Shown here: piece by piece, positions 1 through 64,000 of the stretch
Layout of the letters: each line of letters begins with the position of its first letter
Numbering within the stretch: position 1 is the first letter of the stretch
From: Thermoguttaceae bacterium
Lineage (GTDB): Bacteria > Planctomycetota > Planctomycetia > Pirellulales > Thermoguttaceae
Direction of reading: 5' to 3'
Length of the DNA: 64,000 bases
Assembly: GCA_025060325.1 (NCBI GenBank)
Contig: JANXBW010000011.1
Coordinates: 62,001-126,000, forward strand
Translations under genes and position numbers: made by a program
Notes under the pieces: model-generated
What the model was told of the DNA's origin: nothing
What the model saw: the letters and a program-made list of their open reading frames with translations, nothing else
Databases searched by the model: none

Positions 1-1968
1 AACCTCTACTCGTCTCAGCTTCAACTTATCGGCCGGCAGAACACTTACGCTAATCAGCTAGATGCCTACAAGATCGCGCTGGGGCTGCCGCCGCATCTTC
101 CGGTTCGGATTGAGGATCCCTTACTTGAGCCGTTTGACCTTTTAGACCCAGTGTTGACGGATCGCCAGGAGGAAGTCTCGCGGCTTTTAAATCCGGTAAG
201 AGATATCTGGGCAGGGATCCGCGACGCCTTGGCGGCTGCTCGGGCGGTTGGCGAAGCCCGAAGCCAGCTTAAGGATATTGCCAACGCGCAGGCAGCAGGG
301 GACTGGCGATTGGCGACCCAAGCGTTGATCCAAACGGGGGAAGCAATCTTACGGGCCGCCTACGCGCTACGTGACAAAGCCTTAGCTAGCTCGGCTCAGG
401 GGTTTCTGAAAGAGGCTGAGGCGGCACTTCTTCTCCCGGTGGCGGAAGTTGGTCAGCTTGTAGACAAACTGGTTCCCCAGGCTACGGATCTGACAACAGA
501 AACGGAGCGGAAGGCCCAGACATTTGCCGAGACCACCTTGCCCCATGCTGCCGGCTTGTTGACCAAAGTAGCAAGCGTTCTACCGCCGCTAGCTGATCAG
601 TTGGAAGTCCACCTAGCTAAAGTCGACCGGGACCTGGAACGCCTCGTAGCGGCGGTGCCGGCGCGTCAGGAATGGCTTGCGCGGCTTGCTTCGCGACGGG
701 AGTTTCAGGCCGGCGATGTCGACCCCAGGATTGTTGACCAATCGGCCTTCCGGCGCCGCGTGGTCGAACTTCATGCCGAGTACTTGGGCAATACCGCCCC
801 GGAAGTGGTCAAAGTGGCAAATACCCTTCTTGTTGACGAACAGGAAAAGCAGTGGTTTGCTAACTTGCGAGAGATGCCCGGCCTGCGCCATCAGCTTGAA
901 GCTTTGGCCGATTCGCTTCGCAAGCGGGCCAAGGAATTGGAACAACAGCGGCAGGCTGCCGGAAGCGATCTTGGCAAGTGGAACGACATCTTTCAGGAGC
1001 TCGAAAACGAACTTAACACGCTTGCTTCCGGGTTGATGAGTCTCTCGCTGCTTCAGGCGCGGGTGCGGCTGGAAATCCCCGTGCTTACCCCGATCGAGCT
1101 TGACTCGGAGGAAGCATTCCGGATCGCTCGAGAAAATCGCCTTGACTGGATGAATATGCGGGCGGCTTTAGTCGATCAGTGGCGACAAGTAGAGATTGCG
1201 GCCAACCGGCTCAAAAGCGACCTGAGCCTGGTCTTTGACGGAAATGTAACCACAACAAGCGATACCGTTGGCTCGGTGCACAACACGATGGGCACTGCGC
1301 GGGTGGGCGTTCAGTTTGATGCGCCTCTTACCCGTCGAACGGAGCGAAATCAGTACCGTCAGGCCTTAATCCAGTATCAACGTGCCCGCCGGGAATATTA
1401 CCTGTTTGAAGACCGTGTACGCCAAATCTTGCGGGAGAACCTTCGGGCGATCGAATTGGCTCAGGTGCAATTCGAACTCCAACGAGCCGGCGTGTTGACG
1501 GCAATTGGCCGGGTGGAACAACAACGGCTGGAGCTGATGCGGCCACCTAGGCCCGGCCAAGAAGAATTTACGTTGGGGGCTACGACGGCTCGCGACTTGG
1601 TCACCGCTCTTGACGCTTTACTGCGAGCACAAAACGAATTCCTCGACGGCTGGGTGCGGTACGAAGTGCAGCGCATGGTTCTTGACTACAACCTAGGGAC
1701 CATGCAATTAGATGAGCAAGGGATGTGGATCGACCCGGGTCCCATCCGCGGCTCTCGATCGTCCAAGCCCGGTCCCGACCAAGAAGGCAAACCGCCTGCG
1801 CCGGCTGAGGAAGACCTACCGCCTGAGATTAGCGCCGCCCCCGAGCTCCTTCTTCCTTCGGAGCTTGAATGGGTGCTCCCTGAGGAATTGCCGACCGGAG
1901 AACCGCAGAGCGACGACCGGCCCCCGCTATCCAGTCCTACCGCCCGCCGAGAAGACTCGTCGCCTTAG
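1..1968 (+). CDS. TolC-type outer membrane efflux protein, 5' truncated
   Basis: The frame is open from the first base and stops with TAG at 1966-1968, so the N-terminus and signal peptide lie outside the window. The visible 655 residues are rich in Ala, Gln, Arg and Glu with long helical stretches, as expected for the periplasmic helical barrel of TolC-like proteins that form the exit duct of type I secretion or RND efflux pumps. The first residues contain NTYANQLDAYKIALGLPP, a helix and turn characteristic of this family. A second TolC-like helix block near window positions 1130-1700 (ENRLDWMNMRAALVDQW) resembles the second half of the barrel. The last roughly 90 residues are Pro/Glu/Ser-rich and probably disordered. 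No pump partner is visible downstream; it may lie upstream of the window. Confidence 0.8.
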   Translation, partial: NLYSSQLQLIGRQNTYANQLDAYKIALGLPPHLPVRIEDPLLEPFDLLDPVLTDRQEEVSRLLNPVRDIWAGIRDALAAARAVGEARSQLKDIANAQAAGDWRLATQALIQTGEAILRAAYALRDKALASSAQGFLKEAEAALLLPVAEVGQLVDKLVPQATDLTTETERKAQTFAETTLPHAAGLLTKVASVLPPLADQLEVHLAKVDRDLERLVAAVPARQEWLARLASRREFQAGDVDPRIVDQSAFRRRVVELHAEYLGNTAPEVVKVANTLLVDEQEKQWFANLREMPGLRHQLEALADSLRKRAKELEQQRQAAGSDLGKWNDIFQELENELNTLASGLMSLSLLQARVRLEIPVLTPIELDSEEAFRIARENRLDWMNMRAALVDQWRQVEIAANRLKSDLSLVFDGNVTTTSDTVGSVHNTMGTARVGVQFDAPLTRRTERNQYRQALIQYQRARREYYLFEDRVRQILRENLRAIELAQVQFELQRAGVLTAIGRVEQQRLELMRPPRPGQEEFTLGATTARDLVTALDALLRAQNEFLDGWVRYEVQRMVLDYNLGTMQLDEQGMWIDPGPIRGSRSSKPGPDQEGKPPAPAEEDLPPEISAAPELLLPSELEWVLPEELPTGEPQSDDRPPLSSPTARREDSSP

Positions 1969-2855
1969 AAACTTTCTTCCAAAATCTCAGACGCTAGCCG
2001 GCCTCGCCCGAATTACCACGGGCCTTAAGCCTAGAGGTCAAGTCACGGGATGGCCCAGCCAGGGGTGTCTCATGCGGTCGGGAGGGCGCGCGAGCCATCA
2101 TTCGCTCCTCCTTGGAGAAAGAGGCGCCACCTAGGAGCATTTTGGAGACAGGTTTTCAATTCAACTTTAAAACCGGCTTTAACCAATCGCCCGCAAACCA
2201 GGAGACTTCCCTGTTTGGAACCCGCTTGGGTGGCGCGGAGGTGGGTTTTCGCGCCTGGTGGAGAGGGTTTTCCTTTTTCCGGGTAGGTTCCCGTCCTATC
2301 ATTAGGGTTTAGACCTGGCAGTGATTGCCCCGGCTATTTCAGACTGCATTAAGCTATGCGCCCGGGAGGGATTTCCCCAGTTATTGAGGGATTTTTCGGC
2401 TAATTCTAGAGTGTCCCGAAAGCTTAGGTAGGGCCGTGCGCGCGAATGAGGTGGGACCGGTGGTCACGTCGAGGGTAGCCAAGGCACTTTGGGCGCGCCA
2501 TAGTCAAACCGGCAGTGTGTCGGCGATAAAAGATGGGGCAAGTAGGGGGATGGAGGTCGGGTCGGTTTATAGAGGCGGAAATTGGCTCTCAACAAGGCCG
2601 TTTTCGAAATCCGGGTGGATTAACCAGACCGCGAGGGATCGCCAGGGGCACTTCGCTCCAGGGTTACCCGGGAGACAGGTGTCGTCACGCGGGCAAATGT
2701 TGACGGAAGGCGCACGCGTGATTGAGCGGTCGGGGTAGGCTACCTGCGAAGGTGCGTTTCTACCAACAAGATTTGAAGACACAACCCAGTTGTAACGACT
2801 CGGGTTGAGCGGGGATACCGGGTTAAAACGCCGGATTAATTGCGGAGAGCTAGAT
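1969..2855. other. Long intergenic region, no gene seen
   Basis: Short open frames here give Arg/Gly/Pro-rich products without recognisable motifs. I see no tRNA, no convincing terminator and no clear promoter. The Shine-Dalgarno-like GGAGAG just before the next gene lies at about 2844-2849. Confidence 0.5.
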
Positions 2856-5306
2856 ATGTGCCAAGGTTTAGGAGCTCCCTTGGTCCACCAGCGGGGCAGA
2901 AAAGTGAGAATTGTCTGGTGGCGACGCGATCGATTGCCGCGGTATTGTGGGCTCATTTTGGGGGCGGTCTTTGGGGTGCTCTTTTGGTTGAGAGTGGGGG
3001 GCGCGTTGCCGGCGATTGCCCAGCAGCCCGTGCCTGATGATCCGCCGTGGAGTCCGAGCGAATCGGACGAGCTTTCCCTTGACCCGGACCAGTTGGGTTT
3101 TGAGGAAATTGTCTTTGTCAAACGCCGGGTTTACTCTTCGAAGCACTACTACACGGATATCGACGAGTGTACGAATCCGGACCGCTTCGACCCGCGAAAT
3201 GGGATCTATGTGTACAACTTGCGCACCGGGAAAGAGCGACCGGTAATCACCGCAGCCCAGATGCCTGGGGGAAAGGGGCTGATTGGTAAAATCAGCCTTT
3301 CGCCGGATGGGCAGAAGGTTGTCTTCGATTTCCGGGAAAAGCCGGGGGCAGGCTACCGGCTCTGGGAGGTTTGCCTTGATGGAAGCGGGCTGCGCCAGTT
3401 GACTTTTTCTCCGCCCGATGAAGCGGAAAAGATCGCGCGGTGGGGCCGGCCTTACCATATTGACGATATCCACCCTGCTTACCTGCCCGACGGATCAATC
3501 GTGTTTGCCTCCAATCGCTGCGAGCACACCATCCTTTGCGGAGGCTCGGCCCACCTGTCGGCGCTAAATTTGTACCGGCTGTTCCCCGATGGGCGATTGG
3601 AGCGGCTCACCTTTTCGCCCGTCAGCGAGTTTTGCCCGGTGCCCATGTTGGACGGCCGGCTTCTTTACCATCGGTGGGAGTATGTGGACAAAGGTGCTCG
3701 AGTGGCTAAGACGCTTTGGTCGATGAACTACGACGGCACCTTCCCGCAGGAGCTTTACGGCCTGGCGGATGATACGACGACAATTTACATGTATCCGCAA
3801 CCGCTTCCCGGACGAACGGACCGATTTGTCTGCGTGGGCACTTGTCACTTTCCTCAAGGAGGATGTTTGGGGGCCATTTTGCTTGTGGACGCTGGCCGCG
3901 GCCCGCGTCAGCCGGGGGTGCTCCCTAATGAGCCCGGGTTTAAGGAGAGGGATTTCCGCTATCCTGTTGTCAACATTACGCCCCATGTTTGCATTAGTCG
4001 TCGCATCGAGCCAGGCTGGTTTTTCCGAACGCGATCCGGTCAGTACGTCTATGATCCGGAGGGAAAGCGGGGCCACCTGTACACCCACCCTTTCCCGGTG
4101 ACGGAGCGGCTTTTCCTAGTTGTTTACAAGGTGGATCCCTATGCCCACTATCAGGATACTCCTAATGCATATGCGATCTACCTCCTGGATGTGGAAGGTC
4201 GGCATCGCCGGGTGCACGCCGATCCGGAGCTTTCTTGCTGGCATCCGACGCCGGTGAAGGCTCGGCCGGCCGGTGCTGGCCGAACTGTGCCCCGCGATCT
4301 TTCGGTAGCCGCCAGGAACGAGGCAATTGTGATTGTGACCAATGTAACCGACGGGATGGAAGGCGTCCGGCCGGGAGAGGTGAAGTGGCTTCGTGTCAAC
4401 GAAGTGGTGCCGCGCTATTGGTCAACAGGTCGGCGGTGGCAACCGGCGATAAGCAGCTCGGAATGGAAAGCCGCCCTTTGGCCTCGCGTCCAGTGGGGGG
4501 TTGTGCCGGTGGAGGAGGATGGATCGGCCCATTTTGTTGTCCCTGCCGGCCGAGCGATTTTCCTTCAAGCCCTTGATGAGCAGTTCCGGGAAATCCAGCG
4601 GGAGCGGACCTACGTTAACTATGCACCTGGGGAAATTCGCTCCTGTAACGGCTGCCATGGCCAGCGGAACCGAACGCCAGCAGTGGCCGTACGGAGTGTG
4701 CCCCGTGCGCTTCGCCGGCCGCCCAGTCGGCCCATGCCCCAGCCGTGCGATCTGGTGGAAAACGGCGGCGATGGCAAGCCCGGTCAGGTGATCCACTACC
4801 CGACGGACATTCAGCCCATCTGGGATGCCAAATGCATCTCCTGCCACGGGGCAGAAAACCCGGCGGGGGGACTTCGCCTCACTGGCGAGCCAACGGTCAT
4901 GTACAACGTTTCTTACGAGGAAATCGCCAAACGGGAGTTGGCGGGCCCGTTGATCGCCGAATTTACTTCGTTCCTGAAAGGTGATCAGGGCAACTACAAC
5001 GGCGCATATCTGCCGCCTCGCAGCTTGGGCTGCGCGGTCAGCGAACTTGTCCGCATCCTCACGGACAGGTCGCATCCGAAAAATGCGACGGTGGATCACA
5101 CAGCCCTCCTAACGCCGATGGAACTTATGCGTCTGTACCGCTGGGTGGATTCCAACTACCAGTTTTACGGAAGCTATTACGGGCGGCAGCACGTGCGGTG
5201 GGTTGCACCTGATCCGAACAATCCCCTTTACGACCCGAGGGATTTCCGGCGTCGGCCCACCTTCGAGGAAGCGATCAGCTTCTTTGCACCAGACTGGCAC
5301 AGGTAA
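2856..5306 (+). CDS. Hydrazine synthase alpha-subunit-like dihaem c-type cytochrome
   Basis: The 816-residue product matches the HZS-alpha-like family of planctomycetes. After an N-terminal hydrophobic export segment (about residues 30-58, ending AIAQQ) comes a beta-propeller-like region with PD40/TolB-type repeats (SLSPDGQKVVFDFR, LPDGSIVFASNRC), then a middle domain. Two c-haem attachment sites follow: CNGCH at residues 597-601 and CISCH at 660-664. The length and the spacing of the first haem site resemble anammox HzsA. The ATG at 2856 is preferred over an in-frame TTG at 2805 because GGAGAG precedes it. It should act in the periplasm or paryphoplasm. No hzsB or hzsC homologue is next to it, so real hydrazine synthesis is unlikely; an oxidoreductase role is inferred. 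Related proteins are scattered in non-anammox planctomycetes. Confidence 0.78.
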   Translation: MCQGLGAPLVHQRGRKVRIVWWRRDRLPRYCGLILGAVFGVLFWLRVGGALPAIAQQPVPDDPPWSPSESDELSLDPDQLGFEEIVFVKRRVYSSKHYYTDIDECTNPDRFDPRNGIYVYNLRTGKERPVITAAQMPGGKGLIGKISLSPDGQKVVFDFREKPGAGYRLWEVCLDGSGLRQLTFSPPDEAEKIARWGRPYHIDDIHPAYLPDGSIVFASNRCEHTILCGGSAHLSALNLYRLFPDGRLERLTFSPVSEFCPVPMLDGRLLYHRWEYVDKGARVAKTLWSMNYDGTFPQELYGLADDTTTIYMYPQPLPGRTDRFVCVGTCHFPQGGCLGAILLVDAGRGPRQPGVLPNEPGFKERDFRYPVVNITPHVCISRRIEPGWFFRTRSGQYVYDPEGKRGHLYTHPFPVTERLFLVVYKVDPYAHYQDTPNAYAIYLLDVEGRHRRVHADPELSCWHPTPVKARPAGAGRTVPRDLSVAARNEAIVIVTNVTDGMEGVRPGEVKWLRVNEVVPRYWSTGRRWQPAISSSEWKAALWPRVQWGVVPVEEDGSAHFVVPAGRAIFLQALDEQFREIQRERTYVNYAPGEIRSCNGCHGQRNRTPAVAVRSVPRALRRPPSRPMPQPCDLVENGGDGKPGQVIHYPTDIQPIWDAKCISCHGAENPAGGLRLTGEPTVMYNVSYEEIAKRELAGPLIAEFTSFLKGDQGNYNGAYLPPRSLGCAVSELVRILTDRSHPKNATVDHTALLTPMELMRLYRWVDSNYQFYGSYYGRQHVRWVAPDPNNPLYDPRDFRRRPTFEEAISFFAPDWHR

Positions 5307-5332
5307 CAAGTGGGGAAAGATTGTGTACAAAA

Positions 5333-5373
5333 AACAAAAGAGGTTTGGCCGCCTAAGGGTGACTTCTTTTGTT
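5333..5373. terminator. Possible bidirectional terminator hairpin
   Basis: AACAAAAGAGGT at 5333-5344 pairs with ACTTCTTTTGTT at 5362-5373, with one wobble pair. The A/T-rich arms give a T-rich tail on either strand. It lies 27 bases after the HZS-alpha-like stop codon and would also face transcription arriving from the FmdB gene. Confidence 0.45.
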
Positions 5374-5571
5374 AGAGAGCAAGCGGACTTAGGACGCAGG
5401 TGAAGAACCAGGGGCGATGCGGGAGAGAAGATCGTTGCGGATTAGGTGTAGATGACTTTGTTCAAAAACAAAAAGGATCCCTCCCCCTCCGCTTGCCCTC
5501 GCATCCGCACAAACCGTAAACGACCGACGAGCGACGTGGCAGCGCCTGTTGATGCGACGGGAATTACAGCC

Positions 5572-5736
5572 TCACGACTTCTTGGACGTTTTGACGAACA
5601 CGGCGCTTAAAACTTGCGTGACCTTGGTGCTGCCGCACTTTGGGCACTTCACCTTTTTCTTGCCGTGTTCCTCGAAGCTCATCTTTTCCGTAAACGTCTT
5701 CTTGCACTGCGAGCACTCGAATTCATATGTGGGCAT
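5572..5736 (-). CDS. FmdB-family zinc ribbon protein
   Basis: This is a 54-residue protein starting at CAT 5734-5736 with AAGGAG seven bases upstream. It begins MPTYEFECSQC and has two Cys pairs (C8/C11 and C31/C34), the ordinary FmdB-type zinc ribbon; CPKCGS is the second knuckle. The tail is Lys-rich (FVKTSKKS). Proteins of this family are small, often regulatory or of unknown function, and were first named next to formamidase or methylotrophy genes. Larger open frames on the other strand here are shadows. Nothing nearby indicates a partner. The family call is secure; the function is unknown. Confidence 0.85.
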   Translation of the reverse strand: MPTYEFECSQCKKTFTEKMSFEEHGKKKVKCPKCGSTKVTQVLSAVFVKTSKKS

Positions 5737-6807
5737 GGCATTCTCCTTTTGGGATTTAACAACGATGCCGAAGCTTCACCTACCGCGACTAGCCTACCCA
5801 ACCAGAATCCGAGCTTCCCCGACACCCTCCCTCATTATTCTACGCTAGCAGGTTTTGCCCGCAAGCAACCGCCCAATTGCCCCGTGCCCTCCTGGTCGAA
5901 ATGCCGCAGCTCCGCACTGGCGGAGGCACTCAAGGCCGGGCGGCACAGTGTTTTCCCGTTGGGAGGCGCCTGACCAGCAAGAAGGGGACGGCCTCCTGAA
6001 CCTCTTATCCGCGGAGTAAGGGCCGCCTGGTTCTTGGGAGCTTCTTCCTCCCGGACAAACCCTTCAACTCTGAGTTAGGCACGGCACCTAAGGTGCAGGC
6101 CCGTGATGGCATGCTAATTGGCTCAGGAAGACCGGGGCGGTCTTCCCCGCTTGGGGCAAAGAGATAAATCGTCAAATTGGGTTTGGCGATTCAAGGCCAG
6201 AGAGTGGGATTGTCGCCCGGTCGATTTCGCGGCGGTTAAGATCAGGGGTTTGGGATCTCGTCCCGGTAGTATCCCTTGGAACCCTGGCGGCCGGTTGGAT
6301 AGGGCTCGACCGTTATTTTCCTCAGGCCAGAGCTTCCGCGCGGCTTTTCACTTTATGGGCAACCAGTTGGGGTCTATGACGAGCGGACGATTCGCGGGCC
6401 TGGATCGCGCGAGGAACCCGTTTCAAGGAAATAAGCCGCGCGTAAACCTCCGGAATTGGCTTTCCAGGAGATTTTGCCGCGCCAAGTTGGGCGGTTGCCA
6501 AAAGCTAGGAAGTCTAGGCCGACCCAAACGGTCGTGCGAATTTCTCCGGCTTTTCTGTCCAAAGCCGGCCGATTTTTCCTGGGATGACCGGGTGCCCCGA
6601 CCTTTTAGCAACATTGCCCCCCGCCGGAGCTGCCGCACGGGTACGCGCCGGCCGCGATTCGTTACCAAATTTACGCCATTTTGCCCGCAGGCTGGCCCGG
6701 CGTGATGGAGGTGCCCGTTTTGTAAGGAGGCTAAGCGGAGTTGGCGGTCCGCCCAAAGCAGCTTCCGCGCTAAGCAAACCCACGTGCCCGGAAAGGACTT
6801 GCTCCCG
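5737..6807. other. Long intergenic region, no convincing gene
   Basis: About 1.07 kb separates the divergently transcribed FmdB and WD40 genes. A 195-codon open frame at 6118-6705 on the + strand has a basic, Arg/Pro/Ser-rich composition, no Shine-Dalgarno sequence and no motif, and is judged non-coding. No RNA gene was recognised. Confidence 0.45.
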
Positions 6808-7845
6808 ATGAGGTCACGCTATCGCAGAACCACCGTCCTCTTTATTTCCGCCTTTTGGCTGGGTGGGATCGGGCTACTTTGCGGGGGAAAACCACTACCG
6901 GTCCAGCCTGCGGCGGTGGTCCGCGACGACTCGGCTGCTGAACGAGATCGGGCACCGGTCCTGTCGGCAGTGGCGATTGATCCTTCAGGATCATTCCTTG
7001 CAACTGGGGGCGACGACCATTTGGTCCGCATTTGGGACGCCCACTCACTGAAACTCTTGGCCCGGCTCGAGGGACACACAGATTGGGTCAACGCGGTAGC
7101 TTTTGTCCGGGGAAGTAACCGTCTGGTGACAGCCGGGCAGGATGGCCGGGTGATGTTGTGGGACCTGGCCCAGCTGAGCCGGTCCGGTTGGTTGGGCGGG
7201 GGAACAGTTGTTTGCCGGCTTGATGACGCGGTCCGATCGCTTGCGATCTCGCCAGACGGCCAGTTGGTGGCGGTGGGTACCTTCGCGGGTGTAATTGGCG
7301 TTTACAGCGTGAATAGCCTCCAGGCTGTCAGGTCGCTTGCTGGCTCAAGCCCGGATGTTCGGGCACTCTCTTTTTCCCCCGATGGCCAGTTGCTCCTGGC
7401 GGGTGGTCGGGATGGCCGGCTCCGCAAGTGGAGCACTGCCAGCTGGCAAGTCGAGGGCGATTTGGTGGGCCATCGTGGACGAATTCGAGCTATAGCTTTT
7501 AGTCCCGACGGGAGGCAGTTGGCGTCAGCTGGCGAGGATCGACAGGTCCTTTTGTGGAACGTTGCCGAATCCCGCCCGGTGGCCGTGTTCGCGCAGCCCA
7601 CGGTGGTGGCAAGTCTCTGCTGGTTTGGGAGTGATCGACTTTGTGTGGGCGGCACGGATAACGTCATTCGGATTCTCCGCCTGCCGGAGGGTCAAGAAGC
7701 TGGTCGATTAGTCGGTCACACCGGGACGGTCACGGGCATCGTTTGTCGGCCTGAAGTAATGCAGCTTTTCTCGATAAGTTACGACACAACCATTCGCGTC
7801 TGGTCGGCCGAAGCCCGCGAGAATGTCGCCTTGTTGCCGCGGTGA
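6808..7845 (+). CDS. Exported WD40 beta-propeller protein
   Basis: The 345-residue protein has a short basic N-terminus and a hydrophobic signal segment (about residues 8-28). It is then built from about seven WD40 repeats: ATGGDDHLVRIWD, VTAGQDGRVMLWD, LAGGRDGRLRKWS, ASAGEDRQVLLWN, CVGGTDNVIRILR and FSISYDTTIRVWS are the clear blade ends. A single seven-bladed propeller is expected, acting as an interaction platform rather than an enzyme. The ATG at 6808 is chosen because GGAAAGGA at 6790-6797 precedes it; an in-frame GTG lies at 6784. Its stop is only 39 bases before the giant surface protein gene, so the two are probably co-transcribed and the propeller may assist or bind that protein. This link is inferred from spacing only. 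Confidence 0.85.
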   Translation: MRSRYRRTTVLFISAFWLGGIGLLCGGKPLPVQPAAVVRDDSAAERDRAPVLSAVAIDPSGSFLATGGDDHLVRIWDAHSLKLLARLEGHTDWVNAVAFVRGSNRLVTAGQDGRVMLWDLAQLSRSGWLGGGTVVCRLDDAVRSLAISPDGQLVAVGTFAGVIGVYSVNSLQAVRSLAGSSPDVRALSFSPDGQLLLAGGRDGRLRKWSTASWQVEGDLVGHRGRIRAIAFSPDGRQLASAGEDRQVLLWNVAESRPVAVFAQPTVVASLCWFGSDRLCVGGTDNVIRILRLPEGQEAGRLVGHTGTVTGIVCRPEVMQLFSISYDTTIRVWSAEARENVALLPR

Positions 7846-7884
7846 ATGAGGTGGCCGCCTTAATCCATGGAGGGATAATCGGTC

Positions 7885-10800
7885 GTGAAACGGTCGATCT
7901 GGCACTGGCTCGGCAAAGTGGTGTTGGGAAGAGGGGGCGTTCCCGCGGAAGGCCGGGGAACATTCAAAGCGGATACGGTTTCCCCAGGGAAGAATTCGCC
8001 ACGCAGTGCGAAAAGAGCTTCCGCTTGGGGGAAGGCTCGTCAACTATCGTTCGAGCCGCTCGAAGATCGTCAACTGCTCTCGATCCAATCAGTCACGTTG
8101 GGGATGGTTTATTTTGAGCCTGCCGCCGGCGAAGATGAGCAGCCTAACGTGTTCCATCTTAGCTTTTCCGGCGGGGCACCGGGCACAAGACTAACAGAGC
8201 TTGTCATCGACACTGACAAGCTAGGGGACGGATTGACAATCGGGGATGCCCTGTTTGACACCGCGCCGGGGGGTGGGCATGCATTCGCATCGGCTCCGCT
8301 GCGGATTGTCTCGCAGGAAGGTATCGATCGGGTTACGGCCGAAGTAAGTGACGGCGGGACGAGGTTCCGGCTTGTCTTCGACGGGTTTGAGGCCGGAGAG
8401 AAACTCGTCTTTTCCATCGATGTTGACGAAATGGGTTTTCTTGGCCCGAATGCGGTGGTAGAGGGAAACGAGTTTGAGGGATCGCTGCTCTGGGCCCGGT
8501 TTGAAGCGCCTCACTATTACGCTGCCGCCGGAACGGTTCGGTTCTTTGATGCGTTTGAGTTCCCGGCGGGGGTGGCCCTTCCCCTTCCCCCGGACACTTA
8601 TATGCCGCCTAGCGAGGTGCCGCTTCCGGTCCACACGGCAGGGGCAATTTTGGCGTTGGAACAGCTGCCGCTGCCTGCCTCGGTGGAAGGTGTAGTTTTT
8701 GAGGACGTGGACATAGATGGCCAAAGAGACGCCGGGGAGGCCCCCATCGCAGGAGTGGTGCTTGAGCTATGGCGCAAAGAGGGCGACAACTACGTACCCA
8801 CGGGACGCCGGGCCACCACAGATGAAAATGGGCATTATGTTTTCCGGGATATCTGGCCCGGTGTTTACCGAATTGTTGAGGTGCAGCCGGCCGGCTTTTT
8901 TAGCGTAGCGGCGATCCCGGGCAGCGTGGAGGGCCGAGCCTCAGGGAGGGCGGCTACGGTTAACGAAATTGTCGACATCGAGCTTCTCGGTGGCGAAAGA
9001 GGCGTGGACTTTGACTTTGCCGAGGCCCGACCGGCCTCCCTGCAAGGGGGTGTGTTTCACGATCGGAATGATAACGGCGAGTGGGATTCCGGCGAAGAAG
9101 GAATCGGCGGCGTATTGATTGTGGCCGAGTACGGGGGTCCGCTTTCCGGGGAGGACGTCCTGCAACGAGTCGAACTTCGCACCGGTCCGGATGGGGCCTT
9201 CCTGTTGACGGGACTTGCCCCTGGTTTGTGGTCACTGCGGGAAGTTGAGCCGAGCGGTTACTTCGACGGTAAAGATCACGTGGGAACAGCCGGCGGTCAG
9301 CGCGTGACAGGTGTGGACCAAGTCGTGGACATTTGGCTTGCCAGTGGTGCTGCCGGGCAAGACTATTGGTTTGGCGAACTTCTTCCGGCTAGTGTTAGTG
9401 GCCGGGTCTTTGCCGACCTTGACGGGGACTGCAAGCAAGGCCCAGGGGATTACCCGCTTGCTGGGGTGGTTATTTGGCTTCTTGATGCAGACGGTCTGCG
9501 GCTGACAAGCACGACGACTGATGCCGAAGGTCGGTACGTGTTCGATGGACTTAGCCCGGGAAAATACGGGGTTGAAGAGATCCAGCCGGCGGACTATTTC
9601 GACGCCGGTGTGTGTATCGGTTCAGCCGGCGGTAGATTGGCTGCTCCGGACCGAGTTATGGATATTGTTCTTCCTTCCGGAATAAGGGGCACGGAATACA
9701 ACTTTCGGGAATGGCCGCCGGGAAGTATAGCTGGCTACGTTTACGAGGATAGTAACGCCAACGGCCGCCGCGACCCTGGGGAACCGGGCATCGCAGGGGT
9801 GCGAATTCTTCTGCTTGACGAGACCGGTCGGCCTACCGGCCGAAAAACGGTCACCGACGCAAGTGGTGCCTTCGGGTTCGACGGGCTTGCCCCTAACCAA
9901 ACTTATGGGCTTCAGGAAATCCAGCCGACCGGTTACTTCGACGGCCGGGATGCGGCGGGCGATGGAGGCGGTAATGTTGATGACGAAAACGACCGGATTA
10001 CCGGTATCAGCGTCCCACCGGGCCAACATTTGCGGGAGTACCGCTTTGGGGAATTTCGACCGGCTTCCCTTTCCGGGTATGTGTTCGCCGACAGAAACGG
10101 CAATTGCCAGCTTGATGTGGGCGAACGGCCGATTGCCGGGGTGACGGTCGTTTTAGTGGATGCAAGGGGACAGCGGCTAGCCAGCATAGTTACCGATCAA
10201 GCGGGCCGGTGGGGGTTTGAGGGACTTCCTCCCGGTGTTTACGCGGTGGAAGAGATTCAGCCGGCCGGTTATTTTGATGGGCCGGAATGTGTCGGTTCGG
10301 TAGGAGGCTGGGTAGACGGCAACGACCGGATTGCCGGCATTAAGCTTCTGCCCGGGGCTGCTGCGGTCAACTACAAGTTTACGGAATGGGAACCAGCCCG
10401 AATCTCCGGATATGTGTTCCAGGATGGACCGGCGGTCCTATTATTCCCCGGTGCCACGCTTGATCCCACCCGCTTGGGCCGCACGGGTCAACGGGGACCC
10501 CAAGCAATTCCGCTCTCTGGAGTCATGCTTCGGCTAATGGATGCCCAGGGAAATCCCGTCCGCGATGGTGCCGGGCGCGAAATAACGGCCACTACCGATG
10601 GAAGCGGTTACTACGAGTTCGCTGGCCTTCCCCCGGGTACATACTGTGTTTACCAAGTGCATCCGTCAGGGTATGTGGACTGGATAGATACGCCGGGGAC
10701 GCACGGGGGCCTGGCCGTCAATCCGGGGCAACCTCTCGATCCGGCGATTCTGGAAACCTTGGCCACCGATCCTCGCAACGACGCAATCTTGCGGGTGGTA

Positions 10801-12042
10801 TTGCGGCCTGGGGATGATGCCCAGGAGTACAACTTCAGCGAATTAAGCACGGCCCCTGTGCCCTTGCCAATGGAACCGCCTTTGCGGCCACCTGTCCCGC
10901 CAATTGTGACATCTTACTTGCCGTTTGAGATAGTCCGTCGACCAAAGCCGCTCGCCTCGCCCTCGGAAGCCGTCCCGCGCCTTGGCCCCGGGGCAGGTTT
11001 GATAGGCTCAGGCGGCCCGGTGGAGGCTAAGTGGAGCTGGCACTTAAGCGTTGTCAACGCGGGCCATCCCCGTCAATCGCCTCCGCCGCGGGCTACAATT
11101 CAGGAGGTGGCCAGTCGGCTTGAAGCAGCCTCGTGGTCCGAATGGCAGTTGGACGCCGGCCTGTGGATGATCTTCGATCTTAAGACTGGTCAGGTTCTCC
11201 TTCAGGCAAGCTTTGGCAGACCGGGTGCTCTCCCCGTGGTGGGCGACTTCGACGGAGACGGCGTCCATCAGGTTGCAGTTTTTGTCGACGGGCTATGGTT
11301 TGTAGATCTTAATGGCAACGGGGTTTGGGACAACGAGGATCTGTGGCTCCAACTGGGGCAAGCGGGGGACCGACCGGTCACTGGCGATTGGGATGGCGAC
11401 GGGAAGACGGATGTGGGGATCTTCGGGCCGGCTTGGCCCCGGGACGAGCAAGCAGTTGCGGTGGAACCAGGTCTTCCGGATGTCCAGAACCGCCGGCAAG
11501 GCCCGCCGAAGAATCTGCCTCCCGAGGGTTCGCCCCAAGTGCTGGGAACCCGTGCGATGCGACTGACATCGCATGGGCCATTGCGCGTGGATGTCATCGA
11601 TCATGTGTTTTTCTTCGGCGGATCGGGGGCGGTGCCGATTACCGGCGACTGGAATGGCGATGGGATCACCAATATCGGCATCTTTGCGGATGGCCGGTGG
11701 ATTCTCGACACGGACGGTGACGGCCGGTTGACGGCTACTGATCTGGTGATCGAAGGCTTCGGTCAGCCAGGCGACTTGCCAGTCATCGGAGATTGGAATG
11801 GCGACGGGGTGGATGATCTTGGCCTCTGGCGCAGCGGTGTATTCTATCTGGACAGCGACGGCGACCGACAGCTTGGCGCACAGGATAAAGTCCTGGCCCA
11901 AGGTGAACCGGGGGATATACCCGTGGCGGGCGATTTCAACGGGGATGGGACAACCGAGGTGGGTGTATACCGGCCTAACGGCTTAAAGTCACCTCGCGTT
12001 GCCCGAGAAGCTCCCCCGCCAGCCCCCGGGTCCGCATTCTAA
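7885..12042 (+). CDS. Giant extracellular protein with LEPR-XLL-like N-terminus, SdrD/Cna-B repeats and FG-GAP-like repeats
   Basis: This 1385-residue protein starts at GTG 7885 behind TGGAGGGA. Residues about 50-65 contain FEPLEDRQLL, the planctomycete LEPR-XLL-type N-terminal signal of very large secreted proteins. Six Cna-B/SdrD_B-like domains begin near residues 267, 386, 504, 615, 729 and 840. Most start with (V/I)xGxVF.D.(N/D)..G.xD.GE, a calcium-binding-like loop, and carry EIQPAGYFDG near the end. The C-terminal quarter (from about residue 1115) has five GD(F/W)(D/N)GDG repeats followed by DxDxDG-like loops, reminiscent of FG-GAP/VCBS propellers. No LPXTG anchor or transmembrane segment is visible at the C-terminus. 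A calcium-stabilised surface fibre or adhesin is the likely role. It is the second gene after the WD40 protein. Confidence 0.85.
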   Translation: MKRSIWHWLGKVVLGRGGVPAEGRGTFKADTVSPGKNSPRSAKRASAWGKARQLSFEPLEDRQLLSIQSVTLGMVYFEPAAGEDEQPNVFHLSFSGGAPGTRLTELVIDTDKLGDGLTIGDALFDTAPGGGHAFASAPLRIVSQEGIDRVTAEVSDGGTRFRLVFDGFEAGEKLVFSIDVDEMGFLGPNAVVEGNEFEGSLLWARFEAPHYYAAAGTVRFFDAFEFPAGVALPLPPDTYMPPSEVPLPVHTAGAILALEQLPLPASVEGVVFEDVDIDGQRDAGEAPIAGVVLELWRKEGDNYVPTGRRATTDENGHYVFRDIWPGVYRIVEVQPAGFFSVAAIPGSVEGRASGRAATVNEIVDIELLGGERGVDFDFAEARPASLQGGVFHDRNDNGEWDSGEEGIGGVLIVAEYGGPLSGEDVLQRVELRTGPDGAFLLTGLAPGLWSLREVEPSGYFDGKDHVGTAGGQRVTGVDQVVDIWLASGAAGQDYWFGELLPASVSGRVFADLDGDCKQGPGDYPLAGVVIWLLDADGLRLTSTTTDAEGRYVFDGLSPGKYGVEEIQPADYFDAGVCIGSAGGRLAAPDRVMDIVLPSGIRGTEYNFREWPPGSIAGYVYEDSNANGRRDPGEPGIAGVRILLLDETGRPTGRKTVTDASGAFGFDGLAPNQTYGLQEIQPTGYFDGRDAAGDGGGNVDDENDRITGISVPPGQHLREYRFGEFRPASLSGYVFADRNGNCQLDVGERPIAGVTVVLVDARGQRLASIVTDQAGRWGFEGLPPGVYAVEEIQPAGYFDGPECVGSVGGWVDGNDRIAGIKLLPGAAAVNYKFTEWEPARISGYVFQDGPAVLLFPGATLDPTRLGRTGQRGPQAIPLSGVMLRLMDAQGNPVRDGAGREITATTDGSGYYEFAGLPPGTYCVYQVHPSGYVDWIDTPGTHGGLAVNPGQPLDPAILETLATDPRNDAILRVVLRPGDDAQEYNFSELSTAPVPLPMEPPLRPPVPPIVTSYLPFEIVRRPKPLASPSEAVPRLGPGAGLIGSGGPVEAKWSWHLSVVNAGHPRQSPPPRATIQEVASRLEAASWSEWQLDAGLWMIFDLKTGQVLLQASFGRPGALPVVGDFDGDGVHQVAVFVDGLWFVDLNGNGVWDNEDLWLQLGQAGDRPVTGDWDGDGKTDVGIFGPAWPRDEQAVAVEPGLPDVQNRRQGPPKNLPPEGSPQVLGTRAMRLTSHGPLRVDVIDHVFFFGGSGAVPITGDWNGDGITNIGIFADGRWILDTDGDGRLTATDLVIEGFGQPGDLPVIGDWNGDGVDDLGLWRSGVFYLDSDGDRQLGAQDKVLAQGEPGDIPVAGDFNGDGTTEVGVYRPNGLKSPRVAREAPPPAPGSAF

Positions 12043-12192
12043 TTCTGCCCGTGCTCACAACGTAGTAAACAGTTCCTGAAGACCAGCGGATCACCGGCTT
12101 TGGTCAAAATGTTTGACAATCTCTCCCGGAGACGGGCGGAGATTTCCTTTCCTTAAACAAGCCGCGGATTCTCCAGGATTCCGGATGTTGGG

Positions 12193-12216
12193 CCGGGAAG
12201 GGGTCCTCTTTCCCGG
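12193..12216. terminator. GC hairpin between convergent genes
   Basis: CCGGGAA at 12193-12199 pairs with TTCCCGG at 12210-12216. It sits 150 bases after the surface-protein stop and 15 bases beyond the stop of the hydrolase on the opposite strand. There is no T-run, so it may be only a weak or factor-assisted terminator. Confidence 0.35.
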
Positions 12217-12230
12217 GATTTCGGTGCGAG

Positions 12231-13238
12231 CTACCGCCTGAGGTGCTTTGCAAAGGACTGCTGGACATGCGTCCACATAGCCGGTGTAAGCACGTGGCCC
12301 GCATCCTCCTCGATGAAGTAGCTAAAATTCTCTGGCACGCCCGCTAGGTGGTAGACCCTGGCAATTCGGGCGACCGCCTCGCGGACTTCTTCAATGGGGC
12401 TACCCTCGTCCTTGGCACCAAAGTTGAGGTGAACTGGCTTCGGACAGCATAGAGCGACAATTTCCGGCGTGTCGGCATAGCGGTACCAGCCGGGAATAAA
12501 GTTGGGAAAACAATGCAGCAGTTTGTGTTTATGAATGCCCCGGTAAGTGGGAAGGCAACAATTGCCGACGAGACAGCGGAGGCGGTCTTCCCAGGGGCCG
12601 ACAAGCCAGGTGAACGTTGAACCCATCGAGTGTCCGTAGCACCCGATCCGTTGGGCGTCTACGTCGGGCCGGGTGCAAATGTAATCCACAGTGCGGCGCA
12701 TGTCGAGGATATTCCGCCACGCCATGCACTTACCGCTCACCACATAGCGCAGGAATTCAAATCGCTCGTAATCCCCGCCGCGAAGGTGCTCGTCCTGACG
12801 CTCTTCAAAGCAAAGGGCATCGGGGCAAACGACCACATATCCCTCACGGACCAGGGACACACCGGTGTGATGCATGGGATTGCCCGCAAGACCAGCCGGC
12901 TCACTCTTCCCGAGGTGCCATTCCCCATTATGTTGATGCCACACCGCTACAGCCGGAGCGGGAGTTGTCGCCGAAACGCCGTCGGGCACAAGCACCAGGG
13001 CCGGGATCCGCTCGCCGGGGACCGGTTCGAAGGTCACCCTTTCGATCCGATAGCCATCCTTTTGAATAATTTGTTCAAGCTGGGGTCGCAGATCGCCGCC
13101 TTCTGGCCAAGGACCTCCTAGACATTCCAGAAGACGCTGGCGGAGGAATTCCCGGCCCGCCGGCTCGAAGATCATGTCGCGGAAATACGGCCCATCGAGG
13201 ATCGGGGAACCTTCTAAGGGGCGATCCGGATGCATCAT
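12231..13238 (-). CDS. Alpha/beta-hydrolase (dienelactone hydrolase / acetyl xylan esterase-like)
   Basis: The 335-residue protein has an alpha/beta-hydrolase core. The nucleophile elbow is GHSMGS with Ser204, the probable acid is Asp277 (GAKDEGSP) and the His is His315 (EDAGHVL). HQHNGEW near residues 101-107 would contribute the oxyanion region. No signal peptide is apparent, so the enzyme is probably cytoplasmic. The sequence resembles planctomycete esterase or dienelactone-hydrolase-like proteins of carbohydrate and ester catabolism; the substrate cannot be assigned. I chose the ATG at 13236-13238; an upstream in-frame GTG at 13298 would add 20 residues, and neither has a strong Shine-Dalgarno sequence. 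The gene is divergent from the ceramidase-like gene. Confidence 0.78.
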   Translation of the reverse strand: MMHPDRPLEGSPILDGPYFRDMIFEPAGREFLRQRLLECLGGPWPEGGDLRPQLEQIIQKDGYRIERVTFEPVPGERIPALVLVPDGVSATTPAPAVAVWHQHNGEWHLGKSEPAGLAGNPMHHTGVSLVREGYVVVCPDALCFEERQDEHLRGGDYERFEFLRYVVSGKCMAWRNILDMRRTVDYICTRPDVDAQRIGCYGHSMGSTFTWLVGPWEDRLRCLVGNCCLPTYRGIHKHKLLHCFPNFIPGWYRYADTPEIVALCCPKPVHLNFGAKDEGSPIEEVREAVARIARVYHLAGVPENFSYFIEEDAGHVLTPAMWTHVQQSFAKHLRR

Positions 13239-13567
13239 CTTAGACCCGTGGCTATCTCTAATGACAAAGCTAGCGACTTGGATCTGACACTTCCCCACCC
13301 GTGCGGAGCTCAGGACCGGCCTCTATTCGCGGGGATTTGCCCGACGTTTGGTTGCCCTGGGATCATCGCCCCGCTATGTTAAGGCCTTGCCGAGCCTGCA
13401 CCAAGCCTGCCTTTTTAGGATGTTTGTACCTTCCCGCTACAGGTTCCGGCGAGCCTTCACCGGACAAGACCTATAATCCTTGTGGCATCACTGTAGACGA
13501 GGACACGTATCACCCGCGAGCCTGTGAAGCTCTGTAGGTTTTCTGCCAAGCGAAAAGGGTTTCTGCC
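13239..13567. other. Divergent intergenic region
   Basis: This region separates the hydrolase (minus) from the ceramidase-like gene (plus) and should hold both promoters. I see no confident -35/-10 pair and no RNA gene. Confidence 0.4.
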
Positions 13568-15049
13568 ATGAACCGTGCTTTGCGAGTGTTCCCTTGGAGG
13601 GGGATATCCCGCCGTTTGAATGAGCGATTCCTTTCCTCAATTACTTTCCCACCAGCTCGAGCCGCCATTTACGTTGGGGTGGTAGTGCTTCTTGCAGGTG
13701 TGATACCGGTCGGGCCGGCTGTCGCCCAACAAAATCAGAGTGATCCGGCTGTTTGGAAAGTCGGCCTTGCGCGCGTTGACATCACTCCCACTGAGCCTAT
13801 TTGGCTTGCCGGCTATGCCGCCCGAAACAAACCTTCCGAAGGCGTTCTTGCTCCGCTCTTTGCAAAGGCCATGTTGCTAGAGGATTTTCAGGGCAATCGG
13901 GGCCTGATTATCACGTTGGATATTATCGGCTTCCGGGAGAATGTTGCTGCGGAAGTCGCACGGCGAATCGAAGAAAAGACAGGGCTCAAGCGCGAACAAG
14001 TTCTAATTTGCTTTTCGCATACTCACACAGGGCCAATTGTCAGCTTGGGAGCGGTCGCGGGTTATTCCGTGGATGAACCGAATCGCGCGGTAATCGAATC
14101 GTATACCCGTCGGCTGATTGAGCAGCTTGGCGATCTGGCGGCCTCCGCGGCTGAAAGTCTGCGTCCGGCTGGCCTCCAGTGGGGTGTCGGGGTAGCTCCT
14201 TTTGTGATGAATCGTCGGGAATTTATCGAACGGGGTGTGCGAATTGGGTTTAATCCGCGGGGTTATGTCGACCGCAGTGTTCCGGTCTTGAAGGCCACCA
14301 GCCCGGAAGGCGAGAGTCTTGCCGTTCTTTTCGGTTACGCTTGCCACAATACGACTTTGACTGGTCAGCACTATGTTATTTCCGGGGATTACGCGGGGTT
14401 TGCCCAGGCGAAGTTGGAAGAAGAACTTCCTGGTGTGCAGGCGATGTTCGTCACCGGCTGTGCAGCTGACGCCAATCCGCATCCGCGGGGTGAGATCGAA
14501 CATGCTCGTCAGCACGGGTCGACATTGGCGGCGGCAGTGCGAGAGGTTCTCGGCGGTCCAATGCAGCCGGTGCGCGGCCCGCTCAAGTTGGCCTACCGTC
14601 GCGTGGATTTGCCCCTCCAGCAGTTTACCGAGGAACAGTTGCGGGCGATGGCCAAAGGGCCTGATTATTTGGCCGGCAATGCTCGCCGGATGTTGGAGAT
14701 GCTTGAAAAAGGGGAGCCGTTGCCAAAGACTTTTCCGGCCCCGATTGCGGTTTGGCAGTTCGGTACCGATTTGACCCTAGTGGCCCTGCCTGCTGAAGTG
14801 GTGAGCGACTACGCTCTCCTTTTGGATTCTGCCCTAGGCCACCTCAAGCTGTGGGTGGCAGCTTACTGCAACGAAGTTTTCGGGTACATTCCTTCCGCGA
14901 AGGTACTTTCCGAAGGCGGATATGAATGCCGGGGTGTGTACGTCGCCCCGGGATTCTTCGCGCCGGAGGTGGAAGAAGTCATTGTGAAAGAAGTTCGCGA
15001 AATGGCCGCTGGATTGGGACGGCCTGTGCCCGAAAACTGGTATCGATAA
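13568..15049 (+). CDS. Neutral/alkaline ceramidase-like hydrolase, exported
   Basis: The 493-residue protein starts at ATG 13568 behind AAAAGGG. A signal peptide is visible (hydrophobic residues about 33-52, cut near AVAQQ). The mature part begins WKVGLARVDITPTEP, the hallmark opening of the neutral/alkaline non-lysosomal ceramidase N-terminal domain. SHTHTGP at residues 150-156 (His151, His153) supplies likely zinc ligands, and FGYACHNTTLTG fits the catalytic zone. It is shorter than full ceramidases and appears to lack the C-terminal immunoglobulin-like domain, as do many planctomycete and environmental relatives whose substrates are uncertain. The likely reaction is hydrolysis of an amide or ester outside the cytoplasm. 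The gene stands alone. Confidence 0.82.
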   Translation: MNRALRVFPWRGISRRLNERFLSSITFPPARAAIYVGVVVLLAGVIPVGPAVAQQNQSDPAVWKVGLARVDITPTEPIWLAGYAARNKPSEGVLAPLFAKAMLLEDFQGNRGLIITLDIIGFRENVAAEVARRIEEKTGLKREQVLICFSHTHTGPIVSLGAVAGYSVDEPNRAVIESYTRRLIEQLGDLAASAAESLRPAGLQWGVGVAPFVMNRREFIERGVRIGFNPRGYVDRSVPVLKATSPEGESLAVLFGYACHNTTLTGQHYVISGDYAGFAQAKLEEELPGVQAMFVTGCAADANPHPRGEIEHARQHGSTLAAAVREVLGGPMQPVRGPLKLAYRRVDLPLQQFTEEQLRAMAKGPDYLAGNARRMLEMLEKGEPLPKTFPAPIAVWQFGTDLTLVALPAEVVSDYALLLDSALGHLKLWVAAYCNEVFGYIPSAKVLSEGGYECRGVYVAPGFFAPEVEEVIVKEVREMAAGLGRPVPENWYR

Positions 15050-15130
15050 CCCCGGCAGCAAAAAGCGACTCAGCGCCTGAGTTGGTAACGCGGAGTGGCA
15101 CCTCACGGGTCAAATCCCTAAGAGGGAGCA

Positions 15131-15343
15131 GTGTCTGCAGAGCCGGTTGGATTCTTCTCTTCAGCCGTCGGCTGGGCCTTATTGTCCACGTGGATGAGGG
15201 TCCGCGATCGAGGGCCCAGCGCGTGGAAAGATCGGCAGCCGGGTGAAAAGACAGATGCCAAGCGCCGCGGTATTTGCCCGCGAGAGTGCCCTTTTTGTAA
15301 GCAATCGTGTCCCAAGATGTTTCCGGCAATTGTGCAAGTATAA
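15131..15343 (+). CDS. Candidate 70-residue Cys-motif protein (doubtful)
   Basis: A GTG-started frame is preceded by GAGGGAG four bases upstream and ends in TAA exactly where a terminator-like hairpin begins. The last third holds four cysteines in a CxxxCxxCxxxC pattern (C49, C53, C56, C60; CPRECPFCKQSC), which could bind metal. The first half is unremarkable and I recognise no family. The ribosome-binding site and hairpin placement are the only support; the frame could be chance. Confidence 0.25.
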   Translation: MSAEPVGFFSSAVGWALLSTWMRVRDRGPSAWKDRQPGEKTDAKRRGICPRECPFCKQSCPKMFPAIVQV

Positions 15344-15374
15344 AGCGAGGCGGGCCAAAGGTCGCCCGCTTTTT
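15342..15374 (+). terminator. Intrinsic-terminator-like hairpin immediately before hisN
   Basis: AAAGCG (15342-15347) and GGCG (15349-15352), separated by a bulged A, pair with CGCC (15363-15366) and CGCTTT (15367-15372). T15370-15374 forms a T-run. It ends four bases before the hisN ATG, where a Shine-Dalgarno sequence should be, so it may act as an attenuator or end an upstream transcript. Confidence 0.6.
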
Positions 15375-15378
15375 ACAT

Positions 15379-16170
15379 ATGGATTCAGACCGCGAACGAT
15401 TTGAATTTGCCGTGCAGATTGCCCGCGAAGCAGGGCAGCTAACGCTCAGGTACTTCGGGCAGATTGGGCTAGTCAGCGAGCAAAAGGCGGACGCCACCCC
15501 CGTTACCGAAGCTGACCGCGAAGCGGAGCTACTGCTTCGAGAGCGAATTGGGCAGGCTTTCCCGGAGGATGAGATTCTCGGTGAGGAATTCCCGACAAAG
15601 CTGGGCACAAGCGCCTACCGCTGGATTATCGATCCGATCGACGGAACAAAGTCGTTCGTGAGAGGGGTGCCTCTTTACGGCACGATGATCGGCGTGGAAA
15701 GGGAGGGGCAACTAGAAATTGGGGTTGTTCACATTCCGGCGACGGGGGAGTGTGTCTTTGCTGCCCGCGGCATGGGAGCATGGTATGAGGATCGTACCGG
15801 TAACCGCCGGCGGGCTAAGGTTTCGACCGTGGATGATCTTTCCCAGGCACTGGTGCTGACCACGGACATAGCTCATTTTTGCCAAATTGGCCGTCCGGAA
15901 GTATGGGACCGGTTAGCCGGAAGGGTTAAGATGACCCGGACCTGGGGCGATTGTTATGGGTACCTGCTGGTGGCGACGGGTCGAGCCGAGGTAATGATCG
16001 ATCCCATTGTCAACGTGTGGGATGCCGCCGCGTTGGTGCCCATCCTGGAAGAAGCCGGCGGATGCCTTACTGATTGGCAGGGCCAGCGAAGGATCGATTC
16101 GGGATCAATCCTCGCTACCAACCCCGCTTTACTCCCGGCAGTTTTGGCAATAACGCGGTTAGGCCCGTAA
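15379..16170 (+). CDS. hisN: Histidinol-phosphatase HisN-type (inositol monophosphatase family)
   Basis: The 263-residue protein is a full-length member of the Mg-dependent inositol monophosphatase superfamily. It shows GEE (68-70), DPIDGT (85-90) and Asp215 of VWDAAALVP, the metal-binding residues. The signature TWGDCYGYLLVATGRAEVM is typical of the HisN branch, which dephosphorylates L-histidinol phosphate in histidine synthesis; inositol or other phosphomonoesters remain possible. ATG 15379 aligns with the family N-terminus (FAVQIAREAGQLTLRYF). The start has no visible Shine-Dalgarno sequence and sits directly after a terminator-like hairpin. A divergent hisF lies 10 kb downstream, not in the same operon. 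Confidence 0.82.
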   Translation: MDSDRERFEFAVQIAREAGQLTLRYFGQIGLVSEQKADATPVTEADREAELLLRERIGQAFPEDEILGEEFPTKLGTSAYRWIIDPIDGTKSFVRGVPLYGTMIGVEREGQLEIGVVHIPATGECVFAARGMGAWYEDRTGNRRRAKVSTVDDLSQALVLTTDIAHFCQIGRPEVWDRLAGRVKMTRTWGDCYGYLLVATGRAEVMIDPIVNVWDAAALVPILEEAGGCLTDWQGQRRIDSGSILATNPALLPAVLAITRLGP

Positions 16171-16323
16171 TGTCGGCACTGTTTGCGGCAAAGGGGTCAG
16201 GGCCTTCGAATGGCCGTTCGTTGTGCACGAAAATTAGGGAGGATGGGTTTAGACGAATGGCAGTTCACCGATTAGAAGCGGGGAGCCAGCGCCCTTGCTC
16301 TTTGAAAGTTCGGGGTATGCGTC

Positions 16324-17763
16324 ATGACCAAACCGCGATCAAGCCGCACGATCCGTGAAGAATGTACCGGCCGGGGGAAATCCTGTGGGCATGTGTCCCA
16401 GATTGGGCGCCGAGGCTTCCTTCGCCTGGCAGCGGTGGGGATTTCCTTGCCCCACCTGGCCCTGGGCCTTGGCCGGAGGCTTTCGCCGGCAGAGTTGCCC
16501 GATTTTTCTTGGCTTCCGTCGGCCCCACCGCTTCCCCCGCCAGAAGGCCAGATTATTTACGTCAAGACAGTGGACGAGCTTTTTGCCGCGGCGGAGAAGG
16601 TTCGCCCTGGCGGTACCATCCTGTTAGCGGATGGTGTCTACAAGATGCCGCGGTATTTCGAGATCCACACGGATCGGGTGACGCTTCGCAGCGCTTCGGG
16701 CCAGCGCGATCAGGTTATCTTGGATGGCTCGGAAAGTCGACATGGCGAATTGGTGGGCATCAGCTACTGTTCTGGTGTGACGATCGCGCACTTAACTATT
16801 CAGAATGTGCGTTTTAACGGGTTTAAGCTTAATTCCAATTTGAAGGCCCACGAGGTAACGATTTACGACTGCGTCATCCACAACGTGTGGCAACGAGGTG
16901 TGAAGGGGCCAGCCGTTCCGGAAAAAGATGCCGAGGCCCTAAGTCCCCGCCGCTGCCGCGTTCAATACTGTTTGTTTTACAACGATCGGCCGAAGCGCTG
17001 GGAGGACGACCCCACCGACCGACCCGAGACCTTCGGCGGTAACTATGTAGGCGGCATCGATGTGATGCAGGCGCGGGGCTGGGTTATTTCTGATAATGTC
17101 TTTTGGGGGATCCGCGGCCGAACGGGTGAGGCCCGCGGCGCCATTTTCTTGTGGATGGACAGTCGCGATTGCGTCGTTGAGCGGAACGTAATTGTCAACT
17201 GCGATTCCGGCATTTGTCTTGGCAACAGCCACCGAGCACGTTTCCCCATCCACTGCGTAAACTGCACGGTCCGCAACAACTTTATCGTTGGCGCTCCGGA
17301 AAATGGGATTTTAGCCGATTACACCCAGGACTGCAGAATCCTCCACAATACGGTGCACTGTCCGGATTCAAGGCTAAAGCGTCTCATCCGACTGGTGCAC
17401 GATAATGAGGGTTTGGTTGTTGCCAACAATTTGCTAAGCGGTCCGGAAATGCGCGTGGAAACGGAAAGCGCCGTACTCTTCCGGGGCAATCTCACTCGCG
17501 TCGTTCCGGAGTTTTTCCGCGATATCGGACGGGGCGATCTTCACCTCCTGCGGGCTTTGCCCGATCCGGAGGCCGCGGTAGATAACCTCCCAGAGGTACC
17601 GGAGGACTTCGACCGGCAACCGCGAGGCCACCGAACGCACGTTGGGGCGGATGATCCCATCGGGGGGACCGCCGCTTCCGTCCGCACCGCACCTGGCGAG
17701 CAATTGGAAAATTGCCGCCGGCTGAAAACCTGGCCCGGGTGTGGCTTCCAACTTTACGGCTAA
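16324..17763 (+). CDS. Tat-exported right-handed beta-helix protein
   Basis: The 479-residue protein carries a twin-arginine signal (GRRGFLRLAAVGISLP, residues 28-43), so it is exported folded. From residue about 80 it shows repeating short strands with conserved Asn and hydrophobic positions (GVTIAHLTIQNVRFNGFKL, CVVERNVIVNCDSGICL, CTVRNNFIVGAPENGIL). This is the pattern of parallel beta-helix pectate-lyase-like or polysaccharide-modifying proteins. The opening YVKTVDELFAAAEKVRPGGT resembles PL6/chondroitinase-B-type folds. Probable role: binding or cleavage of an acidic polysaccharide outside the cytoplasm. Catalytic residues cannot be assigned with confidence. The N-terminus before the RR motif is long, but no alternative start has a better ribosome-binding site. 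Confidence 0.78.
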   Translation: MTKPRSSRTIREECTGRGKSCGHVSQIGRRGFLRLAAVGISLPHLALGLGRRLSPAELPDFSWLPSAPPLPPPEGQIIYVKTVDELFAAAEKVRPGGTILLADGVYKMPRYFEIHTDRVTLRSASGQRDQVILDGSESRHGELVGISYCSGVTIAHLTIQNVRFNGFKLNSNLKAHEVTIYDCVIHNVWQRGVKGPAVPEKDAEALSPRRCRVQYCLFYNDRPKRWEDDPTDRPETFGGNYVGGIDVMQARGWVISDNVFWGIRGRTGEARGAIFLWMDSRDCVVERNVIVNCDSGICLGNSHRARFPIHCVNCTVRNNFIVGAPENGILADYTQDCRILHNTVHCPDSRLKRLIRLVHDNEGLVVANNLLSGPEMRVETESAVLFRGNLTRVVPEFFRDIGRGDLHLLRALPDPEAAVDNLPEVPEDFDRQPRGHRTHVGADDPIGGTAASVRTAPGEQLENCRRLKTWPGCGFQLYG

Positions 17764-17987
17764 CTCCGGGATAAATTTTTCGACGAGGACTTCCTAGGCT
17801 AGCCATAAGGCGGGTCTATCGCCCTCCCTGGAGTGGCATGAAAATCGATAGCAACGGCCCCCTTTTTAAGCGAAAATCATGTGGGTTATTTCTCTCGAGA
17901 ATCTATGAGTAACACGCGCGGCGGACAGCCAAAGCGGAATCGTGCAAAGGAGGCCCCGGTCCGGAAATTCACATGGGAGGAATGACC

Positions 17988-18635
17988 ATGGGCGACTACT
18001 CTGATCTCTACCAGGCCATTCTCGAAGGCAATGCCAAGAAAGCTAAGGAGGCCACCGAGCGGGCACTGGCGGAGGGGGCCGATCCAAACGAGCTTATTGA
18101 TCGATACATGATCCCTGCAATGGACGAGGTGGGGCGGCGATTCGAGTGCCAGGAGTACTTCGTACCGGAGCTCCTCATTGCGGCACGAGCCATGGAGACG
18201 GCCCTTCAGATCCTCACGCCCCGGCTGGCCGAAGGTGGCGGACGTAAGGCTGGCAAAGTCATCATCGGCACCGTTAAGGGCGATATCCACGACATTGGCA
18301 AGAACTTGGTGGCCTCAATGTTAAAAGGCGGTGGCTTCGAGGTGTTGGATTTGGGCGTGGATGTCCCGGCCGAAAAGTTTGTCGAAGCCGTCGGCAATCA
18401 GGAAAATGTCATTGTCGCCATGTCCGCGCTGTTGACCACAACCATGGGGTACATGCGCGAGGTCATCAACGCACTCAAGAAGGCCGGGATCCGTGACCGC
18501 GTCAAAGTTATGATCGGCGGAGCGCCCATCTCACAGCGTTTTGCTGACGAAATTGGTGCCGACGGCTACAGCGAGAATGCAAGCGGGGCAGTGGTCTTGG
18601 CTAGGCGTTTGCTGGGGCTAGCATCGTCAGCTTAA
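17988..18635 (+). CDS. Corrinoid (cobalamin-binding) methyltransferase protein
   Basis: The 215-residue protein has an N-terminal helical cap (residues 1-85, DRYMIPAMDEVGRRFECQEYFVPEL) and a Rossmann-like B12 domain. GDIHDIGKN (98-106) supplies the lower axial ligand His101; the later GGAP and DGY elements complete the cobalamin site. It belongs to the MtaC/MtbC/MttC-like family that carries a methyl group as methyl-Co(III). The ATG at 17988 is chosen over ATGs at 17973 and 17982 because GGGAGG at 17975-17980 is the ribosome-binding site. It is the first of six same-strand genes for methyl transfer. No reductive activator (RamA/RACo type) is in the window, although such proteins are usually needed. 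Confidence 0.9.
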   Translation: MGDYSDLYQAILEGNAKKAKEATERALAEGADPNELIDRYMIPAMDEVGRRFECQEYFVPELLIAARAMETALQILTPRLAEGGGRKAGKVIIGTVKGDIHDIGKNLVASMLKGGGFEVLDLGVDVPAEKFVEAVGNQENVIVAMSALLTTTMGYMREVINALKKAGIRDRVKVMIGGAPISQRFADEIGADGYSENASGAVVLARRLLGLASSA

Positions 18636-18730
18636 AGTTCGCCGAAACTCATCTAGCGGGCAGCTTGTCGGCTGGTTGGCGGTGGCTAAGAGGGTGGCAA
18701 GGTCCGCTTTTTCGAGAGGATCGCAAGCCC

Positions 18731-19612
18731 ATGTCCGGAATCCCTGGGCTAATCATCATTGGCGAAAGCTTAAATGACTCTGTCCCCAGCACGCACGAGC
18801 TGCTGGAGCGGGGCGATTTCGACGGGCTTGTAGCCCTGGCATGTAAACAAGCAAGCGAAGGAGCCCACTACGTTGATGTCAACGTGGGGCAGCGCCAGCC
18901 GGAGCTCATGGCCGAGCTTGTCCGCCGCCTCCAGCAAGTCCTGGATCGACCACTGGTGATCGATTCGCCGGACAAACAGATTGCGGAGGCAGGCTTGCGA
19001 GCATACGATCCCGCTCGGGCTCGTGGCCAAAAGCCGATTCTTAACTCCGTGGCTCTGGGGCGGGTGCATATGCTCGAATTGTTAGCGATCCAGCCTTCGA
19101 AAGTGGTCCTTTTGGTTTCGGAGGCTGTCGCCGAGGGCCGAACGGTCCCTTGTCGAACGGCCGAGGAAAGCTATCAGGTAGCCAAAGAACTTGTCCGGCG
19201 AGTTCGGGAAACCGGCTTTCCCATCTCCAACGACGATATCATCATCGATCCCGGGGTGGTACCGCTGGCGACTGATTCCACCGGACAGCTAGCACGGGTA
19301 CTGGAAACGATTGCTCGCATTCGGGATGACAAGGACTTGGCGGGTGTGCACTTTGTTGTGGGGCTTTCCAATCTCACCGTAATGCTACCGTCCAAGCGGG
19401 CGGATGGCTCGCCGGTTAAAGGTCCCCTTCAGAATGCCTTTCTGACCAAGGCGGTTCCTTTGGGTTTAGACATGGTAGTGGCCTCGACCAGCCGGCAGTA
19501 CCAGTTCTTGCCCGCCGATCATCCGGCCATGCGGTGCCTTGAAGAATGCCTCGCCTGCCGGGGACCGCGAGCTATTGTCCGAATCCGTCAGTTTTACACG
19601 TCGGCCGGCTAG
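18731..19612 (+). CDS. Methyltetrahydrofolate:corrinoid methyltransferase-like protein (pterin-binding)
   Basis: The 293-residue TIM-barrel protein belongs to the pterin-binding (DHPS-like) family that includes AcsE/MeTr and MtgA. The N-terminus IIIGESLNDSVPS and the strand HYVDVNVGQ mark the pterin pocket, DIIIDPGVVPL follows, and GLSNLTVMLP matches the GLSN..LP element of MeTr enzymes. It would pass a methyl group between the corrinoid protein and tetrahydrofolate. ATG 18731 has GAGAGGA ten bases upstream. It follows the corrinoid gene by 95 bases and is likely in the same transcript. Direction of transfer (towards or from folate) cannot be read from sequence. Confidence 0.85.
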   Translation: MSGIPGLIIIGESLNDSVPSTHELLERGDFDGLVALACKQASEGAHYVDVNVGQRQPELMAELVRRLQQVLDRPLVIDSPDKQIAEAGLRAYDPARARGQKPILNSVALGRVHMLELLAIQPSKVVLLVSEAVAEGRTVPCRTAEESYQVAKELVRRVRETGFPISNDDIIIDPGVVPLATDSTGQLARVLETIARIRDDKDLAGVHFVVGLSNLTVMLPSKRADGSPVKGPLQNAFLTKAVPLGLDMVVASTSRQYQFLPADHPAMRCLEECLACRGPRAIVRIRQFYTSAG

Positions 19613-20012
19613 GGGGATTGGAGGAGGCTTTTCGTATACACCTGTGCCCAGCAAGAGAGGGCGACTCTCGCAAGATTTGCGAAGGGGCTGGCGACGTCGA
19701 GCTATTTATCCACTGAGGAAGAGTCCTGGCTCAGGTGAGAACGCGTTCTTGCCGCGGGGCCTTGAGTGCTCGACCTTTTGCCGGCCATAAAAAGGGGCGG
19801 CAGCCCTTTGAAGCCTGGCCCGCTCGATTGGCCTTTTGCAAACCAGCGATTTCTGGGCGGGCACACCGAAGGACAACCCTTCGGCCATAGCCGGAGGGAC
19901 AAGATTTTGGTTCAGAGAGAGGAAGAGGTGTCTGGGGCTTATCAGATTCTTAAGGGGGAGTTTTTCCGAGAGATTGGTGGGTATCTGTGGCTTAGCTGAG
20001 CGAGGTTCAGGC
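19613..20012. other. Spacer inside the corrinoid locus
   Basis: This 400-base gap contains no reading frame with a plausible product. I looked for cobalamin and SAM riboswitch signatures and saw none. AGCGAGG near 19998-20004 probably serves the next gene. Confidence 0.4.
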
Positions 20013-20903
20013 ATGCATCCTGTCATCAAGCAATTGACTGCCACTGGACCGGTAGTTTTGGACGGAGCTTGGGGTACGGAGCTTCAGGCGCGAGGGCTTC
20101 CGGTAGGAGTTCTGCCGGATATTTGGAACGTGGACAATCCTCAGGCGGTGTGGGAGGTCGCCCGAAGCTACGTGGAGGCAGGGAGCCAAATCATTTTAAC
20201 CAACACGTTCGGCGCCAATCGGTTTAACCTGAAACGCTATGGCTTGGATGATCGCCTGGAGGCGATTAATCGACAGGGAGTGGCCATTTCCAAGAAGGCA
20301 GCCAACGGGAAGGCTAAGGTCTTTGCGTCGGTCGGGCCTTCCGGGGCGATGCTTGTTTTGGGTGAAATCACTAACGAGGAGTTAGAAAACATCTTTGGAG
20401 AGCAGACCGCGATCCTCGCCGAGGCCGGCGCCGACGGCATCGTCGTGGAAACCATGTCCGATCTCACAGAGGCCCAATTGGCTGTTCGCGCTGCCAAGCG
20501 GACAGGGCTCCCGGTGGTTGCATGCATGGCTTTCCAGGCAGGCAAGAACTTCGATCGGACCATCATGGGCGTTTCCTGCGCTCAGGCGGCCCAAGGTCTG
20601 CTTGAGGCAGGTGCCGACGTGATCGGGGCTAACTGTGGTCGCGGGATCGAGAGTTTTGTTGATCTTTTGCGGCAATTTCGTCAGGTAACTTTAGCTCCGG
20701 TGTGGCTGAAGCCCAATGCGGGGATGCCGGAACTAGTTGAGGGCCGGCCGGTCTACCGGACGCTTCCCGAAGAGTTTGCCGCCCATGTTCCCCAGCTTGT
20801 GGCCGAAGGGGCCCAGTTTATCGGTGGCTGCTGCGGGACCAATCCGGAGTTTGTCCGCGCCATTTGCCGAGCGCTTGGCCGATCTGCTGCCGGCTGTGCG
20901 TAA
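20013..20903 (+). CDS. Homocysteine S-methyltransferase family protein
   Basis: The 296-residue protein is a complete Zn-dependent homocysteine methyltransferase domain. VLDGAWGTELQARG (15-28) is the N-terminal signature. ANCGRG (Cys208) and GGCCGT (Cys273, Cys274) provide the three zinc ligands that activate the homocysteine thiol. It lacks the folate and B12 modules of MetH, so it resembles BHMT/MtgB-like or stand-alone MetH N-terminal modules and would use an external methyl donor, possibly the corrinoid protein encoded three genes earlier. ATG 20013 follows GCGAGG; a longer frame upstream has no family similarity. Its stop lies 40 bases before the next gene, indicating co-transcription. 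Confidence 0.87.
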   Translation: MHPVIKQLTATGPVVLDGAWGTELQARGLPVGVLPDIWNVDNPQAVWEVARSYVEAGSQIILTNTFGANRFNLKRYGLDDRLEAINRQGVAISKKAANGKAKVFASVGPSGAMLVLGEITNEELENIFGEQTAILAEAGADGIVVETMSDLTEAQLAVRAAKRTGLPVVACMAFQAGKNFDRTIMGVSCAQAAQGLLEAGADVIGANCGRGIESFVDLLRQFRQVTLAPVWLKPNAGMPELVEGRPVYRTLPEEFAAHVPQLVAEGAQFIGGCCGTNPEFVRAICRALGRSAAGCA

Positions 20904-20943
20904 ATCGGGCTGAGCATTGTTTTCCGGGGAGGGGTATTCTTTG

Positions 20944-22155
20944 ATGACAAGCCGCGAGCGGGTTCTTACCGCGCTTAATCACCAGGAGCCGGACCGCATT
21001 CCGATCGATTTTGGCGGGACACGCGTCTCCGGCATTGCCGCAAGCGCCTATTATCGGCTTAAACAACACCTGGGTCTTCCTGGTCCGGCTCGGGTGTTTG
21101 ACCTTTTCCAAATGTTGGCCGAGGTGGAACGGCCCGTGATGGAGCGCTTCGGGGCGGATGTCATCGGGATTTACCGGCCGGTGGTGGTTTTTGGGATCCG
21201 CAACGAGCGCTGGAAGCCGTGGCAACTTTTCGATGGCACACCGGTGGAAGTGCCGGGCGACTTTCACCCGGTCCAGCGCGAAGACGGCAGCCTGCTTATC
21301 ATCTCACCGGACGGAAAGCCCCTAGCGATTATGCCCAAGGATGGTTTTTACTTTGATCGGCTGGAGGTTTTCCCGGGCGCTGCTCACGCTGATCCGGAAA
21401 CGCTTCAGCTTCCGCTTCTCACCCAGGAAGAATGTGACTTCTTGGCCGCTCAAGCCGAGGCTTACTACAACAACACGGATTTTGCCATTATCGTCCATTT
21501 GGGGCCACCGTATGAACTTTTCTTTAATTTGGGCACCGGCGATTTTGCCGCGTGGATGATCACCTTGGCCACCGAGCCGGATTATGTCCGCGCCTTGTAC
21601 GAGCGGCTGGTAGAGACATGGCTGGAGAACCTGCGGCGCCTCTATGCGGCTGTGGGCGACCGCGTGCAAATCATCCAGTTTAACGACGACTTAGGAACCC
21701 AGACGGCTCCCTTTATCTCCGTGCGGATGTTCCGCGAGCTCATTATGCCTTATTATAAACGCGGGCTCGACTGGATTCATCAACACACGCCATGGAAAGT
21801 GTTCATGCATAGCGACGGGGCAATTTTCGACTTTATCCCCAGTTTGATTGAAATGGGTGTGGATATCATCAACCCGGTGCAGACAAGCGCAAAGGGGATG
21901 GACCCGGCTCGGCTGAAGGCTGAATTTGGCGAGCGAATTGTATTCTGGGGTGGTTCGTGCGATTGTCAGCACACGCTCCCATTTGCTAGTCCGGAGGAAG
22001 TTGCCCGGGAAGTGGAAGAGCATATTCGCATCTTTGCTCCCGGCGGCGGCTACGTTTTCGCTCCTGTTCACAACATCCAGGCCAAAGTCCCGCCGGAAAA
22101 CATCGTGGCTTTATTCGACACTGCATTACGCATTGGTCGCTATCCCATCAGGTAA
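20944..22155 (+). CDS. Uroporphyrinogen decarboxylase-family methyltransferase, variant lacking the HxCG motif
   Basis: The 403-residue protein is a UroD/MtaA-fold TIM barrel with the opening MTSRERVLTALNHQEPDRIPIDFGG, typical of corrinoid-linked members rather than haem-pathway HemE. At the place of the zinc motif HxCG found in MtaA/MtbA it has HSDGA (His289-Asp291). A Cys pair, GGSCDCQH (C339, C341), occurs later. This pattern is common in a large uncharacterised subgroup found next to corrinoid proteins. It probably binds a methyl donor or the corrinoid protein; the substrate is unknown. Start ATG 20944 follows GGGGAGGGG. It is the fourth gene of the locus. Confidence 0.82.
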   Translation: MTSRERVLTALNHQEPDRIPIDFGGTRVSGIAASAYYRLKQHLGLPGPARVFDLFQMLAEVERPVMERFGADVIGIYRPVVVFGIRNERWKPWQLFDGTPVEVPGDFHPVQREDGSLLIISPDGKPLAIMPKDGFYFDRLEVFPGAAHADPETLQLPLLTQEECDFLAAQAEAYYNNTDFAIIVHLGPPYELFFNLGTGDFAAWMITLATEPDYVRALYERLVETWLENLRRLYAAVGDRVQIIQFNDDLGTQTAPFISVRMFRELIMPYYKRGLDWIHQHTPWKVFMHSDGAIFDFIPSLIEMGVDIINPVQTSAKGMDPARLKAEFGERIVFWGGSCDCQHTLPFASPEEVAREVEEHIRIFAPGGGYVFAPVHNIQAKVPPENIVALFDTALRIGRYPIR

Positions 22156-22498
22156 CAAATGATAAACCGCCGATGCACCGGCTAGCGGCGCAACAAACCA
22201 GAGAAGAATGGCCGCCTGAAGCGATAGCCCGCCGGGTACTTTGCAAGATAAACACAGTGTTATCGGGGAGCTCCATCACAGGATCGTGCAGGCCGGAGCC
22301 ATAAAACCGGCCCTTGTTGGAAATGAATGTGTAAAAAAGTCGGCGGCGATGGGTAAAATTGAAGAGCGAAGCAACTTTCGCGGGTCAATTGGCTGGGTTT
22401 GCAGATAACTTGCCGATTTGGGCCTGTGTCGGGCGTGGCCACCTCGAGCATAAGTAGCGTCAGGTAGCCCGGGGTTTACGCTTGATCGGGAGAGACGA
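22156..22498. other. Spacer with a GC hairpin inside the corrinoid locus
   Basis: No gene is seen. GGCCGG at 22291-22296 pairs perfectly with CCGGCC at 22307-22312 around an A-rich loop. The following bases are CTTGTTGG, too poor in T for a classical terminator. The hairpin may end or pause the transcript of the first four genes. Confidence 0.35.
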
Positions 22499-23269
22499 GT
22501 GCGCTTCAAGCTTATTGCATGCGAGATTTTATATCGGGAAGTATGCTGGGCGGTTTCACGCTCGCCCCATCGCGTGGACGTCACCTTCATGCCGAAAGGC
22601 CTTCACGACCTGGGGCAACCAGGGATGTTCTCCCGGCTGAAAAGCACCCTCGATGGCCTCGATCTGTCCGGGTACGACGCCCTCCTTTTAGCCTACGGTC
22701 TTTGCAACAACGGGATTGTCGGGCTGGTGGCGCGAGAAATCCCCCTCGTCGTTCCGCGGGCACATGACTGTATCACGCTCTTTTTCGGCAGCAAGGAACG
22801 GTATCTGGAGTACTTCTACTCGCACCCGGGTGTTTACTTTAAGACGACTGGATGGATCGAGCGCGGCGAATCCTTGGAGCAGCTCGGACCGCAATCGGTT
22901 CGTCGTCGCACGGGACTTGACATGACTTTTGAGGAAATGGTCGCCAAGTACGGAGAGGACAACGCTCGATACCTTTGGGAACAACTTCAGCTGTTCACGC
23001 ACCGCTACCATACCTTGGTTTTTATTGAAATGGGTATTGAGCCTGACGACCGCTTTGAACAGCAGGTGCGGGAAGAAGCGGCCCGCCGCGGGTGGAATTT
23101 TGAAAAGGTGCGCGGCGATCTGCGATTGATCCGCCAGCTTGTGGATGGCCAGTGGGACGAAGCGGATTTCCTCGTTGTGCCGCCTGGCTATGCCATCGCA
23201 CCAAGCTTCGATGAACGAATTGTGATCGCCGAACCGGTGGCGACAGCCTCGCCAAAACCTGCCGATTAG
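22499..23269 (+). CDS. DUF1638 protein
   Basis: The 256-residue protein starts at GTG 22499 behind GGGAGAGA. It has the DUF1638 features LLAYGLCNNG (residues 63-72) and PRAHDCITLFFGS (86-98). Together with Cys8 (IACEIL) and Cys16 they offer several Cys/His candidates for metal or corrinoid contact. DUF1638 genes are often near corrinoid methyltransferases in other genomes, and here the gene lies between two UroD-family genes. The biochemical role is unknown; a part in methyl transfer or B12 handling is inferred only from neighbours. No signal peptide. Confidence 0.82.
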   Translation: MRFKLIACEILYREVCWAVSRSPHRVDVTFMPKGLHDLGQPGMFSRLKSTLDGLDLSGYDALLLAYGLCNNGIVGLVAREIPLVVPRAHDCITLFFGSKERYLEYFYSHPGVYFKTTGWIERGESLEQLGPQSVRRRTGLDMTFEEMVAKYGEDNARYLWEQLQLFTHRYHTLVFIEMGIEPDDRFEQQVREEAARRGWNFEKVRGDLRLIRQLVDGQWDEADFLVVPPGYAIAPSFDERIVIAEPVATASPKPAD

Positions 23270-23733
23270 CCCGGCATTGGTTAAATCCTCAGCTCACGGT
23301 AACGACCAAGGGCCCCCGAATAAAACCAAATGTGTATGTTAAGCGCTCGGTGCAAGTCTTGCTGGGCGTTCCGATCATCCCTAGGCCGAAGTGCCGCGGT
23401 TAAACCTCATAAAGGAGTTGCTAGCATTCTGGGGAAAGCTGAGGTTGTTGCAGAAGGAGAGCTTTTCTGACAGGTAAGGAGCTAGCTGCGCCCTCGCGGC
23501 TACCGAGAAAGCGCCAAAGCTTCCGGCTCCCAGAGGAGGTGCGAAAGCACCATCAGTCGGCTTCCTCGGCAGACGACGTACACAAACTCCCTTGTAGCTT
23601 ATAGTGGCGTAAAACTTGTGCCTCGCGGAGGTGTACCTGTTTACTGGGGCGTACAAAGTAATTATCCCATAGCGCTGCGGTTCGGCGAGGAAGTCAGGCG
23701 GCGGGAAGAAGCAAGGCCAGAGGAGATCGAGGC
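23270..23733. ncRNA. Structured intergenic region, possible leader RNA of the second UroD-family gene
   Basis: No coding frame is convincing. Two compact hairpins stand out: TAGCTGCG (23483-23490) with CGCGGCTA (23495-23502) around CCCT, and GGTGC (23538-23542) with GCACC (23547-23551) closed by a GAAA tetraloop. They lie 185-250 bases upstream of the next start. I did not find the conserved cobalamin, SAM or TPP riboswitch strings. It could be a regulatory leader or chance folding of GC-rich DNA. Confidence 0.25.
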
Positions 23734-24753
23734 ATGAACGGCTACGAACGGATGAAGGCCATGCTGGAAGGTCGGCCTGTGGACCGGCTGCCGTTTACAC
23801 CCATCACCATGATGTTTGCCGCGGACCAGCGGGGCATTCCCTACGGCGAATATGCGACGGACTATCGCAAATTAGTCGACGCTCAGCTTTACACGGCGGA
23901 AAAGTTCGGTTTCGATTCGGTGATGAGTATCTCCGATCCGGCCCGCGAGGCTGCCGATTTAGGGGCGGCTGTATGCTTTTTCCCCAATCAGCCGCCGGCT
24001 CTGGACGAAAGTCATAGCCTCCTCCTGGACAAGAAGAAACTCCTCGAGCTAAAAGTGCCCGATCCTTGGTCGGGTCGCCGGATGCGGGATCGTCTTGAGG
24101 CCATTCGTCTGTTCCGGGAGAAGGTAGGGGGCCAATTATTTGTGGAGGGATGGGTCGAAGGTCCAATGGCCGAATCGGCCGATCTTCGCGGCATCAATCG
24201 TATTATGACCGACCTTTATGACGATCCTGCCTTTGTTCGGGATCTTTTCGAGTTTGTTGTGGAAATGGAGACGCGATTTGCTTACGCCCAGATTGAGGCA
24301 GGAGCCAACCTGATCGGGATCGGGGACTCCGCCGCCTCTCTGATCGGTCCCCGCTTCTATCGCGAATTTGTCGTGCCTTACGAAAAGCGTTTGATCGACA
24401 ACATTCACCAAAAAGGGGCATGGGTGAGGCTTCACATCTGTGGCCGAACCGGTCCAATCCTTGCTGACATGGGCCAAGTGGGCGCTGACATTATCGATCT
24501 TGATTTCCCCGCATCGATGGCCGAGGCTCGCCAAAAGATGGGACCTCGCCAGATCTTGTGTGGGAATATTGATCCGGTACGGGTGCTCCGCGACGGTACC
24601 CCGGAGCAAATCAAAGCTGAGCTTGAGCACTGTTATCAGGCCGCTGCTCCCCACTACATTGTCGCCGCCGGTTGCGAGGTTCCTCGCGATACCCCCGAGG
24701 CCAACATGAAAGCCATGCTCGAATTTGCGAGGACTCATCGGCCATACGAGTAG
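23734..24753 (+). CDS. Uroporphyrinogen decarboxylase-family (MtaA/MtbA-like) methyltransferase
   Basis: The 339-residue protein is of normal length for MtaA/MtbA methylcobamide:CoM methyltransferase-like proteins. It has the zinc motif HICGRT (His234, Cys236) and a third ligand candidate in AAGCEVP (Cys314), with LCGNIDP (Cys276) between. These features are expected of enzymes that activate a thiol for methylation by methyl-corrinoid. Bacteria usually lack coenzyme M, so a different acceptor is likely. ATG 23734 follows GAGGAGATCGAGGC. It closes the corrinoid locus after a 464-base structured gap, and the gene after it is convergent. Confidence 0.85.
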   Translation: MNGYERMKAMLEGRPVDRLPFTPITMMFAADQRGIPYGEYATDYRKLVDAQLYTAEKFGFDSVMSISDPAREAADLGAAVCFFPNQPPALDESHSLLLDKKKLLELKVPDPWSGRRMRDRLEAIRLFREKVGGQLFVEGWVEGPMAESADLRGINRIMTDLYDDPAFVRDLFEFVVEMETRFAYAQIEAGANLIGIGDSAASLIGPRFYREFVVPYEKRLIDNIHQKGAWVRLHICGRTGPILADMGQVGADIIDLDFPASMAEARQKMGPRQILCGNIDPVRVLRDGTPEQIKAELEHCYQAAAPHYIVAAGCEVPRDTPEANMKAMLEFARTHRPYE

Positions 24754-24911
24754 GTTTTCCGTCCAAGGCTTAGTTGCCTGCTGAAAAGACAAAAAGGGGG
24801 CTTCGTGGCGTTTTACCGTCGACAAGTTGGCCGTAGCACGGGGAGCACAGGTAGAAGTTTGGCTTTGCCGGGCGATCGTTTTCGTATGCGCAGGACCCGC
24901 TAGGAAATTTT

Positions 24912-25937
24912 TTACGAGGTGGTGGTCGTCGCTGGTCGAAGCCACGCTGTGGTGATAAGCCCGGGCGGTTGCTGGCCCCGTTCAAACGCTGAAATGTTGG
25001 CCAGCGTTTCCTGCGCAATAGCCTCCATCGCTCCCCGGGTAAAGAAGGCTTGATGGGCAGTCACAATAACGTTGGGGAATGTCAGCATCCGGGCGAAAGT
25101 ATCATCCTGGATCACTTGGTCGGAGAGATTTTCATAAAAGAGATCTGCTTCTTCCTCGTAAACATCCAGTCCCATTGCTCCGATCTTCCCGCTTTTCAGT
25201 GCCCGAATAGCCGCCCGAGTGTCGATGAGGGCACCTCGACTTGTGTTAATGATCATCACCCCGCGCTTCATTTGCGCGATAGCTTCTTCGTTGATAAGGT
25301 GCCAAGTCTCCGGGACAAGCGGGCAGTGCAGCGAAATGATGTCGCTTTCGGCGAATAGCTCAGGCAACGGGACGTAACGTAGCCCCAGCTTCTCTAGCTC
25401 GCTATTAGGATGAGGGTCGTAACCCAATAGTCGGCAACCGAAGCCTCGCAGCGCCTGGGCCACGCACACACCAATCTTGCCGGTTCCGATTATTCCCACG
25501 GTTTGCCGATGGAGATCGAAGCCCAAAAGGCCATCCAATGCAAAATTGCCCTCACGGACGCGGTTGTAGGCCTTATGGAGTTTTCGCCCCAAGGCCAGGA
25601 TTAGTGCCACCGTATGTTCCGCCACCGCCTGTGGCGAATACGCTGGCACACGGGTCACCGTTAGCTCGAGCTCCTCGGCTGCCCGTAAATCGACGTTGTT
25701 AAAGCCGGCACAGCGTAAGGCGACGAGCTTTGTGCCGTTCTTCGCTAAGCATAGGAGAACGTAAGCATCCAGCTCGTCGTTAACGAAGACACACACCGCT
25801 GGGAACCCTTCTGCCAGTCGGCATGTCTCCCGAGTGAGCCGGGGCTCGAAAAAGACAAGTTCGTGACCGAAGGCCTTATTGGCCGCTGAGAGAAATTGTC
25901 GGTCATACGGCTTGGTACTAAAAACAGCTACTCGCAT
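24912..25937 (-). CDS. ldhA: D-lactate dehydrogenase (D-2-hydroxyacid dehydrogenase family)
   Basis: The 341-residue protein closely follows Escherichia coli Ldh[13 protein letters not shown] start, [14 protein letters not shown]-binding GIIGTGKIG, catalytic Arg in NTSRGALID, Glu in DVYEEE and His in TAHQAFFT. It reduces pyruvate to D-lactate with NADH in the cytoplasm, or the reverse. I chose ATG 25935-25937 because it aligns with E. coli residue 1; an in-frame GTG at 25949, with AAAGG upstream, would add four residues. It is convergent with the corrinoid locus. A lactate racemase gene lies 9 kb downstream but is not linked in an operon. Confidence 0.88.
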
Positions 25938-26243
25938 CGAATCATCCACAAACCTTTACCAATGGGACGGGGCGGTAAAACCCGCCACTCAAAAATTTTC
26001 GAGCCTAAGAACTAAAAGACCCTCTGGATCCTTCATTTAAGTCTACGTTTGCTGGCAAAAATGGATCGGCAGGAGCTGCTTCCCGGTCTGGCCACCCAGG
26101 AATCTGCGGGGAAAAGCTTAGCGAGGTCAGGTAGGAGGGCGGATCGAGCCAAGAATTTGCATCGCTAAGGCAACGGACATGCGATTTTCCGGAAAATTGG
26201 CCCCGGTTCAGAGGGTCTGCTTTTAGTTTTTTTAATGCTATCC
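25938..26243. other. Intergenic region between ldhA and the hisF promoter
   Basis: The region lies between the divergent ldhA and hisF genes. It becomes A/T-rich around 26220-26240. No gene or RNA was recognised; an ldhA promoter is expected but not identified with confidence. Confidence 0.35.
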
Positions 26244-26272
26244 TTGCCTTCGTTCATAACAGCTTATAAAAT
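26244..26272 (+). promoter_or_regulatory. Sigma-70-like promoter for hisF
   Basis: TTGCCT (26244-26249) and TAAAAT (26267-26272) are separated by 17 bases within an A/T-rich stretch. Transcription would begin near 26279, giving a leader of about 200 bases before hisF. Confidence 0.5.
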
Positions 26273-26280
26273 TGAGGCGT

Positions 26281-26430
26281 AGGTCGACCCACCGGTGGAG
26301 GTACCTTTGTCCGGTCAGCCCCACTCCGGAGCGGTACCGCGGGAAGTTCGGATCCGACCGCACCGACGGGGCTGGAACATCGCACGGAATCCCGAGGATG
26401 GTTGCGGCCGAACCGGCTTCGGATTCCGTG
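26281..26430 (+). ncRNA. Highly folded 5' leader of hisF (candidate riboregulator)
   Basis: Three helices can be seen. CCACCGGTGG lies inside AGGT/ACCT at 26281-26306. CAGCCCC (26316-26322) pairs with GGGGCTG (26368-26374) and encloses the palindromes GCGGTACCGC and CGGATCCG. CACGGAATCC (26383-26392) pairs perfectly with GGATTCCGTG (26421-26430) and encloses GGTT/AACC. The hisF Shine-Dalgarno AAAGGAG follows at about 26468-26474. No known riboswitch was recognised. The density of perfect helices is far above the neighbouring spacers. Confidence 0.45.
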
Positions 26431-26480
26431 AACACAGGCTTGTTTGCCAAAGTTACTAAAAGTTTAGAAAGGAGATCGGA

Positions 26481-27254
26481 ATGGAGAAACAAGTACTGAT
26501 TATGCCCTGTTTGGACATGCAAGCCGGGCGCGTCGTAAAGGGTGTCAAGTTCGTCGACATCCGCGACGCCGGCGATCCGGTCGAGTGTGCTAAGGCCTAT
26601 TGTGCAGCCGGTGCTGATGAGCTTGCGATGCTGGACATCACGGCCACTGTTGAAAACCGTCGGCCGCTGCTTGATGTGGTCAAGCGCGTCGCAGACGTCA
26701 CGACTGTGCCATTTACGGTGGGCGGTGGTATTGGCGACATTCCCACGGCTGTGGCTGTGATGGAATGCGGTGCTACCCGAGTGTCGGTGGCTTCGGCGGC
26801 TTTCCGCCGTCCCAAGTTCATCAGCGAGCTGATTAGCGAGTTTGGCCCCGAGCGGGTGGTTGTGGCGATTGACGTGGACCGCAACCCCAATCTGCCCTCA
26901 GGCTACGAAGTTTACATCGACGGTGGCCGGACTGCGACCGGAAAAGACGCGGTGGAATGGGCGAAAGAGGTGGCCTCGTACGGTGTGCGGATCATCCTGC
27001 CGACCAGCAAATTCGCCGACGGCATGCAGCAAGGTTTTGACCTGCCTCTCATCAAGCTCCTCAAAGAAGCCACTTCGGCAACGATTGTCGCCTCCGGGGG
27101 GGCCGGGAATATGGAGCACTTTTACGAGGCCGCCATGGCCGGCGCCGAAATCCTTTTGGGTGCTTCGGTCTTCCACTTTGGCATCGTGAAGATCCCGGAA
27201 CTCAAGCGCTACTTGAAGTCGCGGGGAATTAACGTCCGGTTTAACGGCGCCTAA
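26481..27254 (+). CDS. hisF: Imidazole glycerol phosphate synthase cyclase subunit HisF, divergent
   Basis: The 257-residue (beta/alpha)8 barrel has the HisF catalytic acids Asp12 (CLDMQAGRVVKG) and Asp131 (VVAIDVDR), the FTVGGGI phosphate loop and the second phosphate loop VASGGAG. HisF with HisH makes imidazole glycerol phosphate and AICAR in histidine synthesis. It departs from the norm at several places: AIDVDR replaces AIDAKR, VSVASAAF replaces VSINSAAV, and TSKFADGMQQGFD replaces the usual TSMDRDGTKxGYD loop. It could be the true HisF of this lineage or a HisF-like paralogue with another substrate. AAAGGAG precedes ATG 26481. It stands alone behind a folded leader; no hisH is adjacent. 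Confidence 0.8.
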   Translation: MEKQVLIMPCLDMQAGRVVKGVKFVDIRDAGDPVECAKAYCAAGADELAMLDITATVENRRPLLDVVKRVADVTTVPFTVGGGIGDIPTAVAVMECGATRVSVASAAFRRPKFISELISEFGPERVVVAIDVDRNPNLPSGYEVYIDGGRTATGKDAVEWAKEVASYGVRIILPTSKFADGMQQGFDLPLIKLLKEATSATIVASGGAGNMEHFYEAAMAGAEILLGASVFHFGIVKIPELKRYLKSRGINVRFNGA

Positions 27255-27656
27255 TCGCCGCGGAAGCGACCTCTCCTCGGTTGCTGCCTGTAGCTAACCT
27301 CTGGTTGCTCCGAAGCGTCCTCGCAAGCACGCAATGAGTTTGCATCCTTGGAGGCGAGGGCGTTTTGGCAAAGTCTCCGGGGCCCGGTCTCCTGGCCGGG
27401 CCCCGGGTTGCCTACGTGGGTGGGCCTTAGTTTTGCCCAAGTAAACGAGTCGGTACTCGCGGCCGAGGTTTCGCAGCTCAGCTTTGTGGCTAAGCGGTAG
27501 TGTCGGGACCGGTTTCTGTTGACTAAACACCTGACCAGCTGGTCGATCGCCCTTAAGGTGGAAAACTCGGTCGGATGGTCTTAAAGCGGGCCAAGACGCC
27601 AAGGTTACCGAGACTTGCAGCCTGGCCATCACCCTCGGTCAACACCTTTCGCGGAT
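27255..27656. other. Intergenic region between convergent hisF and thioredoxin-like gene
   Basis: It contains a perfect 11-bp GC hairpin at 27377-27406, listed separately. Nothing else was identified. Confidence 0.4.
27377..27406. terminator. Perfect GC-rich hairpin downstream of hisF
   Basis: CCGGGGCCCGG (27377-27387) pairs with CCGGGCCCCGG (27396-27406) around TCTCCTGG. It lies 123 bases beyond hisF and 251 bases beyond the stop of the convergent gene. There is no T-run, so a transcription-blocking role is likely but not classical. Confidence 0.4.
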
Positions 27657-29093
27657 TTACCACGAAGTCCTGGCCGGATTGGGCGTGCCGAGTCGAAGGG
27701 TATCCGGGGGTGAGGCCGGCGATCTGGCCGCAACTGCCGCTGTGTAACGCTGCGGCTCGGCGTCGAAACGGCGTAGCGTTTCCTCGTTTGCAAAGAGATA
27801 CATCCGGCCTTGATACCACCCGCCGAATTCTCGCCGCCCAGGTACCAGCACGCCTTTGTCCACGGCAAGCACCACGTCATAACCGGACAAAACTGGGGCA
27901 AAGCGCTGCGGGTCGGAGGCAAACTTCGCTTGTTCCGCCGGCCCGGCGAATAGGTAAAGCCGCCCTTCGTGGATAAGCCCCCATTGCGGATTGCCTGGCA
28001 CCCACCTGCCGAGCTCCGTCACGCTAACTGGGCAAAACCCATCGAGCCCGAGAGGCGGCAATCCTGACAGGAAGCCCGAATTGTTGGTTTCCAGAGGCCT
28101 CGCGGGCTGAGCTCCGCCCGGATTTATTCCGGGCGTACCGGCGGCGCTTGTGTCAGCCCGACGGCCGGTGGGGAATCCGGATGCGACTTCCCCTGGTTGC
28201 GGCAAGTTTTGCCCAGTCCCTCCTGTCAGTCCACCGGCATCCGGGGGTTTGGGGGCGGTGGCAGGTGGCGCGGCCGGGATTGCCCCGGTGGCACCAGCGG
28301 GACTTGGTACGCCCTCCGATTGCACGGCCTGAGGCACGGGCTGTGCTGGGAAAGGTCCTCCCGCGAGCTGGTTGGTTGGGGCCGGGTTCGGTGGCGATGC
28401 GGCCACAGCGTCAATGGCTCGAGGATTGGTTCCGGAACCTGGGGGCTGATGACTGGGGGGCCCTTCCGCCCTCGTGGGTACAGGGGAGGCCTGAGGGCTG
28501 GTCCCCGTCGGCTGCCCAGCCAGGTAAGACTCGGGAGGATATATTCCAGCCGCGGGCGAGGGTCTCTGTGGACCTGGCGAGGGTTGAACCGCCGGCGGGG
28601 GAGCAGTGGCTACTTGCGCGGCTCTTGTCCGCCATTGGTGATTAACCTGCGCGAGCTGCTGAAGATACCGCTGCGTGTCGGTGGCGCCGACCCATCGTTG
28701 CAGGACCTCGCCGGAAGGGGAAAGGATGACGCACGTGGGGACTGCGTTGACGCCAAACTGCTTGGCGGTGTAGGGGAACTGTTCGACATTGACTTTAACC
28801 GGCTCGAAGTTCTCCGAAAGGTATTGCACTACCTGTGGATTGGTGAGGACCCGGTCGTTCATAAAACGGCAGGGTTGACACCGGGAAGACCAGAAGTGGA
28901 TCAGGATGAGTTTCCCACTGGTAGCGGCTCGTCTTTGGGCCGTGGTCACATCGGAAAGCCAAGGCCCAGGCGGCGGGTCGGCGCTTCGTACCGGGCTACA
29001 CAGGAACGCATAAACGGTCACTAGGAGACTGGCCGGGAAGATACTCCTAGAAAGGATCCGGCTACGCCGTGGGCCAGCAATCCGCGCGGTCAT
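27657..29093 (-). CDS. Exported thioredoxin-fold protein with Pro-rich linker and YHS-like C-terminus
   Basis: The 478-residue protein has a signal peptide (residues about 12-37, ending SPVRSA) and a thioredoxin-like domain (about 45-150) with the redox pair CQPC (C72, C75) and cis-Pro at VPT (118-120). A long linker rich in Pro, Ala, Gly and Gln (about 160-360) follows. The C-terminus carries two related YHS-like units: GFCPVSV...GLIHEGRLYLFAGPAEQAKFASDPQRFAP, then GGWYQGRMYLFANEETLRRFDAEPQRYT. YHS-type segments are often linked to metal handling. The role could be reduction or metal delivery to exported proteins. ATG 29093 has GGAG upstream; an in-frame TTG at 29153 is less likely. Several long frames on the opposite strand are shadows of the GC-rich linker. 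Confidence 0.8.
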   Translation of the reverse strand: MTARIAGPRRSRILSRSIFPASLLVTVYAFLCSPVRSADPPPGPWLSDVTTAQRRAATSGKLILIHFWSSRCQPCRFMNDRVLTNPQVVQYLSENFEPVKVNVEQFPYTAKQFGVNAVPTCVILSPSGEVLQRWVGATDTQRYLQQLAQVNHQWRTRAAQVATAPPPAVQPSPGPQRPSPAAGIYPPESYLAGQPTGTSPQASPVPTRAEGPPSHQPPGSGTNPRAIDAVAASPPNPAPTNQLAGGPFPAQPVPQAVQSEGVPSPAGATGAIPAAPPATAPKPPDAGGLTGGTGQNLPQPGEVASGFPTGRRADTSAAGTPGINPGGAQPARPLETNNSGFLSGLPPLGLDGFCPVSVTELGRWVPGNPQWGLIHEGRLYLFAGPAEQAKFASDPQRFAPVLSGYDVVLAVDKGVLVPGRREFGGWYQGRMYLFANEETLRRFDAEPQRYTAAVAARSPASPPDTLRLGTPNPARTSW

Positions 29094-30357
29094 CCGACAT
29101 GGCTCCGCTAAGAAGCTTTGCGAACATTCCGACGAGAGCAAACTCCGGTTCAAGTTCCGAGACTCATGGGTTGTGGGAAAAGCAAAAGCTCAAACGGCAG
29201 AACGTGGCTGCGCCGGCGGTTAGACTATTAAGACCGTACCGTGTGGCAGAAAGTCTTTTCTATCTCCGCTGGTGGCAGTCCGGCCCGTAAGGGCTTTTCT
29301 CGGTCTTTGGGTCTTCTTTGCTCACCGGGAAGGAAAGCCGCCTGCGACAGTGAGGCGAGACCCACCCCCGAATGCCCCGGCTAACCCGGTAGTGTCCTGA
29401 GCTTTAACGAATTCCCGGGACTCGGAATCTTTTTCGGCAGAAGATAATGGTTTTCTTCACAAAAGGCCCGCTACGGAGCTAGCTTGCGTAAAGCTGGACG
29501 GGCCAATATGGTGGTGGCAGAGAAAAAAGCCAAAAATTGGCTTGCAATTGGCGAACTCCGAACGTATAGGTTAAGTGGAGGGCCAAGCGTCCTGCCTGTC
29601 GACCGAGTATTTCGGTGGGGCTTGCTTGATCTTCACCGGCAAGTTATTACGATAGGGCGTTGTTCCGGACGCCTAATTTCCCGGGCTGATTGTGGGGGAG
29701 GGCAAACCCGGGGGCGAGAGTGCCCACGGACTTTTCCGCGGTCACCCATCAGCCAGCTACCTCTTTGGCCACCCCGGCAAAAACCGGCGTTTTTACAGGG
29801 GATTCATTCCGAACTGGGCCGATTAGGGTATTGGGCAGCTTTCGCGGCCCGGACCGAACAGGTTTTTTGGCATCCGGTTGGAGGCTTCTTGGGGGCGCTT
29901 CCCCCAATTTACTTGCCCTATGGGGTGAATTTCCGCCTACAGGTCGGCTGTAGCTCGTAAGACCTCGATCGCCAGACGGCCACGCAGACGTTCATTTCCG
30001 CGTCCGAATAAACAAGCGCGAGCACTACCGCTTAGCCGACAGTTCTTTGACCTGGCCGGCAGACCGCAAGCGTTTCCGGTGGGCCGTTCCATTGGTGGAT
30101 GGTCGATCATAAGAAGTTGTTTGACCACCGGCTCATGTTGATAAACACAGCCGGCGCTCGGTAGGGGTAGGTCCATACACTTTGGATTTCTTCCGCTCCC
30201 AAGCGGCGTAGGTTTCCCCGAGGGCAAACTTTCGGAGATTCTCCCGCCTTTGTTGACGCCAGAGTATCTTGGTTTGTTGTTTATTAAGGCTAATGTTTCG
30301 TTCATCCACCTTCGGAATTTCTATTCCGTTTACTGATATGGGTTGTTGAGAAGACCT
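29094..30357. other. Long intergenic region upstream of rho
   Basis: About 1.26 kb without a convincing gene. A 158-codon frame at 29484-29960 has no ribosome-binding site or recognisable motif. The last 130 bases before rho are A/T-richer and may be an autoregulatory leader, as is common for rho genes; CCGCT/AGCGG near 30198-30211 forms a small stem. Confidence 0.4.
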
Positions 30358-31650
30358 ATGGTGCAGCATGTGACACGGCTTATGAGAGGGCAGCAGCGAT
30401 CTGGATCGCGGAACCGGAATTCCTCCGCGCAGGAAAGGACGCAGCAGGTGCGGCGTGATGGTCGGCCGGCTAGGGTGCACACCCGGCCGGCGACGACTAC
30501 TCAGCCCACCAACGGCGACGGGTACGGTCCGCTCGTCCCAGCAAGCGGTGTCCTCGAGTTGCATCCCAGCGGATACGGTTTCCTCCGCGATCCGGCGGCC
30601 AACTATGCGCGCCAGCCGACGGATCCTTTTGTGCCTGGTCCAGTGATCGACAGGTACGCACTGCGACCCGGCGTGTTTATCCGTGGCTTGGTGGAAGCGA
30701 CCAAGAAACCGCAGGGGCCCCGGCTCCGCGAAATCACAGAAGTGGACGGTCTTCGGCCGGAAGAGTATCGGTCTGTCAAGAGTTTTGACGAATTAACTCC
30801 GGTCAATCCGCACGAATGGCTTCGGCTGGAGACTGGACCCGAGCCGATCAGCACCCGGGTCATGGACTTGCTTACGCCGTTGGGTAAAGGGCAGCGGGCA
30901 CTTATTGTTGCCCCTCCGCGGACCGGTAAGACTGTTCTTCTTCAACAGATTAGCCAAGCAATTGCTACTAATTATCCACAAATTAAACTCATCGTGCTCT
31001 TGATTGACGAGCGCCCTGAGGAGGTCACGGAATTTCGCCGAGTGGTCAAAGGAGAGGTTGTCGCCAGCAGCTTGGACTGCGAGGTAGAGAGTCACGTCCG
31101 GTTGTCCCAGCTGATAGTGGAGCGGTGCAAGCGGCTAGTGGAACTCGGGCACGATGTGTTTTTGTTGATGGACTCAATCACTCGGCTAGCCCGGGCCTTC
31201 AACAAGTGGGTAGGGAGCACCGGCCGCACGATGACCGGTGGGCTTGATGTTAAAGCGATGGATGTGCCGAAAAGACTTTTCGCTACCGCAAGGGCCTTTG
31301 ACGAAGGCGGTTCGTTGACGATCGTGGCCACCGCGCTTATTGACACCGGAAGCCGGATGGACGAACTTATCTTCCAGGAGTTTAAAGGCACAGGCAACAT
31401 GGAGCTTGTGCTTGACCGCCGGTTGGCTGATCGACGGATTTGGCCGGCCATCGATATTAGCCAATCCGGCACACGGCGGGAAGAGCTGATCTTGCCGCCC
31501 GATTACCTCCGCGCAGTGACTATCCTCCGGCGGATGTTGTCGACTATGCACCCGGTGGAAGCGATGGAGCAGCTTGTGGCCAAACTGCGGAAATTCCCGT
31601 CGAATAAAGAATTCGTGGATCTGCTTACTAGCGCCCACGCCACAACTTAA
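30358..31650 (+). CDS. rho: Transcription termination factor Rho
   Basis: The 430-residue protein has a basic, low-complexity N-terminus (about 1-60), an RNA-binding CSD-like domain (LHPSGYGFLRD) and the hexameric ATPase core. The core shows Walker A PPRTGKT, Walker B-like VFLLMDSITRLARAFN, Q-loop LDVKAMDVPKRLF and the C-terminal IWPAIDISQSGTR. Rho ends untranslated transcripts by RNA-dependent translocation. ATG 30358 is preferred over an in-frame TTG at 30343, with GAGAAG upstream. It is monocistronic here, and the rpoN gene downstream is convergent. The basic extension before the CSD is typical of high-GC and planctomycete Rho proteins. Confidence 0.96.
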   Translation: MVQHVTRLMRGQQRSGSRNRNSSAQERTQQVRRDGRPARVHTRPATTTQPTNGDGYGPLVPASGVLELHPSGYGFLRDPAANYARQPTDPFVPGPVIDRYALRPGVFIRGLVEATKKPQGPRLREITEVDGLRPEEYRSVKSFDELTPVNPHEWLRLETGPEPISTRVMDLLTPLGKGQRALIVAPPRTGKTVLLQQISQAIATNYPQIKLIVLLIDERPEEVTEFRRVVKGEVVASSLDCEVESHVRLSQLIVERCKRLVELGHDVFLLMDSITRLARAFNKWVGSTGRTMTGGLDVKAMDVPKRLFATARAFDEGGSLTIVATALIDTGSRMDELIFQEFKGTGNMELVLDRRLADRRIWPAIDISQSGTRREELILPPDYLRAVTILRRMLSTMHPVEAMEQLVAKLRKFPSNKEFVDLLTSAHATT

Positions 31651-31951
31651 TGGCTAGCAGCATGCGGTAACGTCCGAGTGCCAAACTTTTGTTTCTGGCG
31701 GAAAAAAACCAAAGGCCACACGGGATCAGGTGCAACCTCGACGCGAAAAGTTACCCAGCTGAGTTTTCATTCTTAGGCTCGTGGCAGGGCAGATATTAGG
31801 CCCGTCGCGAGGCACATGGGCAAAAATTGGCTACTCGAGAAGAAAAGTTTTCGGCTGGCTTTCAAAAAAGCCTCATCTGCCGCATGAGGCGGTGGCGGCC
31901 ACGACCCGCGCAATAACTTAGCCAAGCCGTAACCCCCCCATACGGCCGGCT
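31651..31951. other. Intergenic region between convergent rho and rpoN
   Basis: It contains the rpoN terminator at 31864-31890, listed separately. No gene is seen. Confidence 0.5.
31864..31890 (-). terminator. Intrinsic terminator of rpoN
   Basis: On the minus strand GCCTCAT and ATGAGGC (31884-31890 and 31870-31876) form a perfect 7-bp stem with loop GCGGCAG, followed by six T residues (31869-31864). It lies about 60 bases beyond the rpoN stop codon. Confidence 0.85.
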
Positions 31952-33472
31952 TTAATCGGACGAAGAGCTAGTTGCCGTGCTGCTTTCCTCGCTTGCCACC
32001 CACTGACGGCGCTGCCGGGAGCTGGGGATCTTCATGGCTTTGCGATACTTAGTAACGGTGCGGCGAGCCACGTGAATTCCCTGCTTGGCCAACTCTGCCA
32101 CTATTTCCTCATCACTTAACGGGTTGCGCTTGTCCTCTTTGTCGATGATTTCTTTGAGCTTAATGCGAATGGCATCCCATGCTACTTGGTCGCCGTCGTC
32201 GGCCACCGTCCCGCCGCAGAAGAACTTTCGCAGTGGATAAATGCCGCTTGGGGTTTGAACCCACTTGCCATCAACGGCCCGACTAACTGTGCTCACGTCC
32301 ACGCCAACCTTGTCAGCAATTTGCTGCATTTTAAGCGGTTCGATATAAGCCGGGCCTTTTTCCAGAAACTCCCGCTGGTGATCGATAATAGCCTGAGCGA
32401 TCTTTGCCAGCGTATTGCGGCGCTGGCGAATAGAGTCAATTAGCCATTGGGCCGAGTTAAGTTTTCGCTTTAGATATTCTTTGGCTTCGTTATTAAGTTT
32501 ACCGGCGGCCAGCAGCTGCCGATAAAATGGACTTATGTACAGCGAAGGGATGCGCCCTTCTTCCACGCGCACTCGGTAGGTCCCGTCCTCGGCTTGTTCG
32601 ACGAAGATATCCGGCCGAACCGGCATGGGCTTTTCTGTGTCGAAGTCTGCCCCCGGCCGAGGATTTAGTTTACGAAGTTCCGCCACTGCCGCCTGGACCC
32701 GCTCTAGTGGAATGCCCATTTTCTTGGCAATTACCGGCAGCCGGTTATTCTCTAGCTCCTTGAGATGTTCGGAAATAATGGTCCGGAGTTCCTCGTAATA
32801 GGGCATCCCGGGCTGAAGCTGCAACAGCAGACATTCGCGAAGATCGCGGGCTGCCACACCTGGCGGGTCCATTTGCTGAACCACCCGCAGGGCCTCTTCC
32901 GCCGCGGCAAGATCTTCTGGGGTGGCATCGGCTGGCAGCAAATCCCGGAGCGGCGTGGGCAGATAGCCGTTGCGATCTAGGTTGTAAATGATTCGCTCGG
33001 CCATTGCCCGAACTTCTGGCCGGACGTCAAAGTAACTGAGCTGGTGCATCAAATAATCCTGGAGGGTCTGCGGATGATCCTCTTGATTTGCCAAGAGGTC
33101 ATGGATCCGCTCCATCTCCTCCTCGATGCGGTTCCGCGACGGCCGGAATTGTTCGTCAAACTGCTCCGGGTAAAGCTCCTCAAGTTGCATTAACCTTTCG
33201 AAGTCTTGAGCCAGCCCGTGCTCTTCGTCAATGACAAGGGCCTTTTCATCTTCGGTCACTGGCAGGGGCGGCTCAACTTCTTCCGGAGGCTCGAAAGTTT
33301 CCTCCTCCGGCTCTTCGCGGATCTCCAAGACGGGATTTTCCACAAGTTCTTGCTGCACCCGTTCTTCCAGGGCCAAGATCGGCAATTGGAGGATTTCCAT
33401 GGACTGAATCATCCGCGGTGCAAGAACTTGTTTTTGCACCTGGCGGAGATGTTGACCCAGTGACATCCGCAT
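31952..33472 (-). CDS. rpoN: RNA polymerase sigma-54 factor
   Basis: The 506-residue protein has the Gln/Leu-rich region I (MSLGQHLRQVQKQVLAPRM, SMEILQLPILALEERVQQEL), an acidic region II (about 60-130), the core-binding domain and the C-terminal DNA-binding part. The RpoN box is ARRTVTKYRK (469-478), close to the canonical ARRTVAKYR. Sigma-54 directs RNA polymerase to -24/-12 promoters and needs AAA+ activators. The ATG at 33472 is chosen because AAAGGAGGTG lies upstream; the longer frame starting at 33502 lacks support. recR lies 163 bases upstream on the same strand, so the two could form an operon. A Ser/Thr-rich tail of about 15 residues is unusual. Confidence 0.95.
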   Translation of the reverse strand: MRMSLGQHLRQVQKQVLAPRMIQSMEILQLPILALEERVQQELVENPVLEIREEPEEETFEPPEEVEPPLPVTEDEKALVIDEEHGLAQDFERLMQLEELYPEQFDEQFRPSRNRIEEEMERIHDLLANQEDHPQTLQDYLMHQLSYFDVRPEVRAMAERIIYNLDRNGYLPTPLRDLLPADATPEDLAAAEEALRVVQQMDPPGVAARDLRECLLLQLQPGMPYYEELRTIISEHLKELENNRLPVIAKKMGIPLERVQAAVAELRKLNPRPGADFDTEKPMPVRPDIFVEQAEDGTYRVRVEEGRIPSLYISPFYRQLLAAGKLNNEAKEYLKRKLNSAQWLIDSIRQRRNTLAKIAQAIIDHQREFLEKGPAYIEPLKMQQIADKVGVDVSTVSRAVDGKWVQTPSGIYPLRKFFCGGTVADDGDQVAWDAIRIKLKEIIDKEDKRNPLSDEEIVAELAKQGIHVARRTVTKYRKAMKIPSSRQRRQWVASEESSTATSSSSD

Positions 33473-33634
33473 GGCCGGCACCTCCTTTGGCCCCTGGCCC
33501 AAAAAGTTATGCCCTGGAACGGGGGCACAACTGAGTTGTCAGATCTTCTGCATTTTGCTCGCTGCCCAAGAAGCCAATCAACCTCGGGCCGTGTTCATTT
33601 GTCCCCTTGTTGACCCGCAGCAAGACCGTCTTCC

Positions 33635-34237
33635 TCACAATGCTTGCCGACCTTTCAAAGCGTCGGTGAGCATCTCCCGATTGGCATGCTCAATCACGCT
33701 CCCTGTCGTTAAGCCGCGGGCCAACCGGGTGATCCGCACAGGCAATCCGCTTAGCTCCTGCGCTATGTACAGGGCCGTTCCGTCCCCTTCAACCGTCGGA
33801 TTGGTGGCCATGATAATTTCTTCAAAGTGTCCCTCCCGAACACGCTGGACAAGGGCCTCAATCGTTAACTGCTCAGGACCAATTCCCTCAAGCGGAGCAA
33901 TTCTCCCCAAGAGGACGTGATAGAGTCCCCGGTAAACACCGGTTTGCTCAATCGCAAAAAGATCACGATGCTGTTCGACTACGCAGAGCTGCCGGGAGTC
34001 CCGACTGGGATCGGCGCAAATTGGGCAAAGCTCACCCTCTGCTAAATTGTAGCAGACACGACAGTACCGGACGTCCTCTTTAACGCTGCGAATAGCCTCA
34101 GCCAGAGCGATAGCTTCTTCCCGCGGCAGCCGGAGGATATGGTAGGCGATGCGCTCCGCGGACTTTCGGCCGATGCCCGGCAGCTTTTCCAGCTGGTCGA
34201 TTAACCGTTTTACAGCGGGACTGAGTTCAGTTGCCAT
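33635..34237 (-). CDS. recR: Recombination protein RecR
   Basis: The 200-residue protein is full length. It has the helix-hairpin-helix (LPGIGRKSAERIAYHIL, 19-35), a C4 zinc finger (C59, C62, C71, C74), a Toprim domain (LCVVEQHRDLFAIEQTG) and a C-terminal Walker-B-like region (ITRLARGLTTGSVIEHA). With RecF and RecO it loads RecA at gapped DNA. ATG at 34235-34237. The usual partner gene ybaB/ebfC or dnaX is not upstream. It lies upstream of rpoN on the same strand with a 163-base spacer. Confidence 0.96.
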   Translation of the reverse strand: MATELSPAVKRLIDQLEKLPGIGRKSAERIAYHILRLPREEAIALAEAIRSVKEDVRYCRVCYNLAEGELCPICADPSRDSRQLCVVEQHRDLFAIEQTGVYRGLYHVLLGRIAPLEGIGPEQLTIEALVQRVREGHFEEIIMATNPTVEGDGTALYIAQELSGLPVRITRLARGLTTGSVIEHANREMLTDALKGRQAL

Positions 34238-35064
34238 TTCTTTCTTCGGTGAAATCCCGGCGACACGGGTTTGCCGTACCTGGAGAGCTGGTCCTCAACC
34301 AGCTATTCTCGATCCAGTTTTCACGAAGGTTAGGATCCGCGGAATCGAATGCCGCCGGCGAGCTCAACGGTCGAGCTCCGCTTAAGAGCACCGTAAGATC
34401 TCCTCGGACCCTTCGGAGCATCCCCAAGGTGTTGTGAATCCCGACTTGCCAAAATAGGTGTTCCCGGAGCCTTCGGATTGTAACAAGGGTTGGCTCAAGG
34501 CCCTCTCACCTGATTTTCCCTCGGGGATCTAAGCGTGTGTAGGCAGAAGCTCGGAGCCGATTGGCCACGCACCCCGCCAAAGTTAGGAGAAGTAAGGACC
34601 TATCGAAGGGCCGCAGTACCCTCTGCCGGCCCCCCGGGCGGCCTGAGCTAGTCCGGCAGACATGCGGCCGAAATGGTTAGGAGCGGCTGGCTGGGGGAGA
34701 GGAACCGGAACGCCTACTCGACCGCCGGCCAAAGCCAACGATTTAACCCGCCCCAAATTTTTTCCCGAAGTCCGCCTAGGATGCGGGGCAATTTCGGGAC
34801 CTCACTCGGCCGCCCGGTGGCTCGTCATGGGAAATCCGTCTTAATCCCCGGTGCAAATGATGATTAGAAAGATAGTCGAGATACCGATATTTTTTTGGGC
34901 GGGTTCGTACCCGATAATGGTAGCCGAGGCGGATTCTGCTCTGTCCTCGATTTCCGGAAGTTGTGGCTTTTTAGGCTTGCGGTCGGCTAAAGATCCCGGG
35001 GTAGCTCCCCTTTTTAGGCGAAGCTAGCTGAGCCAAAAACAAGCTCGTTGAGGTAAGAAAGCCG
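34238..35064. other. Long intergenic region between divergent recR and larA
   Basis: About 830 bases without a convincing gene or RNA. The stretch around 34860-34920 is A/T-richer and may contain larA promoter elements, but no clear -35/-10 pair was fixed. Confidence 0.4.
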
Positions 35065-36336
35065 ATGGAAGTACTCCTCGATTTTGGCCGGCAGGGATTA
35101 AGGGTAGATCTTCCGGAGCGGAATCTCGTCAAAGTGCTGGGCTATCGGCCTGCCCAGCCCTTAGCTGATCCGCGGAGCGTCCTCGCGGAGCGACTGGAGA
35201 ATCCTCGGGGCACCCCGCCCCTTGTGGACCTTGCCCGCGGTAAGCGCTCGGCCTGCGTGGCGGTATGTGATATCACTCGGCCGGTGCCAAACCCGTTGAT
35301 CCTGTCGGAACTTCTCCCGACGCTCGAAAAGGCCGGCATTCCCCGAAGCAATATCATCATTCTCATTGCCACGGGCCTCCATCGACCCAACGAGGGACGC
35401 GAACTAGAGGAGATTCTTGGCCGGTGGGTGCTGGAGAACTATCGGATCGAAAACCACCACGGCCAAGACCTCGAGGAGCATGCCTATCTTGGGGAAAGCC
35501 CACGCGGTGTGCCTGTGTGGATTGATCGCCGGTGGTTGGAGGCGGATCTAAAGATCGCCGTGGGGCTTATTGAGCCTCACTTCATGGCCGGGTATTCCGG
35601 CGGTCGCAAATTGATTTGTCCCGGGCTGGCTGGTCTACCGACGGTGCGGGCATGGCATTCCCCGCAATTTTTGGAGCATCCGCTGGCACGCAGCGGGGTG
35701 CTGCTGGGCAATCCGGTCCATGAGGAGAACACATGGATCGCCCGCCGCGCTGGCTGCGATTTCACCGTAAACGTGGTCTTGGACGAAAAGCGGCGGATCG
35801 TCCACGTAGAAGCTGGGGAAATGGAGGCGGCCTTTTTGGCCGGCGTCCAGGTCGTGGATGTGATGGTACGCGATAAGGTACCTCAGCCTGTGGATGTGGT
35901 GATCACCACGGGGGCCGGATATCCGCTTGATGCCACCTTCTATCAGTGCGTCAAAGGGATGGTGGCGGCCGAGCCTATTGTCAAACCGGGGGGAACGGTT
36001 ATCCTTGCCGCCGAAATGTCCGAGGGAATTGGGAGTGGCGAGTTTGCGCAGATCTTCGAGGAAAATCACTCGGTGGAGGAATTCCTCGATCGGATATCGG
36101 GCGGGGAGTACTTCCGCATGGATCAGTGGCAACTGGAGGAGATGGCCAAAGTTAAGCGAAAGGCTCGAATTGTCGTGGTGACGACTGGGTTACCGAAAGA
36201 AAGGCTGTCGCGCCTTTTCGTGGAACCTGCAGATTCGGTTGAAACGGCCGTGGCCGACTGCCTTGCGCGTTATGGTCAAGAGGCCACGATTGCTGTCATG
36301 CCTAAAGGCCCGTATCTTATCGCCGATGTAGCATAG
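35065..36336 (+). CDS. larA: Nickel-dependent lactate racemase-family protein LarA
   Basis: The 423-residue protein matches LarA in length and motifs: DITRPVPN (69-76), TGLHRPNEG (His106), EPHFMAGYSGGRKL (His172, Lys182). These correspond to the two catalytic histidines and the lysine that carries the nickel-pincer nucleotide. LarA interconverts D- and L-lactate; related LarA-like proteins act on other 2-hydroxyacids. The cofactor needs LarB, LarC and LarE, none of which is in this window. ATG 35065 follows GAGGTAAGAAAG. The gene is alone, convergent with bpsA. An ldhA gene lies 9 kb upstream. Confidence 0.87.
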   Translation: MEVLLDFGRQGLRVDLPERNLVKVLGYRPAQPLADPRSVLAERLENPRGTPPLVDLARGKRSACVAVCDITRPVPNPLILSELLPTLEKAGIPRSNIIILIATGLHRPNEGRELEEILGRWVLENYRIENHHGQDLEEHAYLGESPRGVPVWIDRRWLEADLKIAVGLIEPHFMAGYSGGRKLICPGLAGLPTVRAWHSPQFLEHPLARSGVLLGNPVHEENTWIARRAGCDFTVNVVLDEKRRIVHVEAGEMEAAFLAGVQVVDVMVRDKVPQPVDVVITTGAGYPLDATFYQCVKGMVAAEPIVKPGGTVILAAEMSEGIGSGEFAQIFEENHSVEEFLDRISGGEYFRMDQWQLEEMAKVKRKARIVVVTTGLPKERLSRLFVEPADSVETAVADCLARYGQEATIAVMPKGPYLIADVA

Positions 36337-36523
36337 GCGGTTGGCCAAGACTGTTGACTTTTCGACTAACCGCAAAGGCAAAAGGTAAACGAGTCAGCGC
36401 CTTAGGCCTTACCGGTAACGAACGCACAACCTGGGCAAGTGGTTGATAGAGCCGTCTAAATCGTCCGGAAGGATGCGCGGCTTTGACCTCGAAAAGATGC
36501 AATCTCAGGAAGATAACTCCACC

Positions 36524-37543
36524 CTAATCCAAGGTCATGGTATAGGGGCTGCGATAAAACCGGGAATCGAGTTTGATGCGACCACGGATAGGGACCTTGG
36601 GTGTCTTGACCGTCACTGCCCGGCAAAAAGAGCTGCGGTACCAGTGAGGTTGCTCGTCTGCCTTGGCGGGGAGGGGGGCCTCGCGAACCAGTTTTGTTTT
36701 CTGCCACGCCTGCGGGTTGGCGAGCGAAGCATTCTTGTAATGGCTGAAGTTGCGAAGGATGTCAGTAAGCACAAGTCCGCAGTCCACTAGGAGCCGCTGG
36801 AACTTGTGCCAATAGCTTGGGGGGCACTCAAGCTCGGTCAACCCGAAGTACACCGCCCCGGGATGGCGAATGGCCGCCAGGCCGCGGGACAACCAGGCCG
36901 AGAATCCGGAGACCGTCTCTACCGGATCCATGACAAAGACATCGAACGCGCGACGCAGATGGGCGGGCAATGGTTCGGCCACATTGTAGACGAAAGCCTC
37001 CACCTTTAGGTTGCGTTTTTTAGCCTCCGCATTAATGAAGTTGACAACGCGTTCGTCAATTTCGCCCACGACAATTCGGCGGGGAAGCTCTGTCAAACCG
37101 GCCGCCAACGAAAACAGATCGTCGTCGCCCAGGACTAGAATCGCCCGTTCAAAGAGATCGCCGCGTTCATAAAGAAACTCTACGCGACGAACGACGTCAT
37201 CCGGGACAATTGGCTCTTGAAAGAATTGGGTTGTTGGCGCAGGGCATTCCCCTGCCACACCCCGGAATTGCTCCCGGTGCTGCTCAAAGTCCACACGCAA
37301 GGCCTGTGTCCAGTATTTGGGTAACCGGCCAAGCTGGACCCGGCCATCGCGCTCCACAATCCAACCGCGCTCGCGGAGCCACCGGCACGTGTCGTAAATG
37401 TCGCGGATGGTGCCGTCCGTGGAACTCAAAATATCCCAAAGACAACAAGGCCGGGAGGCAACTGCCCGGAGGATTTGGAAGGCGGTTCTTGTCAACGAGT
37501 GATTACCCGCTTGGTGACTTGTTGTGGTTTGAGGTATTGACAT
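36524..37543 (-). CDS. bpsA: Branched-chain polyamine synthase BpsA-like protein
   Basis: The 339-residue protein has an N-terminal winged-helix-like part (residues about 18-75) and an aminopropyltransferase domain with GDDD (139-142), GEID (160-163) and DPVET (206-210). GDDD and DPPxT-type motifs are the active-site signatures of BpsA, which adds aminopropyl groups to spermidine to give N4-bis(aminopropyl)spermidine. That polyamine is known from thermophilic archaea and bacteria. It lies directly downstream of speD, which supplies decarboxylated SAM, and the ATG at 37543 overlaps speD by 52 bases. A TTG overlapping the speD stop would be an alternative start. The second motif has Val where Pro is usual. 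Confidence 0.85.
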   Translation of the reverse strand: MSIPQTTTSHQAGNHSLTRTAFQILRAVASRPCCLWDILSSTDGTIRDIYDTCRWLRERGWIVERDGRVQLGRLPKYWTQALRVDFEQHREQFRGVAGECPAPTTQFFQEPIVPDDVVRRVEFLYERGDLFERAILVLGDDDLFSLAAGLTELPRRIVVGEIDERVVNFINAEAKKRNLKVEAFVYNVAEPLPAHLRRAFDVFVMDPVETVSGFSAWLSRGLAAIRHPGAVYFGLTELECPPSYWHKFQRLLVDCGLVLTDILRNFSHYKNASLANPQAWQKTKLVREAPLPAKADEQPHWYRSSFCRAVTVKTPKVPIRGRIKLDSRFYRSPYTMTLD

Positions 37544-37827
37544 AAAAGATCAAAGGCCTTTAGAGCGTTTCCTTCCTCGCCACAAGTAAACACATCGGCA
37601 GCGACAAGGCCTTTTTCCGGCCAGGTGTGGATGCTGAAATGGGATTCGGCCAAGACCATCACCCCAGTGACGCCGTGTGGTTCGAACTGATGGAAGTTTT
37701 CCCCGACGACGTGGAAATTAGCTTCTTGGGCGATGGTTTGCATTAAGGGGCGGATCGATTCCACACGGCGGAGAAGCTCAGGCGGGCAACCATACAGTTC
37801 GCCAAGGACGTGGGTTCCCACTGCCAT
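37492..37827 (-). CDS. speD: S-adenosylmethionine decarboxylase proenzyme
   Basis: The 111-residue protein is a class 1B SpeD of normal length. The self-cleavage site is Glu61-Ser62 in AESHFSIHTWPE; Ser62 becomes the pyruvoyl group, and His67 and Cys82 (FTCG) are the processing residues. It makes decarboxylated SAM, the aminopropyl donor for polyamine synthesis, which the overlapping bpsA-like gene would use. The start is CAT at 37825-37827. The gene overlaps the next by 52 bases, so translational coupling is likely. No spermidine synthase (speE) is seen in the window. Confidence 0.95.
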   Translation of the reverse strand: MAVGTHVLGELYGCPPELLRRVESIRPLMQTIAQEANFHVVGENFHQFEPHGVTGVMVLAESHFSIHTWPEKGLVAADVFTCGEEGNALKAFDLLCQYLKPQQVTKRVITR

Positions 37828-38336
37828 AGCCGGCCTCCCAATTTCGAGTCGTTGTGCACTTACCCGAAACGGGATTTTTTCTCACACCGAGCCGACCCCG
37901 GCTCGATGCACCAGCTTCCCGCCCCGGCGAACCGAGATTGCGGTGCGGACGGTAGCCGGTTTAGGGCTTTTAGCCGGCCTGACGGCCGTTTGGGTATGGT
38001 TCCACACCGCCAAAAATTGGTTCGACCGGAGCCCTCCCAAACGAACCTGGGAACCAGGTTGCGAAAACGATGAGGCCAAAATAAAAAACCGCCTCGCAAA
38101 TAATTTGTATGTTAATTCTCGGCAAATGGTTCGAAAAGTACCCGGAAACAATTTGTTGAGCAGAGCGCGACAACTTAAGGAACAGTCAAGCTGTCGCCAG
38201 AAGATCTGTCAGCTTTAGAAGAAGCCCTTTATTGGCCGTTCAGTGGCTCGTAACTGTCGTTGTCAATGTCCGGGATTTGCCGAGGGTGGGCATATGCACG
38301 AGGTTGAGGGGCTATCCTCAGTCGGCAGATAGGCTT
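37828..38336. other. Intergenic region between speD and the YchF-like gene
   Basis: About 510 bases that should hold the speD promoter. It contains A/T-rich DNA near 38080-38160, but no promoter pair or gene was fixed. Confidence 0.4.
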
Positions 38337-39368
38337 TTAGGCGGAAAATCTAATGTAAATAACATCGTCATCTTGGACGACATAGTTTTTCGGCTCATGG
38401 CGAATTAAGTTCTGTGCCCGAACCTCTCGTTCCCCGCCTAGACGGACAAGATCGCGGACTGTCATAACTTCCGCTCGGATAAATCCGCGTGCCATATCGG
38501 AATGAATTGTGTCTGCTGCCTCCAGGGCCGTGCCGCCTTTGCGGAGAAGCCACGCGCGAACTTCCTTGGCGCTTACCGTGAAAAATGTCAGCCAACCGGC
38601 GGCATCCATCATTTGTCGAAGGATTCGCTCGCGAAGATCGCCTTCCAACTGATAAGCGGCGGTCATTTCCGCCCGGTCTTCCGGGCCAAGCTGGGAAAGC
38701 TCAAGTTCTAAGGCGGCTGGGGCGGCGACAACCGGCACGTCCGCGGGCAACCCCTCGACCCATTGGGGAAGAACTTGGGCCGAGTCTTTCGTGTTGAAGA
38801 AGACCATCCGCGGCTTTTCCGTAAGCAGCCGGAAAGCCCGGGTGACCCGAAGCTGTTCTTCAGTCATGTCCTTTTGACGCAGGGGGCGGCCCGCTTCCAA
38901 GGCGCCCAGAACATCCCGTAATGCCCGAAGTTCATGCTCCAGCTGTTCATGCTCTTGGCGCGGAAGTGGCTTCTTAAGGGAGGCCTCCACCCGGGAAATT
39001 CGCCCCGAGACCACCTCCATGTCCGCAAGAAGTAGGTCCTCTTCGAACGATCGCCACTCCGCAGCGGGGTCACACCCGTCAAACGCTGCCACGACCAACA
39101 CTAGACAATCGGCCTCCCGAATGACGGCCAGTTTGGCCGCGTTTCCCTCATGGGAACGGGAAAGACCGGGGGTGTCCATTAAATCCAACGTGGCGGGGGT
39201 GACCTTCTTCGGTTGGTAAAGTTGCCGAAGCTGCTCCAGCCGCGGCTCCGGGATCGGGACGCTTGCGCTCTGGCCCATTCGAGCCGAGGGATCAGGCGGA
39301 CAGCCGCTTAGCCAATGGAAGACAGTGCTTTTTCCACACCCCTGATAGCCCACCAGCCCAATTCTCAT
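38337..39368 (-). CDS. YchF/OLA1-like GTP-binding protein, divergent
   Basis: The 343-residue protein has a P-loop GYQGCGKST (7-15), G3 motif DTPG (65-68) and a YchF-type C-terminus (FFTVSAKEVRAWLLRKGG, TIHSDMARGFIRAEVM, VVQDDDVIYIRF), which is the TGS-like domain. A helical insert lies between the motifs (about 120-160). Compared with canonical YchF, the P-loop is GYQGCGKST instead of the usual GxPNVGKST, and the G4 region reads NTKD (192-195). It is probably a planctomycete paralogue rather than the housekeeping YchF ATPase. It may contact ribosomes. ATG at 39366-39368; alone on its strand. Confidence 0.8.
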   Translation of the reverse strand: MRIGLVGYQGCGKSTVFHWLSGCPPDPSARMGQSASVPIPEPRLEQLRQLYQPKKVTPATLDLMDTPGLSRSHEGNAAKLAVIREADCLVLVVAAFDGCDPAAEWRSFEEDLLLADMEVVSGRISRVEASLKKPLPRQEHEQLEHELRALRDVLGALEAGRPLRQKDMTEEQLRVTRAFRLLTEKPRMVFFNTKDSAQVLPQWVEGLPADVPVVAAPAALELELSQLGPEDRAEMTAAYQLEGDLRERILRQMMDAAGWLTFFTVSAKEVRAWLLRKGGTALEAADTIHSDMARGFIRAEVMTVRDLVRLGGEREVRAQNLIRHEPKNYVVQDDDVIYIRFSA

Positions 39369-40307
39369 GCTTTGGCTCCCAGTGGTCTGGGATTGTCTAC
39401 TAGAATTAGCAAGTTAATAATTATTAGCAGGTTAGGCTATTCTCCGGCCTCACTCTGCGCCCCCCGAGTGGTCCCCGGCTTAAGTCGTCCAAACAGCAGG
39501 TTGCCTGGCGTAACTTGCAAGCCCTAGATGCAGCACCCTCCACTTCCGCAGTGGCAAAACGAATGCGCCACGGGTTGGCGGCATTTATCTGCGCGCCTTC
39601 ATTAGTTTACCGCCGGAGAGGGTGGAAGAAATGGAAGGGCACCTCGGCGGCAAGCACCCCAAAAGCCCCGTGACCGGCGTCAGAAAAGCCTGTCGCAGCG
39701 ACTGCTAGGTCGTGCGGTAATGACGTGTAGGAGACAATGGTTCCCCGCATTCAAACTTCCCTGGCGGCGGTCGCGGAAGCTAGGGCCAGCAAGTTCGAAT
39801 CGGGGCAAGAAGGCAAAATAATCGGAATGCTACTGAGCTTTTTCTCCAGCGAAGCTGACTCGCTTGGAAGCCTCTCGGCCAGCCCATAAATCATTGCCTC
39901 CACAATCCAGCGTAACCCCTTTGCAGTTGGCCCCTGGGTCTCTGATCTGCTTTTTGCCTGGGCAACAGTGTCTTTAAATAGGTCGGGAACTAACCGTAAA
40001 ATGGCAGACTTGCTGACCTTTCCTCGCTGAGCGAAAGCGACAGGGTGTTTGCGCGAGCCTTGGCGGCAAGCCCCTTTTAGAAGAGGCTATAGGTGAGCAG
40101 GCGGCCAAAGACCATCGGGAGTCGGCTCGGCGCTAAAGCTGGAGGAAAAGGATTCGCTGCCGGGCTGTCCGAAAAAATTTGGAGTGCGTTTATGGACCGG
40201 CCGCGGACACTGGGCTGCCAGAAGCCCTGCCGGTTTAGCAGTCCTGTGCATATTCGTTCTTCGCGATTTTCAAGGCGGAATTCGGAATAAACAAAGGAGC
40301 GAAGGCT
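39369..40307. other. Long intergenic region between divergent YchF-like gene and aspS
   Basis: About 940 bases. An A/T-rich block at 39400-39430 probably holds the YchF-like promoter. Short frames have no plausible product, and I found no tRNA even though aspS follows. Confidence 0.4.
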
Positions 40308-42071
40308 TTGTACAGAACTCACACGTGTGGCGAACTGCGTCCCGCCCATGTCGGGCAGAGAGTGACCTTGGCTGGTTGGGTGGATACTTATCGCGATCAC
40401 AGTGGGGTGCTGTTCGTTGATTTGCGTGACCGCTATGGCAAGACGCAGGTGGTCTTTTCCCCGGAGAAGGGCGAAGGGTTAATGGCGGTGGCGAAGATGC
40501 TCCGCCCGGAGTATGTCGTAGCGGTCACTGGCACGGTCGTAAGGCGCCCAGAAGGGACAGAAAACCCGAAATTGGCCACAGGCGAAATCGAACTTCGGGC
40601 CGAAGAAGTCCGGATCCTCAACAAGAGTTTAACGCCTCCATTCCATCCCTCGGCGAAGGACTTGCCTGGCGAAGAAGTGCGCCTGAAATACCGCTACATC
40701 GACCTTCGCCGGCCGGAAATGCAGGAGACGCTTATCCTTCGTCACCGAATGATCAAGATCATGCGGGACTACTTCGATGCACTTGGCTTTATCGAGGTAG
40801 AAACCCCGATGCTCGGCAAAAGCACGCCAGAGGGGGCACGCGACTATCTCGTTCCCAGTCGCATCCAGCCGGGTTGCTTCTATGCTTTGCCGCAGTCACC
40901 GCAGCTATATAAACAAATCCTGATGGTGGCGGGTTTCGACCGCTACGTGCAGATTGCCCGCTGCTTTCGCGATGAGGACCTTCGGGCCGATAGGCAGCCG
41001 GAGTTCACCCAGCTTGACCTGGAAATGTCCTTCGTTGAAGCAGAGGATGTGATGGCGGTTGTGGACGGGCTAATTGCTCGGCTGGCGAAGGAACTCCTGG
41101 GCCTGGAGGTTTCCCTCCCCTTGCCGCGGATGACTTACGACGAGGCGATGGAGCGCTTTGGTCACGACGCACCAGACCTGCGTTTTGGGATGGAGCTTGT
41201 TGATGTAAGTGAACTAGCCGCCGCCACCGAAAGTGCGGTTTTCCGTCAGGCAGTGGCAACCGGAGGTAAGGTCCGGGGCATGACCGCTCCGGGGGCCTCT
41301 GCCGTGTTGACGCGGAAGAATCTGGATGAGCTGACCGAATACGTTGTACACGATTTCGGGGTCAAAGGGCTGAGCTGGATTAAGGTGGAATCGGACGGTC
41401 AACTGGTGGGACCGGCCGCCAAGTTTTTTGAGGGCGACTTTCGGTCGCGGCTTCTGGAGCGAATGCAAGCGGGGCCCGGTGATATCATGTTCTTTGTGGC
41501 CGACCGCAAAGATCAGGCAGGCAAAGCACTGTACGGGCTGCGGCGGCGGCTGGGAGCGGAGCTTAAGCTCTACGATCCGAGCAAGATGCACTTCTCGTGG
41601 GTCGTGGAATTTCCGATGTTTGAGTTTGACGAGACGGAGGGTCGCTGGGTCGCCATGCACCATCCGTTTACATCTCCCCGACTCAAGGATATTCCTTTGC
41701 TTGACACCGACCCTGGTGCGTGCCGGGCCCAAGCGTATGACCTTGTCATCAACGGGTATGAAGCCGGCGGCGGGACTATCCGAATTCATGATCAGGAATT
41801 GCAACAAAAAGTATTTGGGATCCTTGGTATGGATGCCGCCACGGCCAAGGAAAGGTTTGGCTTTCTGTTGGACGCACTTCAGTACGGGGCCCCACCTCAC
41901 GGCGGAATTGCTTTGGGTGTGGACAGGTTAGTGATGCTCTTTTCCGGCCGCGACAACATTCGCGACTGCATTGCTTTCCCCAAGACCCAACGGGCAGTAG
42001 ACTTGATGACGGGTGCTCCCAGCCCGGTAGATCCCAAACAGCTGCGGGAGCTGGGCATCCGCTTGATGTAA
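40308..42071 (+). CDS. aspS: Aspartyl-tRNA synthetase
   Basis: The 587-residue protein is a bacterial-type class II AspRS. It contains an N-terminal OB-fold anticodon domain ([24 protein letters not shown]), motif 2 ([23 protein letters not shown]), a GAD insertion and motif 3 ([28 protein letters not shown]). It charges tRNA-Asp (or also tRNA-Asn). The start is TTG 40308 behind AAAGGAGCGAAGG. No ATG fits the conserved N-terminus, so the rare TTG start is well supported. It is followed by a lipoprotein gene on the same strand after 115 bases. Confidence 0.96.
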
Positions 42072-42186
42072 ACACCCCGGGCGTTGGGGGGCCCAGCTCG
42101 CCTAAGCGCAGGGAATGCGGCAAGCGACCGACACCGGGTATCCTGTGGAGAACCCGGTTCTTTTTGCCTTAGCAAAGGAGCAAGGA

Positions 42187-42996
42187 ATGGCTAACCACAA
42201 TGCCCGTGGACGAAAAGAGTGGGTTTGGGCGGCGATCCGAAGGCGTGGGGCGACTGGTTGTGCCGCCGGAGTGGTGATTTCTTGTCTCTTCCTTTTGGGA
42301 TGCCGTCAGGCTGAACCTGAAGCGGCAACTCCCGGCCCCCCAGTCCGACCAGAGGCAGTCGCCGTGACCCCGAGTAGACCTTCCGAGCCAGCGGTTGCGC
42401 CTCCGGCGGCATCTGAACCGGCTCAGCCTGCGGTTGGACCGTCTGCACCTTCGGAGGCTCCGCCCCCACCGAAGCCCACTGTTCCCGAGGTGGTGCTGTC
42501 GCAATCGCTCAGGGCAAGCTGCGTGGTGTGGGTTGGGGATACCTTGCCAGGGGCACGGCTATGGGACTTAGGCGGGCAACCTCAAATGGTGCGGGATCAC
42601 CTCGGGGCCCGACTGACTGTTGTGCTCTTATGGTCTGCCGGCCAAAGTCGGCTTGCCCGTTTAGCCGCTCAGAAGCTGCTCAGTGATCTTCAGGAGGAGG
42701 TCCTCAGGCCGTTTGGTTCCGACGGCGTCAAGGTGGTAGCGATTCATGTCGGTGAGGCCGAGCCGACCGTCAAGCAATTGGTGGAAGAAGCAGGCATCAG
42801 CTATCCGGTCCTCGTAGACCGCAATCGGGCTTATTTTGCACTCCTGGCCAAGGAGTATTTGCCGCGGGTCTATCTAGTAGACGCCCGGGGCAAAGTCCTT
42901 TGGCTCGAGTTGAACTTTACCGAGCTTTCCGGGAAGGTCCGGGACGACCTTATCCAAGCGATTCAGGCGGCATTGAGTGTGGCTGGTTCAGGGTAG
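42187..42996 (+). CDS. Redoxin/TlpA-like lipoprotein without the CxxC pair
   Basis: The 269-residue protein starts at ATG 42187 with AAAGGAG upstream. A lipoprotein signal ends in LFLLGC (Cys39), so it should be membrane-anchored. A Pro/Ala/Glu-rich linker (about 40-105) precedes a thioredoxin-like domain (about 120-265) of redoxin type (GDTLPGARLWDLGG, LTVVLLWSAGQSR, GISYPVLVDRNRAYFALLAKEYLPRVYLVDARG). In the place of CxxC it has SAGQ, so it is probably not a thiol oxidoreductase. A binding or chaperone-like role is possible. It lies behind aspS on the same strand. Confidence 0.78.
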   Translation: MANHNARGRKEWVWAAIRRRGATGCAAGVVISCLFLLGCRQAEPEAATPGPPVRPEAVAVTPSRPSEPAVAPPAASEPAQPAVGPSAPSEAPPPPKPTVPEVVLSQSLRASCVVWVGDTLPGARLWDLGGQPQMVRDHLGARLTVVLLWSAGQSRLARLAAQKLLSDLQEEVLRPFGSDGVKVVAIHVGEAEPTVKQLVEEAGISYPVLVDRNRAYFALLAKEYLPRVYLVDARGKVLWLELNFTELSGKVRDDLIQAIQAALSVAGSG

Positions 42997-43944
42997 GGGA
43001 GGTACTCACCACGGTTGAAAGGTGGCCATTTTTTGCCCCGTTTGGCTCGATTGGTACTCCTCGAACCCCAGTTGCCAGAGACAGGTCTAGAGAGTTTCCG
43101 AAGCGGTTTCCCGCGCCCGAAGGGCTCAGCTCGTCACGAAAAAGGGTTCTGGTCGGAAAATGCACTCTGAAAAACCCCGTCGACATTTCCGTTTTCGAAA
43201 TGGCTCCACACGGGAACGATGCGCAAGCACCGGACTTTGCTCTCGCCAGATATAGATGCGGGGCGCTCTCTATGACTCCTAAAAGCAGGCCCCCCTGGCG
43301 CCACACTTCCGTTTGTGGAGCTAATTAGTTCCAGGACGTAGTTAGCGACAGGATTCAGGACGTACAGGTCCGGCGGCTTTGGATGGGGGCGGTAGAGCCG
43401 GTTTTCCCTCCTGATGATGCCCCCAGCACTGGGAAAAACCCGCAGCCGGGGACATTTTGCCCGTGGGAAGTTGTAAGAAGGCTCCCAGCGAACCAGAAAA
43501 GGAATTTAATGGGGACCGGCGCGGGCGTTTCTTTGTCCAACTAGCGGGCCGGTCCTAATCGCCCGGATTTGAAGGCCAATCCCTGGCCGTCCGGCCTCGT
43601 GAAGGACGTGGGGCGAGGATTTCTCCCACTCGGGGTAGCCTTCTTATGACACCCTCCCAGGGCGTTAACTATTCCTGGCCAGTGACCCCACCGTTGCGGT
43701 TTTGTTGGAACCCCCCTTGACACGGCGGAGATGATAAGATAAGCTAATTGTTCTGCGCTCGATGATAAGCAAGCTTAATAACCCCTGTGCGCCAAGAGCG
43801 TTGGAGTTTTCTTGTAACTAAAGGCCAGCATTGGGAAGTCTAGAAGAAGAAGCCACAATTGCTTTGGAGTGCAACGTCACCTCACTTTGACAAATTGGCT
43901 CCATGAACAAAGCCTTTACGAAAACCCGGGAGTTCTTGGGAGGC
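42997..43944. other. Long intergenic region upstream of glnA
   Basis: Almost 1 kb without a plausible gene. A TTGACA at 43717-43722 followed by an A/T-richer stretch (about 43730-43775, for example TAAGCT at 43740-43745 after 17 bases) is a weak promoter candidate for glnA. Confidence 0.35.
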
Positions 43945-44043
43945 TCCGCCAGTCGGAAGGCGGACCTTCTTTCCTTCCGCCGCCAGTGGGGTTAGACGAC
44001 CATCCGGTAGTAACCCGAATGTTAACTAACGTCTGTCGGTTAG
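43945..44043 (+). promoter_or_regulatory. glnA leader with two sets of mutually exclusive stems
   Basis: TCCGCC (43945-43950), GGCGGA (43959-43964) and TCCGCC (43976-43981) allow the middle segment to pair with either flank. Just downstream GTTAG (43991-43995), CTAAC (44026-44030) and GTTAG (44039-44043) repeat the same logic next to the ribosome-binding site. Such triplets are the layout of attenuators or translational switches. The function is inferred. Confidence 0.35.
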
Positions 44044-44064
44044 AAATTGAAGGAGGTGAGAAGC

Positions 44065-45492
44065 GTGGCGCCCAAATTTACAACGGCTCAAGAAGTCGTG
44101 GCGTTCGTCCGGGAGCGGGGAATCCGAGCCATCGATCTCCGTTTCATGGATTTCCCGGGGATCCTGCAGCACTTCACGATCCCGGCGGAGGAACTTACCG
44201 AGGAAACATTTCGCGAAGGTTTGGGGTTCGACGGATCGAGCATCCGCGGCTGGCAGCGGATCAACGAAAGCGATCTGCTGGTCGTCCCCCAGCCAGAGAC
44301 GGCAATGGTGGATCCCTTCACGACTCTGCCTACCCTGGCGATGATCTGCAACATCTTGGACCCGGTGACCCGGATGGACTATAGCCGGGATCCTCGCAAC
44401 GTGGCTCGCAAGGCGGCGAATTACCTCCGCGCCACTGGCATTGGTGACGTGTGCTACGTTGGCCCGGAAGCGGAATTCTTCATCTTCGACGACATCCGCT
44501 ATGACCAGAGTGTTAACTGCGGTTTTTACTACATCGACAGCTGCGAGGGTCAGTGGAACCGGGGACGCGACGAGCGGCCCAACCTGGGCTACAAGCTTCG
44601 CTATAAAGAGGGATATTTCCCGGTGCCGCCGGCTGACCAGTTGATGAATATCCGTAACGAAATGATGCAGTGTCTTATCGACTGTGGTATCGAGGTGGAA
44701 ACTCAGCACCACGAGGTGGCTACCGCCGGTCAAGCCGAGATCGACCTCCGCTTTGACGAGCTTGTTCGGATGGCCGACAAACTGGTCACTTACAAATACG
44801 TGGTGAAGAATGTTGCGCGACGCCACAATAAGGTGGCCGTGTTTATGCCAAAGCCCCTCTTCGGCGACAATGGTTCAGGGATGCACTGTCACCTGTCAAT
44901 TTGGAAGGACGGTCAAAACCTTTTTGCTGGTAACCGTTACGCCGGCCTAAGCGAAATTGCCCTGTATGCTATCGGGGGTTTGTTCCGCCATGCGGCCGCC
45001 CTCTGTGCGTTTACTAATCCTACCACCAATAGCTACAAGCGACTGATCCCCGGTTTTGAGGCCCCGGTTAACTTGGCCTATTCGCGTCGGAACCGCTCGG
45101 CTGCGGTGCGTATTCCAATGTATAGTGCCTCACCGAAGAGCAAGCGCATTGAGTTCCGCTGTCCCGATCCCAGCGCTAACCCGTATTTGGCATTCGCAGC
45201 CATCCTGATGGCGATGATCGATGGGATCCAGAACAAGATCGATCCCGGCGAGCCCTTAGAAAAGGACATTTACGATCTTGAGCCGGAAGAATTGGAAAAG
45301 GTTCCCAAGACGCCAGGCTCGCTAGAAGCGGCGCTTGAGGCCTTGCGACGCGATCATGAATTCCTGCTCCGCGGTGATGTCTTCACCCCCGACGTGATCG
45401 ACACCTGGATTTGGTATAAGATGAGCCGGGAAGTGGATGAAATCCGCCAGCGGCCTCACCCGTACGAATTCTGCCTCTACGCCGACATCTAG
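44065..45492 (+). CDS. glnA: Glutamine synthetase type I
   Basis: The 475-residue protein is a full-length GSI. It shows [10 protein letters not shown], the metal site [42 protein letters not shown]-binding [19 protein letters not shown] and the region DIYDLEPEE with Tyr403, the position adenylylated in GSI-beta enzymes. It makes glutamine from glutamate, ammonia and ATP. The start GTG 44065 follows GGAGGTGA; a longer TTG frame from 44047 runs through that ribosome-binding site and is rejected. Adenylylation control by GlnE is possible because the Tyr is present. The gene appears monocistronic, with a long structured leader. Confidence 0.96.
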
Positions 45493-46050
45493 CCCCAAAA
45501 GCTTGTGAGCGTTCGCTCTCCGACGAGGTTGCACAAGCCGGGGTGTGAGGATCTTTCCGACCGCCCAAGGTGCCCCTGCCGTAAAGGCTCTTGGCTTGCC
45601 GACAAGCGGGAAATCCCATTAACTTGCCCTTGGGTTTGGATTTGAAGCCGCTTAAAAGGTCCATTTCCGCGCGCCGGCCTAAATCACCTTCACACTTCAC
45701 TTGGGCCCTCGGGAGCCGGGTGAGCTTGCGCGGGCGGATGCACTCCGGACGGGTGCTACTCTTACGTCGAGCTTGTCTCCGGCAGCCTTACCCCAACGAT
45801 TTGTCCCCATGCCGGGCCCGGCAGGTTTTCTTCTTGCCTTCGTCGCGCCGTTGTCCGAGCCGGGCGGAGGTTTATCATTTAAAAAGCGCGGGAGCACCCT
45901 TAACGGCGAGCTTCCGGAGGTTTGTTTCCTTTGGGCACTTCAAATTCATCCGATGCCGGTCATGCGGCTCGTCCTTTGATGTGGCCAAAGGCCGGCTCTT
46001 TTGTGACAGAACAACCCCGGAGAATTCTGCTGGGTTTAGGGATAGATCTG
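45493..46050. other. Intergenic region glnA-thiC, no TPP riboswitch seen
   Basis: About 560 bases. TGCCGGGCCCGGCA (45810-45823) is a perfect palindrome followed by GGTTTTCTTCTT and may end a transcript. I searched for the TPP (THI-box) strings CTGAGA and a CCTGATC-like segment and did not find them. Short frames lack plausible products. Confidence 0.4.
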
Positions 46051-47424
46051 ATGCCAACCCAAATCGAGTCGGCGAAAGCAGGTGTTATCACCCCGGAGAT
46101 GGAGCAGGTTGCCGAGGGCGAGCATCTCTCCCCGGAACTAGTCCGGCAGGAGGTGGCCCGAGGGCGAATGGTGATACCGGCAAATCGAATTCATCTCCAA
46201 AAGGGACTTCGGCCCATTGGCATTGGCCTAGTTTGTCGGACCAAAATCAACGCCAATCTGGGTAAATCTGCCCTGCAGAGCAGTGTGGAAGAGGAACTCG
46301 AGAAAGTTCGCTGCGCTATCGCTTTGGGCGCGGATACCGTGATGGATCTATCCACGGGAAAAGATCTTCCTTCGCTCCGTCAGCTGATCATCGACAGTGT
46401 CCAGGTCCCTGTGGGCACAGTTCCCATTTACGAGGTGGCGGAAAACCTGGGCGATATTGCGGAAATGACTCCTCAGTACTTCCTGGACGTGGTTGAGCGT
46501 CAGGCGGCCCAGGGCGTGGATTATATGACTATTCACTGTGCGCTTCTTCGTGAACATTTGCCACTGGTGGAACGTCGCACTACCGGCATTGTGAGCCGAG
46601 GCGGCGCCCTTATTGCCCGCTGGATGGCCGTCCACAAGGCTGAGAATCCTTTGTACACGCATTTTGATGAGATCTGCGAGATTTTTCGCGCGTATGATGT
46701 TACGTGGAGCTTGGGGGATGGTCTTCGGCCGGGCTCGCTGGCCGATGCGACGGATGCGGCCCAACTTGCCGAGCTTCGGGTTATGGGCGAGCTGACCCGA
46801 CGTGCCCGTCAACTAGGCTGTCAGGTAATGGTGGAAGGCCCTGGCCATATCCCCCTGGATCAGATCGAGCTAAATGTTAAATTGCAGCAACTGTGGTGCG
46901 ATGAGGCCCCGTTTTACGTCCTTGGGCCGGTGGTTACCGACGTGGCCGCCGGCTATGACCACATCGCAAGTGCAATTGGGGCGGCGCTTGCGGCCTGGTA
47001 TGGAGCTTCCCTGCTCTGCTATGTGACACCGAGGGAACATCTGGGACTTCCAACCCTGGAAGATGTTCGTGCGGGAGTAGTGGCCTTCAAAATTGCGGCC
47101 CACGCTGCCGATGTGGCCAGAGGGCGCCCAGGTGCCCAAGACTGGGACAACCGGATGAGCCGGGCTCGGTTTCGTTTTGATTGGGAGGAACAATTTCGTC
47201 TGGCCATTGATCCGCAGACGGCACGCCGCATGTGGCAGGAGGTCGCCCGACCAGGAACGACGACCTCTGCTCAGTATTGCAGTATGTGTGGCCCCAAGTT
47301 TTGCCCGATGAGGATTTCCCATACAATCCAGGAAGGCTCGTCTGTAGACGAACCGCTGGCAACTTCCGCCGACACTGCAGCCCCAACAACCCCGGCCTCT
47401 TGTCCGCTGCAAGCTGGCAGGTGA
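46051..47424 (+). CDS. thiC: Phosphomethylpyrimidine synthase ThiC
   Basis: The 457-residue protein is a radical-SAM ThiC. It opens [21 protein letters not shown], contains [31 protein letters not shown] and [11 protein letters not shown], and ends with the [4Fe-4S] motif CSMCGPKFC (C410, C413, C418). It converts aminoimidazole ribotide to HMP phosphate for thiamine synthesis. ATG 46051 follows AGGGA and matches the family start; a longer frame from 45922 adds an unconserved extension and is rejected. After the cluster motif there is a Thr/Ala/Pro-rich tail of about 35 residues. No thi neighbour and no THI-box are seen. Confidence 0.94.
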
Positions 47425-48377
47425 TCCGACCCCTCCGAACGGCATTGTCCGGCCGAGCCCAGAGGCTGTTGACAAAAACTCTCTCGGCAAACCCACACGC
47501 AACCCGGGGAACGGTCGCAAACTTCGTATCCCCGGGACAACAAGTCCACACTTCGGGGACCGACCCGCTACACCGGCTCAATTCGATCTAAAGCATGTGG
47601 CCAACTCCCCGCGAGGCTTCCCACATGAGGGGCCCCCTTAGGGCAAAGGGCGGTATCAACCGAACACCGGCGCTCTCTCCAGGACGGACAGGCTGCGCGC
47701 GAGCCGATTGTTTTTTCCTATTTGATATGCGACCTAAGCCCTCACGCTGCGTCTTGGGCCAGTCTGAAAATCCAGGAAGCGGAAAAGTTGTGGGCAAAAT
47801 CCTCGTGTTAAAGTTTCCGGAAGCGAAAAAACTTCGCCAAGAGACCTCCAAATATAAACGGGCCTCCGAAAACCGACTAATGTCAAACCGCCCCCCAGCG
47901 GTACCCACCCAAGTTATATGCCCTAGCTTTTCGCGTCTGCTTCGAGTGAGATCCAGGGTCACCTTTATCTGGGCTTTGTAGTTGTTCAACCCGAAGTTTT
48001 GCCTGGAAATTTCAGCGTGGAACTCGCGCCAATCCCTCTTTTAGCCCCGATCCCAGTTTTGCCGCGCCATAAAGCCCATCAAGCGGCGGGAACCAAGGCA
48101 AGGTCCGGTAGGTCCTCGGCTGGGATATACCCCCCACCGTCGTTGAAAGTCATGCCGTTTGCCTTTGGGAACGGCCTGTGCTGAGCCTATCTCGCCGCCT
48201 GCCTTGAGGAGCCTTTTAAACCAGCCGCTTGATTCTCGCGTGCCAGGGCGTTAAATTGGGGTTCAGTTGGTGAGCGCGGTCTACGCTTCTACTGGGTTTG
48301 CTTCTTCGCGCGCGCTATTCGGGTGTCTCTTGGTGTAGTTCTGGTTCGGTGTTCTTGTGATTGGGGGAGGTTCAGCC
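47425..48377. other. Long intergenic region thiC-DUF1559
   Basis: About 950 bases without a plausible gene. CATGTGG (47594-47600) and CCACATG (47621-47627) form a 7-bp inverted repeat 170 bases after thiC. The 80 bases before 48378 are T-rich, probably the leader of the prepilin-like gene. Confidence 0.4.
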
Positions 48378-49376
48378 ATGAAGTCTAGGGTCCGAGGCTT
48401 CACCCTGGTCGAACTTTTGGTCGTTATTGCAATCATCGGGATCTTAATTGCTTTGCTTCTCCCTGCAGTGCAAGCTGCCCGAGAAGCTGCGAGACGGTCT
48501 CAGTGCACAAATAACCTACGTCAGCTTGCTCTAGCTTGTCACAACTACCTCGATAGGTCGAAGTGTTTTCCGCTTAATTACGGGGTGGGCAGCAACATGT
48601 GGTCGACGCCACCCGGCACGGATTATCGCGCCACAAGCTGGATGACCCAGATCCTGCCTTTCATCGAGCAACAACCTTTATACAACATGATCGATTTCTC
48701 GTATGACGTGACCCTCGATCCGCGAAGTCCGAACTACACTCAGCCGACTGCTCCCAGCAATCCGTACGTTGCTCAGCGAGTTATAAGCACTTTCATTTGC
48801 CCGAGTGATGGCGAAAACCAAGGCGGTGTGATGGGCAGCCGGGCTAATCGAAGCGGCAACTGGGCCGTCAATAACTACAAGGGCGTGTTGGGGGCCAATT
48901 GGCAGTGGGGTAACTTCCAAGTGGTGCCTCCCTCGCCCTTGGCAAATACCGAATGGGGAGCCAGCGGCCACGGTTTGGATTATCCCAACGGTCTTTTCTG
49001 CCGCTGCGCCGGTCGGGTAGTGATAAGGACCGCTGCGAGTGTCACAGATGGCTTCAGCAACACGCTAATGCTGGGCGAGGCGGTGCCGCGTTGGTGCACG
49101 CACACATGGTGGTTCCACTTCAACGGCGTCACCGCTACCTGTGCTATACCGTTGAATGCCCCCGCGCAATGTCAGAATACCGGCAACCGGAAGGCAGACC
49201 TGGACGCTTGCTGGGGTGATTGGCCGAATAACTACTCGTTTATGAGCCGGCACCCCGGTGGGGCGAATTTTGCCCTTGTGGACGCGAGCGTGCGCTTCGT
49301 GTCCGACACGATCGACCTCACTTTGTATCGCCAGCTGGCAACCATCGCGGGTGGCGAAAGTGTCACAATCCCCTAG
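48378..49376 (+). CDS. DUF1559 prepilin-like protein (module 1)
   Basis: The 332-residue protein has a type IV prepilin-like N-terminus ([20 protein letters not shown]) with the Glu after the cleavage Gly, followed by [17 protein letters not shown], the hallmark of planctomycete DUF1559 proteins. The C-terminal H-X9-DG-type segment is present as HPGGANFALVDASVRF, with DA where most have DG. Such proteins are numerous in planctomycetes, are exported through type II/IV-pilus-like systems and have no assigned role. ATG 48378 follows GGGGGAGG. It is followed by a small lipoprotein gene 145 bases later; the same pair occurs again near 60-61 kb on the other strand. Confidence 0.92.
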   Translation: MKSRVRGFTLVELLVVIAIIGILIALLLPAVQAAREAARRSQCTNNLRQLALACHNYLDRSKCFPLNYGVGSNMWSTPPGTDYRATSWMTQILPFIEQQPLYNMIDFSYDVTLDPRSPNYTQPTAPSNPYVAQRVISTFICPSDGENQGGVMGSRANRSGNWAVNNYKGVLGANWQWGNFQVVPPSPLANTEWGASGHGLDYPNGLFCRCAGRVVIRTAASVTDGFSNTLMLGEAVPRWCTHTWWFHFNGVTATCAIPLNAPAQCQNTGNRKADLDACWGDWPNNYSFMSRHPGGANFALVDASVRFVSDTIDLTLYRQLATIAGGESVTIP

Positions 49377-49521
49377 ACCGGGCCAATCTCGGGTGTTAGG
49401 CGGGCGGCTCGCGCCTGATGGTTGTTTGCCGCAAGGGAAAGCCGGTCTGTGGTGGAACGAGGTCGGTTCGCCTTCCGTTTGGTAATCCAGCGAGGTCTAA
49501 TCAATGTTGGGAGGGGAGGTT

Positions 49522-49917
49522 ATGCGCGCTTTTTTAGTCGCAGCTCTTGCCGCGGGTGTGGGACTTCTGAGTGGATGCGGTGGGCCGAGAGCGGTCCCGG
49601 TGTCTGGATCCGTGACCTACCGCGGCACTGGGGTAGCAGACGTTAACGTTGTGTTTTATGGGCCAAACAATGTCATCGGCCGGGCTTCCACGGACGCCCA
49701 GGGCAATTTCGCATCAGTAACATGGCAACGGCCTGGGGACGGCTTGCCGCCTGGCACGTACAAAGTTACCGTGGTTCCTAAGTCGGAGACCAAGGAGGAA
49801 TACGGCCCGCCGCCGCCACCGCCGTTCCCAAAAAAGTACGTCAGCCTTGAGACGACCGATTTATCGGTAACGATCGCTCCGCCAGCTTCTAAGGTCCAGT
49901 TGGAGCTGAAAGATTGA
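49522..49917 (+). CDS. Small lipoprotein with transthyretin/Cna-like domain (module 1)
   Basis: The 131-residue protein has a lipobox LLSGC (Cys19) and one beta-sandwich domain of the carboxypeptidase-regulatory or transthyretin-like kind (VPVSGSVTYRGTGVADVNVVF, TDAQGNFASV, LPPGTYKVTVVP). A Pro stretch (PPPPPPFP) precedes the final strands. ATG 49522 follows GGGGAGG. Such lipoproteins regularly follow DUF1559 genes in planctomycetes. It is probably an outer-envelope partner of the prepilin-like protein. The binding target is unknown. Confidence 0.85.
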   Translation: MRAFLVAALAAGVGLLSGCGGPRAVPVSGSVTYRGTGVADVNVVFYGPNNVIGRASTDAQGNFASVTWQRPGDGLPPGTYKVTVVPKSETKEEYGPPPPPPFPKKYVSLETTDLSVTIAPPASKVQLELKD

Positions 49918-50537
49918 TGGGAGCGCAGAATTCGCCTTGCCCAGCAGGGTTTACCTGCCCCCGGTTTTGGCTGGGGAGCGAGCCCGGGATGGGCTAACGA
50001 CCTCCAATGGAAGGGCCATTCGCGGCAAAGGCGGAGCGATGCGGTTTCAAGCGCATGAAAGGCGCCGGTGAATCGGAGTCGGCGAAGGCAAAGTCCGGCT
50101 GGGCGGCAGAAGGACCGGTGTTTTTTAGGCGAAAATGCGCTTTTAAGCAGGATGGCAGCAGGGCTGGGTTGGCAAGAAAAACTCGGAGTTGGAGACGACT
50201 CTGCCGGCAGGAGTTGGAAATGCCGGGACAGTTGCTTAATTTGTCAGAGGTTGTCTTCGACTCCTTCAAGCTTGAGGGGACGCCAGCAGACCTGCAGAAG
50301 TGGTAAACCTTCTCGCAGTACTGACTAAGGTACGTTGCGGCTTCCCGCCGCTTCGCACAGGGTGATTCCCCGGCCTAGAGCACGTGAACCGCGCTTGTTC
50401 GGCCCGGTCGGCTTATCCCTCTAGATGCTCACCGAGTGCCCTAAGGGCTCAGCGCGAAAACCACTTGTACGTGCCAGCCCAGAAAAGGACTCCCTGCCAA
50501 TGCGTCCCTTCAAGATGGCTCTGTTGTCCCAGGCCGG
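49918..50537. other. Intergenic region between convergent module 1 and trxA
   Basis: 620 bases with no convincing gene, RNA or classical terminator. A 99-codon frame at 50007-50306 lacks a family and a good ribosome-binding site. Confidence 0.35.
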
Positions 50538-50870
50538 CTAGGCAGTGTTCTTTGCCCTGTCGAGGGCTTGTTGAAGGCGTTCTTTTGACTGGACACCGAT
50601 GAAGCTTTCCACGACCTGGCCGTTTTTGAAAATAAGAATCGTGGGAATGCTCATGATGTTATACTGTGCGGCCAGGCGTTGATTGACATCGACGTTAACC
50701 TTGCCGATTTTGACCCCCGAGGGATTCTCTCGAGCCAGCTGCTCAATCACGGGAGCGATCATTCGGCACGGGCCACACCAAGGAGCCCAAAAGTCCACAA
50801 GGACCGGTTCCGCCGACTGAAGCACCTCCGCCTGAAAATTTGCTTCCGTAAATTCCAACACTTGTGCCAT
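50538..50870 (-). CDS. trxA: Thioredoxin
   Basis: The 110-residue protein is a normal-length thioredoxin with the active site WCGPC (Cys32, Cys35) in DFWAPWCGPCRM, the buried Asp26 (LVDFW) and cis-Pro in SIPTILIFKNG. It reduces cytoplasmic protein disulfides with NADPH through thioredoxin reductase. The start is CAT at 50868-50870. It is alone between the DUF1559 module and the kinase. A second, exported thioredoxin-fold protein lies at 27.6-29.1 kb. Confidence 0.96.
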   Translation of the reverse strand: MAQVLEFTEANFQAEVLQSAEPVLVDFWAPWCGPCRMIAPVIEQLARENPSGVKIGKVNVDVNQRLAAQYNIMSIPTILIFKNGQVVESFIGVQSKERLQQALDRAKNTA

Positions 50871-51239
50871 GCCAGTTTTCGCTCCTATTTTTGCTTGTTC
50901 GTCCGCAAATGTGTTTGTTTTCCCTTTTGGCCCTTAACCCCGATAAAAGAGCCGCCTAATTCGCGCGGCCATTGATCCCAAAGAGACCAGCCCCACGCGC
51001 AGAATAGCTGAGTCACGCCGGGATACTCCGGCAATGCGGTACCATTTTACGAGCGAAGAAAACCGGGTCTACCCCCGGGTAAGATGTTTTAACTTGGACT
51101 TGCTTGACCCCCCACCAGTCGAGACTACCCCGAACAGTGTCTTCCAATACCGCGAAGGTCCGCTCTATCTACCAAGCTGAATCTATGGGGTTTGGCTGCC
51201 GGCTACTGCGATAGATCTGATTGGGCTAGCCGGCCCTGC
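50871..51239. other. Intergenic region trxA-kinase
   Basis: 369 bases upstream of trxA (minus) and downstream of the kinase (minus). No gene, terminator or promoter was fixed. Confidence 0.35.
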
Positions 51240-52721
51240 TTAATCCTCACGTTGCAGCAGTTCAGCCACCAGGCCACGAAGTTTACCCAACGTAATTGGC
51301 AGTGTTTGAACGATCCGCTTGGGCCCGGTCTTAACCTCATCTAGCAGATAGGTTTGAGTTTCGTCCACCAAAAGGATAGCGGGTCGGTCGGCAGCTCCTT
51401 CGATTTCCTCTAAACGATTGAAGGCAGCCACCGCCGGCTGACCGATATCCTGCGCGTTAATGATCACGCACTGAGCCACTTGGGGTTCGTAAGCTAGGCG
51501 CTCAAGCGCCCGTTCCGGGTCGCTAATAATCAAAACGCGGTAGCCGGCCCGCTTGAGGCCCTCGCGGAAAATATCCTGCATTTTGATATTGGCCTCAACC
51601 ACCATGATTCCCACCTGCTTAGCGGTTGTTGTTTCGGCACTCGGGGCATGCTCGGCAGCGGTTTGCTCTTCGATGCGGGCGGCCAGCTGACGTTCTTCCA
51701 CCGCTTCCCCGGAAAGTTCGCGGTGAGCAAGCCCCAGGTCGAAAAGCATTTCGCTTGGCGTCTGGTAGCGGCGGTCGGGGTTAACTTGCATCGCTTTATT
51801 GACAACAATCGCCACGCACCGGGGAATTGTCTTGTCAACATCCTGGATGGGCAGCACCTCAATAAAGCGACGCTTCCCGAGGCGCTGGTTGCGATCGCGA
51901 GGCTCAGAAAGAGGCCAGCGACCGATCAGCATGTTGTAATAAATGCATCCCAGGAAGTAAATGTCGCTTCGCGGATCGCCTTTTTGTCCGCCGCCGGCCA
52001 TCTCCAGTGCCAAGTAGTCCAGTGCCCGCATATTGAGCGTTCGGTCGGGGCTTTCCTCTTCCTCCATAGCCGCCAGACCAAAGTCTACAAGCTTGGCTTG
52101 CCCTTTGGCGGATACCAGGACGTTGGTCATCTTCAGGTCACGATGGGCCACCCCGCGTTCAAAGGCATACCGCAGTCCCTGCGTCATGTCGATCATAAGC
52201 TTTGTCGCTTGCAGCGGATCGAGCTTCTTCCGGATTTTGACAAAGTCGCGAAGTGTATTGCCCTCCACAAATTCCATGACCAGAAAATGTGTGCCGGCGA
52301 TGGATTGAACTTCGTAAACAGGGACGATGTTCGGATGCTGGAGCGTCTTACCGATTTCCCCCTCGCGGAGGAAACGGGAGACCATCTTCTCGTTATCGCT
52401 AAAACGTTGCCGAAGAACCTTAACTGCCACCACCTGGCCGGTTTCTCGATGGACGGCACGGAAGACCCGAGCGAAGGTGCCCGCTCCCACCATATAAAGC
52501 ACTTTGTAGTCGCCGTAGAAAAAGCCGGTCCGCTTTCCCTTTAAAAGGAGGTCCACCTGATAGTTAGTCAACAGCCCCCGGCGGATAAGATGCTGTACCA
52601 ACGCATCGAGGCTCACGGCATGACTGCCAAAATGTGCCCAAATTTCCTGCAGCTGCCGTTCGCTTAAAAGACCCATGTCGAAAGCGGCATCGGCAAGTTC
52701 CGAGGCGGTTAAACCCGGCAT
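51240..52721 (-). CDS. Ser/Thr protein kinase with degenerate receiver-like C-terminus
   Basis: The 493-residue soluble protein has a helical N-terminal segment (1-65), a Hanks-type kinase domain and a C-terminal receiver-like domain (about 370-490). Kinase motifs are the Gly loop VGAGTFARV, Lys101 (AVKVL), HRDLKMTN (193-200) and DFG (213-215). The APE motif reads ALE (LDYLALEM), with Pro lost. The receiver-like part (GIMVVEANIKMQDIFREGLKRAGYRVLIIS) lacks the usual acidic pair and has Asn (IINAQD) where the phosphorylated Asp is expected, so it is probably not phosphorylated there. The ATG at 52721 has AAGGAG upstream. A kinase joined to a pseudo-receiver suggests a signalling adaptor. No transmembrane segment. 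Confidence 0.87.
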   Translation of the reverse strand: MPGLTASELADAAFDMGLLSERQLQEIWAHFGSHAVSLDALVQHLIRRGLLTNYQVDLLLKGKRTGFFYGDYKVLYMVGAGTFARVFRAVHRETGQVVAVKVLRQRFSDNEKMVSRFLREGEIGKTLQHPNIVPVYEVQSIAGTHFLVMEFVEGNTLRDFVKIRKKLDPLQATKLMIDMTQGLRYAFERGVAHRDLKMTNVLVSAKGQAKLVDFGLAAMEEEESPDRTLNMRALDYLALEMAGGGQKGDPRSDIYFLGCIYYNMLIGRWPLSEPRDRNQRLGKRRFIEVLPIQDVDKTIPRCVAIVVNKAMQVNPDRRYQTPSEMLFDLGLAHRELSGEAVEERQLAARIEEQTAAEHAPSAETTTAKQVGIMVVEANIKMQDIFREGLKRAGYRVLIISDPERALERLAYEPQVAQCVIINAQDIGQPAVAAFNRLEEIEGAADRPAILLVDETQTYLLDEVKTGPKRIVQTLPITLGKLRGLVAELLQRED

Positions 52722-52985
52722 AGAACCCACTCCTTACGGAGAACAGGAGCTTTGGGTGATTCCAGTTTCGGACAGAGGAACCTGCAAAATTTTAGAAAGG
52801 CCCTTTGCGCCACGTTACGGCGACGGCCAACGCGCAATTTTCTTTTCACTAGTCAGAAGGCGAGGTCTTTTCGGCTTGCCCCATGCCAGAGAATGTGCGC
52901 GGGCAAACTCCCAACACCCACCCCCCGGGAATCCTTATGATTCTCCCTCCATCGGTAACTCAATTTGATGACCAGTTCCATCATC

Positions 52986-54242
52986 CTAATTGGGGGGATG
53001 ACCCTGGGCAACCGAGGGCTGCGAGTCGGGATGGGGACCCGGGGTGCTGGAGGGGGCTTCGAGTGAACCGCTTGCAAGATTCCGCCCAGAATGAGCCTGA
53101 TGGGTCGTCCGCTTGCAACGTCGGACTCGAGTCGGCAGCGGCTTAGGTCGGAAAGGTTTCTGCAAGGCGGCAACGCAAATTTCCTGCCGATTAAACTGAA
53201 GCTGCCGGGCTTGCACCCTGTTGAAACCCCAACTGCGGATTCGGTCCAGGTACTGGTCGATGTGCTCAGCCTGGCCCCAGTCGAGGAGCTTAAGCATCAA
53301 GATCATCCCGCGGATGCTCACGTGTTGGTTAAGGACGATTGATTCTACCACCTGCAGGGTGTAATTCGGTGCCACATTCATGTCGGCGCTTAGCCAACGG
53401 ATCTTTCGCAACAGCCGCCGAGGGACCCGACTAATCCGTTTGCGAATGTGGGTGAAATTAGGGTGTGCCAAGATTCGCGGGTCCACTTCCGCGGGGTCAA
53501 CCCCGACGACGATCTGACCCGTTTCGAGGAGGGCTTGGGCCGACCCGCCGGGGGCGCATCCGATCTCGAGCCAGCGTCCCCCCGGCCGGAGGGGGAACTC
53601 GGACCAAAGGAGGGCTTGTTTCATTTTGAGGTAGGCCCGGGACACGGCCTCCGGAGGAAGCTTAAGAGGCATGAGTCCCCCCGGATATCGGGACGGGACG
53701 TCAGATGCCACATGCACCCCAAGAAACCACTCCCCTTCGCGGACAATTACACAGTCCAATACCCAGTCGCCACGGCGGGCAGGGACGGTTGGGTCGTCGG
53801 CCCCTTGTGCCAGCTGATTTGCTCGAGGGCACCGCGAAAGGAAAAGGGCATGGACGCTTGCTGCTTCCGGTGTTAACTGGGGTTCGAAGTCGTAATCACC
53901 CGCAGGGAGAGGGTCGGTGGGCCACACGTGTACCCAGCGGATTGGGTACGCGGCGACCTTCTCCCAAGCTTCTGCCACTTTGGTCTCGGGCGTCTCCCCA
54001 GTTAGCTTGCCCAAGGAAAAAGCCCAGGCGCGAGCGAAGGTGCTTTCGAGCCGAAAATGCGGTGTCAAAAGGGCCCCAGTGACCTTGAAAGTAACGAACC
54101 CCGGTCGGCCGTAGGCTGGGTGAAGGCTTGGGTACCGCTTGAGGACCTCGCGCCTAAGGGCAAGCTCGGCCCCGCGTTGACAAGTGGCCAGCAAAAAGCC
54201 GAAGAGGGGCTCTTCCATTAGCGAGCTACTCGGGACAGGCAT
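52986..54242 (-). CDS. RlmM-like ribose 2'-O-methyltransferase (THUMP plus FtsJ fold)
   Basis: The 418-residue protein has an N-terminal THUMP-like region (15-160) and a Rossmann methyltransferase domain with SAM loop EIGCAPGG (226-233). The K-D-K-E tetrad of RrmJ/RlmM enzymes is visible as Lys206 (SRAYLKMKQAL), Asp287 (ADMNVAP), Lys318 (LMLKLLDW) and Glu354 (NRQEICVA). It probably methylates a ribose of 23S rRNA, as RlmM does at C2498, but another RNA is possible. A basic, Pro/Ser-rich tail of about 50 residues follows. Start ATG at 54240-54242; ATG 54218 is an alternative. The kinase gene downstream lies on the same strand after 264 bases. Confidence 0.82.
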   Translation of the reverse strand: MPVPSSSLMEEPLFGFLLATCQRGAELALRREVLKRYPSLHPAYGRPGFVTFKVTGALLTPHFRLESTFARAWAFSLGKLTGETPETKVAEAWEKVAAYPIRWVHVWPTDPLPAGDYDFEPQLTPEAASVHALFLSRCPRANQLAQGADDPTVPARRGDWVLDCVIVREGEWFLGVHVASDVPSRYPGGLMPLKLPPEAVSRAYLKMKQALLWSEFPLRPGGRWLEIGCAPGGSAQALLETGQIVVGVDPAEVDPRILAHPNFTHIRKRISRVPRRLLRKIRWLSADMNVAPNYTLQVVESIVLNQHVSIRGMILMLKLLDWGQAEHIDQYLDRIRSWGFNRVQARQLQFNRQEICVAALQKPFRPKPLPTRVRRCKRTTHQAHSGRNLASGSLEAPSSTPGPHPDSQPSVAQGHPPN

Positions 54243-54368
54243 TTGCCCGGAAAAACTAACCTGAGGGCGCGAACGGGAAGGATCGGCTTCACCAGCCCAA
54301 TGACCGCCCCACCCATTGGCATCTAGCTAATCCAAAACTTCTTGTCCTTCTCTGTGGGATTAATTGGG

Positions 54369-55916
54369 CTATTTGAGCCGCTCCAAAATGAACTCCCCCA
54401 CTCGGAGGGCATTGGCCATCGCGGTTAGCGATGGATTAACCGCGCCCGAGCTGGGGAAGAAACTCGTGTCGGCCACATAAAGATTATCCAGTTCGTGAGC
54501 CTTGCAGGTGGGATCAAGGACGGAGGCCTTTGGATCGGTACCAAATCGGCAAGTGCCCAGTTGGTGGCCCACCGCGCTAAGCGGTATTCGCTGCACGGCA
54601 AATAGGTTGTAATGGAGCAACCCTTTTTTGGCAGCGATTTCGTTGAGGATAGCTTTCAATTTCCGCTGAAGTTGCCGCATCGCCTCGAGGTTGTTTGGCC
54701 GATAAGTGAGTTTAATTCGACCGTCACGCGTGAGTGTGACGCGATTATTCGGATCAGGCAAATCCTCGGCGAATAGAGCGAACTCTAACGCGTGAGCCGC
54801 CGCCAGTTTAAGCAGAGGCTTTGGAACCCAAGGAGCGCCTTTCCCCCGCAGGACTTGCCAATTGGTCTTGTCCAATAGCTGAATATTGCCCATTGGATAC
54901 TCGAAGCCGGGCATGCCAAAGTAGAAGTCATTGATTCCCAGAGTCTTTTGGAATCGGGAATCATTCCGCCGAATCGAAAAAGCCACTAACACCGCGATGT
55001 TATGGTACATGTAATTCCGCCCGACCTGATCCGAGCCATTGGCCAGACCTTTCGGATGCCTGTCGTTGGCGGACAGAAGGAGGATTCGGGCGGTGTTGGC
55101 TGCCCCCGCGGCCAGCACGACGATATTGCCTTGGAACTCCTCGAGGCGATCTTTATGCCTCGCAATGACCCGAGTAACCTCCCGGCCGGAAGGGCTGGTC
55201 TCGAGCCGAATCACTTCATGTTCGGTAAGCAAAGTGACGTTAGGATATTTCAGGGCAGGGCGAACGCCGATGATCTCTGCGTCGCATTTGGCCTGGACGA
55301 GGCACGGATGGCTGGAACAGATGTCGCAACGGATGCACCGGCTTTCAAGCGGGCGGGCCTCATCGAGCATGATGCCCAGCGGCATGGGAAAAGGCCGCAG
55401 CTTTAACGCCCGCAACTCTTCTTCCAGCTCGGCGATTCGAGGCGCGTGACTTACCGGCGGAAAAAGGTAAGGCCCAGAAGCCGGCGGTTCGGTGGGATCG
55501 ACCCCGCGCTCGCCGTGGACCAAGTACATCTGCTCGGCTTCGGTGTAGTACGGCTCTAGGTCTTCGTAAGAAATCGGCCATGCCGGCGAAACCCCGCCGT
55601 GATGGTGGATAACACCGAAGTCCTCTTTTCGTAAACGAATAAGCGCCACGCCGTAGACCTTCGTCGCCCCGCCGACCCAGTAGTAAATGTCTGGCCGAAA
55701 CGGGCGATCTTTCGCGTCGTACCAGATATCGTGGGAGATGTAGCGACTTTTCAACCACACTTCGTTATGGTCGAAATTTTCTTTCTCCCGCGGCAGAAAA
55801 GGCCCCCTCTCAAGAAGAAGGATCCGCTTGCCACTGGGCGCCAGCTTGCGGGCAAGGGTCCCGCCGCCGGCGCCAGTGCCCACAATGATGACGTCGAATT
55901 GTCGCTCGGCGTTCAT
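54369..55916 (-). CDS. GMC-family FAD oxidoreductase
   Basis: The 515-residue protein begins with the FAD-binding IIVGTGAGGGTLARKLA. It continues with a GMC substrate-binding region and ends with the active-site zone (SAVGHQLGTCRFG, NLYVADTSFFPSSGAVNPSLTAMANA). The GMC family oxidises alcohols or sugars. A Cys-rich segment (SRCIRCDICSSHPCLVQAKC, in the middle of the chain) is typical of bacterial gluconate/sorbose-dehydrogenase-like members and could hold a metal or disulfides. There is no signal peptide; a Tat-exported partner subunit is not adjacent. I chose ATG 55916 over the upstream in-frame TTG at 55925. The substrate is unassigned. Confidence 0.86.
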   Translation of the reverse strand: MNAERQFDVIIVGTGAGGGTLARKLAPSGKRILLLERGPFLPREKENFDHNEVWLKSRYISHDIWYDAKDRPFRPDIYYWVGGATKVYGVALIRLRKEDFGVIHHHGGVSPAWPISYEDLEPYYTEAEQMYLVHGERGVDPTEPPASGPYLFPPVSHAPRIAELEEELRALKLRPFPMPLGIMLDEARPLESRCIRCDICSSHPCLVQAKCDAEIIGVRPALKYPNVTLLTEHEVIRLETSPSGREVTRVIARHKDRLEEFQGNIVVLAAGAANTARILLLSANDRHPKGLANGSDQVGRNYMYHNIAVLVAFSIRRNDSRFQKTLGINDFYFGMPGFEYPMGNIQLLDKTNWQVLRGKGAPWVPKPLLKLAAAHALEFALFAEDLPDPNNRVTLTRDGRIKLTYRPNNLEAMRQLQRKLKAILNEIAAKKGLLHYNLFAVQRIPLSAVGHQLGTCRFGTDPKASVLDPTCKAHELDNLYVADTSFFPSSGAVNPSLTAMANALRVGEFILERLK

Positions 55917-56318
55917 AACGGTCAAAAACCCCGCTGGGGGATATTGTCCCAGTTAGCCTAAAGTCCAAAGAACCTGTAAAGTAGCTTGAGTGCCGGCATT
56001 TTACCGTTTTCGCTTCGGGCCTTGTAAGCAGGAAATAGCGCGGAGTGCTACGCACCGTAACTGGTGCTTGACGGTGCGGCCGAGCCGCCGGCCAATTGGG
56101 CCAAGTCCCGTCTTTCTGCCAGAAGCTCTTGAGGTGTCATAAGCCCCTGCTCTAACTGCTTAGGAGATCTCTGGTGGACTTACCCGGCGAGAGTTCCGTG
56201 GGACAACAACTGCTCTACAGCTTCCCAAGCGTCTGTCCGGGAGCTTAATCTTGCGGATTAGCCGGCGGGAAAGCATCATTTAACTGGCTCGTTAGACACC
56301 CGAATTGGGGGGAGACGC
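55917..56318. other. Divergent intergenic region GMC-transporter
   Basis: 402 bases holding the promoters of the divergent GMC (minus) and transporter (plus) genes. No -35/-10 pair was fixed and no gene is seen. Confidence 0.35.
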
Positions 56319-57365
56319 ATGGCATCCAGCACACAAGGCCGCGGAAGGTGGCATCCTGGGCGAGAGCTTTTGTTTTGGCTTGTAGTTTTAAGTGGACTTG
56401 CTTTCTTTTGGCCCGATCTCTTCCGCGGTCTGCCGGATCCGTTTCTAAGCACGGGGGACTACCTCGACACCCTCATTATGCTCACCATGCTGGCCGTGGG
56501 GTCTCTTCTACCAAGGGATGAGTTGGAACAGCTTGCCCGCCGGTGGCCCATGGTTATTTTTGGAACATTTGTCCAGTATACGACTATGCCGCTTCTTGCC
56601 TTTGGGACGGCGCTGGCGGCCGGTTTGCCACCGGGATCCCCCTTGATGATCGGCGTACTGATTGTTGGGGCTGTGCCGGGTGCAATGGCCTCTAACGTTC
56701 TCACCTTGTTGGCTCGAGGACATGTTAGTTACTCCATCAGCTTGACAACCTTGGCGACCCTCATTTCGCCCTTGATGGTCCCTACCATCCTTTGGCTAGC
56801 GCTTAGTCAATGGGTAGCGTTTCCGGTGCTGCGAACCGCTCGCGATTTGACTATCCTCGTCGTTTTGCCGGTGGTGACCGGCTACCTCCTTTCTCGGTAT
56901 TGGACATGGTGGCAGAGCTTAGCTCGGACAGTTGGCCCGTTAGTGGCCAACTTGGCTATTTTGTGGATCATTGCTGTGGTTGTCGCCCGCAACCGAGGCC
57001 GGCTGGCGGATATGAATTGGGTGATACCGGTCGTGTTGATTGTGATTAATTTGGGTGGGTATTTGGCCGGCTATCTGGCAGCGGTACTCTTCCGTTTGCC
57101 GGTGAGCATGCGGCGGGCACTTTGCCTTGAGATTGGTATGCAAAATGCGGGGTTGGGAACGGTGCTTGCCCTTCAACTTTTTGGACAAGGTTCGCTGGCA
57201 GCGATGCCTCCAGCTTTGTACACATTTGTATGCATGTTCACCGGCACTGCGCTTGCCCGTCTTTGGTCCCGCGTGCCAATCCGGGAAAAGCTCGTCGACG
57301 GTAAGTCACAGTCGCCCGGACTCGAGGAGGAAGTAGGGGCGTGTCATCCGGTGAAGGTCGACTAG
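56319..57365 (+). CDS. Bile acid:sodium symporter (BASS) family transporter
   Basis: The 348-residue protein is largely hydrophobic, with about nine to ten predicted membrane segments. It carries the SBF/BASS features LTMLAVGSLLPRDELEQLARRW, QYTTMPLLAFG, GAVPGAMASNVLTLLARG and LEIGMQNAGLGTVLAL. The inner-membrane transporter should import an organic anion with Na+. In bacteria members carry bile acids, pantothenate, keto acids or others; the substrate is not readable here. ATG 56319 follows GGGGGGAG. It stands alone, divergent from the GMC gene. Confidence 0.88.
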   Translation: MASSTQGRGRWHPGRELLFWLVVLSGLAFFWPDLFRGLPDPFLSTGDYLDTLIMLTMLAVGSLLPRDELEQLARRWPMVIFGTFVQYTTMPLLAFGTALAAGLPPGSPLMIGVLIVGAVPGAMASNVLTLLARGHVSYSISLTTLATLISPLMVPTILWLALSQWVAFPVLRTARDLTILVVLPVVTGYLLSRYWTWWQSLARTVGPLVANLAILWIIAVVVARNRGRLADMNWVIPVVLIVINLGGYLAGYLAAVLFRLPVSMRRALCLEIGMQNAGLGTVLALQLFGQGSLAAMPPALYTFVCMFTGTALARLWSRVPIREKLVDGKSQSPGLEEEVGACHPVKVD

Positions 57366-57419
57366 TCTGGCCTGACTGCCGAGTGGTGGATGTCGCTCTT
57401 TGCTAACGTTTAGCGACGT

Positions 57420-58430
57420 TTACTCCGGGGGGATGCGGCCGGCGTCGAATTCCTGCCAGAAGATCTGAGGCGGCATTAAGTTGCTTTCCAGACCCCGATC
57501 CTCTTCGCCGAAAGCCGTCCCGATTTCACGAATTGTCGGCATCTGGCGAACGACTTCCAAGCCGGCTTTGATCCGCCCGGGCGAAAACACAAGTCGCGTC
57601 AGGCGAAGCCAGGCAAGCGGGCGGAGGTCTTCCACTGGTGTCCGCGCAATATGGAGCCGTTCAAGACGCAAACCCTTAAGCGGGGTCAAATCAGCCACCC
57701 GTGTCCCGGCAAGCGTTAGACTGACTAGGTTGGGGCAGGAAGCAAGGGGGCGAATATCCTCGACCGGCGTATCGTTGAGCCAGAGGGAATCGAGATAAAG
57801 GGCGCCAGCCAGCGGGGAAAGGTCGCGGACACGGGTCCGGGCCAAGTAAAGCCGCCGTAATGGTGCCCCGGCCAAGGGTGAAATGTCCTCAACCGGCGTT
57901 TCGTTTAGGCGAAGCTCCACAAGCGGCATGCCCTTTAGGGGTCGGAGATCCTGTACCCGAGTACGCTCAAGATAAAGCACTTCAAGCGGCATACCCTGGA
58001 GCGGGTACAGATCCTCCACTGGGCACCCGGCGATATCGAGGAAACGAAGCGGCAACCCTGCCAGGGGACTCAAGTCATGAAGATTCTCATCATGGATGGC
58101 TACGCCCGCCACTCTGTCATCCACGATTTCTGCCCGCACTTCGGCCGTCATGAGAGGATTCTTCTCGCGGAGCCGAGCCTGGACTTCCTCCGGCGTGGAG
58201 GGAGGCTTGGTCGCCGGTGACGGTAGTTCAGGGGCTTTGTCCAATCGGGGGTCTGCCGGGCTACTGGTTTGTTGGCTGCCCTCGGTAACCGCGGCTTCCG
58301 GCGAGGGCGCCTTTGCGGCAAGAGGTTCGGCCGGCTTTGTGGACGATTGCCCGCAACCTGCGAGCCCGAACAGGGCAAGCCCGACAAGGACAAGAGTTAG
58401 AGAACGGTTGGTCCGGCTGAGTGAATGCAC
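57420..58430 (-). CDS. Leucine-rich-repeat lipoprotein
   Basis: The 336-residue protein starts at GTG 58430 behind AAGGAG. A lipobox FGLAGC (Cys26) makes it a lipoprotein. A Pro/Ser/Ala-rich linker (about 27-85) precedes eight regular repeats of about 22-23 residues with the pattern PLxxLxLxxTxVxDLxPLxG (for example GMPLEVLYLERTRVQDLRPLK). Such repeats form a curved beta-solenoid suited to protein binding. The C-terminus (LPPQIFWQEFDAGRIPPE-like) is not repeated. Function is unknown; it is exposed on the envelope. The neighbouring SDR gene is divergent. Confidence 0.85.
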   Translation of the reverse strand: MHSLSRTNRSLTLVLVGLALFGLAGCGQSSTKPAEPLAAKAPSPEAAVTEGSQQTSSPADPRLDKAPELPSPATKPPSTPEEVQARLREKNPLMTAEVRAEIVDDRVAGVAIHDENLHDLSPLAGLPLRFLDIAGCPVEDLYPLQGMPLEVLYLERTRVQDLRPLKGMPLVELRLNETPVEDISPLAGAPLRRLYLARTRVRDLSPLAGALYLDSLWLNDTPVEDIRPLASCPNLVSLTLAGTRVADLTPLKGLRLERLHIARTPVEDLRPLAWLRLTRLVFSPGRIKAGLEVVRQMPTIREIGTAFGEEDRGLESNLMPPQIFWQEFDAGRIPPE

Positions 58431-58689
58431 GGCAGTACTCCTTGCCGAGTGGGAAGCGGACGCACTTCTGGGGATCTTTGAGCCACCCCTCGGTGATACC
58501 TATAATCACGGCTTGGGTTTAGCGGAAGTGGCCGGGAAATACCATCGAAGTCAAGCACCAGGCACTTGCCGGCGCAAGGGGCCGGGGTTGCTGGGAAAGC
58601 TTTATTTTCCCGAAGTCAAAGTTCGTCGTGTGTGATGAGTCTCTTGCGAGCTTATGCCGCGATAGACGGAAACCGGATGTAGGAAGAAG

Positions 58690-59466
58690 ATGATCGATCG
58701 GCCAGTAGCGATTGTGACCGGTGGCTCCCGGGGAATTGGGCGAGCTATCTGTTTAGAGCTCGGTCGTCTGGGATGGGCGGTGGTGATTAACTATGCTACC
58801 CGGCCGGAGGCGGCCGAGGAAGTGGCTACGCTCCTTGGACAGGTGGGGGGTGTGGCGACTGCCCTCCAGGCCGATGTGGGCCGAGCCGACGATCGGCAGC
58901 GCCTTGTGGATAAAACCCTCGAACAATTTGGGCGAATTGATCTCCTTGTCAACAATGCTGGCATTACTTCCGTGGGACGGCGCGACATCCTGGAGGCCAC
59001 GGAAGAAAGTTGGGAGCAGGTATTCGCTACCAATTTAAAAGGGCCGTTTTTCCTCACCCAGCGGGTGGCTCGGGAAATGATTCGGCTCATTCGCGCCGGG
59101 CAGATGGCCGGCGGCAAGATTGTCAACATTTCCTCAATTTCCGCATATACGGTGTCCACAAACCGGGCAGACTATTGCATGACGAAGGCCGCCATGAGCA
59201 TGATGACCAAACTATTTGCCGTTCGCCTGGCCGAGGAAAAAATCCAGGTCTTTGAGATCTGCCCGGGAGTTATCGCTACAGACATGACAGCGCCCGTTAA
59301 AGAGAAGTACGACCGGCTAATTGCCGAGGGACTTTGGCCGATCCGCCGTTGGGGACAGCCGGAAGACGTGGCCAAGGCGGTAGCGGCCATTGTGCAGGAT
59401 GCTTTTCCCTTTAGCACCGGTATCCGTATCGATGTGGATGGCGGCTTTCATATCCGAGTGCTCTGA
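58690..59466 (+). CDS. SDR-family reductase (3-oxoacyl-ACP reductase-like)
   Basis: The 258-residue classical short-chain dehydrogenase has TGGSRGIG (10-17), NNAG (88-91) and the active site Ser148/149, Tyr162, Lys166 (NISSISAY...DYCMTKAA), with ICPGVIATDM and the C-terminal GIRIDVDGGFHIRVL. It is close to FabG-type and sugar/polyol dehydrogenases. NAD(P)H is the cofactor. The lack of other fatty-acid genes argues against housekeeping FabG; a carbohydrate or secondary reductase is as likely. ATG 58690 follows AGGAAGAAG. It is alone, divergent from the LRR lipoprotein. Confidence 0.86.
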   Translation: MIDRPVAIVTGGSRGIGRAICLELGRLGWAVVINYATRPEAAEEVATLLGQVGGVATALQADVGRADDRQRLVDKTLEQFGRIDLLVNNAGITSVGRRDILEATEESWEQVFATNLKGPFFLTQRVAREMIRLIRAGQMAGGKIVNISSISAYTVSTNRADYCMTKAAMSMMTKLFAVRLAEEKIQVFEICPGVIATDMTAPVKEKYDRLIAEGLWPIRRWGQPEDVAKAVAAIVQDAFPFSTGIRIDVDGGFHIRVL

Positions 59467-59529
59467 ATGTGATCCCCAGATGAAAGCAGCCTTGCCAAAG
59501 GGGTGTGCCACCTGGCCCTTATTGCCAAC

Positions 59530-59555
59530 AAAAAAGGCCGGCACAAGCGCCGGCC
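59530..59555 (-). terminator. Intrinsic terminator of DUF1559 module 2
   Basis: On the minus strand GGCCGGC (59555-59549) and GCCGGCC (59542-59536) form a perfect 7-bp stem around GCTTGT, followed by six T residues (59535-59530). It lies about 165 bases beyond the lipoprotein stop. Confidence 0.85.
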
Positions 59556-59719
59556 CTGCGTGGCATTTAGACCCCTCCGCTCAAGCGGGACTAACCGGAT
59601 TTTAATCCCCGGCCAACTTTCGGGGCAGCAACGAGCTGCCGGTGAGACAAAGATTGCAAACGGCTAAATTAGCCGAAGCTTCAAAAACTTATCTTTTGAT
59701 CTTCAACACCGGGCTACGG

Positions 59720-60148
59720 TCAAAGGTCGAAGTTTGCCTCCTTCGTGCCGCCTGCCGGTACGGTGAACTCCAGTGCCGGATTCTGCGGGTCGGTGTACTT
59801 GGACGGGATCGGGTTTTCAACTGGGGGAAGTTCCACCGCTCCGCTTGCCAACGCCGTTTCGTCTACCCCTTGGGGCAATTCTCGCACCACGGAAAAGTAG
59901 ATCTTATTGACGCCCGGCAGGGCCCCGTTTTCCAGGCTGAAGGTTCCGTCTGCCGCCGTCTTTCCGGTCCCGACGTGGGTTTTCCCGACCGCCATAAAGT
60001 GGACAATCACGTTGCCCACAGGTTTGCCACCGACGGTCACTTTGCCAGAAACAGGTACAGGCTTGTCGCCCCCACCAGCGCATCCACAGGTAACCACCGC
60101 TAAAACCAATAGGCCGAGCATTGTCAATAGCGCACATGTGCGGAACAT
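59720..60148 (-). CDS. Small lipoprotein with transthyretin/Cna-like domain (module 2)
   Basis: The 142-residue protein starts at ATG 60148 behind GGGAGGGAG. It has a lipoprotein-type signal (LAVVTCGC, Cys21 or Cys23) and a carboxypeptidase-regulatory-like beta-sandwich (VPVSGKVTVGGKPVGNVIVHF, TAADGTFSLENGALPG). It resembles the module-1 lipoprotein in layout but not closely in sequence. It follows the DUF1559 gene by 213 bases on the same strand. It should be an envelope lipoprotein with an unknown partner. Confidence 0.85.
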   Translation of the reverse strand: MFRTCALLTMLGLLVLAVVTCGCAGGGDKPVPVSGKVTVGGKPVGNVIVHFMAVGKTHVGTGKTAADGTFSLENGALPGVNKIYFSVVRELPQGVDETALASGAVELPPVENPIPSKYTDPQNPALEFTVPAGGTKEANFDL

Positions 60149-60361
60149 TACGCTCCCTCCCGATGTTTTAGCTGGTGCGGCACTGTGCCTCCACATGTCC
60201 ACAAGCCACTGAGACCACCATCAGCTTCCATGACAAATAACGGACGGCCAACAAGACCGTCCGCCCAAAGCGAGACAAATCAAGTTACGTTGTTGATAAT
60301 CCACTAGCGGCCGGAGGGACTAATAAAACGTTACGCGACAACCTACGGTGAACGCGAGGCC

Positions 60362-61396
60362 TTATGGCACAGATACCGGCTCCCCATCACGCACATAAGC
60401 AAGCCGGCAAAGAACAGCGTAGTCCAATGTTTCCGACAGGAAACGGACCGAACCATCTGCTAAGCAGAACTGAGCGCCACCGGGGTGAGCGCTATTGAAG
60501 TTCCACGCGTACGAGCCTGTGTACCACTGACCGTTCCATGAAGCATAAAACCGCTTACAGTTGATCGACCAATTGTTTGCGTCATACCACTGATACGTGA
60601 TGGGAGGACTGGAGCTGGAGCTAATGATCCGACCGTGGCAACAAGTGTGAAGTCCGCTTAGCCCATACGGCCCATAGAGGGAACTCGTCTTAATCCGTGC
60701 TCCGCCCAGACCTTCCCCGACCGCCAAGGTGTTGCTTGTCCCATCTGTGATCCCGGATATTCTGGCTGCTCCGTTATTGCCGAACACACCCTGACGGATA
60801 TCTGCGTTCCACCGTTCGTACGGGCTGCTCCGGTCCTCGGCCTGACCAGTGGAAAAGAAATAGTTGGTACGATACACACCTTGCGGTGGAGTGCTGTAGT
60901 AGTCGTTGGAGCTAGGAGCATTGCGGAAAAGCTCGCCAAGGGTTGGTGCCGACGGACATTCGAGAACGGCCAACCTCGTGGCAATGAACGGTCCGTTGAT
61001 GGTGTCCGTTCCAATCACCTGCATGCCGGTGTTTTCACCAGGCGGGTTAGACATGCTGAAACACACATTGAAGTTCAAGCTCTTCCACAAGGCCTGTTGT
61101 TCCAGGAACGGCAGGAGCATCGCCCAACCAGGCGTGTTAAGAACACCCGGTTGATAAAAGTTGTTGGCCGCCGCGTTGGTCATCCGCCCAGAGTTGAGAA
61201 GCGCCGGCGGAAATACCCCGTAAACGTCGTGATAGTTGTGCAAAGCAATTCCGATCTGCTTCAGGTTGTTAGCGCACTGGCTTCGGCGGGCAGCTTCCCG
61301 AGCTGCTTGGACAGCCGGTAAAAGCAAGGCAATTAGGATACCAATAATGGCAATGACCACCAGAAGCTCCACGAGCGTAAAGGCTCTCCGCTTCAT
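60362..61396 (-). CDS. DUF1559 prepilin-like protein (module 2)
   Basis: The 344-residue protein has the prepilin-like N-terminus [20 protein letters not shown] followed by [17 protein letters not shown] and the canonical C-terminal [16 protein letters not shown] (H-X9-DG). It is shorter in the basic leader than module 1. It is exported by a pilus-like route and of unknown role. ATG 61394-61396 has AGGAGG upstream and a strong promoter at 61519-61546. The lipoprotein gene follows on the same strand, giving a second DUF1559-lipoprotein unit in inverse orientation. Confidence 0.92.
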
Positions 61397-61518
61397 GAGA
61401 GGACCTCCTTAACAGAAAAGGACCTGAACCTCAACCGATCCCCCGACGTCGGATTGACCACTCCGAGACGACTCTGCGCTGCCAGCAGAGTTGGCCTGGG
61501 CTTCGCGAAGCACTTTAA

Positions 61519-61546
61519 ACTATATCCGAGTCTCCCGACAAGTCAA
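61519..61546 (-). promoter_or_regulatory. Sigma-70-like promoter of DUF1559 module 2
   Basis: On the minus strand TTGACT (61546-61541) and TATAGT (61524-61519) are separated by 16 bases. It is the clearest promoter in the window, 120 bases upstream of the DUF1559 ATG. Confidence 0.75.
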
Positions 61547-62352
61547 TGAAATTGACCACAGAAAATGGGAACAAAAACAGTCTAGGATCCCGAGGAATCG
61601 ACGTTCTAGGAGCTATTGTTAGACACACCAGTGTGGGATCCCAGAATCCGGTGGCGCCGGCCGTCTCCCTCCGAAGAAACTCCTCTCCCTGGTGTCACAA
61701 AATAAGGGTTAACGAAGCGGGATTTAAACCCTAGCTCCTTTTACGGGCTGTTAAGTAACCGCTTATCAAATCATCCGGAAGCCCTTTTCTCAACATCCAG
61801 TCCGGCCGCCGGCGGAAGACCTGATTCGGCAGTCAGGGCTCAACACGGTCTTTTTGTCGGATCTCGCTGTCAGAGGAAAAGATGGACGCGCCTAAGAGAG
61901 CCAGTAAGCCAACTTCTCCAAGATGGTGGGACCATTCCCGCCTATGGTACTAGCCGATAGTCGGTAACGGCGATTCGAATCGGTCCCTCCAGCCTTTGGT
62001 TGACGGGCTTAAAAGGTTTCGCCGCTCATCGGACAGGCACAACCCTCCCCGGCGGCCCGGAGTGTCAAGGTCGGCAAGGATCCCGGTCTCTGAACAAAAA
62101 CTTTGGAACTTTCCCTGGCCGAAGCGTCACTAACACGTAGAACGCAATCGCCGATCGGTCCCAACACCAGTCGTCGGTGGTTTACGTTTCTTGGGTGAAA
62201 AACCCTTTTCCGTTTTGCTCAAAATAATCGTCCCGCGTGTGGTGGAATTTTGCCGCCGTCGTTGCCGGTGTAAGATCCTCCATATGAGTGCAGTCACGAA
62301 CCAGGTGGGGATGGCTTCCCGTCTGATGCGGAAATCTTTAAGGAGAGATTCC
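61547..62352. other. Divergent intergenic region
   Basis: About 800 bases between the module-2 promoter and the macroglobulin-type gene. No gene or RNA is seen. TTGCCG and TAAGAT near 62250-62275 are a weak promoter candidate for the following gene. Confidence 0.35.
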
Positions 62353-64000
62353 ATGACCCTCCGGGGTGTTGCTTTCCTTTGTGCAGTGGCTTTTTTGGGG
62401 GCGGGACTATTGCTGGCAGTGGGGCAGACGGGGATGAGCTTGCCCCAACAGGAGGACCAGATGGTCAAGCGGGCGCAGGAATTACAGGATCAAGGTAACT
62501 ATGCCGAAGCTTTGGAGCTTTACCGGAAGTTAGTGCTTAGCCCGCAGACGTCGGCTCGGCAAGTGCCGCAGGCCCTGCGCCGGGCGTGGGAGTGCCTCGC
62601 GCATTTAGGTCGTGAGGATGAACTGGATGGTCTGTTAGAGGCGGCGGTTGCTACGCATGGCCAAAACTGGCGGCTACTGAGGGCGGCGGCCCAGCTTTAC
62701 TGGGAAGCGCCTCATTTCGGGGTGATTATTGCCGGCCAATTTTACCGAGGCCAACGGCGCGGCGGGGGCGAGTTTGTTGGCTCGTTCGAGCGCGATCGGG
62801 TCCGGGCCCTGCAGTTGATGCAGCAGGCGATGCCCCTTGCACTGGCGGAAACGGAAGCTCGCGCGGAGGTGGGCGGGTTCTTCCTTGAGTTTGCCGAGAT
62901 GATTCTCGGCGGGCGGTTCGGTCGGGGGGCATGGCGACTGCAATATCTAACCGACCTGGCGAAGCTGCCTGACTTTGAACCGGGCAGGCTGTGGTGGGGG
63001 GATGACGCTCCGGAAGGAGCTCCGGTGGATGATCAGGGCAATCCCATCTTTTATGCGGTTCCTAAGAGTTGGGAAGCGGCGGAAAACGACGGTCAGCGGT
63101 GGCGCTGGTGCCTAACGCAGGCAGCCGAGTGCGATGCCAAATTGCTTCCGTCCGTTCAGCTCATGTGGGCGGACTTTCTCCGCAGTCAGTTCGATGTCCA
63201 CACTTTGGCCTTCTTCCAGTGGCGGTGGCTTGAGGAACCGGATGAAAAGCAGCCCGAGACCGGAACCTTCGCTTTGCATACCTTGGAAGAGGACGAGACC
63301 ATTTGCCGGCTGGCCACCGGAGTAAAACGGCTGCGGCTACCAGCCGAATTTAACTTCCTACGCATTTATCAACAGCTGGCGGAGACGGCCCCAAGGGAGA
63401 TTCAGGCGGAAGCTATCCGCCGCTTGGCGGAGAGTTTTGAAAACCGCCGACAGTATCCAAAGGCGGCCCAGTGGTGGAAGAAGTTGCTTGCCATTGTTCC
63501 GGCGCCCCAGCGCGACGAGGTCACGCAACGAATTAAGCAAATCGAAGGGAATTGGGGTCGATTTGAGCCGGTGCTGCGGCAACCGGCGGGCAAGGGGGCC
63601 GAGGTGGAATTTCGTTTTCGCAATGGTCGCGAAGTTCAGCTGACGGCCCAGGAGATACTTGTTGACAAACTTTTGGCCGATATTAAGGATCGCATTAAGC
63701 GAGGGGGAAGGGAGCCTGATTGGCAATTTGGCAACTTCGAGCAACTAGGTTGGCTGCTTATCCACCAAAAGCAGGAGCAGTATGTCGGGCCAGTTGTTGC
63801 TCAATGGACGGTGCCGCTTGAACCTCGGCCCAATCATTTCGACAGTCGGATCACCATCGCCACACCGCTGCAAAAGCCGGGCGCCTATCTTTTGACCGCT
63901 CGCATGAAGGATGGCAACACATCCCAGATTGTCATCTGGGTGGTAGATACTGCTATTCTGGAAAAGCGCGTTGACAAAGGAACGTGGTATTATGTGGCTG
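62353..64000 (+). CDS. Alpha-2-macroglobulin-type protein, N-terminal part (3' truncated)
   Basis: A frame opens at ATG 62353 with AAGGAGAG upstream and is still open at the last base (549 codons). A signal peptide is visible (hydrophobic residues about 4-24). A TPR-like helical region (about 33-400) follows, with QELQDQGNYAEALELYRKLV and FENRRQYPKAAQWWKKLL as repeat examples. The end of the visible part (AEVEFRFRNGREVQ..., RITIATPLQKPGAYLLTARM, SQIVIWVVDTAILEK) looks like the first macroglobulin (MG) domains of bacterial alpha-2-macroglobulin-like proteins common in planctomycetes. Such proteins may trap proteases. Whether a thioester CxEQ motif is present cannot be seen. Stretches read on the opposite strand here are shadows. 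Confidence 0.75.
   Translation, partial: MTLRGVAFLCAVAFLGAGLLLAVGQTGMSLPQQEDQMVKRAQELQDQGNYAEALELYRKLVLSPQTSARQVPQALRRAWECLAHLGREDELDGLLEAAVATHGQNWRLLRAAAQLYWEAPHFGVIIAGQFYRGQRRGGGEFVGSFERDRVRALQLMQQAMPLALAETEARAEVGGFFLEFAEMILGGRFGRGAWRLQYLTDLAKLPDFEPGRLWWGDDAPEGAPVDDQGNPIFYAVPKSWEAAENDGQRWRWCLTQAAECDAKLLPSVQLMWADFLRSQFDVHTLAFFQWRWLEEPDEKQPETGTFALHTLEEDETICRLATGVKRLRLPAEFNFLRIYQQLAETAPREIQAEAIRRLAESFENRRQYPKAAQWWKKLLAIVPAPQRDEVTQRIKQIEGNWGRFEPVLRQPAGKGAEVEFRFRNGREVQLTAQEILVDKLLADIKDRIKRGGREPDWQFGNFEQLGWLLIHQKQEQYVGPVVAQWTVPLEPRPNHFDSRITIATPLQKPGAYLLTARMKDGNTSQIVIWVVDTAILEKRVDKGTWYYVA

Follow-up and report, generated by a model that had tools for sequence, protein, structure and literature searches.

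Where does a corrinoid locus in a member of the Thermoguttaceae obtain its methyl groups, and to which acceptor does it pass them? A sequence-only reading of the 64,000-nucleotide stretch analysed here (the window) had described a same-strand, six-gene unit with one outlet to folate and another to a thiol. Profile searches confirmed all six genes, every one on the + strand and with family scores far above the cut-offs (PF02310/PF02607, PF00809, PF02574, PF01208 twice and PF07796), and these families support a corrinoid methyl-transfer unit with both outlets. The genes are as follows:

17973..18635, + strand: MtgC-like corrinoid-binding protein, methyl carrier (PF02607 + PF02310; start 17973 or 17988)
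18665..19612, + strand: MtgD-like pterin-binding methyltransferase, folate side (PF00809, 61.5 bits; likely start ATG 18731, alternative TTG 18665)
20013..20903, + strand: MtgE-like homocysteine S-methyltransferase (PF02574, 2.5e-66; start ATG 20013 preferred, the ORF from TTG 19836 being judged over-long)
20944..22155, + strand: UroA, divergent member of the UroD family that has His-x-Asp and lacks a second Cys (PF01208, 87.4 bits; start ATG 20944)
22499..23269, + strand: DUF1638 protein, by analogy a putative B12-reactivation partner (PF07796, 115.5 bits; start GTG 22499)
23734..24753, + strand: UroB, MtaA-like UroD-family protein with a His-Cys-Cys site, predicted corrinoid:thiol (S-)methyltransferase (PF01208, residue alignment; start ATG 23734)

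With gaps of 95, 400, 40, 343 and 464 bp between successive genes, the six may not share one transcript. A promoter and terminator scan of the locus returned signals at shuffle level only. No riboswitch reached the gathering threshold in the window or in 16 loci, the only matches being two tRNAs and one sRNA; a lone loose riboswitch match was dismissed as chance-level. The order MtgD-MtgE-UroA-DUF1638-UroB was found again, mostly with shorter gaps, in a planctomycete genome of another genus (G167), where MtgC is located outside the cluster. Because this order recurs, we rejected a chance line-up.

Judged by sequence, four of the six genes (MtgC, MtgD, MtgE and DUF1638) are a known module. PF02310/PF02607, PF00809 and PF02574 sit on three separate proteins, as in the 'split methionine synthase' for which there is genetic evidence from Phaeobacter (PMC5764234) and Ruegeria (PMC12478193). 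MtgC retains the DxHxxG corrinoid motif, with D99, H101 and G104 invariant across 17 aligned proteins, and passes the model for methyltransferase-cognate corrinoid proteins by about 1 bit (TIGR02370, 216.4 versus a cut-off of 215.3); the three relatives scored (L143, L182 and L071) fell slightly below it. By this 1-bit margin a cobalamin storage role is disfavored, and the grouping with storage proteins that the sequence-only reading had named as a counter-sign therefore does not apply. MtgC stayed below the NCBIfam cut-offs for glycine-betaine MtgC (NF047996, 224.3 versus 370; NF047995, 197.2 versus 310). MtgD can be aligned with the acetogen MeTr 2yci, and its D97, N124, D192 and N233 are invariant across nine aligned sequences, while MtgE can be aligned with Thermotoga maritima MetH (1q7m) and retains the NC and GGCC stretches.

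In the proteobacterial split methionine synthase, RamA-like and DUF1638 proteins are described as taking part (PMC5764234, PMC12478193), and both are encoded in this genome: the locus copy of DUF1638 is the sole one, and a single RACo/RamA-like protein lies unlinked to the locus on contig C18 (52761-53531). The lack of a reductive activator noted earlier thus holds at the locus itself and fails genome-wide. Across 392 planctomycetes surveyed, RACo was present in all 46 genomes bearing DUF1638, as against 87 of the 346 without it, and the two genes shared the same extracted stretch in 15/46 loci. One genome (G352, locus L102) holds DUF1638 plus both RACo domains in a single 803-aa frame, and DUF1638 is also naturally fused to hydantoinase-type domains. 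Three cysteines (C8, C69 and C91) are invariant in 41 DUF1638 sequences. Its structure model (mean pLDDT 92.6) matched nothing in Foldseek down to the E threshold of 0.001; the best VIA Z was 7.1, to a LacI core (rmsd 3.8, 140 aligned), followed by 6.2-6.7 to glutamate, aspartate and allantoin racemases. These likenesses were rejected as a functional clue, the Z values lying within the range of unrelated models. DUF1638 had zero matches in plasmids and none in PHROGs, and PADLOC matched neither DUF1638 nor UroA. Since the published split methionine synthase/glycine betaine system has the same parts (MtgC/D/E, DUF1638 and a RamA-like activator, as far as PMC5764234 and PMC12478193 describe them), the earlier suggestion of an undescribed pathway fails for the core.

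The new element of the locus is the UroD proteins. UroB H234, C236 and C314 align with the His-Cys-Cys zinc site of MtaA (4ay7), a triad present in 88 of 92 UroB-like proteins and associated with S/Se-methyltransferases, according to a preprint by Kountz and Balskus (PMC10418091). We infer that UroB exchanges methyl groups between the corrinoid and an S-methyl compound, homocysteine being the partner on the other side. UroB scored below the MtaA/CmuA cut-off (TIGR01463, 163.8 versus 235.4 bits), as did the three relatives scored, and also below that for HemE (TIGR01464, 88.3 versus 302.95 bits); the best PF01208 match of the genome lies outside the locus, on contig C11.

Within 8 kb of UroB homologues (80 loci) we found DUF1638 in 27, MtgC in 27, MtgE in 26, RACo in 19 and MtgD in 4. 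All of MtgC, MtgE, DUF1638 and RACo were present in 11/80 loci, and DUF1638 lay directly upstream and RACo directly downstream of UroB in 11/80. Another 38 loci had zero core genes (MtgC, MtgE, DUF1638 or RACo) in this range, 11 of them with at least 8 kb on both sides. UroB relatives with these frequent neighbors occur in several phyla and are labelled Planctomycetota, Verrucomicrobiota, Acidobacteriota and others, so the gene group extends beyond planctomycetes. Among 27 UroB-carrying genomes, 21 have a MetH-length frame (at least 1100 aa). A stand-alone MtgD-like protein was seen in six and not found in 21, a count confined to this one family of folate methyltransferases. The complementarity between MetH and MtgD is a small effect, noticed post hoc among genomes that are not independent (p 0.025).

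In the wider neighborhood, antisense and merged frames obscured the clustering of ORFs. For five of the smaller clusters a representative was annotated: an oxidoreductase (9 loci), an ABC-transporter ATPase (5 loci), two UroD paralogues and a sulfatase. Once antisense frames, UroD paralogues and the core genes are set aside, the widest families reach only 9/85 (the oxidoreductase) and 5/85 loci (the ATPase), on mixed strands, so no constant uptake or degradation partner emerged. A Pfam scan of neighbors covered 20/68 unlabelled ORFs, and an alignment of 55 of the unlabelled ORFs was uninformative.

UroA differs from UroB at the ligand positions, carrying H-D plus V in place of His-Cys-Cys, and falls into a five-member clade with 100/100 support. 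Its TIGR01463 score is 23.8 against the cut-off of 235.4, and it does not appear among the TIGR01464 matches listed. Its structure model, of fair quality at best (mean pLDDT 68.5), matches the UroD fold (VIA Z 24.9, rmsd 3.5, 305 aligned). With Z scores of up to 24.9 to HemE chains and 22.8 to MtaA, all within about 2 Z, the fold cannot choose between the two. UroA might bring in methyl groups from another substrate class, its ligands suggesting O-methyl compounds, or may have lost methyl transfer.

What else the genome encodes bears on the role of the locus. A complete MetH is present as a separate gene, and the donor methyltransferase MTTB (PF06253) had zero matches, as in G167 and a further genome of the same family, G357. 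The earlier remark that no primary methyl-donor enzyme is evident was therefore borne out, and, given the complete MetH and the missing MTTB, the locus is a second methyl-transfer system beside MetH without a recognised donor enzyme. The presence of both MetH and MtgD leaves room for a folate-fed role. G357 has DUF1638, RACo, a small corrinoid protein and a stand-alone MtgD, with UroB adjoining DUF1638 and MtgE about 2.4 kb away on the opposite strand; neither a Met_synt_B12 domain nor a MetH-length frame with a B12 cap domain was found. This pattern would be expected if methionine synthesis can be carried by the split enzyme.

At about even odds (roughly 0.5), we read the locus as a second, split, corrinoid-dependent methyl-transfer system making methionine, with UroB as an S-type entry or exit enzyme. 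The methyl group would be borne by the corrinoid of MtgC, exchanged with methyl-tetrahydrofolate by MtgD and handed to homocysteine by MtgE; DUF1638 and the unlinked RACo would restore Co(I) after oxidation. UroB, as a zinc His-Cys-Cys enzyme, would move methyl groups from S-methyl (or Se-methyl) compounds onto MtgC, or in the reverse direction, allowing them to reach methionine while bypassing folate. Everything said here on the substrates of UroA and UroB and on the direction of transfer is inferred. Tentatively, UroB, MtgC, MtgE, DUF1638 and RACo might form a folate-free corrinoid shuttle from a methylated thiol or selenol to methionine, operating beside MetH in Planctomycetota, Verrucomicrobiota, Acidobacteriota and several other phyla, an extension that we regard as possible and rather doubtful.

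Three other explanations were weighed. The locus could be a folate-fed, Phaeobacter-type split methionine synthase (MtgD to MtgC to MtgE, with DUF1638 and RACo), the two UroD genes being accessory or unrelated. The genome has every one of the five parts of the published system, and G357 has them without a MetH match; however, UroB recurs next to core genes across phyla, with DUF1638, UroB and RACo directly adjoining in 11/80 loci, 21/27 carriers have a MetH-length frame and in 21/27 no stand-alone MtgD-like protein was detected, which makes this explanation unlikely. Catabolic demethylation, in which UroA and/or UroB would demethylate an external compound and MtgD would pass the methyl group to folate for oxidation, amounts to an MtgBCD-like route with a UroD enzyme replacing MtgB. 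R. pomeroyi is reported to employ MtgBCD for such demethylation (PMC12478193), the UroA ligands are O-type under the rule given in PMC10418091, and one cluster (G171, L064) unites RACo, MtgC, MTHFR-like, MtgD-like, DUF1638, MTTB and UroD genes. The usual partner of UroB is nevertheless MtgE rather than MtgD (26 versus 4 of 80 loci), and no constant uptake or degradation partner emerged, so we consider this route quite improbable.

That the genes are independent and merely adjacent would agree with the long gaps, the unlinked RACo, MtgC lying elsewhere in G167 and the 38/80 UroB loci without core neighbors. The 343-464 bp gaps within the set, these same placements of MtgC and RACo, the 38 loci and the scores of UroB and its three relatives under the MtaA/CmuA cut-off also speak against our main reading. 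Yet the five-gene order is conserved in another genus, and line-ups of MtgC/MtgE, DUF1638, UroB and RACo recur in several phyla, leaving mere adjacency very improbable.

Compared with known systems, the locus shares with Phaeobacter inhibens split methionine synthase and Ruegeria pomeroyi MtgCDE the separate corrinoid, pterin and homocysteine modules, DUF1638 and a RACo/RamA-like activator, as described in PMC5764234 and PMC12478193. The planctomycete genome differs in adding a full MetH and two UroD-family proteins and in having no MTTB/MtgB match, and no stand-alone folate module was found in 21/27 UroB carriers. Type 1 mlp clusters, as the preprint describes them (PMC10418091), likewise often lack a folate methyltransferase; they contain Mlp2 and Mlp3 as a minimum, and their reported hosts are obligate anaerobes, 73% of them Firmicutes. 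Compared by cluster description, the window instead has one H-C-C UroD protein plus MtgE and DUF1638, and UroB relatives carry the other phylum labels given above. With the MtaA/MtbA methylcobamide:CoM methyltransferases, UroB shares the fold family and the aligned His-Cys-Cys, but scores below the family cut-offs. Classical MetH, whose modules are homologous to the locus proteins, is a single polypeptide that includes its activation domain, whereas the locus is split. We recognised no published description of an MtgC-MtgE-DUF1638-UroB-RACo group in literature screened mostly by titles and the beginnings of abstracts.

Together, these findings point to a recurrent gene group, beyond the lineages studied, in which two systems of recent description meet: split methionine synthases and mtaA-like clusters. 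DUF1638 gains a testable context through its co-occurrence with RACo in planctomycete genomes (46/46), its fusions to RACo and hydantoinase-type domains and its three invariant cysteines. If UroB is indeed an S-methyl entry enzyme, several phyla would have a so far unrecognised way of feeding methyl-sulfur or methyl-selenium compounds into methionine synthesis.

The sequence-only reading had proposed a six-gene corrinoid methyl-transfer locus at 17988-24753, and all six genes were recovered there on the plus strand. Each product scored well over its Pfam cut-off, namely a protein with a B12-binding cap and B12-binding domain (the corrinoid carrier, MtgC), a pterin-binding protein (the pterin/folate methyltransferase, MtgD), a homocysteine S-methyltransferase (MtgE), two URO-D proteins (UroB and UroA) and a DUF1638 protein; the ORF table starts several of the frames too early, and better starts were chosen. 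As the intergenic gaps measure 95, 400, 40, 343 and 464 bp, a pattern scan for promoters and terminators at the locus returned counts not above those of shuffles, and no Rfam match in the window is at gathering level, a single operon is not proven. Downstream of the locus, a HisF-like protein (26481-27254) scores slightly under the HisF cut-off (270.3 versus 294.55).

In alignment with T. maritima MetH, MtgE matches the homocysteine domain, and the NC and GGCC stretches, which we take to be the zinc cysteines, are kept. MtgD aligns with the acetogen MeTr, and one Asp/Asn set, presumably with a folate role, is kept in 9/9 aligned sequences. The DxHxxG motif of MtgC is kept in 17/17 aligned proteins, and MtgC exceeds the TIGR02370 cut-off by 1 bit. 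The window thus carries the three modules of the split methionine synthase known from Phaeobacter and Ruegeria, plus DUF1638. As described for Phaeobacter inhibens, methionine is made by a synthase split over three genes (PF02574, PF00809 and PF02607+PF02310), whose fitness pattern is shared by a RamA-like DUF4445 protein and a DUF1638 protein (Price et al. 2018, PMC5764234). The names MtgC, MtgD and MtgE were given to the Ruegeria parts, of which MtgC and MtgD are described as doubling in glycine betaine demethylation with the MTTB-family protein MtgB (Mausz et al. 2025, PMC12478193). Homology to this genetically characterised system supports the assignment of a putative methyl carrier, of modules for homocysteine and for folate, and of a pair of activator proteins. 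A Phaeobacter homologue of MtgE is described as using DMSP and betaine on its own in vitro (PMC12366255), and on this analogy MtgE itself might accept further methyl donors too.

The two UroD-family proteins differ in their ligand positions. UroB is MtaA-like in sequence (4ay7, E 2.2e-26), scoring below the MtaA/CmuA cut-off and far under that for HemE, and its H234, C236 and C314 align with three MtaA positions that we assume to be zinc ligands. This H-C-C triad recurs in 88 of 92 UroB-like proteins; the remaining four have F-C-C and form a separate clade. UroA, in turn, scores as URO-D with no closer family, and its predicted model confirmed the UroD fold without choosing between HemE-like and MtaA-like. 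It carries His-x-Asp, with Val replacing the last Cys, as do its relatives at four other loci (L088, L122, L123 and L167). A UroD tree, the placement that the sequence-only reading had suggested, put UroA and these four, all planctomycete records, in one 100/100 clade and 21 chosen UroB rows in another, apart from HemE and the genome's other UroD proteins, with several outer branches being long. As outlined in a preprint by Kountz and Balskus (PMC10418091), H-C-C marks the S-methyltransferases of the superfamily and carboxylate substitution the O-methyltransferases. By this published rule, UroA would not be an S-methyltransferase; it may act on an O-methyl substrate or may have lost methyl transfer.

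Scanning genomes with six UroB query sequences, we kept 80 of 104 confirmed loci (55-64% identity, among the matches listed). Their record labels, MAGs included, span Planctomycetota, Verrucomicrobia, Acidobacteria, Hydrogenedentota, Lentisphaerae, Chloroflexi, Deltaproteobacteria and Arcobacter among the matches listed. Within 8 kb of UroB, these 80 listed loci held DUF1638 (27), MtgC (27), MtgE (26), the RamA-like reductive activator RACo (19), a UroA-like gene (19) and MtgD (4). At least one of the core genes MtgC, MtgE, DUF1638 and RACo was present in 42, at least three in 20 and all four in 11. Again among the matches listed, DUF1638 lies immediately upstream and RACo immediately downstream of UroB on one strand in 11/80 loci. 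Eight of these 11 have MtgE upstream of DUF1638 (L143 from Aquisphaera insulae, L154, L161, L164, L171, L180, L182 and L183), and in five of the eight MtgC directly precedes MtgE; in L145, L163 and L173, MtgC rather than MtgE is upstream. L071, from another planctomycete, shows the full order MtgC-MtgE-DUF1638-UroB-RACo. No core neighbour was found within 8 kb at 38 of the 80 listed loci, many of them short contigs; these 38 include 11 of the 32 listed loci with 8 kb on both sides. From its ligands and gene neighbourhood, we infer that UroB is an S-methyl entry or exit.

The window's own genome also encodes a complete 1250-aa MetH, activation domain included, on contig C33, and the split enzyme is additional to it. 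On the same contig, a further divergent UroD-family gene (L018:5749-6816) adjoins the MetH gene on the same strand. The genome G167 likewise has the MetH activation domain (PF02965), which occurs in 20 of 46 planctomycete genomes with DUF1638. In G357, a genome of the same family with a completeness rating of 99%, there was no match to PF02965 and no frame of MetH length. It does have a small corrinoid protein and a stand-alone MtgD besides DUF1638, RACo, MtgE and UroB, so the split enzyme is plausibly its methionine synthase. A purely folate-fed split synthase is a live rival reading of the locus. We examined the folate module in 27 genomes picked for UroB plus core genes (the window's own, G167, G357, G306 and 23 reached via loci). 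A B12-cap match lies in a MetH-length frame (at least 1100 aa) in 21, in shorter frames only (845 and 678 aa) in two and in no such frame in four. A stand-alone MtgD-like protein was present in six (the window's own genome, G167, G357, G394, G395 and G407), in 3/4 genomes without MetH versus 3/23 with it (p 0.025, post hoc). None was found in the other 21: in 20 of these the strong match is part of the MetH frame, and G393 has none. Seven genomes also gave weak extra matches (22-37 bits), which we discounted as probable dihydropteroate synthases. Most carriers thus have MtgC, MtgE and UroB with no dedicated folate partner seen by the MtgD model, although MtrH-type and other families are outside that model and MAG gaps may hide genes. 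For these carriers, the simplest reading would be a methyl shuttle between homocysteine, served by MtgE, and another thiol compound, served by UroB.

A catabolic demethylation route is likewise a live rival. One cluster in G171 (L064:3184-18285) combines RACo, MtgC, an MTHFR-like protein, an MtgD-like protein, DUF1638, MTTB and several UroD genes, showing that the same parts can join a catabolic set. MTTB had no match in the window's own genome or in G167 and occurs in 12 of the 46 DUF1638 genomes. Other groupings of these families were also seen. On a separate contig of the window's own genome (C23), a second corrinoid protein sits beside another UroD-family protein (L019:8256-8912 and 9401-10597). 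At three loci from planctomycetes, MtgC and a UroD protein flank a CobW-type GTPase, next to DUF1638 and RACo (L091:2515-3453, L094:3685-4575 and L106:11140-12036); the UroD protein is F-C-C at the ligand positions in L094 and L106, the two scored.

The sequence-only reading had seen no reductive activator, which is true of the locus itself; elsewhere in the genome, the search gave a single RACo_C_ter match (contig C18, 52761-53531). The match belongs to a 666-aa protein that also has 2Fe-2S, RACo-middle and ASKHA domains, its gene adjoined by that of a LysR regulator. DUF1638 is also single copy in this genome. A survey of 392 planctomycete genomes gave DUF1638 in 46 and RACo in 133; RACo is present in 46/46 DUF1638 genomes versus 87/346 others (Fisher p 5.6e-25, kinship ignored), and the two share one fetched stretch in 15/46 loci. 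In G352, a single 803-aa frame (L102:9489-11897) joins DUF1638, Raco_middle and RACo_C_ter. Four further genomes (the congeneric G098 and G010, plus G145 and G114) carry DUF1638 in frame with Hydantoinase_A domains, which, like RACo, we take to be ASKHA ATPases.

Frames fusing DUF1638 with Hydantoinase_A domains
L093:9745-12558, fusion frame
L096:9550-12360, fusion frame
L068:4162-6966, fusion frame
L090:2-2065, fusion frame

In the DUF1638 protein of the window (22499-23269), C8, C69, C91 and His36 are invariant and His89 nearly so across 41 sequences, and these residues could bind a metal or cluster. The natural fusions, together with the co-occurrence with RACo, suggest that DUF1638 is a direct working partner of the ATP-driven activator. 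For DUF1638, Price et al. 2018 (PMC5764234) offered no specific proposal. That work described DUF1638/RACo co-occurrence in alphaproteobacteria (PMC5764234), and the present survey now extends it to another phylum.
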